DNA from: Apricaphanius iberus
Taxonomy: Eukaryota > Chordata > Actinopteri > Cyprinodontiformes > Aphaniidae
Length of the DNA stretch: 64,000 bases
Direction: 5' to 3'
Assembly (NCBI GenBank): GCA_028564705.1
Contig: JAPXFQ010002673.1
Location: forward strand, 157,488 to 221,487
Each line of letters starts with the position of its first letter. The first letter of the stretch is position 1. The notes under the pieces are model-generated. The model made no database searches, was not told the origin of the DNA, and saw nothing but the letters and a program-made list of their open reading frames with translations. Below, one piece after another: positions 1 to 64,000 of the stretch. Both the position numbers and the translations under genes were made by a program.

Positions 1-2517
1 TATCCCGACTAAACTATCTAATCAAAATGACACCATAGTAAGAAAACGACCTCTTGTTGACAGCTCTTCTGAAATCTTTAAACAAATTTACTGCTCTTCC
101 TCACCCCCCCAATACCCGCCACCCCCACTATCCAACACACACTCTGTTAACAACCTGGGAGATAACTTTCTCTCTAAAGTCTCAGACATCATTAATGCCA
201 TTGCTCCAATTAAAGTAAAAGTAGTCTCAGGTAGATAGAAGTCTCCATGGACCAGCAATCCTCTACTACGCAGCGGAAAAAGAGAGTGCCGTAAGGCCGA
301 AAGAAAATGGAGAAAAACTCAACTCCACGTTCACTATGAGATCTACAAAAACAGGTTGAACAAATATAACTTAACCTTGAAAACAGCAAGGGAATAACTT
401 TTCTCTGAAACCATTAACAAAAACATTAATAACACCTTATTAATAAAGACCTTATTCGCAACAGTTGAAAGACTAACCAATCCCCCAGTGACAGCAGCTC
501 CTGAGCTACACTCCACTAGGGCCTGTACTGAATTTGCCAACTTCTTCACTGAAAAGATTCTAGAAATTAGAAGGTCAATCTGTAAAGCAGCAACCAACCC
601 ACCAACATTATCATTCCCACTTAAAAATAATGCTGATAAGATGTCTGATTTCAAAAAACTAAATCAATCACATCTTGATGGAATTATTAAACAGCTGAAC
701 TCCTCTTGCTGCCTTGATATCTTACCCACAGCTTTTTTAAAGAAAGTTCTCCCTGTCATTAAGTCGGATCTGATGCAAATAGTTAACACATCCCTCCAGT
801 CAGGTGTCTTCCCCCAGGCCTTCAAAACCGCAGTTATCAAACCCCTATTAAAGAAAAACAACATAGACAATATTTTGATGCAGAATTATAGGCCAATCTC
901 CCATTAATCAGTAAGATTATTTAAAAAGCTGTATCTCAACAGTTGAACACATTCCTGACAACGAACAACTCCTTAGATAGTTTTCAGTATGGTTTCCGTG
1001 CTCATCAAAGCACTGAGACTGCTCGTCAAAGTTTTCAATGACATCCGCATAAATAAAGAAAGCAGGTACAACTACAGTGTTGGTTCTGTTGGACCTCAGT
1101 GCAGCATTTGACATTGTTGATCATACAATATTACTGGAACGATTAGAGAGCTGGGTTGGACTCACTGGTACAGCTCTTCAATGGTCCGAATCTTACCTCA
1201 AAAATAGGAAGTTCTTTGTGTCAATCGGCAATTTCTCATCAGAACAAACATAAATCACATGTGGGGTCCCCCAAGGATCCATCCTGGGGCCCCTCCTGTC
1301 AATATTTACATGCTCCCACTAACCAAGATTATAGCAGCGAATCAGATTACCTACCATAACTATGCGGACGATACAAAGCTATACATTACATTATCACCAG
1401 GTGACTTTGATTCTATCCAGACCTTAAATGAATGCATTGAACAAATCAACGACTGGATGTCCCATAACTTTCTCCAGCTAAACAGAAACAAAACAGAAGT
1501 AATTATTTTTGGACCTAAGGAGAAACGATCCAAAGTCAGCACACAGCTTCAGCTAATACAACTAAAAACTACTCATCAGGCTCGTAATCTAGGTGTAATA
1601 ATGGACTCAGACCTGAACCTCCAGGGTCACATAAAGGCAATAACAAGGTCAGCTTTCTATCACCTGAGGAACATTTCTAGGATTAAAGGACTGATGTCAC
1701 AGAAGGACCGTGAAAAACTGATCCATGCGTTTATCTTTAGTCGGATCGATTACTGCAACAGCGTCCTCACAGGTCTACCTAAAAAATCAATCAGACAGCT
1801 GCAGCTGATCCAGAACGCTGCTGCTCGTGTTCTCACTAGAACCAGGAAAGTAGAACACATCACCCCAGTTCTTAAGTCCTTACACTGGCTCCCTGTAGCT
1901 CAGAGAATAGACTTTAAAATACTCCTACTTGTTTATAAATCATTGAACGGTTTAGCACCAAAGTACATTGAAGATATGCTGTCACTATATCAACCCAGCA
2001 GACCACTCAGGTCCTCCAACTCTATTCTACTAATCATCCCTAGAATCAGAACTAAAGAGGAAGAGGCAGCTTTCAGCTTCTATGCTCCACAAATATGGAA
2101 TAAACTTCCAGACGAATGCAAAAACGCTGAATCGCTAGGCTCTTTTAAATCAAAGATAAAAACTCCCGAGCTGCATTTGAATCTTAAATTGAGCTTTCTG
2201 ATCACTTTTTGTTTTGTTTACCCCATTGTGTTTTATCTGTTTTAATCTGTTTTAATTGCATAAATGTGTTCCTTAAATTATTTTTTATTGTTGTGGTTTA
2301 ATTTCTATTCTTACTTTTTTATTTGTTTTTTAAAGGATTGTGTATTAATTAGATACATTTGTTCCTTACATTATCTTTTCTGACTGATTAATTACTGTTA
2401 AACTTATATGTTTTTTTTGTAATCACGTGGTTTCATTATCACTGAATCATGTAAATCACCTTGAATTGCCTTGTGTTGAAAGTGTGCTATACAAATAAAA
2501 TTGCCTTGCCTTGCCTT
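1..2517 (+). mobile_element. L2-clade LINE, decayed, 5' end outside window
   Basis: Non-LTR retrotransposon fragment. Seen: three-frame remains of an ORF2 reverse transcriptase, including a palm A motif (LSAAFDIVDH, about 1103-1132), a GVPQGS-like primer-grip stretch (about 1262), the YADDT catalytic motif (about 1369-1383) and a C-terminal region with NAAARVLTR and LHWLPV (about 1800-1900). The 3' end reads AATAAAATTGCCTTGCCTTGCCTT at 2494-2517; a short repeated pentamer tail (TTGCC) is typical of L2 elements. Frameshifts and stops near 910, 1115 and 1250 make it non-functional. The endonuclease region lies mainly left of the window. Two other members of this subfamily occur at 19205 (+) and 21989 (-). 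Confidence 0.85.
1259..2245 (+). pseudogene. L2 reverse transcriptase, C-terminal part (broken)
   Basis: An open stretch of 328 codons covers the end of the RT palm (YADDT), the thumb and the conserved C-terminal tail of L2 ORF2. The first about 30 residues are out of the ancestral frame, because the GVPQGS block lies in another frame. The ATG at 1259 is therefore an accident and not the true start. Downstream landmarks in order are [44 protein letters not shown] and [11 protein letters not shown]. The upstream half (488-907 and about 1000-1250) is in other frames. No function is expected. Confidence 0.8.
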
Positions 2518-4270
2518 AAAGGTACATTTAGGTTATCACCACTTTTCTTCACTCTGCTACTTTTCTGTTCTACTACTCTCCAGTTGCATTATATGTTGTT
2601 AATTTTAAATGTTTCCTCTGTGTTTTTCTCTCCATAGAAACTACACCTGCTCAACCCCCCTGCTTTACTACATGACATTGTTGGATGGGGCGTAGACTAG
2701 GATGAAGCTACAAGTAAATGTTCATGTTCAGTGTCCTATAATCAACTTCTCATGCATCAGTTCTTTTTGCTCCTTCGTTTCAAAGCCTCAGACATTGTGG
2801 CAGACGGACGCTCGTACTGAGCCAGGTTCTGGTTCTGCTTGAAGTTTCTTCCTGTTAATTATATAAATGTTAAGTAGTTTGATTTCTGGTCACACATCAA
2901 ATTATCATCACTGAATTAACTGAGATTTAATTGAAGAGTGGATGGTGCATGATATGACTCATATACAGAACATTATAGGACAGAATTACACTCAATTACA
3001 CCAACTCCAAAAACAAAAGGTGCTGTAAAACCATAAATTCCATGTTTAAACCTACAGAACATGGTGCCAATATATAGATGTACAGCCATCAAAAAGTCTC
3101 TGCTGCAAGAATTAACACAAAAAACAATATGGACCAAACGTCCTAAATAAAGCTGCATTAAGTAGGAAATCGGAGAACTTAATACACTGAAATATGTTCA
3201 TCAGAAGAAAAGATCTATAAAAATGTGTCATAGAAATACTTCAAAGAAATGCAGCTGAAAGCCCTCCAGTCCTTACACTGACTTCACCTTTTCAAACATC
3301 TGCATCTATTAAATTTTCAAACTCTGCTATTATTCAGGCTTTGCAGTTCTTTGCCATAGGGGAAATACATGTATGTCCAATTGTGTCCAAGCTGTTGCAA
3401 ACGTTGTTTAAAATGAAGTGGCAGGAATAAGGACGTCACAGATGGAGAGACCTCAGCACAGGCAGAAAGCCTTTCAGGAGAACAGGAATTAGCTGGGAGA
3501 TGGATTGTGCTTCATGGACAACAGCTTTTCAATTTTCACTTGACTGAACTGTTATTTGTTAAAGTAATAAACTTATTTTTCAGCCTAATACACATTTGAT
3601 CTGCCTGCAGTTTGTTTGCTAGTTTAAATTCATGCAAATTTTTTTAAAAAGAAACTATTTTAAAAACTTGTGCTCATATTAATTTTTCCAAAAATCTAAT
3701 ATGATTCTAAGATCCTTCTCTTCTGTTACTTGTTCAGAGGCCTTCCCTTAATCTGGACCTAGAGGCACTGGTTTAAGTGGACAAAAAATGTGCAGTTAGA
3801 CTCATGGAGGTCTGAACATAAAACCCAGAGATTCCTGAATGTAAGTATAGCTCAAAGTAAAAATAGGTCCTCCTCTCTGTACACATCATAATGTCACTAA
3901 ACAAGGAGGGAACTCAGGTCAAATCTTCTATTGTTGAAGCCACCATTTGAAGAAACGATAACAGACGGTCTGCTTGAACGAATAAACAAACACCATGAAG
4001 ACACTCTTCGGTGTGAAATGCTAGCAGCAGCAGCCACGTGACCTTTTATTTACGCATGCTTAAGTTCAATCATAGCTGTAAGAGCACAACTACTTAAAGC
4101 TAAACACACATGTACACTATTAACTGTATATGAAATTATTTCAAATGACTAATCCCTAATTTAAATCCCTAATTTAAAAAAACAAAAGGGACCCTAAAAC
4201 GGTTTACATAAATGGCTGTCCTCAGTTGCGTCATATTTGTACACACTCAAATAAATATATAAGGCTTGGC
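2518..4270. other. No gene recognised
   Basis: AT-rich sequence without a convincing coding region or structured element. A short stretch at about 2818-2862 resembles the 3' untranslated part of fish L2 LINEs (GAGCCAGGTTCTGGTTCTGC and following), so it may hold small LINE debris. The open frames here are short and have no recognisable motif. Confidence 0.5.
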
Positions 4271-5014
4271 AATGGGGAGCCTAAGTCACGCCCTTCTACT
4301 TCCGGTCCATGGGTCCCCAAATGCCAAAAGAAATGAATGAGAGTCAATGGAGCGGTAAAAGTTATGTTCTGATCCAGTTTGAAATGCGCCGTGGATTGAA
4401 CATATGTCAGTGAATTTTAAAACCTAATTTTGATGCAGAGAAAACAAGATTTTCGATTGGAGGCAAAAGTCACTTTAGATTTTGTGTAAAAATGTTTAGC
4501 GGACTACAACTGCAGAAGAAGAAGGAGAGCGAGGGTCGTAGCCTCCAGGACGAAGTAAGTAGCATTAAACACGGAGAAAACCTCTATAAATCTGACCATG
4601 TGGAAAGTAGCAGATATGTCGGGGGTAAAGCAGTCGGTGGAGTGAGAGCCAGCATGGAGGAGAAGCTCTACAAGCTCTAGGTGAAGGTTTTACGTGCTAT
4701 AGCTAATGCTAGCTCCCGTTAGCCAAATGGCGTCATATATGCGACTTCTGGTTTGTAGGCATTTTAAATTTGAATTTTTACAATCAAATAAATCCCAAAT
4801 CACTGGACAAACACATTAAAAATGTACATCATTAGTTATCATTTAGATCGAAGTACAACATATGTGTGATTCAGGACGTAAGACAAAGCGGAGCAGAAAA
4901 TAACTTTTATTGCTCCATTGACTTACATTAATAATTTTTTCGGTTTGGGAAACCATGGGCCGACCGGAAGGGGAGGAGACTTAGGTTCCCTACAGGAAGG
5001 GGAGGAGACTTAGA
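4271..5014. mobile_element. Long-TIR MITE, copy 1
   Basis: Non-autonomous DNA transposon of about 745 bp. Its ends are inverted repeats: AGCCTAAGTC near 4278 at the left, and GACTTAGGT/GACTTAGA at the right. The inverted similarity runs about 100 bp inward, including CCATGG and GTCAATGGAGC...TAAAAGTTAT...TTCTG on both sides. The right terminus is present twice in tandem (GGAAGGGGAGGAGACTTAG at about 4967-4984 and 4996-5013). A second copy with the same doubled end lies at 23534-24289. There is no transposase; the 62-codon open stretch at 4492-4680 is shared in decayed form by copy 2. Superfamily not assigned because no target duplication is clear. Confidence 0.75.
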
Positions 5015-5175
5015 TCCCTATATGGCCAAAATTTCATATCCCAATAAAGGTAATTTTGTATCTGACATGTTCGGTTTTAAGACTCAGGTTCAGCACAACA
5101 GCAGGCAAAGGAATGCTTTCAAAGAAAAAAACAGATTTTATTAAAACCTAAAGTGTCGTCTCGGGAGGAACCAGG

Positions 5176-5505
5176 TGTCATGATCCGTCCCTGTCTGTGT
5201 TGTTTATTCCTCCTTGTTTCCTCCCAGTCTGTTTTAGTTACTTAGTCCTAGTTTGTTTCACCTGTTGTCTTATTAGTCCTCCCTGTGTTTTCTGCCTCTG
5301 CTCCCAGGTGTTCCACGTTTCCTGATTACCCTCCCCACAGTATATATACCCTTCTGTGTCTGTCTGTCCTCGTCGGGTCGTTGTCGTCGTTACCTCCCCT
5401 AGTTCTCTGTGCTTCTCGTCTTTTTTTGGACAATTAATAAACATGGGCCGTAAGAGCCACAAACGCCGCTCCGCATCTGGGTCCTCCTTGAGCCTAAACA
5501 TGACA
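5176..5505 (+). repeat. 5' LTR of element A
   Basis: Direct repeat of 330 bp, nearly identical to 9518-9847. It begins TGTCATG and ends CATGACA, a 7-bp inverted terminal repeat with the canonical TG...CA. It carries a TATA box at 5339-5348, an AATAAA signal at 5436-5441 and, unusually, the start codon of the internal ORF at 5443. The CCAGG just before it is the target duplication. Confidence 0.95.
5339..5348 (+). promoter_or_regulatory. TATA box of the element A LTR promoter
   Basis: GTATATATAC lies about 30 bp upstream of 5371-5372. A start there would make the RNA begin with the 10 bases that complement the primer binding site, as self-priming requires. The transcription start is inferred, not measured. 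The same box is in the 3' LTR. Confidence 0.7.
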
Positions 5506-8500
5506 GTACGACCCGACCAACTGGACCCAGCGGAGTACCAACACACTGACGATGAATGGAGGAGACTGATCAATTGGAGCGTAAGTCAAGGACTCTATTC
5601 AGACTCACCTTTTTGTGGATCGCGACTGGCACGCTGTCCGCCCGGTGTTGGGCCCCGCCGTCGTGAGGAAGGCGGCCTCTCCGCTCCTCGGGCCTCGAGT
5701 CATCGCCGCGCTTCTGGGCGTCCTCCTGGAAACGCAGTTGGTGTTTCCCCGTCGTTCCTCCTTGCGTCCATGTATGACGATTCAGAGGAGGACGACGACG
5801 GCTTCCCGGAGCTCTTCTCCGACTCCCTGGACGACGAGCTGGACTTTTGCGGCGGTGCCCGGGGTGCGCCGCCCTCGCCGCGGCTTTCTGCCTCCTGGGT
5901 TGACCGGTTGATCTCCCTGGCTCCTTCCGCCGATCTGCCACCCATCTGTGATCCCTCTGGGACTGGCCCTCTTCCTGCTTCCCGGCGACGAGGAGGGAGG
6001 CGTCGCCGAGCTGCTCCATCGGCTCCAGGAGGTTTCTTGCTTCCTTCTCGGAGTTGCAGCGCCTCGGCTCCTCCTGTCCCGCTTGGTGCTGCCTCCAGCT
6101 TCGGTGATTCGACCGCCGCTTCCTCCTGCCGCCCACGGCCGGTTTCGGGTCTGCCTCCTCATCCTCTCCAGCACAGCCAGGCGCCGGCGTTTCCTTCGGG
6201 TGGAGCCGAGTTGACCCAGGGTCGGTGGAACAGAGGGAAGAGTGCCGTAGGGAATGTTGAGCCCAGGTCCCCTGTGGAGACTGTTTTTGAGCGCTCTTCA
6301 GAGGCTCACCTGGAACCCCGGTTCCGAGTTCCCTCCGAGGGCGTCCAGACGGATGCGCCTCGGTTCCGAGTTCCCTCCGAGGGCGTCCAGACGGATGCGC
6401 CTCGGTTCCGAGTTCCCTCCGAGGGCGTCCAGACGGATGCGCCTCGGTTCCGAGTTCCCTCCGAGGGCGTCCAGACGGATGCGCCTCGGCTCCGAGATTC
6501 CTCCGAGGGTGTTCAGGAGAGCACGCCTCGGGTTCCTGATTCCTCCGAGGGTGTTCAGGAGAGCACGCCTCGGGTTCCTGATTCCTCCGAGGGTGTTCTG
6601 GAGAACACGCCTCGGGTTCCTGATTCCTCCGAGGGTGTTCTGGAGAGCACGCCTCGGGTTCCTGATTCCTCCGAGGGTGTTCTGGAGAGCACGCCTCGGG
6701 TTCCTGATTCCTCCGAGGGTGTTCTGGAAGCACGCCTCGGGTTCCTGATTCCTCCGAGGGTGTTCAGGAGAGCACGCCTCGGGTTCCTGATTCCTCCGAG
6801 GGTGTTCTGGAGAGCACGCCTCGGGTTCCTGATTCCTCCGAGGGTGTTCTGGAGAGCACGCCTCGGGTTCCTGATTCCTCCGAGGGTGTTCTGGAGAGCA
6901 CGCCTCGGGTTCCTGATTCCTCCGAGGGTGTTCTGGAGAACACGCCTCGGGTTCCTGATTCCTCCGAGGGTGTTCTGGAGAACACGCCTCGGGTTCCTGA
7001 TTCCTCCGAGGGTGTTCTGGAGAACACGCCTCGGGTTCCTGATTCCTCCGAGGGTGTTCTGGAGAACACGCCTCGGGTTCCTGATTCCTCCGAGGGTGTT
7101 CTGGAGAGCACGCCTCGGGTTCCTGATTCCTCCGAGGGTGTTCTGGAGAACACGCCTCGGGTTCCTGATTCCTCCGAGGGTGTTCTGGAGAGCACGCCTC
7201 GGGTTCCTGATTCCTCCGAGGGTGTCCTGGAGAGCACGCCTCTGGGTCCTGATTCCGCCGAGGGTGTTCAGGCGAACACGCCTCCGGTTCCTGACTCTCC
7301 CGAGGGTGTTCAGGCGAACACGCCTCCGGTTCCTGATTCCACCGAGGGTGTTCAGGCGAACACTCCTCCGGTTCCCGACTCCACCGAGGGTGTTCAGGCG
7401 AACACGCCTCCGGTTCCCGACTCCGCCGAGGGTGTTCAGGGGAACACGCCTCTGGTTCCCGACTCCGCCGAGGGTGTTCAGGGGAACACGCCTCTGGTTC
7501 CCGACTCCGCCGAGGGTGTTCAGGCGAACACGCCTCCGGTTCCCGACTCCTCCGAGGGTGTTCAGGAGAACACGCCTCCGGTTCCCGACTCCTCCGAGGG
7601 TGTTCAGGAGAACACGCCTCCGGTTCCCGACTCCTCCGAGGGTGTTCAGGCGAACACGCCTCCGGTTCCCGACTCCTCCGAGGGTGTTCAGGCGAACACG
7701 CCTCCGGTTCCTGACTCCTCCGAGGGTGTTCAGGAGAACACGCCTCCGGTTCCTGCCTCTTCCGAGGGTGTTCAGGAGAACACGCCTCCGGTTCCCGACT
7801 CCGCCGAGGGTGTTCAGGAGAACACGCCTCCGGTTCCCGACTCCGCCGAGGGTGTTCAGGAGAACACGCCTCCGGTTCCCGACTCCGCCGAGGGTGTTCA
7901 GGAGAACACGCCTCCGGTTCCCGACTCCGCCGAGGGTGTTCAGGAGAACACGCCTCCGGTTCCTGCCTCGTCCGAGGGTGTTCAGGAGAACACGCCTCCG
8001 GTTTCCGACTCCGCCGAGGGTGTTCAGGAGAACACGCCTCCGGTTCCTGCCTCTGCAGAGGGTGTTCAGGCGAACACGCCTCCGGTTCCTGCCTCTGCAG
8101 AGGGTGTTCAGGCGAACACGCCTCCGGTTCCTGACTCTGCCGAGGGTGTTCAGGCGAACACGCCTCCACCTAAGCTCAAGGTTCCACGCCGCCGGCCTCC
8201 AAGGCTCAAGGTTCCACGCCGCCGGCCTCCAAGGCTCAAGGTTCCACGCCGCCGGCCTCCAAGGCTCAAGGTTCCACGCCGCCGGCCTCCAAGGCTCAAG
8301 GTTCCACGCCGCCGGCCTCCAAGGCTCAAGGTTCCACGCCGCCGGCCTCCAAGGCTCAAGGTTCCACGCCGCCGGCCTCCAAGGCTCAAGGTTCCACGCC
8401 GCCGGCCCCCAAGGCTCAAGGTTCCACGCCGCCGGCCCCCAAGGCTCAAGGTTCCACGCCGCCGGCCCCCAAGGCTCAAGGTTCCACGCCGCCGGCCCCC

Positions 8501-9506
8501 AAGGCTCAAGGTTCCACGCCGCCGGCCCCCAAGGCTCAAGGTTCCACGCCGCCGGCCCCCAAGGCTCAAGGTTCCACGCCGCCGGCCTCCAAGGCTCAAG
8601 GTTCCACGCCGCCGGCCTCCAAGGCTCAAGGTTCCTCGTCGTCGGCCTCCTCGTCTGACGGTCCCTCGTCGTCGGCCTCCTCGTCTGACGGTCCCTCGTC
8701 GCCGGCCTCCTCGTCTGCTGGTTCCTCGTCGCCGGCCTCCTCGTCTGCTGTTTCCTCGTCGCCGGCCTCCTCGTCTGCTGTTTCCTCGTCGCCGGCCTCC
8801 TCGTCTGCTGTTTCCTCGTCGCCGGCCTCCTCGTCTGCTGTTTCCTCGTCGCCGGCCTCCTCGTCTGCTGTTTCCTCGTCGCCGGCCTCCTCGTCTGCTG
8901 TTTCCTCGTCGCCGGCCTCCTCGTCTGTTGGTTCCTCGTCGCCGGCCTCCTCGTCTGTTGGTTCCTCGTCGCCGGCCTCCTCGTCTGTTGGTTCCTCGTC
9001 GCCGGCCTCCTCGTCTGTTGGTTCCTCGTCGCCGGCCTCCTCGTCTGTTGGTTCCTCGCCGCCGGCCTCCTCGTCTGTTGGTTCCTCGTCGCCGGCCTCC
9101 TCGTCTGTTGGTTCCTCGTCGCCGGCCTCCTCGTCTGTTGGTTCCTCGTCGCCGGCCTCCTCGTCTGTTGGTTCCTCGTCGCCGGCCTCCTCGTCTGTTG
9201 GTTCCTCGTCGCCGGCCTCCTCGTCTGTTGGTTCCTCGTCGCCGGCCTCCTCGTCTGTTGGTTCCTCGTCGCCGGCCTCCTCGTCTGTTGGTTCCTCGTC
9301 GCCGGCCTCCTCGTCTGTTGGTTCCTCGTCGCCGGCCTCCTCGTCTGTTGGTTCCTCGTCGCCGGCCTCCTCGTCTGTTGGTCCCTCGCCGCCGGCCGCC
9401 ACGTCATGGGTCTTCTGGGGACTGTGGTTTTGTCCCTCCGTCCTGGACCCCCTCCTCCCGCCCTGGCTTGAGTTTCCTACTTGGTGCGCCAGGTGGCGCA
9501 CCTTGA
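5443..9506 (+). CDS. Element A protein: acidic and basic tandem-array polypeptide, one frameshift
   Basis: Coding region of about 1,354 codons from the ATG inside the 5' LTR to the TGA at 9504-9506, directly before the polypurine tract. It is continuous except for one 1-nt deletion near 6729. N-terminal part (about 290 residues): a basic start MGRKSHKRRS, then the motif GSRLARCPPGVGPRR (about residues 61-75), an acidic patch SEEDDDG and an Arg-rich stretch. Next come 44 copies of an acidic 14-mer (such as PPVPDSAEGVQENT), then 15 copies of PRRRPPRLKV and 25 of PRRRPPRLLV-like 10-mers, then a short unique tail. No CCHC knuckle, protease, RT or integrase is seen. Inference: a Gag substitute whose Arg-rich arrays bind nucleic acid. 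The long frames on the opposite strand are by-products of the repeats. Confidence 0.75.
5508..5517 (+). promoter_or_regulatory. Self-primer binding site of element A
   Basis: ACGACCCGAC begins 2 nt after the 5' LTR. It is the exact reverse complement of GTCGGGTCGT at 5372-5381 in the LTR, about 33 bp after the TATA box, where the transcript should begin. This is the arrangement of Tf1/sushi elements, which prime reverse transcription with the folded-back 5' end of their own RNA instead of a tRNA. No tRNA-complementary site was recognised. Confidence 0.8.
6316..8162 (+). repeat. Array 1: 44 in-frame 42-bp units
   Basis: The length is exactly 44 x 42 minus one base; the missing base is near 6729, where GGAGAGC reads GGAAGC. 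Each unit encodes a 14-residue acidic peptide, from PRFRVPSEGVQTDA in the first four copies to PRVPDSSEGVLEST and PPVPDSAEGVQENT later. Copies grade from one variant to the next, as in stepwise amplification by unequal exchange or template switching. No unit carries a stop in the coding frame. Confidence 0.95.
8184..8633 (+). repeat. Array 2: 15 in-frame 30-bp units
   Basis: Exactly 15 units of 30 bp, nearly identical. In the ancestral frame each unit reads PRRRPPRLKV. It is joined to array 1 by a seven-codon linker (PPPKLKV, 8163-8183) and runs directly into array 3, which encodes almost the same decapeptide with other codons. Confidence 0.95.
8634..9383 (+). repeat. Array 3: 25 in-frame 30-bp units
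   Basis: Exactly 25 units of 30 bp plus a partial 26th unit up to about 9404. In the ancestral frame they read PRRRPPRL followed by TV, LV or LF. Compared with array 2, codons for the shared residues differ at synonymous positions (for example CCA/CCT for Pro, AGG/CGT for Arg, CTC/CTG for Leu). Confidence 0.95.
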
Positions 9507-9514
9507 GGGGGGGG
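9505..9514 (+). promoter_or_regulatory. Polypurine tract of element A
   Basis: GAGGGGGGGG followed by TAT lies directly before the 3' LTR at 9518. This is the plus-strand primer site of LTR retrotransposons. The stop codon of the element ORF ends two bases into it. Confidence 0.85.
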
Positions 9515-9517
9515 TAT

Positions 9518-9847
9518 TGTCATGATCCGTCCCTGTCTGTGTTGTTTATTCCTCCTTGTTTCCTCCCAGTCTGTTTTAGTTACTTAGTCCTAGTTTGTTT
9601 CACCTGTTGTCTTATTAGTCCTCCCTGTGTTTTCTGCCTCTGCTCCCAGGTGTTCCACGTTTCCTAATTACCCTCCCCACAGTATATATACCCTTCTGTG
9701 TCTGTCTGTCCTCGTCGGGTCGTTGTCGTCGTTACCTCCCCTAGTTCTCTGTGCTTCTCGTCTTTTTTTGGACAATTAATAAACATGGGCCGTAAGAGCC
9801 ACAAACGCCGCTCCGCATCTGGGTCCTCCTTGAGCCCAAACATGACA
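9518..9847 (+). repeat. 3' LTR of element A
   Basis: 330 bp, nearly identical to the 5' LTR at 5176-5505, with the same TATA box, AATAAA and ATG. It is followed by CCAGG (9848-9852), which repeats the five bases before the 5' LTR. The ATG here opens only a 42-codon reading frame into flanking DNA. Confidence 0.95.
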
Positions 9848-9852
9848 CCAGG

Positions 9853-12800
9853 AATAGGAGACCAGGAGCTGACTGTTGGTTGGGAACAGGTCAGTGTAGA
9901 GATTATTAAGAGGTAAGTAGTAGTGATATAGAGTGTGATGGTAAGGTCCTAAGTGGTGGATCGGAGGGGAGAAGCTTGGGGGAAGGTAAGTGGGACTCTG
10001 TAGACTAAGGTTGGCTGAAGGTGGGTGTGTGGATTCTGATTCTGTCTGATGTTGTTGCAGACGGTGAGCACTGTCGAAATCCAGATGACCATCCAGAGAA
10101 CAGGTGAGTGAAAGCTCAATGGGAATCCAGCTGGTAGTGTTGATTGAATGTGAGGATCAGTCCTTCACTTGCAGGTGGAGAAGTTGTTGGGGCGGACAGG
10201 CGAGCAGTGTGATGGCAGCAAGCGAGCTGATGAGTGTGGAGGTGGTTCCCAGGCGGGGAGCGGTGCAGAGGCTGACCAGGCAGGACCCAGAATTAAGGAG
10301 GGATTCTGATTTGGAAGGATCGGCAGGATGGTTACAGGTATCCGGGAATAATCTACTCCTAACGTGTACCACGCTAGGAGTGAGAACTGACTGGTGTCAG
10401 TTTGCCAGAGCTGCTTCCTTTTTGAGCTGGATCTTGATGAAGATCAACAAGGAACACCTGTTAGCTGCCGTCTGCCATACCCAGCAGAGAAGGTTGGAGG
10501 AGGAACACACAAACACCTACCCTCCAGCACACAGCTACAGAATCCAAGCATTTCATGTTTATTTAAAAAAAATCTAACATTAGTTTTTAGCGTTGCACAT
10601 ATGGCTGGGAAAATCAGCCACTACTTTAAAAAACGACCTCGCAAGAAGCAGAGTCAGGAGTCCAAGTGAAACAGTGCAGACAAATTAGCGTAACAAGCAG
10701 TTAAAAGGTAATTATAGCGGTGACAAGGTGTGAAAATTGTGTCTGAACGTAGTTCGCAGGGACAGGCGAGGGTCAAAATCATGATCAGAATGCAGGACAG
10801 GACAGTTTCTCAAAAACACAGAGCCAGTGGCTTCGACAAGCAGTGACTATATCAATTTACCCGGCTCAGACATATGCGTCATTTTAACAGTGGACAGGGG
10901 ACATGTGCCCAGCAATTTTTATGACTGGTTTGTCTCCACAAACCTGAAGCCTGGTTCACACCAGCCGCGGAACGCCGTTAAGTGAATGTTAAATGCGATC
11001 ATATTTGTGAATCTAAACAGATTATAGAGATGATATAAAGAGCTCTCCTCCTATCTAATGCAAAGGGAAACAGTAAGAGAAAATATATTTATTAAATGTG
11101 GAGAGTAAATAAACAAATATGTGTATTTCGACAGTAAATACTCCTCTCTACTACCGTGCACACTGTCACGTTTTCTTTCTGCGCAGATGCTACTTTGAAG
11201 ATTTTTACAGATGGAAAAAAAAAATCTAAAATCTAAAAGTCGTGGGTCTGGTGGAAGTTTCTTTACTGTGGATGGGTGAAAAAATATCAATATAATATTT
11301 TGGGTTGACTCCCACTTTCCCTGTGTGGAGATAGCATGTCTGAAAATCTCTCCAACTTTGCGTTGAATGCAGAATATTTTCACTATCTCAGCATCCACCT
11401 GAAACAGCGGATTGACCACAGGTACCCGTTCTATTGCAGGACACAGAACTGTAAATTAAAGTTGAAGTTTCTCTGCACAGAACAGGCGGGAATGCGTTTT
11501 ATTGTTGTGCATATTCTTCTGGGATGAATACATATACATTTGCCATCATTGTGCTATATGCGGATTTTAATGTTTGCCATTTGAGAAACAAAACATGTAA
11601 TCCTTTGACTTTCAACTGTTTTTAATTAAATAAAGATGCCATTTTCGACACATGTTTTACCCTGCAGTGAAACAGAATAATAATAGGCTATGACTAGTTA
11701 ATAATAACTGTCCCCAGTAATCTCCAAACCATACTATAGTTTATGGTTAGCCTATTGTCCCCAGCACTTTGAAACACAAACTGACGCCCTTGCGCTCAGG
11801 CATACAGAGGAAGGCATGCAATGTTTTCATGCCAAAACCACTGTGCTCTGTCTGGCTGCCAGAAGTGTGGATAAATCCCTACAACTTTCAGTTTAAAGTT
11901 TGATCCTTATTTTTTTAAGTATATTGTTTTAATAAAAGAATGCTTTAACATGATAATTGTCATATTCTTATTAGAACACTTAACTAAAAAATATGTTGCC
12001 TTTAAAAAAAGTGAGTCAGGTGATTGCACAGAATTCATGCATGTGTTGGCGTATGGTCAGGATGGAACCACCTGCGCCTCAATTTGAGCCAGGAAAAACC
12101 CTGTATAATAGTAGCTTCTTAATAAAAATGCCAAAGGACTTGGCATTTCCATTTAGGAGCTGGAATAAACATTTTTTACATTTAGTAAGAAATGAGTAAA
12201 TATAAAATAATACACAAAGTAAACAATCATATTTGTATGTTTAACTTCATATTCTTAGACTACCAAATTCTAGTGTTCATTATATGTTCTCCTGTTTTGT
12301 TTCTAATGTCAGTGGTTTGTTTAGGATTTTCACTGGTTGTGATTTTAACTCCAGTAAATGCAGTGTTTCCTGCTTGTGATTGGCTGCTGCGTAGGGTCAT
12401 TTACATATGAGTGAAGCTGTGAGAAGAGACAGAGTGGTGCACCAGCACAGAGCAGGCGTCAATGTTTGTTCACATTGATATCTGCTCTCAGATCAGTCTC
12501 AATGTGCGCTCAAGTTGGTGGCATGAATATGACTCCATAACAGCCATGGAAGCATAGTTGTGTTTTTATTGAAGCTTATTTTTATGTCACAGTTGCACTG
12601 AAAGCATTAATCTTTCTAGGTTTTTGTTGACTAGAGCTGAAATGAGGCTAGAGTGACGCATGCATGCTTGTCCTTACAGTACACAGGTAAGGAAGTCACT
12701 GCTTGCTCTGTTTGCACAATGTGAAGGGTGGATGGAGTGTTCAGAGTCAAGGGAAGTTTGCAGATTTAGGATTCCAACAGAAAACACTGATATGCGTACC

Positions 12801-13188
12801 ATGACTGTGAGAATGTTCTCAACGCTCCGAGGAGTGGTGGAACTATAAAGAGTATTTTTTTTAGAAGTGTTGGTACTGAGTACCGCTGCATACCGGCCCA
12901 CTTAAAGCTCTGCCTGGAGGGACTCTAAAGCAGAAGGTTTCTTGGTAGAAAAATAGACACTCTTTATTTTCTCAGTATTTAGAGTTCAGCACATGGCTTT
13001 AAGCAACACTCATCCTCTGTTATTAATAACTGAGCCTGTCTGCTAAGCATCACGTTTCCAGCAACATGGGGAAACACAAAATGGTTGTTCCTTGCAGAAC
13101 AGAAGATTTTGTTAAGGAGACATGTTAGCAGTTATTTTGTTGTGTTAATGGTTCTTGAGGTAAGATTGAAATCGCGATGAGGCCTCTC
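9853..13188. other. No gene recognised
   Basis: Mixed sequence with no convincing gene. At about 10060-10106 and 10168-10175 there are splice-like motifs (GTTGCAG and CACTTGCAG acceptors, ACAGGTGAGTG donor), but the intervening pieces show no recognisable protein. A small open frame at 10601 is listed separately. GCCTGGTTCACACC near 10952 resembles the terminus of a Harbinger-type MITE, without a visible partner end. The rest, including 11000-13100, shows nothing I can name. Confidence 0.45.
10601..10669 (+). CDS. Small ORF, possible first exon of a transposase
   Basis: A 22-residue open frame beginning MAGKISHYFKKRPRKK and ending at TGA 10667-10669. It combines a hydrophobic/aromatic stretch (ISHYF) with a strongly basic run that could be a nuclear localisation signal. 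Short N-terminal peptides of this style occur in hAT and ZMYM-like transposases, but nothing recognisable follows. Function unknown; it may equally be chance. Confidence 0.2.
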   Translation: MAGKISHYFKKRPRKKQSQESK

Positions 13189-13590
13189 AGGAGCTGTTTC
13201 CACAGGAGAGGAGTCTGATAACTAAAAGATCTGCCTCCTATTCTACTTTCAGAAATCCTAGGAACTACCAGTAGACCTGCATTCTGAGAACAAAGTTCTC
13301 TGTTAGGAACATATGGAACAATCAGATCTCTGATGTACGATGGAGCTGATTATTAAAGGCTTTATACGTAAGGAGGAGGATCTTAAACTCTGGATTTAAC
13401 AGGGAGCCAATGGAGAGAAGCCAAAACAGGAGAAATGTGATCTCTCTTTTTAATATTCATCAGAACTCTTGCTGCAGCATTTTGGATCAACTGAAGGCTT
13501 TTGATTATATGTTGTGGACTTCCTGATAATAAGGAATTACAGTAGTCCAGCCTTGAAGTAACAAATGCATGGACTAGTTTCTCACATACT
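13189..13590 (-). mobile_element. L2 LINE fragment, RT C-terminal region
   Basis: Reverse-strand piece of the same L2 subfamily as the intact copy at 58351-61018. It matches the block read there at about 59180-59580, which encodes the last quarter of ORF2. Several single-base differences and stops are present. It is not continuous with the neighbouring 3' fragment at 13735, because the order is reversed relative to a normal element; two separate insertions or a rearrangement are needed. Confidence 0.75.
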
Positions 13591-13734
13591 CTTAACCACA
13601 GAGGAAAGGAGCCGGTGCCCGAGCCCCGCCCGCATTTACCTGTTCAGATCCTCAGCCACTGTAAACAAATCACAATTTAATATTTCTGAGTTATAAAACT
13701 CAGGACCAAAAAGAATGTGTGAATATTTCCCTGT

Positions 13735-14165
13735 ATTCAATTCAATTCAATTCAGTTTATTTATATAGCGCCATTTCACAACAGATGTCATCTCAAGGCA
13801 CTTTACAAAAAGAGTTATTACAATACAATGCTTAGTGTAGAAATTACAGAACCACAGAAGATTGCGTTGTGGAATTCTCAGCAATCCCTCATACTGAGCA
13901 AGCATGCAGCGACAGTGGGAAGGAAAAACTCCCTTTTAACAGGAAGAAACCTCCGGCAGAACCAGGCTCAGCACAAGCGGTTATCTCCCGCGACCGTCTG
14001 TGGCTTGGAGAATACATAACAGAGACACAGAAAGAGCAATAGAACTGATGCAGAAGTTTGTTGCAGGACGTGGAGAATTTTCTGTCACTGCAATGCCATC
14101 TTAGTCAGGGTCGTCAAGCAGGGCTAATCCGGAGCACCTACTATAATAGAAAACAGGTTAGTGCT
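13735..14165 (-). mobile_element. L2 LINE 3' end fragment
   Basis: Reverse-strand L2 3' untranslated region. The terminus is the (ATTCA)n repeat at 13735-13755, which is the element's 3' tail. It is followed by the block found also at 28790, 40430-40660 (+), 52625-52815 (+) and 58351, containing AGTTTATTTATATAG and CTCAAGGCACTTTACAA. No coding sequence. Confidence 0.85.
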
Positions 14166-17100
14166 TGAATTGACAGCACATCATTCAGACTGCCTCTTTG
14201 TGCTCCCAGCCTCACCAGCTGCACAACAACAGTGCAAATATTCCCTCCCAGCCCGGCTGCATGAGAATACCTCCTCCACCCAGATTAAGGCCTATGCTTG
14301 TGCAAAGCTCGTCTCCTGTGGTGGAGTCAGACTTAAAGCCAGAGCTTAACTGCCATGTTCAGAAGTATTACACACTAAAACTGGATTTGGAGTGTCTGTG
14401 ACAAATCAGCATCTATGTGACAAACTTTTTAGGGAGTAAGGGGGAAGATGCTCTGATTCTCTCTTCAAAAAAGGATGAAAATATAAGTCTATTAAGCAGG
14501 TCATACGTCTACTGTAAGCCTCTTAGGTTGTAGAAAGACACACCTAGGATGCCAGGCTGCTCCCTGAGGAGCTAATCCAAAACCAGAACCTAATCTTGTG
14601 TTTGGTGATCAAACGACTGAGAATTAAGAAGTATAAATCTGCAGAAACAAATCTTATTATGGTGCGAAACCTTCAGCATGGCATCAACTATATTTACAGC
14701 TCAAGGTTGTGTAAAAAACTCTTTAAATTGTCACAGTTTGAGTTGAATGCTAAGCTCTAGCTGCTGGTGAGCAGGGGCTGGTACGTGGGTTTGCTGCTGC
14801 GCCGGCTCCTGCTGTCACCATCTGAAGTCTGTGCATTCGTTTATTTTCTACAGGCACAACACATCCCACTGGGCCTGAATTCCAACAGCAAATTAGTATT
14901 TAATTTGCACCCTGTGAATAAGCAATGTTGTTATACTTTTCTCACCCGGTTCTGAACTTTCAAAGGGAAACAAAATATTATATAGCAGAACAAGGATCAG
15001 CTGGGTGGATCAAATGGCTGTGTTCACCCAGCAAGGGATGGAATGTAATGGTTGAGATAACGAAAGAAAACAACAAATGCTTCCAAACAACTCTATGTAA
15101 TACACTCAGACTGGTTTTTCTGCTAGAATAATCAGAGTCATTTCTACTGGTACCCAGGGGGGGGTTTCTATCTTCTCCACCGAATGCTGCAGAGAATCTG
15201 GGCCCGACGTCACATCCTCTGAGCCTGGTTAAATAGGGGTCGCTGTGGGGCCGGCCTGCAGCGCTCTCAGGGAGGACAGCAGCTCATTAACATGATGGAG
15301 GAAGCAGTGCAAATATCAGGTGTCATCTTCCAAACTCTGGGTAGCCGGGTGGCCGTAACAAAGCCACAGTGTCTGTGATATGTGGCCCTGCTGGTCGTAA
15401 CTCAGTTTGGTGCTCTGCGACTCCAACCCCCCAATCATTTTTCATGAACGCACCAAGGTAGAAATTAATCCCCTTCATCTCTAAAAGATCTACTGAGAAA
15501 GAAAAAAAAACTGGTCAAAAAAGATTAAACCAACAATTAACTCTGTTAATGTCCTCATCTTACGAAAGGATTTATTCAGTGTTGATGGATCAGAAGAACT
15601 GAATATTATGGTCTGTACTGTATATCTCCAACTTGCCAGCTATCAAAGACCATGGCTTTAAAGCTTTTCCACATTCTAACTACATATATGCCTCAGTTGA
15701 AAACAGATTTTTGTGTTAATGTTTGTAAAAAGGTACAAAGTCCAACTTTTCCTTTTCCCTCATTTCAGACTAGATTTGGTGCAGTGGTTGGACCAAAAGG
15801 CACAGGACAATGGTAGGTTAATTGCATGGATTTTAATAAGAAAAAAGTAAAGAAACATTTTACAACTAACCAGTAGCATCCAAGAAAAGGAAAACCAGAA
15901 ATGATATGCAGATAACTGAAGGGAACGATGGGAGAAACCATCAATGATCTGAATGAACCAGAGAGCTTATATGAACTAGTGAAGAACGGTGAAGCAACCT
16001 GATAACTGATTAGACAAAGAAGATGCAGCTGGGAGAGAGTGAGAGCAGAGGGAGATGGGAGATTTTTTACAGCTGGGCAGGGAAGCAGAATAGAAAAATA
16101 AAACTTTAAGCGTAATACATTAAGAAAATAAAGTAGAAAACTAACAATAAGATCTGAGTAAATAGTATATAATACTTAAGGATAAGATAAAAATAAAGAT
16201 ATAAATACCAAAAAGACCTGAAATTACAGACCAACAATCTAATGGCAAAAGTAAAACAGATCCAACACGGATGAAGATTGTGAGATAAGATGCAAATAAA
16301 AGATCAAAAACCCAAACCCGATTTTAAAAAAAGGACAAACTTCTAAGGATTGTAACATTTCTGTGATTTGGTTATTGTTTATTCATTACATTATATTTTT
16401 ACATAAAAGGACCCAAAGGCCACAGTGGATTTCAATTTTAGTATTCTGAGGGGTTTTAATTGGTCAGCTGAATAGTAGCTAATTAATAAGAGAGGAAATG
16501 ACTTTCTCAGTTTTGTTTTCAGTTTCAAGCATATAGCATACCAAGGTGAGTGACCTGTCTGCATATGGTATAGTGAGATTAAGTAACATTATTACAGGAA
16601 GGGATCAGTTCCTTTGTGGGTGCTTTCATGTGTAACAACGATCCACAGGTGGAGTACATGTGTGGTGTTCTTGTGTTGGATTTTCTATGATTTGCTATGA
16701 GTGCTTTGAACATTTGACATTCATAAGGACACAATGAAACTATGGCTTTAGGTATGCAAGCAATTTATAGTGCATTTTACTGATGATTAAAAAGACAGTA
16801 AAGTGGATTTTTTTGTAGGATTTGAATGCCAGGGAGACCAAGATACTGAAGTCCAAGCGGCCAACTGGTCTGCACCTCAGTGTATGAATAAGTGACAGTT
16901 TGTAGGTGTGGATGGGTGCATATAATTCATTGTGTAAAAACACCTTCTGTGCTTTAGAAGTTCAGTCCATTTAACATTCCATTCCAGCAGCAGAGATCAA
17001 AACCCATATAAAATGTCATGTTTCAAGTTTGTTTTTTATATCAGTCAGAATACAGAGAATATTGTAGATTATAGGTTTTTAAAGATGTTGTCTGGGAGAA

Positions 17101-18489
17101 AATCAATTCAAACCTGCCAAAAAAATACTTGAAATATTTGTACATTTAAATAAATAAAGACATTTCTATTTTATGAGATTCTTGCTTGTCTACTGAACGG
17201 CTGATATTAAATTGAATTGATATTTGAGAAAAGCTTTATTACCAGATACCCCTTTTGGCCACAACTGATCAATAGGCCTAATAAACATAATTAAGCTAAA
17301 TGAGGCTCATTCTACAATTTTGCCTCATAATTAGGCAGCTTGATAGGGTAATTTAGTAACATGTGTTCAGATGTATTGTTTGTTTATTTATTTATTTATT
17401 ATTTTTTTTTGGTGTTTCTGGTTTTGGATACGCTGTAGCCAGAAGGATCTTTCTGTTTTTGGACAATTATGATGCTTCACCATAGATAGCAATGAGGCAG
17501 TTTGTTTTGTGCAACCAGCAGCTGTATATCAACATTTCAAAAGCTCAAACAATACCTGAACTAATACCCCACATCCTAGATGAGTTAAAAAGGACGCGTG
17601 AATGTGGAGGACAAGACAAACTAAGAGAGAAGAAGGAAGGTCAACCAAGCTCTTTCATCGATCATCATGATGAAGGTTAGATGTCTGGCAAACATATTAG
17701 TTGAACTTCAAGTGCGTAACCAGAATTTTCAAACTGCAGAACTGGGTTTTTCACCGAGCCGTGGTTCCAGGATCACATCCCAAACAATTTAACCTACACA
17801 TTATGGTCGACAGAGACAACACTTTGAATTCATTTCTAAAGATTATTCTGACTCCTCACTCTCTGCTAAACTACTAACGTAACAGTTTGCCAACTCCATT
17901 AGATAAAAATGATATTGGATTTGTTTTATGCAGTTGTCAGGAATATATACACCTCATTTGCAAGACGTCCTCTTAGCAAAGTAAGTCGTAATATTTTATT
18001 TTTTAACTAAGAGTATAAACCTCTTGCTCAAATGCAACGGCTAATAAGAACACAATAAGAAAATGTTCAAGGGATGTTAAAGAAGTTCTTCCTGTCTCAC
18101 ACGGATATGACATTAATGCCATGACAGACTTAACACCTGTGTGTACCCCCCCCCCACACACACACACCACCACCACACACACAAAAGCTTACCCGATAAC
18201 AAATCCTGTATCACAAGTGACCTGAAAAAATGCTTAGCAAAAAAAGGCCCTTCATTGATGGAGACGGGATTATTGAGGAATATACAGTAGCAAATTAAAG
18301 TCAAGATTAGAGACGGCATGGAGGCATGCATGAAGATGTTTGAGAGCAAACCAAAGCAGAACAATATCAGAGATGTGTGCTGAATGATTTAACTAAAATT
18401 CAACTCAACAATACTTCAAATTCTTCAAGCAAAATGAGGGCCAGCATTGTAAAACTTTGTGCTCCCATCATCTCCCCTACTTGCTTCTA
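14166..18489. other. No gene recognised
   Basis: About 4.3 kb of AT-rich sequence without a recognisable gene or element. All open frames are under 90 codons. Simple repeats are present: a TTTA run near 17384-17402 and a C/CA tract listed separately. This is the best candidate in the left half for ordinary host intergenic DNA. Confidence 0.5.
18145..18184. repeat. Poly-C / CA microsatellite
   Basis: A run of C followed by (CA)n interrupted by CACCAC. It is simple sequence that also generates a small spurious open frame on the reverse strand. Confidence 0.85.
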
Positions 18490-18800
18490 TTTCCCTAAAA
18501 GCCAAGGATAGAGTTAAAGAGACCAAACCAGACAAGGCCCTACGTCCAGGTGGTTTCAGCCCCAGAGTCTAAAAGGCCACTATTGACTAGTCATCTGGGA
18601 TTCGGCAGCATTTTTCAACCTTAGCAAAGATGATTAGACCTAGGAGAAGGTTCTAGTGCTCTGAAAGACATTGTTTGTTTCAGTAACAAAAACTGCTTAT
18701 CAGAGCCATTTTAAGGACTATAGTGCTGTTGCTCTGACATTCCTCATGAGAAAGGTTCAGAAGGGACCAATGCTGACCCAAAAATGCTTTGAGTACACAT
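18490..18800 (+). mobile_element. Rex1-type LINE fragment
   Basis: Conceptual translation across frames gives pieces of a Rex1/CR1-type reverse transcriptase: DKALRPGGFSPRV followed by a stop (near 18530), and then a decayed match to the fingers block usually reading YRPVALTSHLMK (near 18715-18760). The order and spacing fit that family. Heavily mutated and without ends, so an old copy. Confidence 0.55.
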
Positions 18801-19204
18801 TTCTTTAAAATGAAGGGAGCCAATAAAAGAAGTAGTTTTAAGTATTACACATAAAAAAATAGAAAAAAAAATAAACACAAGAGGTACAAACTCAGGGGTT
18901 CAAACTGACAGAATGTTGCAGCTGGTTACTACGTTATATATGAAAGGTAGCATGTGAAATGTTTCCATTCAACAAAAACTGAAGGATAAACTCATACTGA
19001 ACTTTCAACTCTCTATCCTCTCATAAACCCAGTTGTTTGTGTCAAGGAAATGGACTGAACTTGTATAGTTTATATTTCTAGTCACACTCACCACTCAAAA
19101 AACTTTACATTGTAGCCATATTCAGCTATTCTCACTCTTCAACGTGTGTGCATGCATCCACTGACAGGAGATTTCTGTTGGCAACTTGCGATTAGGTGCC
19201 TTGC

Positions 19205-19870
19205 CCACCTGTAAGGTGTTTTCCCCCAGGCTTTAAAAGCAGCAGTTATCAAGCCACTACTAAAGAAAAACCTGGACAACACATTAATGTAGAACTACAG
19301 GCCAATCTCTAATCTCCCATTCATCAGCAAGATTATTGAAAAGTTATGTTACAAGAGTAACTAGTAACTTCCTAACAATGACCAACCACTTTGATAATGA
19401 TCCATCTTGTTTCCGTGCTCATCACAGCACTGACACTGCCCTTGTCAAAGTTTTCAATGACATTCACATTAATACATACAGTGGTAGAACCACAGTGCTG
19501 GATCTGTTGGACCTCAGTGCAGCATTTGACACTAAATGCATGGAACAAATCAATAGCTCGATGTCTCCTAATTTTCTCCAGCTAAACAGAAACCAAACTA
19601 AGTAATCTTTGGACCTAAAGAGGAATGAGCAAGAGTCAGCACACAGCTTTGGTTGATAAAACTAGAAAGTACTGATCGGCCTGAAATCTAGGTGTAATGA
19701 TGTCCTCAGACCTTAACATCCAGGGTCACATAAAGGTAATAATAAGGTCAGCATTTTATCACCTGGAGAACATTTCTAGGATTTAAGGACTAATGTCGCA
19801 ACAGGACCTTAAAAAACTCATCCATGCGTTCATCTTTAGTCGGACTGATTACTGCATCAGCGTCCTCACT
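19205..19870 (+). mobile_element. L2 LINE fragment with internal deletion
   Basis: Same subfamily as 1-2517. It contains the HHSTDTALVK and LDLSAAFD parts of the RT (about 19420-19540) and then jumps, with roughly 330 bp missing, to the LNRNQTK block (about 19575). It ends within the RT C-terminal region near 19870. Long stretches are almost identical to the reverse complement of 22470-23460 in this window, including about 55 bp around TTTAAAAGCAGCAGTTATCA. Confidence 0.8.
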
Positions 19871-19874
19871 AGAG

Positions 19875-20080
19875 CATGGATACCCGACCCGGCCCCGATG
19901 GCACCTGACGGTTTAGGCCGGGTTCGGTCAGATATTTAGAAAGAATGCTCAGGTTTGGGCCGTGTTCGGTCAAATCAGAGGAGGGAGAGTGAAAACTTTC
20001 ACCTCTATAAAGGCTCTATGAGAGCAGCCACCGAGGGCTCGGACAGAGGAGGAGATTAAAACAAGTTAAAATAGAAAATA
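19875..20080. mobile_element. Possible hAT-type MITE end
   Basis: GGATACCCGACCCGGCCCCGA followed by GGCCGGGTTCGGTCAG and a diverged repeat of it (GGGCCGTGTTCGGTCA) resembles the sub-terminal repeats of a common fish hAT family. A matching opposite end was not found, so this is at best one end of a truncated element. Confidence 0.3.
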
Positions 20081-21988
20081 AACAGGAACTAATATAAATA
20101 GGAAGATAAAGATATTAATACATAAAAGGAAATGAAATTTCAATATAATATACAAAAAATGGCAAATTCTGCATTTTTTGCTAATTTATCAGGAACTTGC
20201 AACATGTTTGACCAATTGGAATGCTCGCTTCTCACCATTCTATATCTAACACTTTCACATATCACATTCATGTCCAGGTATTTATGTGAGAGGGAAATAT
20301 GTGGCATGTGCTAATAAAAGTCTCTGCCAAGAACCATGCTATAGGCCAGGGGCGGATCTAGGATTGAAGAATATCTGGGGCTAAGCCCAGATGACTGATG
20401 TGTTTTTTTGGCATGTAAAACAATAATTTTTTCAAATGATACTGCATCTCAACTGTTGAATTCTGATCACGATAAAGAATACAAAAAGCATTGGATTACA
20501 ACTACTGTACTTTAATTAAGCAAAAAAGCACTATAAATCAACAATAATAACTATCAATATCACAAATAGTCAGGTGCTGATTGAAGTCACCTCAGATCAC
20601 TCCCACATGGAAAGAATCTGTTTTGAATATATGTGACATATTTGATTATTATAGGTACCTATATGTACCTATAATACAGGAAAACGATCAATTGTCAAAA
20701 TGCCACATATTCAAATCCTATAGGTTTAAATTGGCTCTGTCTGTGCAGGACGAGGTCCTCAGTTTCATAGGTTCCTTTTGTGACAAGGTGTCAACCAGGT
20801 CACAGGCAGGATTTGATCCCCAGACTGAGAGAGTCATGCATGCTAACCAGTCAGCCAAAGGGACAACACATTGATCAAGATCTTTTGGCGTTTTAGTGAC
20901 AAGACCTCCACACTGTCAGACTTGTAAAATATATTTTCCTGAAAAATTCCAGACGGCATAGGGAAAAAAATACTGTATTCACCCTCTGTCCATTCTAGGA
21001 GTACAGGGCGGATCAGTGAGAGTGACATCATTATATTAAACAACCCAAAGTATGCAGATCATGCGTATGATTAATCTACAATGGATGCGGTGCGCGGCGC
21101 TTGAGTAGTCGGTTGCCTCTTAAAATAATTGGAATAAACTAAATAATACACAAAAAGGAAAAGAGTTTCAAGGGTGGTCATCTTATGTATTGCCAATAGT
21201 TAATTTCCATTTCATGCCAGTTACATGTGATAGCAATGAAAACAGCTTGTTCAGATAGTCTTTCCAAATTCTGTAATAGTCATATTTCAAAGTAATTTGC
21301 ATTAAATGATTAATTACATGTTATTAACTGCATCTAGGGAATATGTCATGTAGAAATCAGAGTATTTGAACAGATGTAAGTAAGGAGAAGAGTTGACCTT
21401 TGACCTTGTTCCCTTTTGCTCTGCTTTGTGAAGTGTTTTTGACCTTAGGGGAAAAAACATCTAGACAGTATATGAAGGACTGAGGAGGATAATATTGGAT
21501 AACGTTATACCATTAAGGGTGGAGGAATAACAGGATGTGGGATAGTTCTGGCTTTGTCCAGCTCTGGAGCTCTGTATGATGGAACTGTCCCCTCATTTTA
21601 AAACTTTGGCAGAATTGGCACTCATCAGTCTCCAGTTTGGTAGCAGAGCACGAAGTCAGCCTCCAGAACAACATCAGGTTGTGAGACTGTGTTCAGGCCA
21701 GAGCAGGTGAGTTGTACATATTTTAAGTGTGATTGTCAGATTGCATACTAATTAAAACGGATGAAAATTAATATCAATAAATATATCATAATTTTGAAAT
21801 TAAAAAATTATTATGACTGGATTTTTTAACCTGGTCAATCATTTCAATGGACAACAAAGATATACTAATCAATAAAAAGCTAAAAGTATTTTTGCTGTCT
21901 TTAAAATTTTTGAGTAGATGTCTTGCATTGGAGGGTTGTAGGTTCAGTTCCAGCTTCCTCCTGTCCCATATCGATGTGCCCCTGGGCG
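20081..21988. other. No gene recognised
   Basis: AT-rich sequence. GGGGCGGATCTAG near 20349 resembles the terminus of a fish DNA transposon, but no partner end was found. Open frames are under 100 codons and without motifs. Confidence 0.45.
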
Positions 21989-23533
21989 AGGCAAGATCAT
22001 TTTATTTGTAAACCACATTTTCAACACAAGGCAATTCAAGGTTATTAACATGATTTGACAGAATTTATTAAAGAAAACACTTAACATTTGATTAAAAACA
22101 ATTTATTTAAGCATAAAAACATATAATAAAACTAAACAGTAGAGTTGTAATCTTTGATTTAAAATAACCTAACGATTCAACAGCTTTACAGTCATCAGGA
22201 AATTGTTTCAGATTTATGGAGCATAGAAGCTGACAGCTGCTTCTGCATGTTCTAATTCTAGGGATGATTAGTAAACTAAAGTAAGAGTATATGAGTGGTC
22301 TGCTGGGTTGCTATAGTGACCATTTAGTGATTTATAAACTAGTAGGAGTATTTAGAAGTTTATTCTCTTAGCTGCAGGGAGCCAGTGTACGGACTTAAGA
22401 ACTGGGGTGATGTGTTCTACTTTCCTGGTTCTAGCGAGGACGCCAGCAGCAGCATTCTGGATCAGCTGCAGCTGTCTGAGTGACTTTTTAGGTAGACCTG
22501 TGAGAACGTTGTTGCAGTAATCAATCCGACTAAAGATGAATGCATGGATTAGATTTTTTAATCCTAGAAATTTTCTTTAGGTAATAAAAGGCTGACCTTG
22601 TTATTACCTTTATGTGACCCTGGATGTTAAGGTCTGAGGCCATTATTACGCCTAGATTTCAGGCCGATCAGTACTTTCTAGTTTTATCAACCAAAGCTGT
22701 GTGCTGACTCTTGCTCATTCCTCTTTAGGTCAACATATAACTACTTCAGTTTTATTTCTGTTCAGCTGGAGCAGGTTATGGGACATCCAGCTATTGATTT
22801 GCTTGATACATTTACTTAGTGCCTGGATCAGTACATAGTCACCTGGTGACAGTGTAATATATAGCTGAGTGTCATCTGCACAGTTATGGTAGTTAATCTT
22901 ATTGGTTGTTGTTTTCTGGGCTAGTGGGAGCATGTAGATTTTAAATAGAACCCCACATGTGATTTCTGTTTGTTTTGATGAAAAGTTTCCTACTGAAACA
23001 AATAATTCCCTGTTCTTCAGGTAGGACTCAAACGAGCCAGGTACTGTACCAGATAGTCTGTCCAAGCTCTCTAGTCATTCCAGTAATATTTTATGATTAA
23101 TCGTCAAATGCTGCACTGAGGTCCAACAGATCCAGCACTGTGGTTCTACCACTGTATGTATTAATGTGAATGTCATTGAAAACTTTGACAAGGGCAGTGT
23201 CAGTGCTGTGATGAGCACGGAAACAAGATGGATCATTATCAGAGCGGTTGGTCATTGTTAGGAAGTTACTAGTTACTGTTGTAACATAACTTTTCAATAA
23301 TCTTGCTGATGAATGGGAGATTAGAGATTGGCCTGTAGTTCTACATTAGTGTGTTGTCCAGGTTGTTTAATTTAGTAGTGGCTTGTAGTGGCTTGTAGTA
23401 GTGTTTAGTAGTGGCTTGATAACTGCTGCTTTTAAAGCCTGGGGGAAAACACCTTACAGGAGGAATGTGTTAACTATTTGAATCAGATTAGACTTAATGA
23501 CAGGGAAAACTTTGTTTTAGAAAAGCTGTTGGT

Positions 23534-24289
23534 AATGGGGAGCCTAAGTCACAACCTTCTACTTCCGGTCCATGGGTCCCCTACTGCCAAAAAAAAGTCA
23601 ATTCGTCAAGGAGTCAATTAGTTAAAGTTATTTTCTGGTCCAGTTTGAAATGCGCCATGGATCGAACATATGATGTCGGCAAATTTTAACTACTAATTTT
23701 GATGCAGAGAAAACACTGATTTTCGACCGCCGGCAAAAGTTATTTTAGGTTTTGTGTGAAAACGTTTATCGGACCATAACTGCAGAAGAAGGGGAAAGAC
23801 GGCCGTAGCCTCTAGGCCAAAGAAAGGAGCATTAAACATGGAGAAAACCTCTATAAATCTGACCATGTGGAAAGTAGCAGCTATGTCGGGGATAAAGCAG
23901 TTGGTAGAGTGATAGCCAGCATGGAGGAGAAGCTCTACAAGCTCTAGGTGAGTGTTTTACTTGTTATAGCTAGTGCTAGCTCCCGTTAGCCAAATGACGT
24001 GATATATGCAACTTCTGACTTCTGATTTGTAGGCATTTTAAATGCAAATTTTTACAATCAGATGAATCCCAAATCACTAGACAAACACAGTCGAAATGTA
24101 CATCATTAGTTATCAATTAAATCGAAGTGCAACATTTGTGTGATTCAGGACGTAAGACAAAGCGGACCAGAAAATAACTTTTATCGCTCCATAGACTTCC
24201 ATTCATTATTTTTTCGGCCAGGGACCGACGGGCTGACTGGAAGGGGAGGAGACTTAGGCTCCCTACAGGAAGGGGAGGAGACTTAGGCT
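23534..24289. mobile_element. Long-TIR MITE, copy 2
   Basis: Second copy of the element at 4271-5014, in the same orientation. It shares the AGCCTAAGTC left end, the inner block around 23770-24000 and the doubled right end (GACTTAGGCT twice). It lies inside the minus-strand L2, so it is younger than that LINE. The shared doubled right end shows the doubling belongs to the family and is not a private change. Confidence 0.75.
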
Positions 24290-24541
24290 ATTACAATCAA
24301 AGTCTGCACATTATTAATATTTCAGTTAATAATTTAAGAAAATAAATATCCTCTTGCATCTTTCAAAGTTAAAATGGTATCTGTTCTGCCTGTTTTTGTC
24401 GATTTCATTTTTTTTTTTCTTTCAAAGTGAAGCTGGTTAGTTTTCCCCATTTTCTTTGGGCTCGTTAAGAATCACTTTTTTTACTACGTACCAGTGGATC
24501 CCTAGTCCAAGGAGACTTTTTACCCGAAACAACTTTAAATT

Positions 24542-26552
24542 CCGTGTTCCGTGCCTCCATTGTCGAAGTGGCTGACCGTAGTTGTGGCCATAAGGTAGTC
24601 GGTGCCTGTCACGGCGGCAACCCTCGAACCCGCTGGTGGACACCAGCGGTGAGGGATGCTGTCAAGCTGAAGAAGGAGTCCTATCTGGCCTTTTTGGCCT
24701 GTGGGACTCCCGAAGCAGCTGATAGGTACCGGCAGGCCAAGCAGAGTGCGGCTCGGATGGTCGCTGAGGCAAAAACTCGGGAGTGGGAGGAGTTTGGAGA
24801 GACCATGGAGAACGACTTCCATATGGCTTCGAAGCGATTCTGGTCCACCATCCGGCATCTCAGGGGGGGGGGAAGCGGTCTGCCAACAACACTGTTTACA
24901 GTGGGGGCGGTGTGCTGCTGACCTCAACGCGGGACGTTTTGGGTCGGTGGATGGAATACTTCGAAGACGTACTCAATCCCACCGACACGCCTTCCTGTTT
25001 GGAAACAGAGTCTGGGGACTCTGGGACGGGCTCTCCAATCTCTGGTGCTGAAGTCACCGAGGTTGTTAAAAAGCTCCTTGGTGGCAAGGCACCGGAGGTG
25101 GATGAGATTCGGCCGGAGTTCCTCAAGGCTCTGAATGTTGTAGGGCTGTGTTGGTTGACGCGGCTCTGCAATATTGCGTGGACATCGGGGGCCGTTCCCT
25201 TGGATTGGCAGGCCGGGGTGGTGGTCCCCCTCTTTAAAAAGGGGTACCACAGAGTGTGTTCCAACTATAGGGGAGCCTCCCTGGTAAGGTCTATTCGGGG
25301 GTTCTGGAGAGATGGGTAGGCGGATAGTTGAACCTCGGATTCAGGAGGAACAATGCAGTTTTCGTCCTGGCCGTGGAACACTGGACCAGCTCTACACCCT
25401 CGGCAGGGTCCTGGAGGGTGCGTGGGAGTTCGCCCAACCGGTCTACATGTGCTTTGTGGACTTGGAGAAGGCGTTCGACCGTGTCCCTCGGGGTGTCCTG
25501 TGGGGGGTACTCCGGGAGTATGGGGTACCAGGCCCTTTGATACAGGTTGTTAGGTCCCTGTATGAACGGTGTCAGAGTCTGGTTCGCATTGCCGGCAGTA
25601 AGTCGGACCTCTTTCCAGTGAGAGCTGGACTCCACCATGGTTGCCCTTTGTCACCGGTCCTGTTCATAACGTTTATGGACAGGATTTCTACGCTCAGCCA
25701 AGGCGTGGAGGAGATCCGTTTTGGTGACCTCAGGATCGGGTCTCTGCTTTTCGCAGTTGATGTGGTCTTGTTGGCTTCATCTGAACGTGATCTACAGCTC
25801 TCGTTGGAGCGGTTTGCAGCCGAGTGTGAAGCGCCTGGGATGAGGATCAGCACCTCCAAATCCGAGACCATGGTCTTGAGCCGGAAAAGGGTAAAGTGCC
25901 TTCTCCGGGTCGGGGATGAGGTCCTTCCTCAAGTGGGGGAGTTTAGGTATCTGGTGATCTTGTTCACGAATGAGTGAAAAATGGAGCGGGAGATCGATGG
26001 ACGGATTGGTAAGGCGTCTGCAGTTATGCGGGCGCTGTACCGGTCTGTCGTGGTGAAGAGAGAGCCAAACCGAAAGGCAAAGCTCTCAATTTACCAGTCG
26101 ATCTACGTTCCTACCCTCGTCTATGGTCACGAACGCTGGGTGGTGACCGAAAGAACGAGATCGCGGATACAGGCGGCTGAAATGAGTTTCCTCCGTACGG
26201 TGGCTGGGCTCTCCCTCAGAGATAGGGTGAGAAGCTCGGTCATCTGGAGGGGGCTAAGAGTAGAGCCGCTGCTCCTCCACATCGTGAGGAGCCAGTTGAG
26301 ATGGCTCGGGCATCTGGTTAGGATGCCTCCTGGACGCCTCCCTGGTGAGGTGTTCTGGGCATGTCCCACCGGGAGGAGACCCAGGGGAAGACCCAGGACT
26401 CGCTAGAGGGATTATGTGTCCCGGCGCTTCGGGATTCCTCCTGAGGAGCTGGCCCAAGTAGCCGGGGAGAGGGAAGTCTGGGTCTCTTTGCTTAGGCTAC
26501 TGCCCCCGCGACCCGACCCTGGATAAGCGGAAGATGATGGATGGATGGATGG
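24542..26552 (+). mobile_element. Rex3 (RTE-clade) LINE, 5'-truncated
   Basis: About 2.0-kb non-LTR element with very little 3' untranslated sequence and a (GATG)n tail at 26533-26552, as expected for Rex3/RTE. Flanked by the 13-bp target duplication ACAACTTTAAATT at 24529-24541 and 26553-26565. It inserted into the endonuclease part of the minus-strand L2. The 5' end, including the endonuclease domain, is missing, as is usual for incomplete reverse transcription. Confidence 0.9.
24544..26403 (+). pseudogene. Rex3 ORF2 remnant (reverse transcriptase)
   Basis: Fragments in several frames cover the RT and the C-terminal region. Landmarks: NPRTRWWTPAVRDAVKLKKE (about 24620), KKLLGGKAPEVDEIRPEFLK (about 25066), EEQCSFRPGRGTLDQLYTL (about 25345), FVDLEKAFDRVPRG (about 25453), GCPLSPVLFITFMDR (about 25640), and RSRIQAAEMSFLRTVAGLS (about 26160). 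The catalytic FADD box reads FAVD (about 25751), so the second catalytic Asp pair is damaged. A stop at 25975 and frameshifts near 24880 and 25280 also break it. Non-functional. Confidence 0.85.
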
Positions 26553-27290
26553 ACAACTTTAAATTTAGTTGGAACAATGGTATCAATAACATCTGAGGTT
26601 TTTACAAGGAAGTTATCCACCAGCTTGTTTACAGAAGTGGAATTGGGGAATGAGGGGGGTGTGGTAGGAGAGTAGATTTGTTTAAAGGTTTCAACTGAAC
26701 TGTCCCCTAGAAAATGCTGTTTTACAGTGGTCTTATTGTGAATCGAACGTTTGGTAGAGAAGTAGCTTTCAAAAAAATCAAACAACACACAGATGGTCAG
26801 ATAACATCTCAACTACAGCGATGTTAGAGATATTTAAACCTTTGCTAATAATTAAGTCTAAAGTGTGTTATCTATTGTGTGTTTGCTGTGTGACATGCAG
26901 ACCGAAGTTATGAAAAATGTAATTTAATATTTTTGATGACTGATGTTGAATAGTTTATGCCTAGACATTCGAAAGTCATGAAAAATTGTTCCAATGCCAC
27001 CACCTCTTCTGTGTTCCCTGCTCTTGTTTAGGAAATTGTAATGTGGGGGGTAAGATTCTATCAGTGCTGATGTTTCATTATTTACATTTAACCAGGTTTC
27101 TAATAAAAAATATGACCTGTACATTATGTTCAGTGATAAAATGATTGATTAGAAGCGCCTTGTTTGATAAGGACCTAATGTTTAATAGAGCTAGTTTAGG
27201 TGGTTTCATGATGGATACCTGAGCTTTTTCACAGGGGATCAACTTGAGATTTTCTGTAGTACACAAATGTTTGGATTTAGGATGTTTTTA

Positions 27291-28789
27291 TGTATACTTT
27301 TGGGATAGTACTATTTTGTGCAGGGAGCATGGGACACTTCTGGGAGACAATGGGAGTAGAATTACTGTCTGGTTCCCTTCTATATCAAATGTATTTTAAT
27401 ACCAGTTGGGAGATTGGCATGATATCATTCCCAGCAAGTTAATTTCATTTTGATTTAGCTTGATTAATTTGGATTTGATTTAGCTGTTTGTTTCACTGAG
27501 GTCTTTGTGTCGGTTTTGATGACCATGTCTAACCTACTTTGACGTGTTTTCTCTGTTCCTGTAAATATTTTTGAATGACATTGAAAATGAAAAATTTGTA
27601 TCTTGCCCTAATATAAATAACAGCTTCATTAACAACCAGATGCAACCATTAATCCAAACAGGAAAAACAGGTAAAAGGAAGCATTAGTAAGAGTTAGTGA
27701 CAATGTGGCAATCTTAGCTGGCATACAAAATGTGTTCACTTTCTTTTTAACCAAACTGAATTTTAATCCTCCTTCCTGGGTGTTCTTTTGTTTTTAGGTG
27801 TATAAGACCCATCCTTCCTGTGTCCAAGAACAGCAGAAATAAATTGTATGCATAAAAGCCCATTGTTCACAGAGCTGATAAAAACAAGAAGAAAGGAAGT
27901 GCCTGGCAGCAAATCTAATTTAGCATATATCACTAGTACAAAGGATTGTATATTTTAATTTATTCTTGTTTAGAGATTGAAGAGATGAAAGCCTTTTTAA
28001 TAAAGCAAGATAATCAATTATTAGGGAATAAACAGGAGTCATAGCTTTTAAGGAACTGGAGATCATTTATTGGGTTTATTTACTTGATCTCAGTTTCAGC
28101 AATGTATAAGCAAAATATTACTTAATTTGAAATACATGTCATAAAGCATTTCAGAAAATATATTTGGCAAAACAGTGGAAGACATTGTATGACAGATGAT
28201 GCCTGTGCCCCTGATATGAAGTTCGGTCTGGCTATAGCTTTTATGCAAAAGTGCGTAATCATAAAAGTCATGTTTACTTTGTTACAGGAAAGAAACAAAA
28301 ACTAGTTTTATTTGTAATGCTCTTTCCACTCCCTAATGGCTCCTTACATTTTTGCTTTCTAAAATTAATTTATCACAAAACATTATGTAAATGTATGTGT
28401 AACATTAATTACTAATAAGAATGTACTGATACCGATACTGGTTTCGGGTATCAGGGCTGATACCGTTCTAAAGTACTGATATCGGTATTGGTTAGTCACC
28501 CAATACCATGAACAGACAGAAAATGCTTTTTTTCTTCTTTCATTTTTATTCATATTTCATTTTTTATCTAATTCACTATTGTTTGTTGTTATAAGCAGAT
28601 ACAAATAATAAAACCTGTCTTCCAAATCGTTGTATTTGTTTGTGTGATAGAAGTATAAGCATTGGTACTTAGTACCGGCTAGTACTCAGATCTAAGTATT
28701 TGTGTCGTATTGGTTTGAAAATAATGGTATTATTTGATTCCTAATTACTAATCTACAAACATAATTGTAACAAATATATATTCAACATT
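27291..28789. other. No gene recognised; possible hAT-like inverted sequence
   Basis: AT-rich sequence. Around 28425-28500 and 28650-28735 there are short direct and inverted motifs such as ACTGATACCGATACTGG and GGTACTTAGTACCGGC. They resemble sub-terminal repeats of fish hAT MITEs, but the ends are not resolved. Nothing coding is visible. Confidence 0.4.
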
Positions 28790-31700
28790 TCAATTCAGTT
28801 TATTTATATAGTGCCATTTCACAACAGATGTCATCTCAAGGCACTTTACAAGAAGAGTTATTACAATACAATGTTTAATTTAGGAATTAGAGAACCACAG
28901 AAGATTGCGTAGTACCTTCTCAGCAATCCCTCACACCTAGCAAGCATGAAGCGACAGTGAAGAGGAAAAACTCCCTTTTAACAGGAAGAAACCTCCAGCA
29001 GAACCAGGCTCAGCATAACAGTGATCTAGGAACATATGGAACAATAAGGTATCTTATGTATGATGGAGCTAGATTATTAAGAGCTTTATATGTCAGAAGG
29101 AGGATCTTGAATTATATTCTAGATCTCACTGGGAGCCAGTGAATAGAAGCTAAAACAGGGGAAATGTCTTCTTCTTTTATTCATTAGAACCCTTGCGGCA
29201 GCATTTTGGACTAACTGAAGTCTTTTAATTGTATTCTGTGGACTACCTGATAATAAAGAGTTACAGTAGTCCAGCCTTGAAGTAACAAAGGCATGGACTA
29301 GTTTTTCAGCATCACTCCTGGACAGGATGGTTCTAATTTTTGCAATATTCCTACGGTGAAAAAAGGAAATCCTAGAGACTTCTTTAAGGTGAGATCTAAA
29401 TGACATATCGTGGTAAAAAATAACACATAGGTTCTTTGCTTTATTACTGGAGGCTAATTTAATGCCGTCCAGATGAAGGGGTTGACTAAGTAGTTTCTTT
29501 TTCAGAGTTTCTGGTCCAAAGAGGACAACTTCTGTTTTATCAGAATTCAGAAGCAAAAAGTTTAGAGTCATCCAAGTTTTTATATCTTCCAGACATGCCT
29601 GTAGTCTACCTAACTGTTTGGATTAATCAGGATTTATGGATAGATATAGCTGTGTATCATCTGTGTAACTATGGAAATCTATCCCCTGCTGCATAATGAT
29701 TTTACCAATAGGAAGCTTATATATTGTAAAAAGGATCGGCCCAAGCACCGAACCCTGTGGTACTCCGCAAGTAACCATTGAGGCCGAGGAAGATTGTTTA
29801 CCTGAACAAACTGAAATCTGTTGGACAAATAAGATTTAAACCAGCCTAGTGCTGTTCCTATTATACCGACACTTTGAAGCCTTTATATGAGAATATAATG
29901 ATCACCTGTGCCAAAGGCACTGAATTTTAGATAAAAACAGAAGATTAAATATCGGTCTATAGTTAATTAAGTCGTTTTGATCAAGAGACGGTTTCTTAAG
30001 TAGAGGTTTAATTACAGCAAGCTTAAACTGGGTCTAACATGCAAGTTAAAGGTTCAAAGTTTAAAGCCGTTCAAGTATATATTAGGTTCAACCATTTTTG
30101 ATGCTGCCCAACTAACTAAGGAAGAAGCAAGCATATTGGGAAGGTTCCCATTTTTTCTTATTTTTTATAGTCTATTTTATTTATAAAAAATTTCATGAAG
30201 TCGTCACTACTAAGAGCTAGGGGAAAGGTTGGCTCAATAGAGCTTTAATCCTGTGTGAGTTCGGCAACTGTATTAAAAAGAAACGATTAAAGATTAAAAA
30301 TATGCTGTTCTGGTTGTTCGAAGGCTCTTTTCATATAGAAATAGACTATTTTTCCACACTTAATAAGAATCCTGTAAATGTGTGGAGAGCCATTTTCTCC
30401 CTAGTTTTCTAACAGTCTGCTTCAGAGTACGTAGCTCTAAATTAAACCAGGGAGCTAATCTTCTATGGCTAGCCAGCTTGCTTTTCAAGGGGGCAACTTT
30501 GTCTATTGCCAGATCCAGGGAGGAATTAACGCAATTACCTAAAATGTCAAGTTGTAAGGAGTCAGGAGTTAAATCACTGTTTTCTATTGTACTTTTATAT
30601 ACTGAGGAAACTAAAGTTGGAAGAGCTTCTTTAAAACCTGCTACAGTATTGTCTGATAACGTTCTGGTATAATGACGTTTTCTTTCTGGTTTGAATGGTC
30701 AGTTAAGAGTTTAAAAGTGATCAGAAAATGATCAGACGGGATAAGGTTATGTGGAAGACTGTTATTTCTTCACAGTAAATGCCATAAGTCAACACAAGAT
30801 CTAAAGTGTGGTGACAAGAATGGGTTGGTCCCTGCACATTTTTAGTAAAGCCTATTGAGTCTAAGATAATGTTAAAAGCTGTATTAGACTATCACTTTCA
30901 CTTTCAACATGAATATAGAAGTCTCCAAATATAATAACGTTATCAGTGTTTAAAACTAAGTCAGATAGAAAACCTGATATCTGATCTAAAAATTGAGAAT
31001 AAGGGCCTGGTGGACGATATAAGACCACAAATAAAAGGCTTTACTGCTTTGTTATGTGTCTGAGGAAGGCTAAAGGTTAAATGCTGAAAGGAACTGTGAC
31101 TATTATTTTTGGGGGGATAAATTAGTAAATCTGAATGAAAGATGGTGGATACTCCACCTCCTCGACCAGTACTTCGAGGGACACTAAGTTTAACTAATTA
31201 GGGGGAGTTGACTCATTTATTGTGACATGGTCCTCTTCCTGCAACCATGTCACTGCAAGACAAAACAGATCAATATTATTATCAGAAATTAAGTCATTTA
31301 CCAAGAGTATTTTTGAGGGGAGACATCTTATGTTTAGCAATCCACATTGAATTGATTTATTTTTATGTTCAGTCGGAGTTTTATTTATCTTTATGAGATT
31401 TTTATACTTTGCTCTAGTAGCATTAACTTTAAATTCATTTGTTTCGCGTAGTGGACGGGAAACTATCTTTATACGGTAGTGGGTAGGTGGCAGTCCCTGT
31501 TCCCTGACCTGGACTCTGGGTTGTCACGGCTTTGGGGAACTAGAGATAACCCTATCAATGTTCCTGGAAAGAAGGGCAGTGCCATCCGCGGTGGGATGGA
31601 TGCCATCTCTACTCAACAGTCCAGGTTTTCTCCAGAAGGTCCCCCAGTTATCAATGTAGCCCACGTCGTCTTCTGGACACCACCTTGACAACAGGGGACC

Positions 31701-32590
31701 AGAAAAAAATGACAGAGTCAGACATCTTTTTGGCAGCCCTGCACACCGAAGCTAAGCTAATTTTAGTGACCTCGACTGCGGTAACTGGGTGTCATTGCCT
31801 CCAGCATGGATAACGATCCTGCTATACTGCCGTTTGTCCTTGGCCAAAAGCTTCAGATGGGACCTAATGTCCGAAGCTCTGGCCCCTGGAAGGCATTTGA
31901 CGGTGGTCTTTCGTGTCTCTGGAGTCACATTTCTAACTATGGAGCTGCCAATTACAAGAATCGGCTTCTCCGCTGAGCAGGGCGAACCTATTGTTCACAG
32001 AAAGGGGCTGGAGGTTGGCTGCGCGCTGGGGCCTGGCGCTAAGCTTCATACAAACAGTCACCCAGCTCGCCTCAGGTTCTGGCTGCACGGGAGCTGTTGA
32101 ACGACGGCTAAGGAGTCCTGTCCTAACTGGCTCCGCACTAGCTATTGCTTGGCCCGGCTGTTCTACAGCGCGGAGCCGAGCCTCTAGCTCAGAAACCCTT
32201 ACCTCCAAGGCTACAAAAATGCTGCACTTATTATACCTACCATCTTCGCTAAAGGAGGCAGAGGAGTAACTAAACATCTGACACAGAGAGCAGGAGAGAG
32301 GAGGAGATTGAGAGAGAGCCGGAGGGACAGGAGAGAAAGCAGCCGCAGCCATGCTAGCAGCAAACCTGAGCTAACCTAGCGATACCTTAACTAGCAAAAA
32401 AAAACATTATAATACTTAACGAGTTCCAAAAACGTAAACAACACCAACAGAAAATAAGTGTTTCAACGTGTTTGTGTGTTAGAATAACTCATAAAAGCTG
32501 CTGGACAGAGGAAATTAGATAAAATAAAGAGGGCAAGAGCACCGAGATCCTTAAGCCAAGTTAGTTACCAAACAGGAAATGACGTGATAT
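28790..32590 (-). mobile_element. Near full-length L2 LINE (-), decayed
   Basis: The longest L2 here. Read from right to left: 5' leader (about 32590-32353), ORF1 start at 32352, an SGNH-esterase part of ORF1 (about 31900-31480), endonuclease (about 31400-30900), RT (about 30300-29120), and the 3' untranslated region ending in AATTCAGTTTATTTATATAG at about 28790. Many frameshifts and internal deletions. The esterase region keeps a GGND motif (near 31790) and DGI/MDA-type remains of the DxxH motif. Esterase-type ORF1 proteins are known from fish CR1/L2 LINEs. Confidence 0.85.
31933..32352 (-). pseudogene. L2 ORF1 N-terminal part (coiled coil)
   Basis: A 139-codon open frame beginning MAAAAFSPVPPALSQ at the expected start of ORF1. 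A heptad-like stretch FVALEVRVSELEARLRAVEQ (about residues 45-64) predicts a coiled coil for self-association, as in ORF1 proteins of L2/CR1 LINEs. The esterase domain that should follow continues in another frame beyond 31933. The intact ORF1 would bind element RNA; this copy is broken. Confidence 0.6.
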
Positions 32591-32626
32591 GCCTTACCAA
32601 TGCAGTATCCGTCCTCAGTTCACAAA

Positions 32627-33652
32627 ACCATGCGCCAACATAAACCAAATAATCGAGACCATGAGCCAACGTAAACCAAATTATCACCGACCATGAGCCC
32701 ACGTAAACCAAACGATTGGCCACTGTGAGCCAATGTAAACCAAATGATCGCCGACCGTGAGCCAACGTAAACCGAAAGATCGCAGACCGTGAACCAACAT
32801 AAACCGAATGATCGCCAACCGTGAGCTAACTTAAACCAAATGATCGACCACTGTGAGCCAACGTAAACTAAATGATCACCGACCATTAGCCAACACGAAC
32901 CAACTGATCGGCCACCGTGAGCCAACGTAAACCAAATGATCGGCCACCGTGAGCAAACGTAAACCAAATGATTGCCGACCATTAGCCAACGTAAACCAAA
33001 TGATCGCCCACCGTGAGCCAACATAAACCAAATGATCGCTGACCATGAGCCAACGTAAACCAAATGATCACCGACCATGAGCCAACGTAAACCAAATGAT
33101 TGGACACTGTGAGTCAACGTAAACCAAATGATCGCCGACCATGAGCCAACGTAAACCGAAAGATCGCCGACTGTGAACCAACATAAACCAAATGATCACC
33201 CACCGTGAGCTACCGTAACCCAAATGATCGCCCACTGTGAGCAAACGTAAACTAAATGATCGCCCACTGTGACCCAACGTAAACTAAATGTTCACCGGCC
33301 ATGAGCCAACGCGAACCAACTGATCGGCCACCGTGAGCCAAAGTAAACCAAATGATCACCCACCGTGAACCAACGTAAACCAAATGATCGCCCACCGTGA
33401 GCTAACGTACACCAAATGATCGCCCGCTGTGAGCCCATGTATATCAAATGATCGCTGACCACGAGCCAACGTAAACCAAATGATCTGCCACCGTGAGCCA
33501 ATGTAAACTGAATGAACGGCATACATGAACCAACTTAAACCGAATGATCACTGACCATGAGCCAACGTAAACCAAATGATCGGCCAATGGAGCCAACGTA
33601 AACCAAATGATCGGCCAACGTGAGCCAACGTAAACTAAATGATCGCCGACCA
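32627..33652. repeat. 32-bp minisatellite, about 32 copies
   Basis: Tandem repeat with consensus around CCGTGAGCCAACGTAAACCAAATGATCGGCCA (period 32). Copies are 80-97% alike by eye, with alternation of ACCGTGAG and ACCATGAG and of CGGCC, CGCC and CGCCGA. No spacers, so not a CRISPR array. Because 3 x 32 is 96, the reverse strand stays open for long stretches in several frames, giving Trp/His/Leu-rich spurious ORFs. It directly abuts the 5' end of the L2 at 28790-32590. Confidence 0.95.
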
Positions 33653-34389
33653 ATACCTGATATCAATTTTTCAAAGAGACATTTTATTTTTCATTTGAAA
33701 ATATATGGGTTTGGCTGGGTATAGATATGCCATAGCCTGTGCAGTTTTCCTTATTTTTGTAATTGTATTTTATTTTTTGTCTACAGCAACTTAAAAGGGT
33801 ATTATGGAAAATGGCTTACCACTTTTTTATGTATGTGTTTCTTTAGAACTTGTTAGTAATTCCACTAAGGAGATATTAACCAAATAATAATAAAAATTCA
33901 AAATAAAGAGCGCAAAACTGCATGCACTGCAAATATTTTGTCACACATTGTTGTCCTTCATTTGCGGGTGATCTACTTAGATTGTGTGCACAATTCATAG
34001 CAGAAGCAAAGAGCAGTAAACGTTAAATGGGCTGTACTTGCATTGAAATGAGGACCGTGGCTGTGCATGGCAGCTTTTCTGCCCCATGCATCGCACCACA
34101 GCCAGGGAGAGGAAGAATATTCGCAGTGGAGACAAAAAAAAAGGGATAAATATACATCTCAAGTCCATGGCTGTTGAAGAGTTATTTACTATTTGGCTAG
34201 AATGTCTATGAATTATATTTTTCATTTATCATAAACTTAATACACTCAGAGCCCCCGCTCCATGGAAGTGTCGTATTCCAGATTCAGACTCATTAAGGTG
34301 CAGCTGGCCCAGAACAAGGCTGCTCTCTTATTGGTTAGTTGTCCATATCCTGCTAATGTTGTTAAAATCTACCACACTGTATTTTGGGT
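33653..34389. other. No gene recognised
   Basis: AT-rich sequence between the minisatellite and the Tx1-type LINE. GCCCAGAACAAGGCTGC near 34304 looks like LINE RT debris (QNKAA). Nothing else is recognised. Confidence 0.4.
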
Positions 34390-35797
34390 TGCCTGTGTGC
34401 TGAATATTTATAATATTCTGATTATTTTAATTAACGTTTATGGATTCAACAATGTTCAAATGAATAAGAACCTACTGCATCAAATGTCTACAGTCATAAA
34501 GGACCTTCACTCCAAATTTCCCACTAATTATAAAGTAGTTGGAGGTGATTTCAATGTGACTCCTGATGATTGGATGGATAGATAGCCTTCAAATTTTTCT
34601 AGTGAAAATAAAAACCCAATATTTGAAAGTTTTGCTAATGATAATAAATTTATAGATTTATGGAGATGGTTAAACAAAGATGTAAAACAATTTACCTGGC
34701 ACAAACCTAATGGTCAACACAGGTCACGTATTGATTATTAGTTGGTATCTAATTCGATTTTACAATATGTCAAGGAAACAATTATCTCAAACGGTCCCTT
34801 AAGTGATCATTGCTTCATTATTCTAAAACTAAAAAGCAAAAACCAGAATAACACATTTAAGGATTATTGGAAATTTAATTCTCAGCTGCTGAAAAATGAG
34901 AAGTATTGCAAGTCTATTAAGAAATTAATTTTAGATATTCAAAATGATGGTATCAGTACACAGATATCTAAATGGGATCTTAAATTTAGAGGAACAGAAA
35001 GGAAAAATTAACAACTTGCAATCTAAATTGGATAATTTTTACCTTTGTAGAGAAGAAGGCGCTTATTTGCGATCCAAAGCAGAGTGGATAAAAGAAGGTG
35101 AAAAAACACGTAGACAAGAATATAATTCCATATGTAATCTACTAATCAATGAAGAGGAATGCACAGACCCTAAACACATTTCAAATGAAGTATTTGCTTT
35201 TTATAGTAACCTTTATAAGTCTTCATATTCAGAACAAAATGTCACTTCGTTCTTTGACAAAATTAGTAACTGGATTCCAGTAACTGATGATCATTTTAAA
35301 GAGATTTGTGATGAAGATCTAATTATAGAAGAATTTGACTTAGCTATTAAGAGTATGGCATCTAATCGCTCACCGGGACCAGATGGAATAACAACTAATT
35401 TCTATAAACACTTTTGGGAAGATTTGAAATTGCTTTTATTTAGAGCGTTAAATTAATGTATTAATCAAACGGAGCTTATGACAACAATGAAACAAGGAAT
35501 TATAAAGTTGATCCCAAAACCTAGCAAAGATAAGGAAAAACTAAGTAATCTAAGACCCATCACACTGTTAAACACAGACTACAAATTTTTTACAAAAGTT
35601 CTAGCAACAAGATTAAAAACAGGCATTTCTAAAATAATTTGCCCTACACGATCAGGTTTTCTCAAAGAACGATCAATCCAAAACAATAACCTTATCGATT
35701 GCAATTATCTAATCAAAGACCATGGTTTTATGTTGTTATTGGACTTCCAAAAAGCATTCGATTCTATTGAACACACTTTCATTATTAAGGCATTTAA

Positions 35798-36395
35798 AGG
35801 AGATATATCATGCTTTTAGATCCTTCCTTTTCACATGTAAATCATTCACTTGTGGTCTATGTAAAGTAGAACCACAGTGGTTTGGTCTGAATTCCAAAAT
35901 TCAACTCATCCTTTAAGTGCTTCCCGCAAACGAGGAGAACTTTCCCCATGGATGTCGGTATATTTCCACTACAATTAAAATTTAACCAGGAATTTCTCAG
36001 AGTCTCTGATGCTGGGGGTCGATGTAGGGATTTGTGTGGGTTAATACACCCAATAACTGAACATTTTGACTTGCTTTCTTGTAACTTCGACATGACTGAC
36101 CTTGGACTACAAAATCGCTGTGGGGGGGAAATGGCGGCTTCACGAAATTGGTTACCTGGAAGTCCATTACCTTATTTGGCAGTTAAACAGCAAATGCTGT
36201 GACGTAATAGACGAGAAAACGTAACAGCGAATAGAGAACTAAACAGACTGAAAAATACGACCAAAAGAGAATTTAAAGATATAAACACAGCACCAGAAGA
36301 GAATAAATGTAAGTTGTCTTCACTCCTAAACACCCAAAATACACATTTACATGCATTTAAGGGATAACATGTGGCTTTTCCATGAAATGTCTCCT
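35798..36395. mobile_element. TTAA-flanked, THAP-bearing element (Kolobok-like, non-autonomous)
   Basis: 598-bp insertion with inverted ends AGGAGATATATCATG (left) and CATGAAATGTCTCCT (right), flanked on both sides by TTAA (35794-35797, 36396-36399). Removing it with one TTAA restores the reading frame of the host LINE, so the limits are exact. It encodes a THAP zinc finger on the reverse strand. TTAA duplication plus a THAP domain fits the Kolobok superfamily; piggyBac also uses TTAA but has no THAP domain. The catalytic domain is absent. Confidence 0.75.
35857..36093 (-). CDS. THAP zinc-finger fragment
   Basis: A 78-codon frame with the THAP C2CH signature: C11-x4-C16-x39-C56-x2-H59, with the expected conserved Pro (27) and Trp (36) between. 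THAP domains bind DNA in a sequence-specific way and form the N-terminal part of Kolobok and P-type transposases. The C-terminal AVPTF-type end of the domain is not clear (the frame reads on as NFGIQTKPLWFYF). No catalytic domain follows, so at most a DNA-binding peptide. It could be a dead remnant. Confidence 0.65.
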   Translation of the reverse strand: MSKLQESKSKCSVIGCINPHKSLHRPPASETLRNSWLNFNCSGNIPTSMGKVLLVCGKHLKDELNFGIQTKPLWFYFT

Positions 36396-36750
36396 TTAAA
36401 CATTTTGGGTTTGGAGATGCATTTCTGGATATGATCGGTATGTTATATACTGATATTAATAATTGAGTTTCTCTTTCAGAAGGCACATGTCCCAGGTTCA
36501 AGGTGGAAAGAGGCATCAGGCAGGGCTGTAGCATCTCACCTATTTTATTTATTGTAGCCACTGAACGACTTGCTATTACTGTCACAAATTAAAACATCAA
36601 AGGAATATATATATAAATAATCACAAATTAATTATAAGTCAGCTTGCCGATGATACGATCCAATGGCCTTACAGTAGGTCATTAGGCATCGGACATTAGG
36701 TCCCATCTTTTTTTTTTTTTTGAAGCTTTGAACAATGTTTTCTGAAGCTT

Positions 36751-37185
36751 TTGGCCAAGGACAAACAACGGTATAGCAGGATTGTTATCCATGCTGGTGG
36801 TGATAACACCCGGTTACGGCAATCGGAGGTCACTAAAATTAGAGTAGCTTCGGTGTGCAGGGCTGCCAAAAAGATGTCTGACTCTGTAGTTTTTTTTCTG
36901 GTCCCCTGTCTGATCATACTAGCGATGACATGTACAGCTGTATGCTGTCGTTTCACCTTTGGTTGTCAAAGTGGTGTCCGGAAAACGATGTGGGCTACAT
37001 TGATAACTGGGGGGCCTTCTGGGGAAAACCTGGACTGTTACGTAGAGACGGCATCCATCCCACCGAGGACGGAGCTTCGCTTCTTTCCAGGAACATTGAT
37101 AGGTTTATCTCTAGTTCCCCAAAGCCGTGACAACCCAGAGTCCAGCTCAGGGAACAGCGACTGCCACCCACCCACTACCCTATAG
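36751..37185 (+). pseudogene. L2 ORF1 esterase-domain remnant
   Basis: Encodes part of an SGNH-type esterase domain: [15 protein letters not shown] (block III; the expected GGND reads GGDN) and, in the overlapping frame at 36930-37130, [18 protein letters not shown] and [11 protein letters not shown] with the catalytic D-x-x-H. The two pieces are in different frames, so the domain is broken. Such domains in LINE ORF1 proteins are proposed to act on membranes or lipids; that role is from the family, not from this sequence. Confidence 0.65.
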
Positions 37186-37289
37186 AGACAGTTTCCCGTC
37201 CACTACCCAAAACAAACGAATTAATAGTTAATGCTACTAGAGCAAAGTATAAAAATATCATAAAGATAAATACCACTCCGACTGAACAG

Positions 37290-39880
37290 AAAAATAAATC
37301 AATTAAATGTGGTTTACTAAACATAAGATCTCTCCCCTCAAAAACACTCTTAGTAAATTACTTAATTTGTGAAAATAATATTGATCTGTCTCGTCTTGCA
37401 GAGACATGGTTGCAGGAAGAGGACCATGTCACAATAAATGAGTCAACTCCCCCTAGCTACTTAAACTTTAGTGTCCCTCGAAGTACTGGTCGAGGAGGTG
37501 GAGTAGCAACTATCTTTCATTCCGATTTACTAATTAATCTCCAAAAAAATAATAGTTACAGTTCCTTTGAGCATCTAGTTTTTAGCTTTCCTCATACACA
37601 TAACAAAGCAGTAAAGCCACTTTTGTTTGTGGTCTTATATCGTCCACCAGGACCTTATTCTCAATTTTTAGATCAGATTTCAGATTTTCTATCTGACTTA
37701 GTTTTAAACACTGATAAAGTCATTATAGTCGGAGACTTCAATATTCATGTTGATAGTGAAAGTAATAGTCTAAATACAGCTTTTAACATTATATAAGACT
37801 CAATAGGCTTTACTCAAAATGTGCAGGGACCAACCCATTGCGGTCACCACACCTTAGATCTTGTGCTGACTTATGGCATTGACTGTGAAGAAATAACAGT
37901 CTTTCCACATAACCCTATCCTGTCTGATCATTTCGTCATCACTTTTAAACTTACTCTAACAGATCATATCAAACCTGAAAGAAAACTTCATTATACCAGA
38001 ACGTTATCAGACAATGCTGTAGCAAGTTTTAAAGAAGCTCTTCCAACTTTAATTTCCTCAGTATATAAAAAAACAACAGAAAATAGTGATTTAACTCCTG
38101 ACTCCTCACAACTTGATGTTCTAGTTCATAGCGTTAATTCCTCCCTGGGTCTGGCAATAGACAAAGTTGCCCCACTGAAAAAGAAGGTGGCCAGGCTTAG
38201 AAGATCAGCTCTCTGGTTTAATTCAGAGCACGTAGCATATTATTCATCTTTAATCGAGGAGAATAAAAATAATCCTAGGTTTCTTTTTAATACAGTTGCC
38301 AAACTCACACAGGATCATAGCTCTATCGAGCAAACCATTCCCCAAGCTCTAAGTAGTGACGACTTCATGCAATTCTTAATAAATAAAATAGACTGTATAA
38401 AAAATAAGGTAATTGGGAACCTTCCCAATATGCTTGCTTCCTCCCTAGTTAATGAGGCAGCATCAAAAATGGTTGAACCTAATATATGCTTAAACTGCTT
38501 TAATGCAGCCGAACTATCTGATGTACAAAAATTATTAGCTTCATCTAAACCTTCAACTTGCGTTTTAGACCCAATCCCAACTAAACTCTTAAAATAAGTT
38601 TTCCGTCTGATCGCTGCTCCAATTTTAGATATAATGAATCTATCCTTAGTCAATTGACATGTACCACAGGAGTTTAAGATTGCTGTAATTATACCTCTAC
38701 TTAAGAAACCATCTCTTGATCAAAATGACTTAATTAACTATAGACCGATATCTAATCTTCCCTTCTTATCTAAAATTCTTGAGAAAATAGTGGCACATCA
38801 GATGTGTGAGCATTTAAACAATAATGAGCTGTTTGAAAAGTTTCAGTCAGGCTTTAGAGCTCATCATAGCACTGAAACAGCTCTGGTGAAGGTTACTAAT
38901 GATATTCTCATAGCCTCAGACAATGGATTGGTGACCATTCTGGTCCTGTTAGATCTCAGTGCTGCCTTTTACACCGTTGATCACAATATTCTCATAGAAA
39001 AGCGTCAAAGTGTTGGTATAAAAGGAACAGCAGTAGGGTGGTTTAAATCTTATTTGTCTAACAGATTTCAATTTGTTCAGTTAAATGATAAATCTTCCTC
39101 AAACTTAATAGTTACTTGCGGAGTACCACAGGGTTCAGTGCTTGGGCCGATTCTTTTTACTATATATATGCTTCCTATTGGTAAAATAATTAGGCAGCAT
39201 GGGATAAATTTCCATAGATGATACACAACTATATCTATCCATAAATCCTGATGACTCCAATCAGTTAGGTAGACTACAGGCATGTCTCGAAGATATAAAA
39301 ACTTGGATGACTCTAAACTTCTTGCTTCTGAATTCTGATAAAACAGAAGTTGTCGTCTTTGGACCAGAAGGTCTGAAAAAGAAACTATTTAGTCAACCTC
39401 TTCACGTCTTCAAGTCTCTAGGATTTCCTTTTTTCACCTTAGGAATATTGCAAAAATTAGAACCATCCTGGACGGGAATGATGCTGAAAAACTAGTCCAT
39501 GCCTTTGTTACTTCAAGGCTGGATTACTGTAACTCTTTATTATCAGGTAGTCCAAAATGCTGCTGCTAGGATTCTGATGAATATTAAAATAAGAGATCAC
39601 ATTTCCCCTGTTTTAGCTTCTCTTCACTGGCTCCCAGTGAGATCTAGAATAGAATTCAAGTGCCTCCTTCTGACATATAAAACTCTTAACAATCTAGCTC
39701 CATCATACATAAGAGACCTGATTGTTCCATATGTTCCTAACAGAGCACTTCACTCTCAGACTGCAGGTTTACTGGTAGTTCCTAGGATTTCTAAAAGTAG
39801 AATGGGTGGCAGATCTTTCAGCTATCAGGCTCCCCTCCTGTGGAACAGGCCCCCTAGTGTTGGTTCGTGAAGCAGACAAT
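37290..39880 (+). pseudogene. L2 ORF2 (endonuclease and reverse transcriptase), broken
   Basis: Endonuclease landmarks: LLNIRSL (about 37317), ETWLQEED (about 37401), GRGGGVATIFHSD (about 37489), VGDFNIHVDSES (about 37729) and the catalytic LSDHF block (about 37919). RT landmarks: NYRPISNLPFLSKILEK (about 38737), HHSTETALVK (about 38863), GVPQGSVLGPILF (about 39119). The A motif reads AFYTVDH instead of AFDTVDH, which loses the first catalytic Asp. The YADD box is destroyed by a deletion near 39215. Stops at about 37794 and 38595 and the loss of about 50 codons near 39400 also break it. Confidence 0.85.
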
Positions 39881-40660
39881 TTGTATATCATTAAAACTAT
39901 GCTTTAAACTTTCCTCTTTGACAAAGCTTACAGTTAGAGATATGTTAATAGGTAGCTAGGAAGAGACAGGTTAATGTTAGTAGTCAGGTAGAGTGTCAAA
40001 AGCTAGGAAGAGATAGGAAGAGGTGGAGTAGCTAGGTAGAGATAGATTAATGTAAGCCAGGTAGAGAGCGTTAGTAGCTACGTCTCCTAGTAGCTAGGAG
40101 ACAGCTTAATGTTAGTAGCTATGCTGCTTTATGCTAGGTTGTTGGAGGACATTATTAGGGTCTGTTCCTACTTTCTCTCTTTTTTCTCCCCAACTGCATG
40201 ATGTGCTGTCAGTTCAAGCGCTAACCTGCTTTCTCTTAGTCTCTTCTTAAAGTAGGTGCTCCTGACCCGCCCTGCTAGTAGACCCTGACTAAGATGGCAT
40301 TGCAGTGACGGAAAGTTCTCCATGTCCTGCAACAAACTTCTGCATCATTTCTGTTGCTCTTTCTGTGTCTCTGTTCTGTATCTGTGTTCTGTATTCTCCA
40401 AACCACAGACGGTCTCGGCAGATGACCGCTTGTGCTGAGCCTGGATCTGCCGGAGGTTTATTCCTGTTACAAGGGAGTTTTTCCTTTCTATTGTCGCTTC
40501 ATGCTTGCTCAGTGTGAGGGATTGCTCAGAATTACACGGCGTAATCTTCTGTGGTTCTCTAATTTCTACATTAAGCATTGCATTGTAATAACTCTTCTTG
40601 TAAAGTGCCTTGAGATGACATCTGTTGTGAAACGGCGCTATATAACTAAACTGAATTGAA

Positions 40661-41269
40661 AATGGAACTACTGAATTTGAAACTTAAGAAGGTCCAGATG
40701 AAAATACAGTTGTTTTTTTTGTACTAATTACCAATCCTTTTTTGACCATAGCTGCAGCTTCTGGTGGGATGGATAAGAGACTATGTTTGGCTGAAGTAGT
40801 CGTTTCTGCTTTTGACTGTTCCTCATCATCTCTGCTGAATCTAAAATATAGTTCTGTAATACTTCAGTAAAGCGTTCAGTGGGAAACTGAGCAGAAATTG
40901 ATGTTTTGAATAGGAAAACACCGGCCTGAGATCACTGATACAAAATAGGCACGAAACTGACCAGAATAACCCCATTAACACATAAACTTCTGGTCTAGCT
41001 CATGTTTAGGTGAAATTCCTTCCTTTTCAACTGGACTCATCAGATAATATGAGTCTTTCTCTAGATTGTATGAAAGCTTCTCACCAGTGACTATACAAGG
41101 TTTATCTTTTCACCAGTTTGAGTTACAGTCAACAATTTGTATTTCCTGGCACTTTTCCACTGACACAATCGAATTTCCTCTTGTGGGGCAAAAAAGGATT
41201 GTTCTATTCTATTATATTCTATGAGAGCTTTTACTGGATTATATGAAAGGCATATCTTCTCAGCAGTTC
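40661..41269. other. No gene recognised; possible LINE tail
   Basis: AATTTCCTCTTGTGGGGCAA followed by a TTCTATTC-type repeat at about 41171-41222 resembles the 3' end of a fish LINE. Otherwise nothing is recognised. Confidence 0.4.
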
Positions 41270-42384
41270 ATATGCAACCTTGCAGAAGTTGTGCAACATT
41301 TTCAGTATAGTTATGGATGTTACCCAGGTGGTACCCAATACAAGCCAGGGACCTCCACATCCAGCATGTACACCTCCATGATCGTGTGAGACCAGCCACT
41401 TGGACAGCTGCTGAAAAAATGTCAATTGCATATCCAAAGAATTTCTGCTTAAACAACAGAAACTCACTCAAGAAAGCTTTTCTGTATGCTCATTATCTTC
41501 ATTGAAGTATGCCTTCGATGGTGTTTCTGACTGCCTGGAGAGAAGTTCTGTTCAAAGATGAATCCCAGTTTTCACTGTTCAGGGCAGATAGCAGACGGCG
41601 TGTGTTTCATTGTATGGGTGAGTTGTTTGTTGATGTCAGCGTGTGGATTTGGAGTTATGGTATAGGCAGGCGTATGTTATGGACAATGAACACAGCTACA
41701 TTTTATTTATGGCATTTTGAATGCACAGAGATACCGTGACCAGATTTTGAGGCCCATTGTTGTGCCGTTCATCACGACAATCCTCTCATTTTTCATGACA
41801 ATTAGGAATTTCCCAATCCAATCATGTTAACAAATCAGGCCCGATCACATTGTTTCAGACTGGATCGGAATCTGACGTTGCCTTCTGATCAGGACTCGGA
41901 TATATATGTTTTTTTATTCTATGCGGGACACACACCGGTGGCTCCTTGTCTTCTTTACAGTCACCATAATGGCAGAGAGAAGTCACGGATAAGTCGCAGC
42001 AAACTTCTGCTAAATAGTTAGCCATTCCCCAGCTACCCAGGCCTACATCAACTTTAGATGGGAAAACAAAGAAAAGTCTGGAGATTAACTAGCTGAAAAA
42101 CACCTTAGAGACCAGAGTAGAATTTACATCAGAGATTCATTTTAATATTGGAGATACCTTCAATGTCATGCAAAATTTATTTATTGGAGTTTTCAACCAT
42201 TTGGTAGTGCGATTTGCTCATAAAAAAACCCCCACCTGACTGGTTTTTGGATTAATTTACGCATTTCTGAGTAATCCTCTTGAATCCTGCTCTCTGAGCA
42301 GCTGCACCGTCCACTCCTGGAAAACAACTGAGTGTTCACATTGTGACGTATTTCCCATCACTATGTGAAATCAAGGAAGTGCTA

Positions 42385-42990
42385 GAGGCATGGAGCCGAG
42401 AAAGTCTCATAATAAATAAACTAAAGCAGGGTTTTTCATGGATGCATATGCTCATTCGAAAATACACATGGTCTGTTTCACAAATGCAAACGCCGAGGTT
42501 CACAAATATAATTTTCAGAGACACTTGTAATATAAATTCACAAATGCACACAATCTGTTTCAAAAACGCACACAATCTGTTTCACAAACGCACACAATCT
42601 GTTTCACAAACGCACACAATCTGTTTCACAAACGCACACGATCTTTTTCACAAACGCAAACGATGTTTCAAAAATGCAAACAATCTTTTTCAGAAATGCA
42701 CACAAGCTGTTTCGCAAATATAATTTTGAAAAAAGCTTCAAATATAGCCAGCTGTTCGCTTTCACCCAATGGTATGGCTCCTAACATGTTCCATCCTCAG
42801 TGTGGGCCGAACATACGGACCCCAGCAATAATTAGAAATTACTTATCCATTGCCTCAGATTATTAAACAGTGGGCATGAATTACTAACCCGTTTCCTCGG
42901 TTTATTAAACTGTGCGCATGGACTCGCAATCTATTCCTCCGGTTTAATAAACCGTGTGATGTTCTGTTTACTTGATAAAAAGCCCTGACT
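42385..42990. repeat. Left arm of a long inverted repeat
   Basis: Pairs with 44864-45412 in inverted orientation: ATGGAGCC...AAGTCTCATAATAAATAAACTAA at the outer ends, and GATAAAAAGCCCTGAC against GTCAGAGCTTTTTATC at the inner ends. The arm contains about eight copies of a 22-bp repeat, CACACAATCTGTTTCACAAACG (about 42535-42720), which is shorter in the right arm. It also holds repeated GGTTTATTAAACCG-like palindromes. It appears to be a foldback-type element with arms of about 600 bp. Confidence 0.75.
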
Positions 42991-43010
42991 GCCGGTAATG
43001 TTTGTGTTGT

Positions 43011-43130
43011 GGCTGTAGCACAGTGGTTAGGTTAGGGTGTAGGGTTTTCAAATGTGATATTGTGGGTTTGAATCCAAGCTTGTTGTTTTTTTTTTGCACT
43101 TGCTACCATGCTTGGATTCAAACCCAGTAG
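43011..43130 (+). mobile_element. tRNA-like SINE piece with hairpin
   Basis: GTGGCTGTAGCACAGTGGTTAG resembles a pol III A box, and GTGGGTTTGAATCC 35-40 bp later matches the B box. The end TTTGAATCCAAGC (43069) is repeated in inverted form as GCTTGGATTCAAA (43111), giving a 13-bp stem around a T-rich loop. No complete tRNA fold was seen. A SINE head inside the foldback element is the simplest reading. Confidence 0.4.
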
Positions 43131-43349
43131 GCTACAGAAGAAGCTAGCAGCCAGGGTCCTTTATAAAGTAGACAGAACAATATATGACATCCACAACATC
43201 TAAGTATGTCAGTGTTTTTTGCACTTTGCCAAAAAGAAAATTTTTCTGGTTTTAAAAATTCAAACTCAGGTTTTTAGGCGGTGTGGACAAAAATATTATT
43301 TGACGCCGTGGAGGAAAAACAAAAAAACAAAAAGAGAAGTCGAGATGGA

Positions 43350-44597
43350 GTCCCCTTGTAGGAGCTGAGTCGGGTGGGGGACCCGGATGGCGTCCTCTCA
43401 CGGGACGGGCATCGGGCGGTCAACCCGGATGGCGTCCTCTCACGGGACGTAAGACTTGCGGACATCCCCTTACGGGACGTGAGTCGGGTGGACGGCCCGA
43501 ATGGCGTCCTCTGGCTGGGGGAAGGACTGGCGGACGTCCCCTTACGGGACTTGAGTCGGGCGGACAGCCCGACGGTCGTCTCCTGGGGACATGAAGGTCC
43601 AGCGTGAAGCTGGACGGACGTCCCTCGGCGGGATTGGAGGCTGGCGGACGGCCCAGGGGCCCTCTCCTGGGAACCTGGAGGTCCAGCGGGAAGCTGAACG
43701 GACGTCCCTTGGCGAGACAGGCGGACGGCCCGGCGGTTCTCTACTGCGGACAAGGTAGCAGGAAGCTTGGCTGGTCGTCGGCGGAGAGAGAGGGACCTGG
43801 TTGGTTCCCACTGACGGGAACGAAGGAACCTGGCCAGTGAAGCTGGGCCTGAGACTGGCTGCTCCGGCGGCGGCAGTAGCCAATCCAGCAGCTCTGGTGG
43901 CGAATCCAATAGCTCTGGCGGCGGCAAATCCAGCAGCTCTGGCGAAGGACGCGGCAGATCCAGCAGCTCTGGCGGAGGCAGCGGCAAATCCAGCAGCTCT
44001 GGCGGAGGCTGCGGCAAATCCAGCAGCTCTGTTGGCTCTGGGAGTAGAGACTGGAGGAGCTCTGCTGGCTCTGGGAGTAGAGACTGGAGGAGCTCTGCTG
44101 GCTCTGGGAGCAGAGACTGGAGGAGCTCTGCTGGCTCTGGGAGCAGAGACTGGAGGAGCTGCTCTGCTGGCTCTGAGAGCAGAGACTGGAGGAGCTCTGC
44201 TGGATCTGGGAGCAGAGACTGGAGGAGCTCAGCTGGCTCTGGAAACAGATACTGGAGGGGCTCTGCTGGTTCTGGCTGAAGCAGACAGAAACTTCGGGGC
44301 CGAACAGACTGAAGCAGACGCCAACGTCTGGACCGAATGTTCGTGGATGCGGATTTCCTCCCCAAAAAGGGACAACTCCTCCTCGGCTGTCTGAATGAGG
44401 ACATCCACCTTGTCCTCCAGGTCCAGCGCGTCATGAGAAGTGAGCAGAGAGAAGAAGCGGGGAAGAGTCTTCACCATAAAGCTGCGGTCTGGCGAGCTGA
44501 GGCTTCAAAGCCGCAGATGTCATCCAGGTTGGACCAGAGGTCTTGCAGGAGGTCAGGGTCCGACGCTTCTGCTGGGTCCATTTTTTCGGGCTGGATC
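43350..44597 (-). pseudogene. Element B coding region (broken)
   Basis: Starts at the ATG of AATGATCCAG inside the primer binding site (MIQPEKMDPAEASDPDLLQDLW). A frameshift near 44477 moves the reading into the frame with LPRFFSLLTSHDALDLEDK and AEEELSLFGEE. These align with the N-terminal domain of D (LPRFRSSLNPLDAEELEE, AEEELP). Then comes LASASVCSAPK, also shared with C and D. Further frameshifts separate the acidic LLQSLLPEPAE array from the Arg-rich part at 43883-43542. No Gag zinc knuckle or pol domain. Non-functional. Confidence 0.65.
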
Positions 44598-44601
44598 ATT
44601 C

Positions 44602-44863
44602 TGTTACGTCGCTTTTGCTGTAAGGAGGCTAAAGGACCCAGGCGCAGAAGCTGAGTTCCAGGTAAGGTGGTATTTTATTAGTGAGATGCAACACAAGGTG
44701 AGACGATACATACAAAGGTACGACAATGATCCAGCGAGGACTGAAGCGCTCGCTGGATCTTAAATAAGGGGAGACAAGGAGGAACAGGTGCAAACAATAG
44801 GAAGTGAGGAGGTTCAGACAGGATGACACAGGTGCAGATGATGAGGGAGTGAGAATCCTGACA
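44602..44863 (-). repeat. 5' LTR of element B
   Basis: 262 bp, reverse strand: begins TGTCAGGATTCTCACTCCC (44863) and ends CGTAACA (44602). TATTTAAG (about 44758-44766) serves as TATA-like box. GCTGGATCATT at 44725-44735 lies about 30 bp downstream of it and complements the primer site at 44590-44600 (AATGATCCAGC). Related along its length to the LTRs of C and D. Confidence 0.8.
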
Positions 44864-45412
44864 GTCAGAGCTTTTTATCAACCAAACAGAACACTACATG
44901 GTCACACGGTTTATTAAACCGGGTGAATAGGTTCCGAGTCCGTGCGCACAGTTTATTAAACCGAGGAAACGGGTTAGTAATTCATGCACACTGTTTAATA
45001 AACTGAGGAAATTGATTAGTAATTACTAATTATTGCCAGGGTCCACACGTTCGGCCCACAATGAGGATGGAACATGTTAGGAGCCATACCATTGGGTGAA
45101 AGAGAACAGCTGTCTAAGTGATTAATTTGATTGACAGGTTCCTTAGCCAATGGTGACATTAGTTGTCCGCATTTGGAAAAAGATTGTTTGCATTTGTGAA
45201 ACGGATTGTGTGCGTTTGTGAAACAGATCGTGTGCATTTGTGAACCATTTCGTGAATTTATATTACAAATGTTTCTGAAAATTGTATTTGTGAACCTCAG
45301 CGTTTGCATTTGTGAAACAGACCATGTGCATTTCCGAATGAGCATATGCTTTCGTGAAAAACCCTTCGTTAGTTTATTTATTATGAGACTTTCAAGGCTC
45401 CATATAGAGGTC
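44864..45412. repeat. Right arm of a long inverted repeat
   Basis: Inverted partner of 42385-42990. It begins directly at the outer end of the LTR of element B, so B inserted at the inner edge of this arm. It carries the GGTTTATTAAACCG motifs and a shorter 22-bp repeat tract. The reverse strand is open for 149 codons (45465-45016), but the peptide is the same repeat-derived sequence as in the left arm and is not taken as a gene. Confidence 0.75.
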
Positions 45413-46580
45413 ACTGCACCGCCCCTGCAGGCAGAGCATCTTACCTCTGGTAGAATTGCACACACACTCTACCCCCTTCTCAAAGCTCATAGCTGCTCTG
45501 GTTTTGGCAGCTGAAAACCACTTTTCTGTTGGATTTTACTTCCTCTGTGAAAAAGTCTGTTTGGCTGCATTTATTACAGGATTCTATTCTACATTCCGAA
45601 AGAACAGCAGCTGGGTCAAAGATGCCTGAAGACAGAGAAGTGGCTTTATTTTAATGCTAATATTTGTTAGCCATTTATCAAGCTGCTTATGTAATCTTAT
45701 AACAGCATTTTTTGGTTAATTAATTGATCTGTAGCATCTCAGAATGTTCAGTAAATGGGTGCAAACAACACCCACAGCTTTTTTATAAACTAGGCAGTAA
45801 CGATTGTTTCTGGACTCAGCTTTGGTGGTTTGGTCTCCGGGTGTTTGGTCTGGATGGGCTCCCTCCATAGCCTGTTAGATTTAGCAGCTGAAATAAGCTT
45901 TATTGACTGTTTTTTTTGTGGCCTTTGTTTGTTAAATATAACACAGTTCCATTGTTGTACTTGGTGCACTTCAAATTCAAGGCTGTTTTTCTCAGTCAGA
46001 CTGGCGCTGCATGGGGGAGGGGGGCAGCAGGTGGGATTATATAGAAACGAGCCGTTTTACTTTCTGGTCCAACATTAACTACAGGATACAAGTTAAATTT
46101 TAGCACAAATTAATATTATATAACACCAACGGTAACATTTTTATCATACAGGTCTATCACAAAAATTGAAAGCTGTAAAATAGCATAGCAAAACGGCTTC
46201 AAAACGTCTTCAAATCGACACAGCTTTGGCCACATTTATGCATAACAAGTAAGACAGTCATATATTCAAGAAAGCAGATCAACATAACATTTTTTTACAA
46301 AGTGAGATGCTGTGAAATCTCAGGTGATGCACATGGCCAATTGCAGGGGTAGAGGAAGCTAGAGGCTCAGGGGAGGGATGTGTGTGTGTGTGTGTGGGGG
46401 GGTGATTAAAGCTGTACCGCGGCTTTAACATATTTGTTAAATGTTACAATAATCTGTTTCTTCACTGTTCTTTAAGATTTTTTAATGTATTACCTATAGA
46501 AGTATCAGACCAGGACTCGGTATTGGTCGATACTCAAAATCAAATGACTCGGGTGTCAAGGGCAAACAAAACTGATCAGG
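45413..46580. other. No gene recognised; hAT interior
   Basis: Sequence between the inverted repeat and the right end of the hAT remnant. It contains a (TG)n microsatellite at about 46379-46402 followed by a G run. No coding region is supported. Confidence 0.45.
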
Positions 46581-46769
46581 ACATCCCTAATAATAATTTA
46601 CACAATTTCTGGAAGCTGAAAACATCCCAGTTGTTGCATGGCCAGCACACTCACCAGACATGTCACCCATTGAGCATATTTGGGATGCTCTGGATTAGCG
46701 TATAGGACAGTGTGTTCTAGCCATTGAAGAAAGAATGTACCAACATTCTAGGCCACAAGCAAACTTGGA

Positions 46770-48294
46770 GCCGAGGAGCAGGTTTGGGAACCTTGAGGAG
46801 GTGCAGCGGCGGCTGAGAAACAGCGGCTGAGGACCGGTGCAGCGGCGGCTGAGAAACGGCGGCTGAGAAGTGGCGGCTGAGGACCGGTGCAGCGGCGGCT
46901 GAGAAGCGGCGGATGAGAAGCGGCGGATGAGAAGCGCCGGCTGAGGACTGGTGCAGCGGCGGCTGAGAAGCGGCGGCTGAGAAGCGGCGGCTGACGACTG
47001 GTGAAGCGGCGGCTGAGAAGCGGCGGCTGAGGACAAGTGCAGCGGCGCATCCAGCAGCTCTGGCGGAGGCAGCAGCAAATCCAGATGCTCTGGGATCAGA
47101 GACTGAAGGGGCTCTGCTGGCTCTGGGGGCAGAGACTGGAAGAATGAGAAGGAGAGGGCTGAACAGGCTGATGCAGACGCAAACATCGGTGCCGAACAGG
47201 CTGATGCAGACGCTAACTTCGAGGTTAAGCAGACTGGAGCAGATGCCATCTTCACGGTCAAGCAGGCTAAAGCAGACGACCTGGGCGGAGCCAGTGCACA
47301 GCTCGGAGCGGGGAGAACCAGCGATGAGCTGACTGATATTGCTCCTCCACGTGGCGGCGCTGTCTGTGGTGAGACAGTGAGGGTGCAGCGTCTGTCAGCG
47401 GAGGATTGCTCACGGCTGTAGCCCCCATGCTGGCTGTCGGTGCGGGAGCTGTGTTCTGCTCCCCGATTCCAGAAACAGCCCTAGCACGGTGGGACTTCCG
47501 CCTATGGCTGGGAGGTGAAGACTGAGAGGGTGGACGGACAACCTCCTCCCAGGCCTCCTGGTAAACCCGCTTAAGCTTGGTTTATGCTTGCCGCATGAAC
47601 ATTCCGCGCGGAAACGAGACGTCCAGAACCGGGCGAGACGCCTTCGAGCAGCGTTTATACTTTTTGCGGCTTGTCCCTGCTGACAGCCAATATTCTTGAA
47701 GACTGCAGGAGGCGGCGTAGGGCTCTACGGCATGCATACAACACAACCATAGTAGAAGTAGTAATCACTGTTGTTTACAAGATGGTGATACCCGTGAGCT
47801 TAAACAAAGCAGAACTTTTATCCTGTTTAGCTAGGAAAAAAGACGAAAAAGGAGACTGTCCACTCATCCATTAAAACACAAGTTGATCAGAGTGATCTCT
47901 AGCAGCCAAATCATAAAGAGTCTTTTTACGAACCTCCGGCAATATGAGCACTTGCCCGTCCACCATGTTTTTCCGCGCGGGACTGTCCGCGTAGGTACAA
48001 ATTTTCCTAGGTGCGCGGTGTGATTCTTAATTTGGCCGCGTGGAGCCATACGGACCTTGCGGACGCGGCAAGCATAAACCAAGCTTTAGCCTCGCTCCGC
48101 AGCGCGGCAAAGTCCTGGGCGGAGAACACCCTCCAAAAATGAGGAAGCACCTTTAGGATCTCCTCAGATCCGGAGATTCGCAGAGGCGCGTGAGGAGAGG
48201 CGGAGATCCTGGACAGATTAGCCCAGACGTCCTTCTGCAGAGCGGGGATCTCCTGGGTGACAGCCTCCGCTGGGTCCATCTTTTCGGACTGGAT
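46770..48294 (-). pseudogene. Element C coding region (broken)
   Basis: N-terminal domain: MIQSEKMDPAEAVTQ, DVWANLSRISASPHAPLRI, ILKVLPHFWRVFSAQDFAALR (48294-48086), alignable with D and B. A 512-bp MITE then interrupts it. After the MITE come remnants around 47560-47280 and the frame at 47261-46760 with LASASACSAPM, PEPAEPLQSLIPEHLD and PPPELLDAPL. That is followed by a Ser/Arg/Pro-rich array (LLSRRF, AAAAPVLSRR). The last residues of that frame come from the Tc1 flank. Non-functional. Confidence 0.6.
47574..48085. mobile_element. Harbinger-type MITE, TTA target duplication
   Basis: 512-bp element with inverted ends AGCTTGGTTTATGCTTGCCGC and GCGGCAAGCATAAACCAAGCT (21 bp, perfect), flanked by TTA on both sides (47571-47573 and 48086-48088). 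It has GC-rich sub-terminal sequence. No transposase; open frames inside are short. The 3-bp TTA duplication fits PIF/Harbinger. It inserted into the coding domain of element C. Confidence 0.88.
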
Positions 48295-48299
48295 CATTC

Positions 48300-48535
48300 T
48301 GTCACGCTCATGCTGCATGGAGGACGAAGGACCCAGGCGCAGAAGCAGAGTTCCAGTTGAGGTGATGATTTATTGAGTGCAGCAAACATAAGGTGAGACA
48401 ATACACACAACAGGTATGACATATACGACAATTATCCAGCCAGGAATAAAGCGCTCGCTGGATCTTAAATAGGGGGAGACAAGGAGGAACAGGTGAAAAC
48501 ATAAGGAAGTGAACACAGATGCAAACGATAGGAGG
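48300..48535 (-). repeat. 5' LTR of element C, inner part
   Basis: Reverse strand. It ends GCGTGACA at 48300 and is TATA-equipped (CTATTTAAG, about 48464-48472). CTGGATAATT at 48430-48439 matches the primer site 48289-48298 with one mismatch. Compared with B's LTR it lacks the first about 70 bp; these lie at 51324-51396 on the far side of element D. Confidence 0.75.
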
Positions 48536-48803
48536 TGTCATGCCTCACTCCCCACTCACACTCCTTTATTATTTGCACCTGTGTTATCCTGAACCTCCAG
48601 GGCTCTGCCCCTGATTATTCATTGTTTCCACCTGTTCCTCCTTGGTTCTCCCCTCATTTAAGATCCAGCGAGGCCTTCTATCTTGGCTGGATCATTGATT
48701 GTGTCGTGCCTTTTGTTGCTGCACCTCATTAAAACCACCTCACCTGAGTTCTGCTTCTGCGTCTGGTTCCTTCGTCTCCCACACTGCAGCACAATCCCTG
48801 ACA
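48536..48803 (+). repeat. 5' LTR of element D
   Basis: 268 bp from TGTCATGCC to CCCTGACA. A TATA-like ATTTAAG at 48656-48662, predicted RNA start near 48685, ATTAAA near 48728 as polyadenylation signal. Related to the LTRs of B and C (shared GTTCCTCCTTG, ATTTAAGATCCAGCGAG, CTGGATCATTG and TTCTGCTTCTGCG blocks). Confidence 0.8.
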
Positions 48804-48804
48804 G

Positions 48805-48816
48805 AATGATCCAGCC
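48805..48816 (+). promoter_or_regulatory. Self-primer binding site of element D, containing the start codon
   Basis: AATGATCCAGCC starts 1 nt after the LTR and is the exact reverse complement of GGCTGGATCATT at 48685-48696, which lies about 29 bp after the TATA-like box. The ORF start ATG (48806-48808) is inside the site. Elements B (44590-44600) and C (48289-48298) have the same arrangement. Confidence 0.8.
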
Positions 48817-49676
48817 AAGAAGGAGGGACCCAGCAGAAGCCTCCGACCCCGACATCCTGGAGTCCCTCTGGTGTAGGCTGGAGAAGGTCTCTGGCTTCGC
48901 CAGCCCGTCCGCTCGCCTCACCGCGCTGGAGGACTACATCCTAGACCTCCTTCCTCGGTTCCGCTCCAGCCTCAACCCGCTCGATGCGGAGGAGTTGGAG
49001 GAGGCAGCCGACGACGCCTTCCTTGCTGCGGAGGAGGAGCTGCCTCCTGCAGGGACACAGCCCGCCTCTACCAACGTCGGCTCGGTCTCCTGGTTCCATG
49101 CGCCTCCGATCCTCTCACCGGCTGTCTTCGCCCCTTTCCCGACCGCTTCACGGAGGGCTCCGGTCAATCGCCCAGCTGCTGCTACCACAACACCGTCTTC
49201 GGCTGCGGCAGGACGGGGTCCCCTCTACGTTAGCGAGGATGAACTGTTCGAGTTTTTTCATGGGGACAGACTCGAGTACCTCTGCTCCAGAGGGGATCCA
49301 GCTCCTCGCCGCGATCGGCGACACAGACGCAGCAAGGCTGCGCCGGAGTACCCTCCCTCGGACGGGTCGGACTGGGAGGACACGGAGGAGCATTATCTGG
49401 AGCAGCAGACCTCGCTCGTCGGCTCTCGGCTTGCCTACTGCGCTCCTGGAACAGGCCCACGTAGGCATGAGCCTCCATGTCAGCCACGCAGCCGAGGGCA
49501 CGAGGCACCTCTACCATCTCGCCGCAGACGGCGGCGCCGACGGGAAGTAGTTGCTTCCGGGTCCCCGGAGTTGGCGTCTGCATCGCACTGCTCGGCCCCG
49601 AAGTTGGCGTCTGCATCGCCCTATTCCTCCTTCTCCCTTCTCCAGTCTCTGTTCCCAGAGCACCTGCAGTCTCGGC

Positions 49677-49850
49677 CTCCTGAGCTGCCGGATATGCCGC
49701 TGCCGCCTCCTGAGCTGCCGGATATGCCGCTGCCGCCTCCTGAGCTGCCGGATATGCCGCTGCGCCGCCTCCTGACCTGCCGGATATGCCGCTGCCGCCT
49801 CCTGAGCTGCCGGATATGCCGCTGCCGCCTCCTGAGCTGCTGCTGCATCG
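49677..49850 (+). repeat. Element D array 1: 30-bp units
   Basis: About six copies of a 30-bp unit (CTGCCGGATATGCCGCTGCC and following) encoding PELPDMPLPP, an acidic Pro-rich decapeptide. One unit has two extra bases (GCTGCGCCGCC, near 49762), which shifts the frame. Confidence 0.85.
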
Positions 49851-50700
49851 CCTGCCGGCTCCCACGCCGGCTCTTCGCCACCTGGCTCCCAAGCCGGCTC
49901 CTCGCCGCCAGGCTCCCAAGCCGGCTCCTCGCCGCCAGCTCCCACGCCGGCTCCTCGCCTCCAGGCTCCCACGCCTGCGCCTCGCCTCCAGGCTCCAACG
50001 CCTGCGCCTCGCCTCCAGGCTCCCACGCCTGCGCCTCGCCCCCAGGCTCCCACGCCCGCTCCTCACCGCCAGGGTCCCACGCCGGCTCTTCGCCGCCTGG
50101 CTCCCAAGCCGGCTCCTCGCCGCCAGGCTCCCAAGCCGGCTCCTCGCCGCCAGGCTCCCACGCCGGCTCCTCACTTCCAGGCTCCCAAGCCTGCGCCTGG
50201 CTCCCAAGCCGGCTCCTCGCCGCCAGGCTCCCTCGCCGGCTCCTCGCCGCCAGGCTCCAACGCCGGCTCCTCGCCTCCAGGCTCCCACGCCTGCGCCTCG
50301 CCTCCAGGCTCCCAGCCTGCGCCTCGCCTCCAGGCTCCCACGCCGGCTCCTCGCCGCCAGGCTCCCACGCCGGCTCCTCGCCGCCAGGCTCCCACGCCGG
50401 CTCCTCGCCGCCAGGCTCCCACGCCGGCTCCTCGCCGCCAGGCTCCCACGCCGGCTCCTCGCCTCCAGGCTCCCACGCCGGCTCCTCGCTTCCAGGCTCC
50501 CAAGCCTGCGCCTCGCCGCCAGGCTCCCTCGCCGGCTCCTCGCCGCCAGGCTCCAACGCCTGCGCCTCGCCTCCAGGCGCCTGCGCCTCGCCTCCGGGCT
50601 CCTGCACCTCGCCCCCAGGCTCCAAAGCCTGCGCCTTGCCGCCAGGCTCCAACGCCTGCGCCTCGCCTCCAGGCTCCCAAGCCTGCGCCTCGCCTACGGG
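49851..50700 (+). repeat. Element D array 2: 27-bp units
   Basis: Roughly 30 degenerate copies of a 27-bp unit (CGCCGCCAGGCTCCCACGCC and following) with occasional indels. In the inferred ancestral frame it encodes APTPAPRRQ-like basic nonapeptides. The other frames read Ser/Gly-rich or Leu/Arg-rich and are open because no stops occur in the unit. Confidence 0.85.
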
Positions 50701-50878
50701 TCCCCAGGAGAGGACCGCCGGGCCGTGCGCCCGCCTCTCGTCCCGTCAAGGGACGTCCGTCCAGCCCCCAGCTGGACCTCCCGGTCCCCAGGAGAGGACC
50801 GCCGGGCCGTCCGCCCGTCTCACGTCCCGCCAGGGGATGTCCACCCGTCTCACGTCCCGCCAGGGGACGTCCGCCCGT

Positions 50879-51310
50879 CTCACGTCCCGCAGGGGGAAGC
50901 CCGTCGGTCCTTCGTCCGACCAGAGGTCGCCATTCGGGCCGTCCGCCCGACTCACGTCCCGCAAGGGGACGCCCGCCGGTCCTTCGTCCGACCAGAGGTC
51001 GCCATTCGGGCCGTCCGCCCGACTCACGTCCCGCAAGGGGACGCCCGTCGGTCCTTCGTCCGACCAGAGGTCGCCATTCGGGCCGTCCGCCCGACTCACG
51101 TCCCGCAAGGGGACGCCCGTCGGTCCTTCGTCCGACCAGAGGTCGCCATTCGGGCCGTCCGCCCGACTCACGTCCCGCAAGGGGACGCCCGCCGGTCCTT
51201 CGTCCGACCAGAGGTCGCCATTCGGGCCGTCCGCCCGACTCACGTCCCGCAAGGGGACGCCCGCCGGTCCTTCGTCCGACCAGAGGTCGCCATTCGGGCC
51301 GTCCGCCCGA
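50879..51310 (+). repeat. Element D array 3: six 72-bp units
   Basis: Exactly six units of 72 bp starting CTCACGTCCCGCAAGGGGAC, plus a partial seventh to 51323. Copies 2-6 differ at only a few bases (GCCGG or GTCGG), so amplification is recent. Each unit encodes 24 residues. Confidence 0.95.
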
Positions 51311-51323
51311 CTCACGTCCCGCT

Positions 51324-51396
51324 GGAGGGCGTCAACACAGACACGTGGGTGGAGATGATGATGAGGGAGTGACAGGAGCTGAGTGTAATCATGACA
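51324..51396 (-). repeat. 5' LTR of element C, outer part
   Basis: Reverse strand from 51396: TGTCATGATTACACTCAGC, then CACTCCCTCATCATCATC. This matches the first about 70 bp of B's LTR (TGTCAGGATTCTCACTCCCTCATCATC) that are lacking at 48535. It therefore completes C's LTR, with element D between the two parts. Confidence 0.65.
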
Positions 51397-52346
51397 ATGA
51401 ACTAGGCTGAATTAAACTAATTTCAATGATAAATACAGCAGGTCTGACTCACATTATTAAATACAATTATTAATTCCAACTCTGATCCAAGGGGAGACAG
51501 AGGCAGATGGAGTACCTCTTAAGATGTTTTTAAATGGGACTTTATATTCTTTGCCGACAACGTCCTACATTCATCGGTCATTTCCAACATGTTTTAATCT
51601 GTCACTAAGTGAACAGAACCGTGCCTACCTGTGTTGATGCTGCGCCCCGTCCAGTTCCTCTGGATGGAAGGAAACTTACTGTCCCATTTCCCCGATATTA
51701 CATGTATTCTAATTTGTTTTTGAGTGACTCTGTCTTCACCAAGTTCATCTTATTGTTGCTCCCGTTCTAGGAGCTGATTTTTCCAGACCTGTCACTGTAA
51801 CTGCAGCAGCTCTCGCACTTCTCTAAACTGAGAGGCAGAGGATTTACTTAATAAATAATAATAAAATACGGGAAATTTACAAGTAAACTTTAATACGGCA
51901 AGACGGCGGGAAAGAAAATGCAGAGGTTCCCATATCCCCCCACCCCCCTGCTTTGTCACAACACTCCCCGCCTGCTCCTGCTGAGGGAGAATTGCCTGAT
52001 GACAGTGTACAGCGTGTCCGCTGATTGAATTTATTTTCATGGGAAATTTGGAGTAGTTATATATAGAGAGTGCATTTCAAAATACGACGCATACATTTAA
52101 TAACTCTTTTTTTCTCAATTTTGCGCCCTGTCAAGCAGATGGCCCAGGCAGCCGCCTGTGTCACCTGCCGGCAAAGCCGGCCCTGGGTACACTCAATGCA
52201 CATGTAAGTTGATTGACAACTGATAAGGCGGAAACTCAATTTCTATTGGCTGAAAAAAATTGGTGGTCAGTGAGAAATGCAAGGAAAGAAGAACAAATGT
52301 TGTGGAGCACCACCCTTTTCTCAGAGTGCTGAACCCCACTAACATT
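51397..52346. other. No gene recognised; possible hAT end
   Basis: CGCCTGTGTCACCTGCCGGC and AAAGCCGGCCCTG (52154-52186) resemble the terminus of a common fish hAT family (reverse complement starting CAGGGCCGGC). No opposite end was found. The rest is not recognised. Confidence 0.4.
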
Positions 52347-52460
52347 TTAAAGACACACTCCGTAACTTTAACACCATAAACACACTAAGTTTCCCTTTAT
52401 GGCAGTACACTATGCGCTACCTAATGAAGTAAACAAACCTGTGGTTTTGAGACTTGAGCC

Positions 52461-52556
52461 ATGGCAGATCCACCAAAGAAACCAACGAAGACGCTATCAG
52501 AACAAGTGAGGAAAAGAAACTGGGCTGCAAGAGCTCCTGGAACTTCACTGCTGTAG
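52461..52556 (+). CDS. Small basic ORF in the TTAA element
   Basis: 31 residues beginning MADPPKKPTKTLSEQVRKRNW and ending at TAG 52554-52556. A conserved-looking start with several Lys/Arg, like the first exon of a host gene or transposase. A similar charged stretch may continue beyond the L2 insertion (near 52920-52975). Function unknown. Confidence 0.3.
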   Translation: MADPPKKPTKTLSEQVRKRNWAARAPGTSLL

Positions 52557-52624
52557 AAGGCTGGTTATGATGATTAATACCAGGGCGTATCAGTTCTGTG
52601 TCCGTTCTGAATCGGTTAAGAAAG

Positions 52625-52815
52625 TTGCAGCATGTCGCTGCATGCTTGCTCAGTATGAGGGATTGCTGAGAATACCACGACGCAATCTTCTGTGGTTCTG
52701 TAATTTCTACACTTAACATTGTATTGTAATAACTCTTTTTGTAAAGTGCCTTGAGATGACATCTGTTGTGAAATGGCGCTATATAAATAAACTGAATTGA
52801 ATTGAATTGAATTGA
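52625..52815 (+). mobile_element. L2 LINE 3' end
   Basis: About 190 bp of the L2 3' terminal region, forward, ending in (AATTG)n at 52790-52815, the microsatellite-like tail of this family. It lies inside the TTAA-flanked element, so it inserted later. Severely 5'-truncated. Confidence 0.88.
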
Positions 52816-53281
52816 GCTGCAAAACTGTACACTACAGGTCATGACCAGGCTGGTCCCCCGTTACATCATCCTCGATAACATCGCACCTCCCTGGTTCCTT
52901 CTGCCTGCTCACTCATAGAGCAGAACGCTGGGAGAAGAAGACACAGTTGAGAAAAACGTCCGCTGTGGGAGAGACATTAGAAATACAGCAGGATGTATGG
53001 ATGCTGAACTAGTTATGTTGCTACTGGATTGGTAGGTACTAAATGCTTGCTTCATGGTTATTTGGGCATGGTGATGTGATACAGTGATGATGTGATGGTT
53101 TAGCAACTGATAAGCCAGTAGTTTGATGTTTTGTTGTTTTGGTTGGCGAGCTTGTAAAACCATTCGTATACTTCTTCAAATGCGCTCCATAGAGATTAGT
53201 TTTTATGATAGTGACGTTATGCTGCAAGCATGAGAGGGTGACAGAGGGCAAATATCTGCAAAGTTAGGAGTGTGTCTTTAA

Positions 53282-55545
53282 AGATATATAAAACTTTGAT
53301 ACATAAATATATCTCCCGGAATGCAGCTTAAAAGAAAATCTTTAGAAAATAATGCAGATATAGATAAAAAACAACTGGATCCTGCAGTGATGAAACAAAC
53401 AGACCTGCTAAATGAACCAGCTGTGAGCTTCTTAATCCATTATAACAGAAATAACAACCAGATCTCATTCGCATAGTTCGCTTCTATTCATGTGATTTCA
53501 CACAAAATTAATCAGTCTATGCTATAGCCCTGAACATATTTAATATCCTATTGGTGACCTTGTTGTTCTAAAGATCATATAAATGTTGTTATACAATAGG
53601 CTGTTCGGGCTGTTTTGCAGGTTCCTTCCTTCATTGTCCATGAGTCCCAGTGAAATGCTTTGCTTTTTTCTTCTTCTGTAGGGGGTTTGTCCTCTGAAAA
53701 GGAGAAAGGGGCTTAGTGTTCTTGCTTATTAAGCCTCTCAAGTATGTCATCAGAGCAAGTGTAATAGATTTATTTTTCAATAGCAAACAGGAACAAACAG
53801 ATCAGTTCTAGCAGCTTCTGCTGTCCTGCCATTTTCTTCATAAACCATTTTGAAACCATAGCCAGAAGTGAACTCCATTATTTTTAGTTTAATGTGTTGA
53901 AAAACGGAAATCTCAGCAGGCACAAGTATTTGTCTGTGTTTATGAGACTTGACTGAGAGCTCTTTTGTACCCAGTGTGCCCTAATGGTCTTTACTCTCTG
54001 TTGGAAACATGCTGTACCAAAACGACAGTCCTGTAATCAAATTAGGGACACTTGACTGATAACGCTAATTAGGTCCAGGGACATTGTCTTCCATCTGTGC
54101 TTCATGTCTCATGGACCAGTGAGCTAACAGCTGAAGCACTGGCCCCGGCATCTGGATGCTACGTGTCCTGATCAATAGTCACCATCCGTGAGAATGCTAA
54201 TGATGTCTTTAACTCAGCCAAGCATTGACCCAGACCTAAGTTGTGCCTTTATTCTTTTTTGAACATCAGGCCCTGAACCTGAAATGATGGCATTCTGGTT
54301 GTCCTAAAAATGTGAAAGATTGGCATTTTCACTTCGTAATAAAGCAGGACTTCTTACCACTAAGCTAGTTTTAGAGAAACCTCTCAATCTAAGGGAAGAA
54401 CCGAGGGGTGCTTGTGTGAAGAAGACAAGCAACTCTGGATTTCTGCCTTTCGGTGTTGAAATTGTGGTGAAAAGAGTTCATTAAGCCAGCTGTGCCAACC
54501 TTTGTACCTCGCACATAAAATACATTAAAGCACAACAATGATGAAGCCCTTAGATTCACTTTGAATGATGTTTTTTTTGACTGAGTTTCCCTCCTGCTCT
54601 CTCTTTAGACAGCTGAGGTGATTGTGTCATAAAAAAGCATTTACTTAACGAGGGCCAAAGTTTTAGAGCAAAGCAGACACAGATTAGACCAAGGCTGACC
54701 TTCTCTTTTCTTTTCTCTCCCAAACGCTCCCTAGAGTCCCAGCTGACAACTATAATTCAGCCTCTGAGAAGTGTGGTCCAGTCATGCAGCATAAGAGGAT
54801 TGAAGCTCAGATACTACTTGATTAGGCCACTGTGAATGCAGCAATGTGCTCAATCCCAAAAGGATTTGGCACTTGACTGAGGACATATGGGCTTTAACCC
54901 AGAGCCAACAAACAGCAAGCAATATGCTGCTTGTCTTTTTGAATGCATGTGTTCATCTCAGGGACTCCAAACACAGAGCTTTAAACCCGCTCTCTTAGTG
55001 CATTCCATGGCGGATGCTTAAAAGAGCTGTGTTCTTGGAACGGGTCAGAGAGCTTACACTAACCTAATTACTATACGGTGGAGCTGAGTAAGGAGCCACT
55101 CCAATTAATGTAAGATTAAGAACACTACGCTTTCTCTCAAGTGGATAGGGAATTGCTATGAAATGCAGATAATGTGAGCAAACAATAAGAATCAGTCAAG
55201 CATGAAAAGCATTTGATTCTTAGGTTAGTGTTATGATTTGAAAGCTGACTGTTGTCGAGCAGAGGACTACACTTTTTGTCTTTATTCCTTGCTTGGCTTA
55301 GTGTTTATTTTATTGCTGTTAAGAGAAAGTTTCTTAATAATATCAGTGTATAACAATGTTAGAACAAGTGTTTGTTTCGACTTAAGGTGGAGGAGGCAAA
55401 TTAAACCGAATACTGTGTTCATGTTTTAAGCTAGCTTAAAGCATAAACACACACTCAAAAAAAAAACAACAACCAACTGATTTGGGTTGTTTGGTAATAA
55501 TGAATTTTGTTGAGTGAACTAAATGTAAAAATTGTTTTGTTTTTT
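53282..55545. other. No gene recognised
   Basis: About 2.3 kb with ordinary base composition, few long open frames and no recognised repeat. Probably host intergenic or intronic sequence. No exon is supported. Confidence 0.5.
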
Positions 55546-55968
55546 GAGTGCAGTCACAGAGCACTCACCCCTCCCATCAGCTACGTTCACACCACCATGT
55601 GCGTCCAGGCAGCAGGGCAGCTAGATTACATACAAAGTCAATGGTACCTAAGCAGCATGTGGGCATCAAGCTGCGTCAAGCTGGCAGACAGCTGGTCGTG
55701 CATGTCAGTGCAGCGGGCATCAGCGCGTCCACACAGCTACTGGTTCAAGTTGGGAAAATTTAACTTTTTGGCAGCAAATTCAGGCCAGCAACCAATCAGC
55801 GACGAGATTCGACTAGAGCTACTCAATGCAGGGGAGACTGAGGGCGAGATGACCGGCGGCAGTAGCTGCAGGTAGAAGAGACGGAACAGGAGGTGATAAT
55901 GTAGCATTCAGAGGATATTGGAGTGTGAGGTAAGCAGTTAAATATTTTCTTTGAACTTTGTTATGTTA
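55546..55968. other. Possible MITE or transposon leader
   Basis: GCTACGTTCACACCACCATG near 55580 resembles a Harbinger-type terminus and the following sequence is GC-richer than its surroundings. The open frames of 71 and 122 codons have no motif. The limits are unresolved. Confidence 0.3.
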
Positions 55969-56776
55969 TTGTGCATTCAGACCAAGAGCTTTGTCAGCGT
56001 CAGGCAAAGCTCACAAAGCATTTAGTTTGACGCTTCTATGTTGAAGCTTGCAAAGCTTGCAAAGTCTGCCACTTCTGAGCAAAAAACAACGCGTGGGCGG
56101 GGCTTCTTCTGTTGCTGTTTGTTCTGAACTATGGCAGATGGTATTGAGAGAGTGGCTTGGCTTTATTCGCTAAATAAAGCTAGATAGCATCGACTTCTGC
56201 AACATAAGCGCCGTTTGTGGATACACCCTATTCTACGGATGCGTTCTGAGTTTGGGGAGTTTAACCATTTGCTCCAGGAGCTACGTATGGATGAGGTTCG
56301 CTTTCAGCGGTACTTCAGTCTGTCACGCCCCCAGTTTGACGACCTCCTGGGCCGCATTGGAGCTCAAATCTCCTACCAGGACACCAACTACAGGCGCTGT
56401 ATTCCTCCCGAAGAGCGCCTGTCTATCTGTCTTCTGTAAGTGTTATTTATCATTTTTTAAATCTGCGTTTTCTAGACTTAAAATGTAGGTTTTTCCTGCT
56501 CCCGCTACATTCAAAATACGTGTAGTGACACCGCTACAATTATAAGCTCTGATTGGTTAACGCGCCGCTTCAGGGCCATCAGCACCTTCAAAAGTTCAAC
56601 TAGCTGAACTTCTGCGTTGCTGGCTTTATGAGCTTTGAAGCATGAAAAGCTTGAAAAGTTGACGGAGCCAAAGCTCACAAAGTGACCGTGACGCTCCTCC
56701 AACGGCCTCCGCCATAGACTTAACATGTAGTCTTGACGTTGTTGACGCTGAGAAAGCCTGCGGTCTGAATACAGCA
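55969..56776 (+). mobile_element. PIF/Harbinger element, internally deleted
   Basis: Left end GTGCATTCAGACC...GCTTTGTCAGCGTCA (from 55971) pairs with the right end TGACGCTGAGAAAGC...GGTCTGAATACAGC (to about 56776). It contains the first transposase exon but no DDE region, so it is non-autonomous. An alternative right end, GGTCTGAATGCACC at 57015-57028, matches the outer 13 bp perfectly and is followed by TTA as is the left flank (55966-55968). The element may therefore extend to 57028. Confidence 0.65.
56131..56435 (+). pseudogene. Harbinger transposase N-terminal exon
   Basis: Frame from ATG 56131: MADGIERVAWLYSLNKAR, a stop at 56185-56187, then RRLWIHPILRMR, FGEFNHLLQELRMDEVRFQRYFSLSRPQFDDLL and RRCIPPEERLSICL. 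This is the conserved N-terminal region of fish PIF/Harbinger nuclease-transposases. The exon ends at a consensus splice donor (CTGTAAGT, 56435/56436). The DDE exons are missing. With the in-frame stop it cannot give a transposase. Confidence 0.8.
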
Positions 56777-57031
56777 TAAGTTAACACTAGCTAATTCCAC
56801 TTAGGGCAACTACGGTACTAAATACACATTACAAGGTAGAGAGGAGCAGAGAGAGGGAAAGTGCAGAAATAAAAGAGAAACAACACCTGCTGACAAACTG
56901 ACGTGATGCACCGACGCACTGATGCGGACTACAAGGTGTGCAAGCAGCTGGGTCTTAATTTTAGAGTGTCAACTTTCATCTGTTTGAGCCTTTTGCTGCC
57001 TGAATGCGCTGGCCGGTCTGAATGCACCTTA

Positions 57032-58228
57032 AGACCACACCCCGCTGATTTGAGCACATAATACCAGTTGCAGTTCACTCACCTGTCTTTTTTTCCCCAT
57101 GACTTCAAATGGCGTTTTTCTTCCTGGGACTCTGGTAGTTGGTCCTAAAGTTGAAGTGGTAGCAGTCGGCTGGAGAACCTCTCTCACCAGTGGTGTTCTG
57201 TTGCAGAACGTGGCAGTATGTAATGAGAGGAAGAGCCATATAAATGCGGAAGTGCACTTGACTGGTGAGTCAGACAACCAGATATTCCAATCGTTTGTTT
57301 CAGACCGAGCCATGTAATTGGCTGAGGTTTTTAGACAAATACAGCAGAACCACTTTATTATTTATTTATTTTTAATATCCACAAAATATGTATCGCTATG
57401 CTGTGTTAAAACATTAAGATGCATGATGCAACGTTACCACATTTAAAAACAAAGATAGAATCTGAGTACTTGCCGCCACAGCATACCAAGGCCAATACTT
57501 TTTAGTGATGTTTTGTTCGTGAACGATTCGTTCAAAATGAACAAATTTTTTATATAACCTGAGAGTAACGAGCTCTGCTTTACTTTATAAATCTGAGAGG
57601 CTTCCCTTATCTTTCCTTTTTTGTTGTGCAATGTATTGCATCAATTCATTCTTTGATATATCATTATCTAAATTCATGCCAATGTAGCTTCTCACTTGTA
57701 AGTATTTTAAAAATCTTTTGAGGCTAATTCATATTTATTTGAAACACTTTCATATGGAATAATTGAGTTGTTAAAAATCAATTGTGAATAATTTACCAAG
57801 CCTTTTTTTGCCCAACATTTCTAAATTTTATGAGTCCGGTTCGGCAAAAACTCTGGATCCTCTGCCATTTCTCTCAACATTATATAAACCGTCTTTCATT
57901 TTTAAATATTTACACAATTGTCTCCAATTATTAGGCTATCTTTGATAACTTTTTTTTTAAGTTTGAAAATTAAAAAGAAAACTAAACTGTATTACAATAA
58001 TACTTGTATGGTATGTACATGTACTGAGTTTAGTTTTTTAACAGTCCCCTCTGCTGGAATGTGCACCCCACCTGGACCATCTGCTCATGAAGGTCCCAGC
58101 ATTTTAAACTTTAAAGTGTAACATGCACATACCATACAAGTATCATTGTGAGATAATTCAATTATCTTTTATTCTTTAAATTAATAAATGTTTTATAAAT
58201 TTGAAAATACATTTTTTAAAGTTGCATA
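57032..58228. other. No gene recognised
   Basis: Contains a 94-codon reverse frame (57313-57029) with no recognisable domain. The rest is AT-rich. Nothing else is supported. Confidence 0.4.
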
Positions 58229-58350
58229 TACACTACACTTCAAAAGATTGGGGTCACATTGAAATGTCCTTATTTTTGAAGGAAAAGCACTGTACTTTTC
58301 AATGAAGATAACTTTAAAGTAGTCTTAACTTTAAAGAAACACACGCTATA

Positions 58351-61018
58351 ATTCAATTCAATCAGTTTATTTATATAGGGCCGTTTCACAACAGATGTCA
58401 TCTCAAGGCACTTTACAAGAAGAGTTATTACAATACAATGTTTAATTTAGAAATTAGAGAACCACAGAAGATTGTGTCGTGTAATTCTCAGCAATCCCTC
58501 ACACTGAGCAAGCACGAAGCGACAGTGGAAAGGAAAAACTCCCTTTTAACAGGAAGAAACCTCCGGCAGAACCAGGCTCAGCGGAAGCGGTCATCTGCCG
58601 AGACCATCTGTGGTTTGGAGAATACCGAACAGAGACACAGAAAGAACAACAGAACAGATACAGAAGTTTGTTGCAGGACGTATAGAACTTTCCCTCACTG
58701 CAATGCCATCTTAGTCAGGGTCGTCAAGCAGGGTGGGTCAGGAGCACCTACTGTAGGAAGTGACTGAGAGAAAGCAGGTTAGCGCTTGAATTGACAGCAC
58801 ATCATGTAGTTGGGGAGAAGTAGGAGAGAAAGTAGGAACAGACCCTAATAATGTCCTCCAACAGCCTAGCCTAAAGCAGCATAGCTACTAACATTAACCT
58901 GTCTCCTAGCTACTAGGAGACCTAGCTACTAACACTCTCTACCTGGCTTACATTAATCTATCTCTACCTAGCTACTCTACCTCTTCATATCCCTTCCTAG
59001 CTTTTGACACTCTACCTAGCTACTAACATTAACCTATCTCTTCCTAGCTACCTGTCTAACCTGTCTCTAACTACCTATTAACATATCTCTAACTGTAAGC
59101 TTTGTCAAAGAGGAAAGTTTTAAGCCTAGTTTTAAAGATATACAAATTGTCTGCTTCACGAACCAACCCTGGGAGCCGGTTCCATAGGAGGGGAGCCTGA
59201 TAGCTGAAAGATCTGCCACCCATTCTACTTTTAGAAATCCTAGGAACTACCAGTAAACCTGCAGTCTGAGAGCGAAGGGCCCTGTTAGGAACATATGGAA
59301 CAATCAGGTCTCTTATGTATGATGGAGCTAGATTATTAAGAGCTTTATATGTCAGAAGGAGGATCTTGAATTCTATTCTAGATTTTACTGGGAGCCAGTG
59401 AAGAGAAGCTAAAACAGGGGAAATGTGATCTCTTCTTTTAATATTCATCAGAATCCTAGCAGCAGCATTTTGGACTAACTGAAGACTTTTAATTGTTTTC
59501 TGTGGACTACCTGATAATAAAGAGTTACAGTAATCCAGTCTTGAAGTAATAAAGGCATGGACTAGTTTTTCAGCATCATTCCTGGACAGGATGGTTCTAA
59601 TTTTTGCAATATTCCTAAGGTGAAAAAAGGAAATCCTAGAGACTTCTTTAATGTGAGCTCTAAATGACATATCTTGGTCAAAAATAACACCGAGGTTCTT
59701 TGCTTTATTACTGGAGGCTAATTTAATGCCGTCCAGGTGAAGGCGTTGACTAAGTAGTTTATTTTTCACAGCTTCTGGTCCAAAGACGACAACTTCTGTT
59801 TTATCAGAATTCAGAAGCAAGAAGTTTAGAGTCATCCAAGTTTTTATGTCTTCCAGACATGCCTGTAGTCTACCTAACTGATTGGATTCATCAGGATTAA
59901 TGGATAGATATAGCTGTGTATCATCAGCGTAACTATGGAATTTTATCCCATGCTGCCTAATTATTTTACCAATAGGAAGCATATATATAGTAAAGAGAAT
60001 CGGCCCAAGCACTGAACCCTGTGGTACTCCGCAAGTAACTATTGAGGTTGAGGAAGATCTATTGTTTACCTGAACAAACTGAAATCTGTTAGACAAATAA
60101 GATTTAAACCAACCTAGTGCTGTTCCTATTATACCGACACTTTGAAGCCTTTCTATGAGAATATTGTGATCAACAGTGTCAAAGGCAGCACTGAGATCTA
60201 ACAGGACCAGAATGGTCACCAGTCCATTGTCTGAGGCTATGAGAATATCATTAGTAACCTTCACCAGAGCTGTTTCAGTGCTATGATGAGCTCTAAAGCC
60301 TGACTGAAACTTCTCAAACAGCTCATTATTGTTTAAATGCTCACATATCTGGTGTGCAACTATTTTCTCAAGAATTTTAGATAAGAAGGGAAGATTAGAT
60401 ATCGGTCTATAGTTAATTAAGTCGTTTTGATCAAGAGATGGTTTCTTAAGTAGAGGTTTAATTACAGCTATCTTAAACTCCTGTGGTACATATCCATTGA
60501 CTAAGGATAGATTCATTATATCTAAAATTGGAGCAGCGATCAGAGGGAAAACTTCTTTTAAGAGTTTAGTTGGGATTGGGTCTAAAACGCAAGTTGAAGG
60601 TTTAGATGAAGCTAATAATTTTAGTACATCAGAAGGTTCTGCTGCATTAAAGCAGTTTAAGCATATATTAGGTTCAACCATTTTTGATGCTGCCTCACTA
60701 ACTAAGGAAGAAGCAAGCATATTGGGAAGGTTCCCAATTATTTTATTTTTGATAGAGTCTATTTTAATTATAAAGAATTGCATGAAGTCATCACTACTAA
60801 GAGCTTGGGGAATGGTTGGCTCGATAGAGCTATGATCCTGTGTGAGTTTAGCAACTGTATTAAAAAGAAACCTAGGATTATTTTTATTCTCCTCGATTAA
60901 AGATGAATAATATGCTGTTCTAGCTGTTCGAAGGGTCTTTTTATATAGCAATAGACTATTTTTCCACACTAAATAGGAATCCTGTAAATGCGTGGAGCGC
61001 CATTTTCTCTCTAGTTTT
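58351..61018 (-). mobile_element. L2 LINE (-), 5'-truncated, best-preserved copy
   Basis: Reverse-strand L2 inserted into the leader of the Tc1 element. It is flanked by CTATA at 58346-58350 and 61019-61023. The 3' end is ATTCAATTCA at 58351. The 3' untranslated region (58351-59088) includes a tract of CTAGCTACTAACATTAACCT-like short repeats (about 58880-59080). The coding part keeps an open frame to the truncation point. It is younger than the Tc1 insertion. Confidence 0.93.
59089..61018 (-). CDS. L2 ORF2, C-terminal two thirds with intact reverse transcriptase motifs
   Basis: Open frame of about 640 codons lacking the endonuclease. Landmarks by residue (counted from the Met in the flank at 61026): linker FLFNTVAKLTQD (about 54), fingers INYRPISNLPFLSKILEK (about 204), HHSTETALVK (247), A motif AFDTVDH (281), GVPQGSVLGPILF (333), catalytic YADDT (366), NAAARILMN and [13 protein letters not shown] in the C-terminal part. 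The two catalytic motifs are intact and no stop interrupts it. The 5' truncation removes promoter, ORF1 and endonuclease, so it cannot move by itself. The first codons (61026-61019) belong to the Tc1 flank. Confidence 0.9.
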
Positions 61019-61314
61019 CTATACATTGCTAATGTGGTAAATGACTATTCAGCTGCAAATGTCTGGTTTTTGGTGCAATATCTACATAGGTGTATAGAGG
61101 CCCATTTCCAGCAACTATCACTCCAGTGTTCTAATGGTACAATGTGTTTGCTCATTGGCTCAGAAGGCTAATTGATGATTAGAAAACCCTTGTGCAATCA
61201 TGTTCACACATCTGAAAACAGTTTAGCTCGGTACAGAAGCTACAAAACTGACCTTCCTTTGAGCAGATTGAGTTTCTGGAGCATCACATTTGTGGGGTCA
61301 ATTAAACGCTCAAA

Positions 61315-62271
61315 ATGGCCAGAAAAAGAGAACTTTCATCTGAAACTCGACAGTCTATTCTTGTTCTTAGAAATGAAGGCTATTCCATGCGAGAAATTGC
61401 TAAGAAATTGAAGATTTCCTACAACGGTGTGTACTACTCCCTTCAGAGGACAGCACAAACAGGCTCTAACCAGAGTAGAAAAAGAAGTGGGAGGCCGCGT
61501 TGCACAACTGAGCAAGAAGATAAGTACATTAGAGTCTCTAGTTTGAGAAACAGACGCCTCACAGGTCCCCAACTGGCATCTTCATTAAATAGTACCCGCA
61601 AAACACCAGTGTCAACATCTACAGTGAAGAGGCGGCTGCGGGATTCTGGGCTTCAGGGCAGAGTGGCAAAGAAAAAGCCATATCTGAGACTGGCCAATAA
61701 AAGAAAAAGATTAAGATGGGCAAAAGAACACAGACATTGGACAGAGGAAGACTGGAAAAAAGTGCTGTGGACGGATGAATCCAAGTTTGAGGTGTTTGGA
61801 TCACAAAGAAGAACGTTTGTGAGACGCAGAACAACTGAAAAGATGCTGGAAGAATGCCTGACGCCATCTGTTAAGCATGGTGGAGGTAATGTGATGGTCT
61901 GGGGTTGCTTTGGTGCTGGTAAGGTGGGAGATTTGTACAGGGTAAAAGGGATTCTGAATAAGGAAGGCTATCACTCCATTTTGCAACGCCATGCCATACC
62001 CAGTGGACAGCGCTTGATTGGAGCCAATTTCATCCTACAACAGGACAATGACCCAAAACACACCTCGAAATTGTGCAAGAACTATTTAGAGAAGAAGCAG
62101 GCAGCTGGTATTCTATCGGTAATGGAGTGGCCAGCGCAGTCACCAGATTTGAACCCCGTTGAGCTGTTTTGGGAGCAGCTTGACCGTATGGTATGCAAGA
62201 AGTGCCCATCCAACCAATCCAAATTGTGGGAGCTGCTTCTAGAAGCGTGGGGTGCAATTTCTCCAGATTAA
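61315..62271 (+). CDS. Tc1-type DD38E transposase, C-terminus lost by a 17-nt insertion
   Basis: 318 residues from the ATG of AAAATGGCCAGAAAAAGAG. N-terminal paired-like helix-turn-helix region (1-110) with GYSMREIAKKLKIS and a GRPR motif (59-62). Catalytic triad: D154 (LWTDESKF), D244 (QQDNDPKH), E283 (LNPVELFWEQL); 38 residues lie between the last two. The frame ends after WGAISPD at TAA 62269-62271. There, 17 extra bases (rich in CCACCA) separate the gene from a continuation in another frame (LTARMPKVCNAVIAANGGFF..., to 62371) that looks like the normal last 30 or so residues. The catalytic core is otherwise undamaged, but activity without the normal end is doubtful. Confidence 0.9.
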   Translation: MARKRELSSETRQSILVLRNEGYSMREIAKKLKISYNGVYYSLQRTAQTGSNQSRKRSGRPRCTTEQEDKYIRVSSLRNRRLTGPQLASSLNSTRKTPVSTSTVKRRLRDSGLQGRVAKKKPYLRLANKRKRLRWAKEHRHWTEEDWKKVLWTDESKFEVFGSQRRTFVRRRTTEKMLEECLTPSVKHGGGNVMVWGCFGAGKVGDLYRVKGILNKEGYHSILQRHAIPSGQRLIGANFILQQDNDPKHTSKLCKNYLEKKQAAGILSVMEWPAQSPDLNPVELFWEQLDRMVCKKCPSNQSKLWELLLEAWGAISPD

Positions 62272-62539
62272 CGCCACCACCAACAAACCTCAACAAATTA
62301 ACAGCTAGAATGCCAAAGGTCTGCAATGCTGTAATTGCTGCAAATGGAGGATTCTTTGATGAAAGCAAAGTTTGATGTAAAAACAATCTTATTTAAAATA
62401 AAAATCATTATTTCTAACCTTGTCAATGTCTTGACTCTATTTTTTATTCATTTCACAACGTATGGTGGTGAATAAGTGTGACTTTTCATGGAAAACACAA
62501 AATTGTTTGGGTGACCCCAAACTTTTGAACGGTAGTGTA

Positions 62540-62932
62540 GATGAATGATTTTGTCTTAATAGGCAAAAGATTAACTTTGCTTATGTCAAATTTTCAATAT
62601 AAATTTATGTAAAAGATAACTAAAACCATAAATAGTTTTAAAAAAGTGTCATTATTATTATGTATTGTTATTGCCAGTGTTTTAATAGATATTAATATCT
62701 GTTATTGTTATTGGTGTTCTGTCAAAATCTTTTGAATAATAAACATTCAATATTTCATTAGTAAAATCTGAAGCCATGTTTTTTTTTTCTCTCAATCACA
62801 AATACATTAAATTTGTTTCAATTGTGTACATTTGTATTTACTATTCATATATTTGATTGTAGACATTGACCAAATATACAGCTTAGCTTTCATTCTGTTG
62901 CAGACATGACAAAACATTGACTCTAACATTGA
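62540..62932. other. No gene recognised
   Basis: AT-rich stretch between the Tc1 element and the ISL2EU transposase. It may be the 3' untranslated part of the latter. No terminus was identified. Confidence 0.4.
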
Positions 62933-63702
62933 TTATATAGTGCTGGTGACACATACACAAGCAAAGAAACATATTTTCATAAGTAACCCTTTAACTGGCC
63001 CAAGCATCACCAGAGGTCCATTCACGGCAAAAAGCTGATTGATATTGCCAGTTAAAGACATGGGGATCACTGTGCTGAAGAGTTTGTGTTCTTTTACCCG
63101 CCTTATTACATACTCAACGTGGACTCTAGGTCTTGCAATGGACTGAGTCTTCCTGACTGCTGCTCCAGATAGCTGCTGCTTCTTCTTTAGGAAGGCAGGT
63201 ATGTAGACCTTGCAGGGGAGCAGATCTTCTACAAGGGAACCCTTGTCCACCATAATGGCCATTGAGGGCTTCAAGAGAGGCACCAGGCCTGACTGCTTCA
63301 GAATCTCCCTGTCACTGACACAGCCTTCATAAAGAGGGGAGATAAATGTGACCGAACCATGAGGAGCAATCCCAATCAGTCCCTTAAATGTGCTGTGCGA
63401 TTTGTAGCTGGAGTACATATCGCTCTGGAGCAGGAGGGAATCCGGTGTTTGACAGCGTAGCTCAGCGCAGTCCAGGATTATGTGTGTGTCGTCATAGGCG
63501 GAGAAGACCTCTGGCATGTGCTGCTTTATGGTCTCCTCATCCAGCCAGATACCAATGGCTCCAAGCACTTGGTACAGAAAGTTGGCCTAAGTGGTGATTA
63601 TCCAGCTCACATTGGACTGGTGAACGTTAAATCTGTTGGCCAGATGTTTCTGCTCCAGGTCCAAAGACAAGTAATTCATGAAAAGAAAAACTCAACAATG
63701 TG
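62933..63702 (-). pseudogene. ISL2EU (PIF/Harbinger-related) transposase, main exon
   Basis: Reverse-strand DDE nuclease of the ISL2EU group. HTH part: DLEQKHLANRFNVHQSNVSWIITT (about 63665-63590), then a TAG stop at 63589-63587 where relatives have Trp. It continues as ANFLYQVLGAIGIWL. Catalytic part: HIILDCAELRCQTPDS (first Asp), YKSHSTFKGLIGIAPHG, LYEGCVSDREI, MAIMVDKGSLVEDLLP (second Asp) and RPRVHVEYVIRRVKEHKLF (Glu). The usual cysteine/zinc end is disrupted (about 63000). A second ISL2EU ORF (YqaJ-type nuclease) is not in the window. Confidence 0.75.
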
Positions 63703-64000
63703 CTTAAGAGACAAAAAAAACAGAGAGAAAATCATTATAACTTGGATAGCAATTTTGACTCCAAATAAAGAAAACACACATAACATTACAGAGTAATATA
63801 AGGAAAACAAATGTGTTTACCGTTTGAAAACCATGGTGAATATCCTGTCCAGGAGTTGCTGTCTGCATGCTTGTCACATGCACCATATCCACTAAGGCTG
63901 GTTCTATCTGGCTCCAGAAAGACATCAGGTGGGCATAACTTGAAAACCTGAGCAAGGGGCACACAGTCAAATATCTTCTGTAAATAATATCTAAACTACT
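63703..64000 (-). pseudogene. ISL2EU transposase upstream exon and intron
   Basis: Exon inferred at 63821 to at least 63970: reads CPLLRFSSYAHLMSFWSQIEP and ends at the donor ACGGTAAAC (GT at 63820-63819). The intron, 63820-63703, ends in a T-rich tract and TTAAG. The gene runs off the right edge. The start and the zinc-finger region expected upstream are outside the window. Confidence 0.45.

What the first reader, a model, noticed from the sequence alone, without database searches (positions are those of the whole stretch)
5176..9847. An LTR retrotransposon whose body is an acidic tandem array followed by a basic tandem array
Element A has every structural mark of a complete, recent LTR insertion but no pol. 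Its coding region holds exactly 44 acidic 14-mers (about -2 to -3 charge each) and then 15 + 25 Arg-rich 10-mers (PRRRPPRL..). All unit lengths are multiples of three. Element D keeps the same order (acidic PELPDMPLPP repeats, then basic APTPAPRRQ and 24-residue Arg-rich repeats), and B shows it in degraded form. A repeated acidic-then-basic layout in separate elements suggests a functional polypeptide that may replace Gag: the basic part could bind RNA and the acidic part could drive self-association. TR-GAG elements of plants are the nearest known idea, but those keep a normal gag.
Basis: partly seen in the sequence, partly recalled or inferred. Interest (0 to 1): 0.87.

Follow-up and report, generated by a model that had tools for sequence, protein, structure and literature searches.

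The report
Retrotransposon family with charged-repeat protein gene
A jumping-gene family that copied itself recently in this genome shows none of the usual retrotransposon genes but carries one long gene for a protein with a run of acidic repeats followed by a run of arginine-rich repeats, and part of that gene bears the marks of a working protein rather than of random DNA stutter.

Summary
The element is real and belongs to a recently active family. The window copy has LTRs 328/330 identical, a 5-bp target duplication, a self-primer, a G8 purine tract, 44 units of 42 nt and then 41 of 30 nt, and no Pfam gag or pol match. The host assembly gave 40 scored matches at 96-100%; I read 20 of the other 39. 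All 20 carry the 42-nt array and 19 of 20 the Arg-rich array after it; 18 of 20 are complete, 17 of those with exact 5-bp duplications. One frame, from an ATG in the LTR to a stop 11 nt before the 3' LTR, is open end to end in 7 of 18 complete copies; the window copy is frame-broken (unit 10 is 41 nt). The N-terminal part lacks stops in that frame in 21 of 21 copies, and variants shared between copies are enriched for silent changes there (24:21 against 8:37 in other frames). So: a non-autonomous Tf1/sushi-like LTR element with its own selected protein and no recognisable Gag. The protein's role (cis RNA binding is my favourite) is inferred; Gag replacement and the helper element were not shown.

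The parts
5171..5175 (+). target site duplication CCAGG, left
5176..5505 (+). 5' LTR; TGTCATGA ... AACATGACA
5372..5381 (+). self-primer GTCGGGTCGT, expected at or near the 5' end of the transcript; complementary to 5508-5517
   Evidence: 28 of 20000 shuffled LTRs give 10 nt or more; 10-11 nt in 18 of the 20 fetched copies, 7 nt in the other two. Transcript start itself inferred
5436..5441 (+). AATAAA polyadenylation signal
5443..5445 (+). ATG inside the LTR, first ATG downstream of the inferred transcript start, start of the ORF
   Evidence: also the first ATG in the 7 copies checked
5508..5517 (+). primer binding site ACGACCCGAC, self-priming type
5443..6336 (+). N-terminal part of the ORF, 298 codons, no Pfam match; selection shown for 5506-6336
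6337..8183 (+). 44 units of the 42-nt acidic repeat (unit 10 is 41 nt; the last unit grades into the basic array)
8180..9409 (+). 30-nt Arg-rich repeats (PRRRPPRL), 15 + 25 + 1 variant unit
9410..9506 (+). C-terminal tail of the ORF and stop TGA 9504-9506
9483..9502 (+). perfect 9-bp inverted repeat GGTGCGCCA-GG-TGGCGCACC just upstream of the purine tract, also in the 7 copies printed
9507..9517 (+). G8 polypurine tract plus TAT before the 3' LTR
9518..9847 (+). 3' LTR
9848..9852 (+). target site duplication CCAGG, right
48536..51358 (+). element D: 5' LTR, 16-nt self-primer, conserved N-terminal domain (MIQPRRRDPAEASDPD...), acidic PELPDMPLPP repeats, basic 27-nt and 72-nt repeats; no 3' LTR found
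43274..44862 (-). element B: 5' LTR, 11-nt self-primer, same N-terminal domain in two frames, acidic then basic repeats; no 3' LTR found
46720..48536 (-). element C: 5' LTR, same N-terminal domain (48297 down to 48088), interrupted, degraded repeats; no exact self-primer of 8 nt or more reported

Best explanation
A recently active, non-autonomous Ty3/gypsy-type LTR retrotransposon of the self-primed Tf1/sushi kind whose only gene is one ORF filling the space from the LTR to the purine tract. The ORF encodes about 300 N-terminal residues, a variable run of acidic 14-mers and a variable run of PRRRPPRL-type 10-mers. Shown: LTRs, duplications, self-primer, family-wide architecture, open frame, purifying selection on the N-terminal part, conservation of the Arg-rich unit. 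Inferred: a sushi-type helper supplies Gag and Pol in trans; the protein favours the element's own RNA, the arginine-rich part binding RNA and the acidic low-complexity part balancing or recruiting it; repeat number changes easily by slippage or strand transfer during reverse transcription. I hold the shown part at about 0.9 and the RNA-binding role at about 0.35.
For: 20 of 20 fetched copies carry the 42-nt array, 19 of 20 the 30-nt array after it (L009 has a 27-unit acidic array but no basic motif and no second LTR in the stretch held). 18 of 20 have two full LTRs, 94.98-100% identical (two pairs 100%), 17 of 18 with exact 5-bp duplications, at flanks without similarity to one another. ATG-to-stop frame ending 11 nt before the 3' LTR in 7 of 18. 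N-terminal part: no stop in the ORF frame in 21 of 21, 3-17 in the other two forward frames. In the 12 copies with 831 nt, variants shared by 2 or more copies are 24 silent:21 changing in the ORF frame against 8:37 and 8:37 (p = 0.0008, treating variants as independent, which linked lineages are not); variants seen once are 24:42, 22:44, 18:48. dN below dS in 7 of the 9 pairs I chose (0.021/0.113, 0.036/0.109, 0.21/0.49 among them). Arg-rich unit: residues 1-8 kept at 98.6% or more in 425 units while most positions use several codons. Self-priming is described for the Tf1/sushi group (PMC6317226, passages) and the LTR ends fit the sushi integrase motif TGTYANR...CNTNACA (PMC3601003 table 3).
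Against: The helper was not found. 11 of 18 complete copies do not keep the frame, many through 1-nt length changes in the arrays, which may be assembly errors or real decay. The acidic array shows no clear silent-change excess in the acidic frame: 9:30 in the window; 37:103 pooled against a null of 0.222, 28 of 300. Other frames of that array score better: one forward frame 6 of 400 in the window, another forward frame 2 of 300 and a reverse frame 0 of 300 pooled. For the basic array the silent-change test is strong or weak depending on parse and null: 1 of 400, 66 and 3 of 5000, 1 of 300 with a parse that favours the motif, 91 and 43 of 1000 with the neutral parse. The comparison of shared with single variants in the ORF frame is only p = 0.08. 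One pair, L011/L015, has dN = dS. No transcript or protein evidence was available.
Confidence: 0.6

Rival explanations
1. The ORF is kept open so that the element RNA is translated (for example to escape decay of long untranslated RNAs), and the exact protein matters little; the charged arrays are a by-product of GC-rich minisatellites.
For: In the 42-nt array four of six frames lack stops; the acidic array shows no clear amino-acid constraint in the acidic frame; repeat numbers vary from 10 to 60 (42-nt units) and from 4 to 41 (30-nt motif) among copies that have them.
Against: Silent-change excess in the N-terminal part only in the ORF frame; PRRRPPRL kept while codons vary; the acidic segment is net negative in 6 of the 7 open copies and the basic segment has no acidic residue in 7 of 7.
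Confidence: 0.2
2. The protein has taken over Gag's job (particle formation or RNA packaging), so the element needs only Pol from outside.
For: The ORF sits where gag would sit, right after the primer site; it is under selection although the element has no recognisable pol; B, C and D share a short N-terminal domain with an AlphaFold model of three helices, mean pLDDT 80.
Against: No Pfam gag match, no fold match at E <= 0.001 in PDB or viral models; the model rests on 4 rows and the five models vary from 45 to 80; a protein of 510-1256 residues in the 7 open copies is an odd shell protein.
Confidence: 0.12
3. Ordinary large non-coding derivative (LARD-like) with embedded minisatellites of the kind known in plant Ogre/Tat elements.
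For: Tandem arrays inside LTR elements are well known (PMC7004042, passages; PMC3305785, abstract and discussion) and no known protein domain was found above its curated cut-off.
Against: The arrays lie inside an ORF with frame-specific selection upstream of them, not in a 3' untranslated region; unit spacing is 42 or 30 nt in most intervals.
Confidence: 0.06

Closest known systems
Tf1/sushi group (V-clade chromoviruses) of Ty3/gypsy LTR retrotransposons
   Same: Self-primer, LTR end motif, AATAAA 69 nt from the LTR end and T-rich LTR (the last two compared by description only).
   Different: No gag, pol or chromodomain match in the element; its one ORF matches no known domain.
TR-GAG elements of plants
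   Same: Non-autonomous LTR element with a single ORF (PMC8704663 and PMC10025401, passages).
   Different: TR-GAG keeps a Gag; here no Gag domain is detectable and most of the protein is acidic and arginine-rich repeats.
LARD / TRIM non-autonomous LTR elements
   Same: Two LTRs, primer site and purine tract without pol.
   Different: Those are non-coding as I recall the definitions; this family has an ORF under selection.
Ogre/Tat (for example Gmr9/GmOgre of soybean)
   Same: Polymorphic embedded minisatellites, up to 149 repeats per locus in soybean (PMC3305785, abstract and discussion; PMC7004042, passages).
   Different: There the arrays lie between the coding region and the 3' LTR; here they are the coding region.

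Membership tests
Tf1/sushi group | self-priming by complementarity of the transcript 5' end to the primer site | tested here: met
   10 nt in the window copy; 10-11 nt in 18 of 20 fetched copies, 7 nt in two; 11 and 16 nt in B and D, none of 8 nt or more reported for C; the transcript start is inferred
Tf1/sushi group | LTR end motif TGTYANR...CNTNACA | tested here: met
   TGTCATGA...AACATGACA against PMC3601003 table 3
Tf1/sushi group | Pol of the Tf1/sushi branch with chromodomain | tested here: not met
   no Pfam pol domain in the stretches of the window copy tested; at most a non-autonomous relative, not a full member; the helper search did not complete
TR-GAG | single ORF encoding Gag | tested here: not met
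   single ORF present but no Gag match
LARD | large internal region without coding function | tested here: not met
   frame-specific selection; definition recalled
Ogre/Tat minisatellite carriers | arrays in a 3' untranslated region of a gag-pol element | tested here: not met
   arrays lie between ATG and stop of the ORF
Non-autonomous LTR retrotransposon | two LTRs, primer site, purine tract, target duplication, no pol | tested here: met

The most novel reading that the evidence does not exclude
Probability: 0.2. Interest if true: 0.85.

Novelty: new variant of a known kind. Interest (0 to 1): 0.62.

Why it matters
Non-autonomous LTR elements are usually thought to be passive RNAs that borrow all proteins. 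A family without recognisable pol that keeps a protein under purifying selection implies that this protein helps the RNA that encodes it. It would make cis-preference in LTR elements testable and offer a natural series of acidic/basic repeat proteins of differing length for work on RNA condensation.

Tried and rejected
Chance minisatellite: rejected because the arrays are found in all 20 copies read and mostly in register with the ORF. RNA structure as the selected feature: two 300-nt stretches fold no better than shuffles (z 0.38 and -0.60). Homologues elsewhere: none at E <= 0.01 in the protein collection for the A N-terminus, the D N-terminus or the first 250 residues of the D ORF (16 and 41 scored only the best of too many candidates), none in viral contigs or genome contigs; these collections are mainly of viruses and prokaryotes, so this says little. 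Pfam Extensin_1 and Galaxin_repeat matches fall below the curated cut-offs and reflect low-complexity sequence. A-D homology in the GSRLA-C-PG-GPRR stretch is only suggestive: 1 of 500 shuffles scored as high. D 27-nt Arg frame: 9 silent:12 changing, 59 of 1000 simulations as high. B-D Arg-rich 72-nt region, eight overlapping alignments, simulations as high in the Arg frame: 121, 64, 15, 6, 5, 48, 40 and 186 of 300, so weak. Ten paper searches were answered (two of them held no paper); none of the titles and abstract openings listed, at most 20 per search, describes such an element. Repbase and Dfam were not searchable. PMC10886601 (passages): vertebrate Helenus elements use tRNA primers, so they are not this.
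Full report
What is there. The element at 5176-9847 has LTRs of 330 nt with two differences, a 5-bp duplication CCAGG, a G8 purine tract directly before the 3' LTR and a primer site that pairs over 10 nt with the LTR (5372-5381 against 5508-5517); a match to tRNAs was not tested. Shuffled LTRs reach 10 nt in 28 of 20000 cases. Self-priming is stated to have been described in the Tf1/sushi group from yeast and vertebrates (PMC6317226, passages), and the LTR ends fit the sushi motif in PMC3601003 (passages and section 12). The internal region has 44 units of 42 nt and 41 of 30 nt, the last a variant. No Pfam gag or pol match appears in the 11 stretches tested.

The copy in the window does not read as one protein. 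The frame that opens at the ATG in the LTR (5443) carries the N-terminal part and units 1-9; unit 10 is 41 nt long, and units 11-44 and the whole Arg-rich array lie in another frame, which ends in TGA at 9504-9506, next to the purine tract.

The family. After twelve unanswered attempts the host assembly was searched once: 1.195 Gb in 1979 contigs, 1303 first-look candidates for the LTR plus 95 nt of leader, 40 scored, all 40 at 96-100% over the full query. 18 of 20 have two full LTRs; 17 of these 18 have exact 5-bp duplications; LTR pairs are 94.98-100% identical, two pairs 100%. Upstream flanks of 150 nt share no similarity with each other at E <= 1e-5, so these are separate insertions. All 20 have the 42-nt array; 19 of 20 have the 30-nt array after it, the exception being L009, in which no second LTR was found either. 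Unit numbers run from 10 to 60 for the 42-nt unit and from 4 to 41 for the 30-nt motif, window copy included. Internal lengths of the 18 are 1.5-4.5 kb, too short for gag-pol plus arrays; the copies themselves were not run against Pfam.

The gene. In 7 of 18 complete copies the ATG frame runs to a stop 11 nt before the 3' LTR, 510-1256 residues; in some of the seven, stretches of the arrays are read in another frame between compensating length changes. In six of the seven the acidic part is net negative; in the seventh it is net positive because of such frame changes. The basic part has no acidic residue in any of the seven. The frame of the last acidic unit equals that of the first basic unit in 18 of 20 copies that have both arrays, window copy included; in one of these only a single basic motif shares it. 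The N-terminal part has lengths of 822, 831 (12 copies), 834, 873, 1071 and 1113 nt, all multiples of three, except one copy of 1070 nt; it has no stop in the ORF frame in 21 of 21 copies and 3-17 stops in the other two forward frames.

Selection. Among the 12 copies with an N-terminal part of exactly 831 nt (the other nine were left out of this count), variants shared by two or more copies are 24 silent to 21 changing in the ORF frame, and 8:37 in each of the other frames (p = 0.0008 if variants were independent; lineages link them). Variants seen in one copy only show little bias (24:42, 22:44, 18:48), as expected for changes after insertion; the direct comparison of shared with single variants in the ORF frame is weaker (p = 0.08). 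With all 21 copies, in an alignment that includes the divergent longer type, the shared counts are 85:132 against 53:164 and 56:161. Of nine pairs that I chose, which are not independent, dN is below dS in seven, equal in L011/L015, and L013/window has no silent change at all. In the Arg-rich array, 425 units (23 of 448 intervals dropped) keep PRRRPPRL at 98.6% or more at each position, with one to eight codons seen per position; the search anchor fixes position 4 and two bases of position 5. The formal silent-change test for that array ranges from strong to marginal with parse and null: 1 of 400, 66 and 3 of 5000, 91 and 43 of 1000. The acidic array gives no clear signal in the acidic frame, and other frames of it score better.

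A second lineage. B, C and D, in the same window, have other LTRs (B/C 81%, B/D and C/D about 71%), exact self-primers in B and D (11 and 16 nt; none of 8 nt or more was reported for C) and a shared N-terminal domain beginning MIQ, with DPAEA a few residues on. dN is below dS in all four comparisons (0.38/1.16, 0.49/2.25, 0.62/0.89, 0.31/2.33), and the silent excess is specific to the coding frame among forward frames (27, 2 and 1 of 500; 38 of 500 for C/D; one reverse frame also scores well in two comparisons, 7 and 8 of 500). D has acidic then basic repeats and B the same in degraded form. The domain models as three helices (mean pLDDT 80, but 45-80 across models) without a convincing structural match. 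None of B, C and D has a detectable 3' LTR, so whether they are non-autonomous by design is open.

How it may work. Shown: a recently mobile, self-primer-bearing LTR family without recognisable pol and with one ORF, part of it under selection. Inferred: transcription from near 5372, first-ATG translation, packaging and reverse transcription by a sushi-type helper. Most likely role of the protein, about one in three in my view: a cis-acting RNA binder in which the arginine repeats hold the element RNA and the acidic repeats tune solubility or recruit the complex. That a pol-less element keeps a protein at all argues for action on its own RNA; otherwise copies with a broken gene should do as well. 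The array length is probably free to vary by slippage or strand transfer, as proposed for plant elements with embedded repeats (PMC7004042, passages; PMC3305785, discussion).

Verdict. Gag replacement remains a guess.

Noticed in passing
L009, L010, L011, L015, L018: A second N-terminal type, 1070-1113 nt instead of 831, differs in its middle by several insertions (72% amino-acid identity over the shared part for L013/L011); two gene versions are mobile in one genome.
   Followed up: partly
window 42390-42991 and 44862-45403: Inverted repeats of roughly 600 nt flank element B, whose LTR abuts one arm; B may be cargo of, or nested in, a palindromic DNA element.
   Followed up: no
window 48530-48540: The LTRs of elements C (minus) and D (plus) start almost back to back.
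   Followed up: no
window 5581: A strong splice-donor-like GTAAGT lies in the ORF just after the DPAE stretch, with acceptor-like sites downstream.
   Followed up: no
window 32627-33651: A separate 32-nt minisatellite of about 32 copies, not inside elements A to D.
   Followed up: no
window 61306-62271: Long open frame that looks like a Tc1/mariner transposase (by eye, no search).
   Followed up: no
L009 and L022: The acidic array is reported with a 126-nt higher-order unit, three 42-mers.
   Followed up: no
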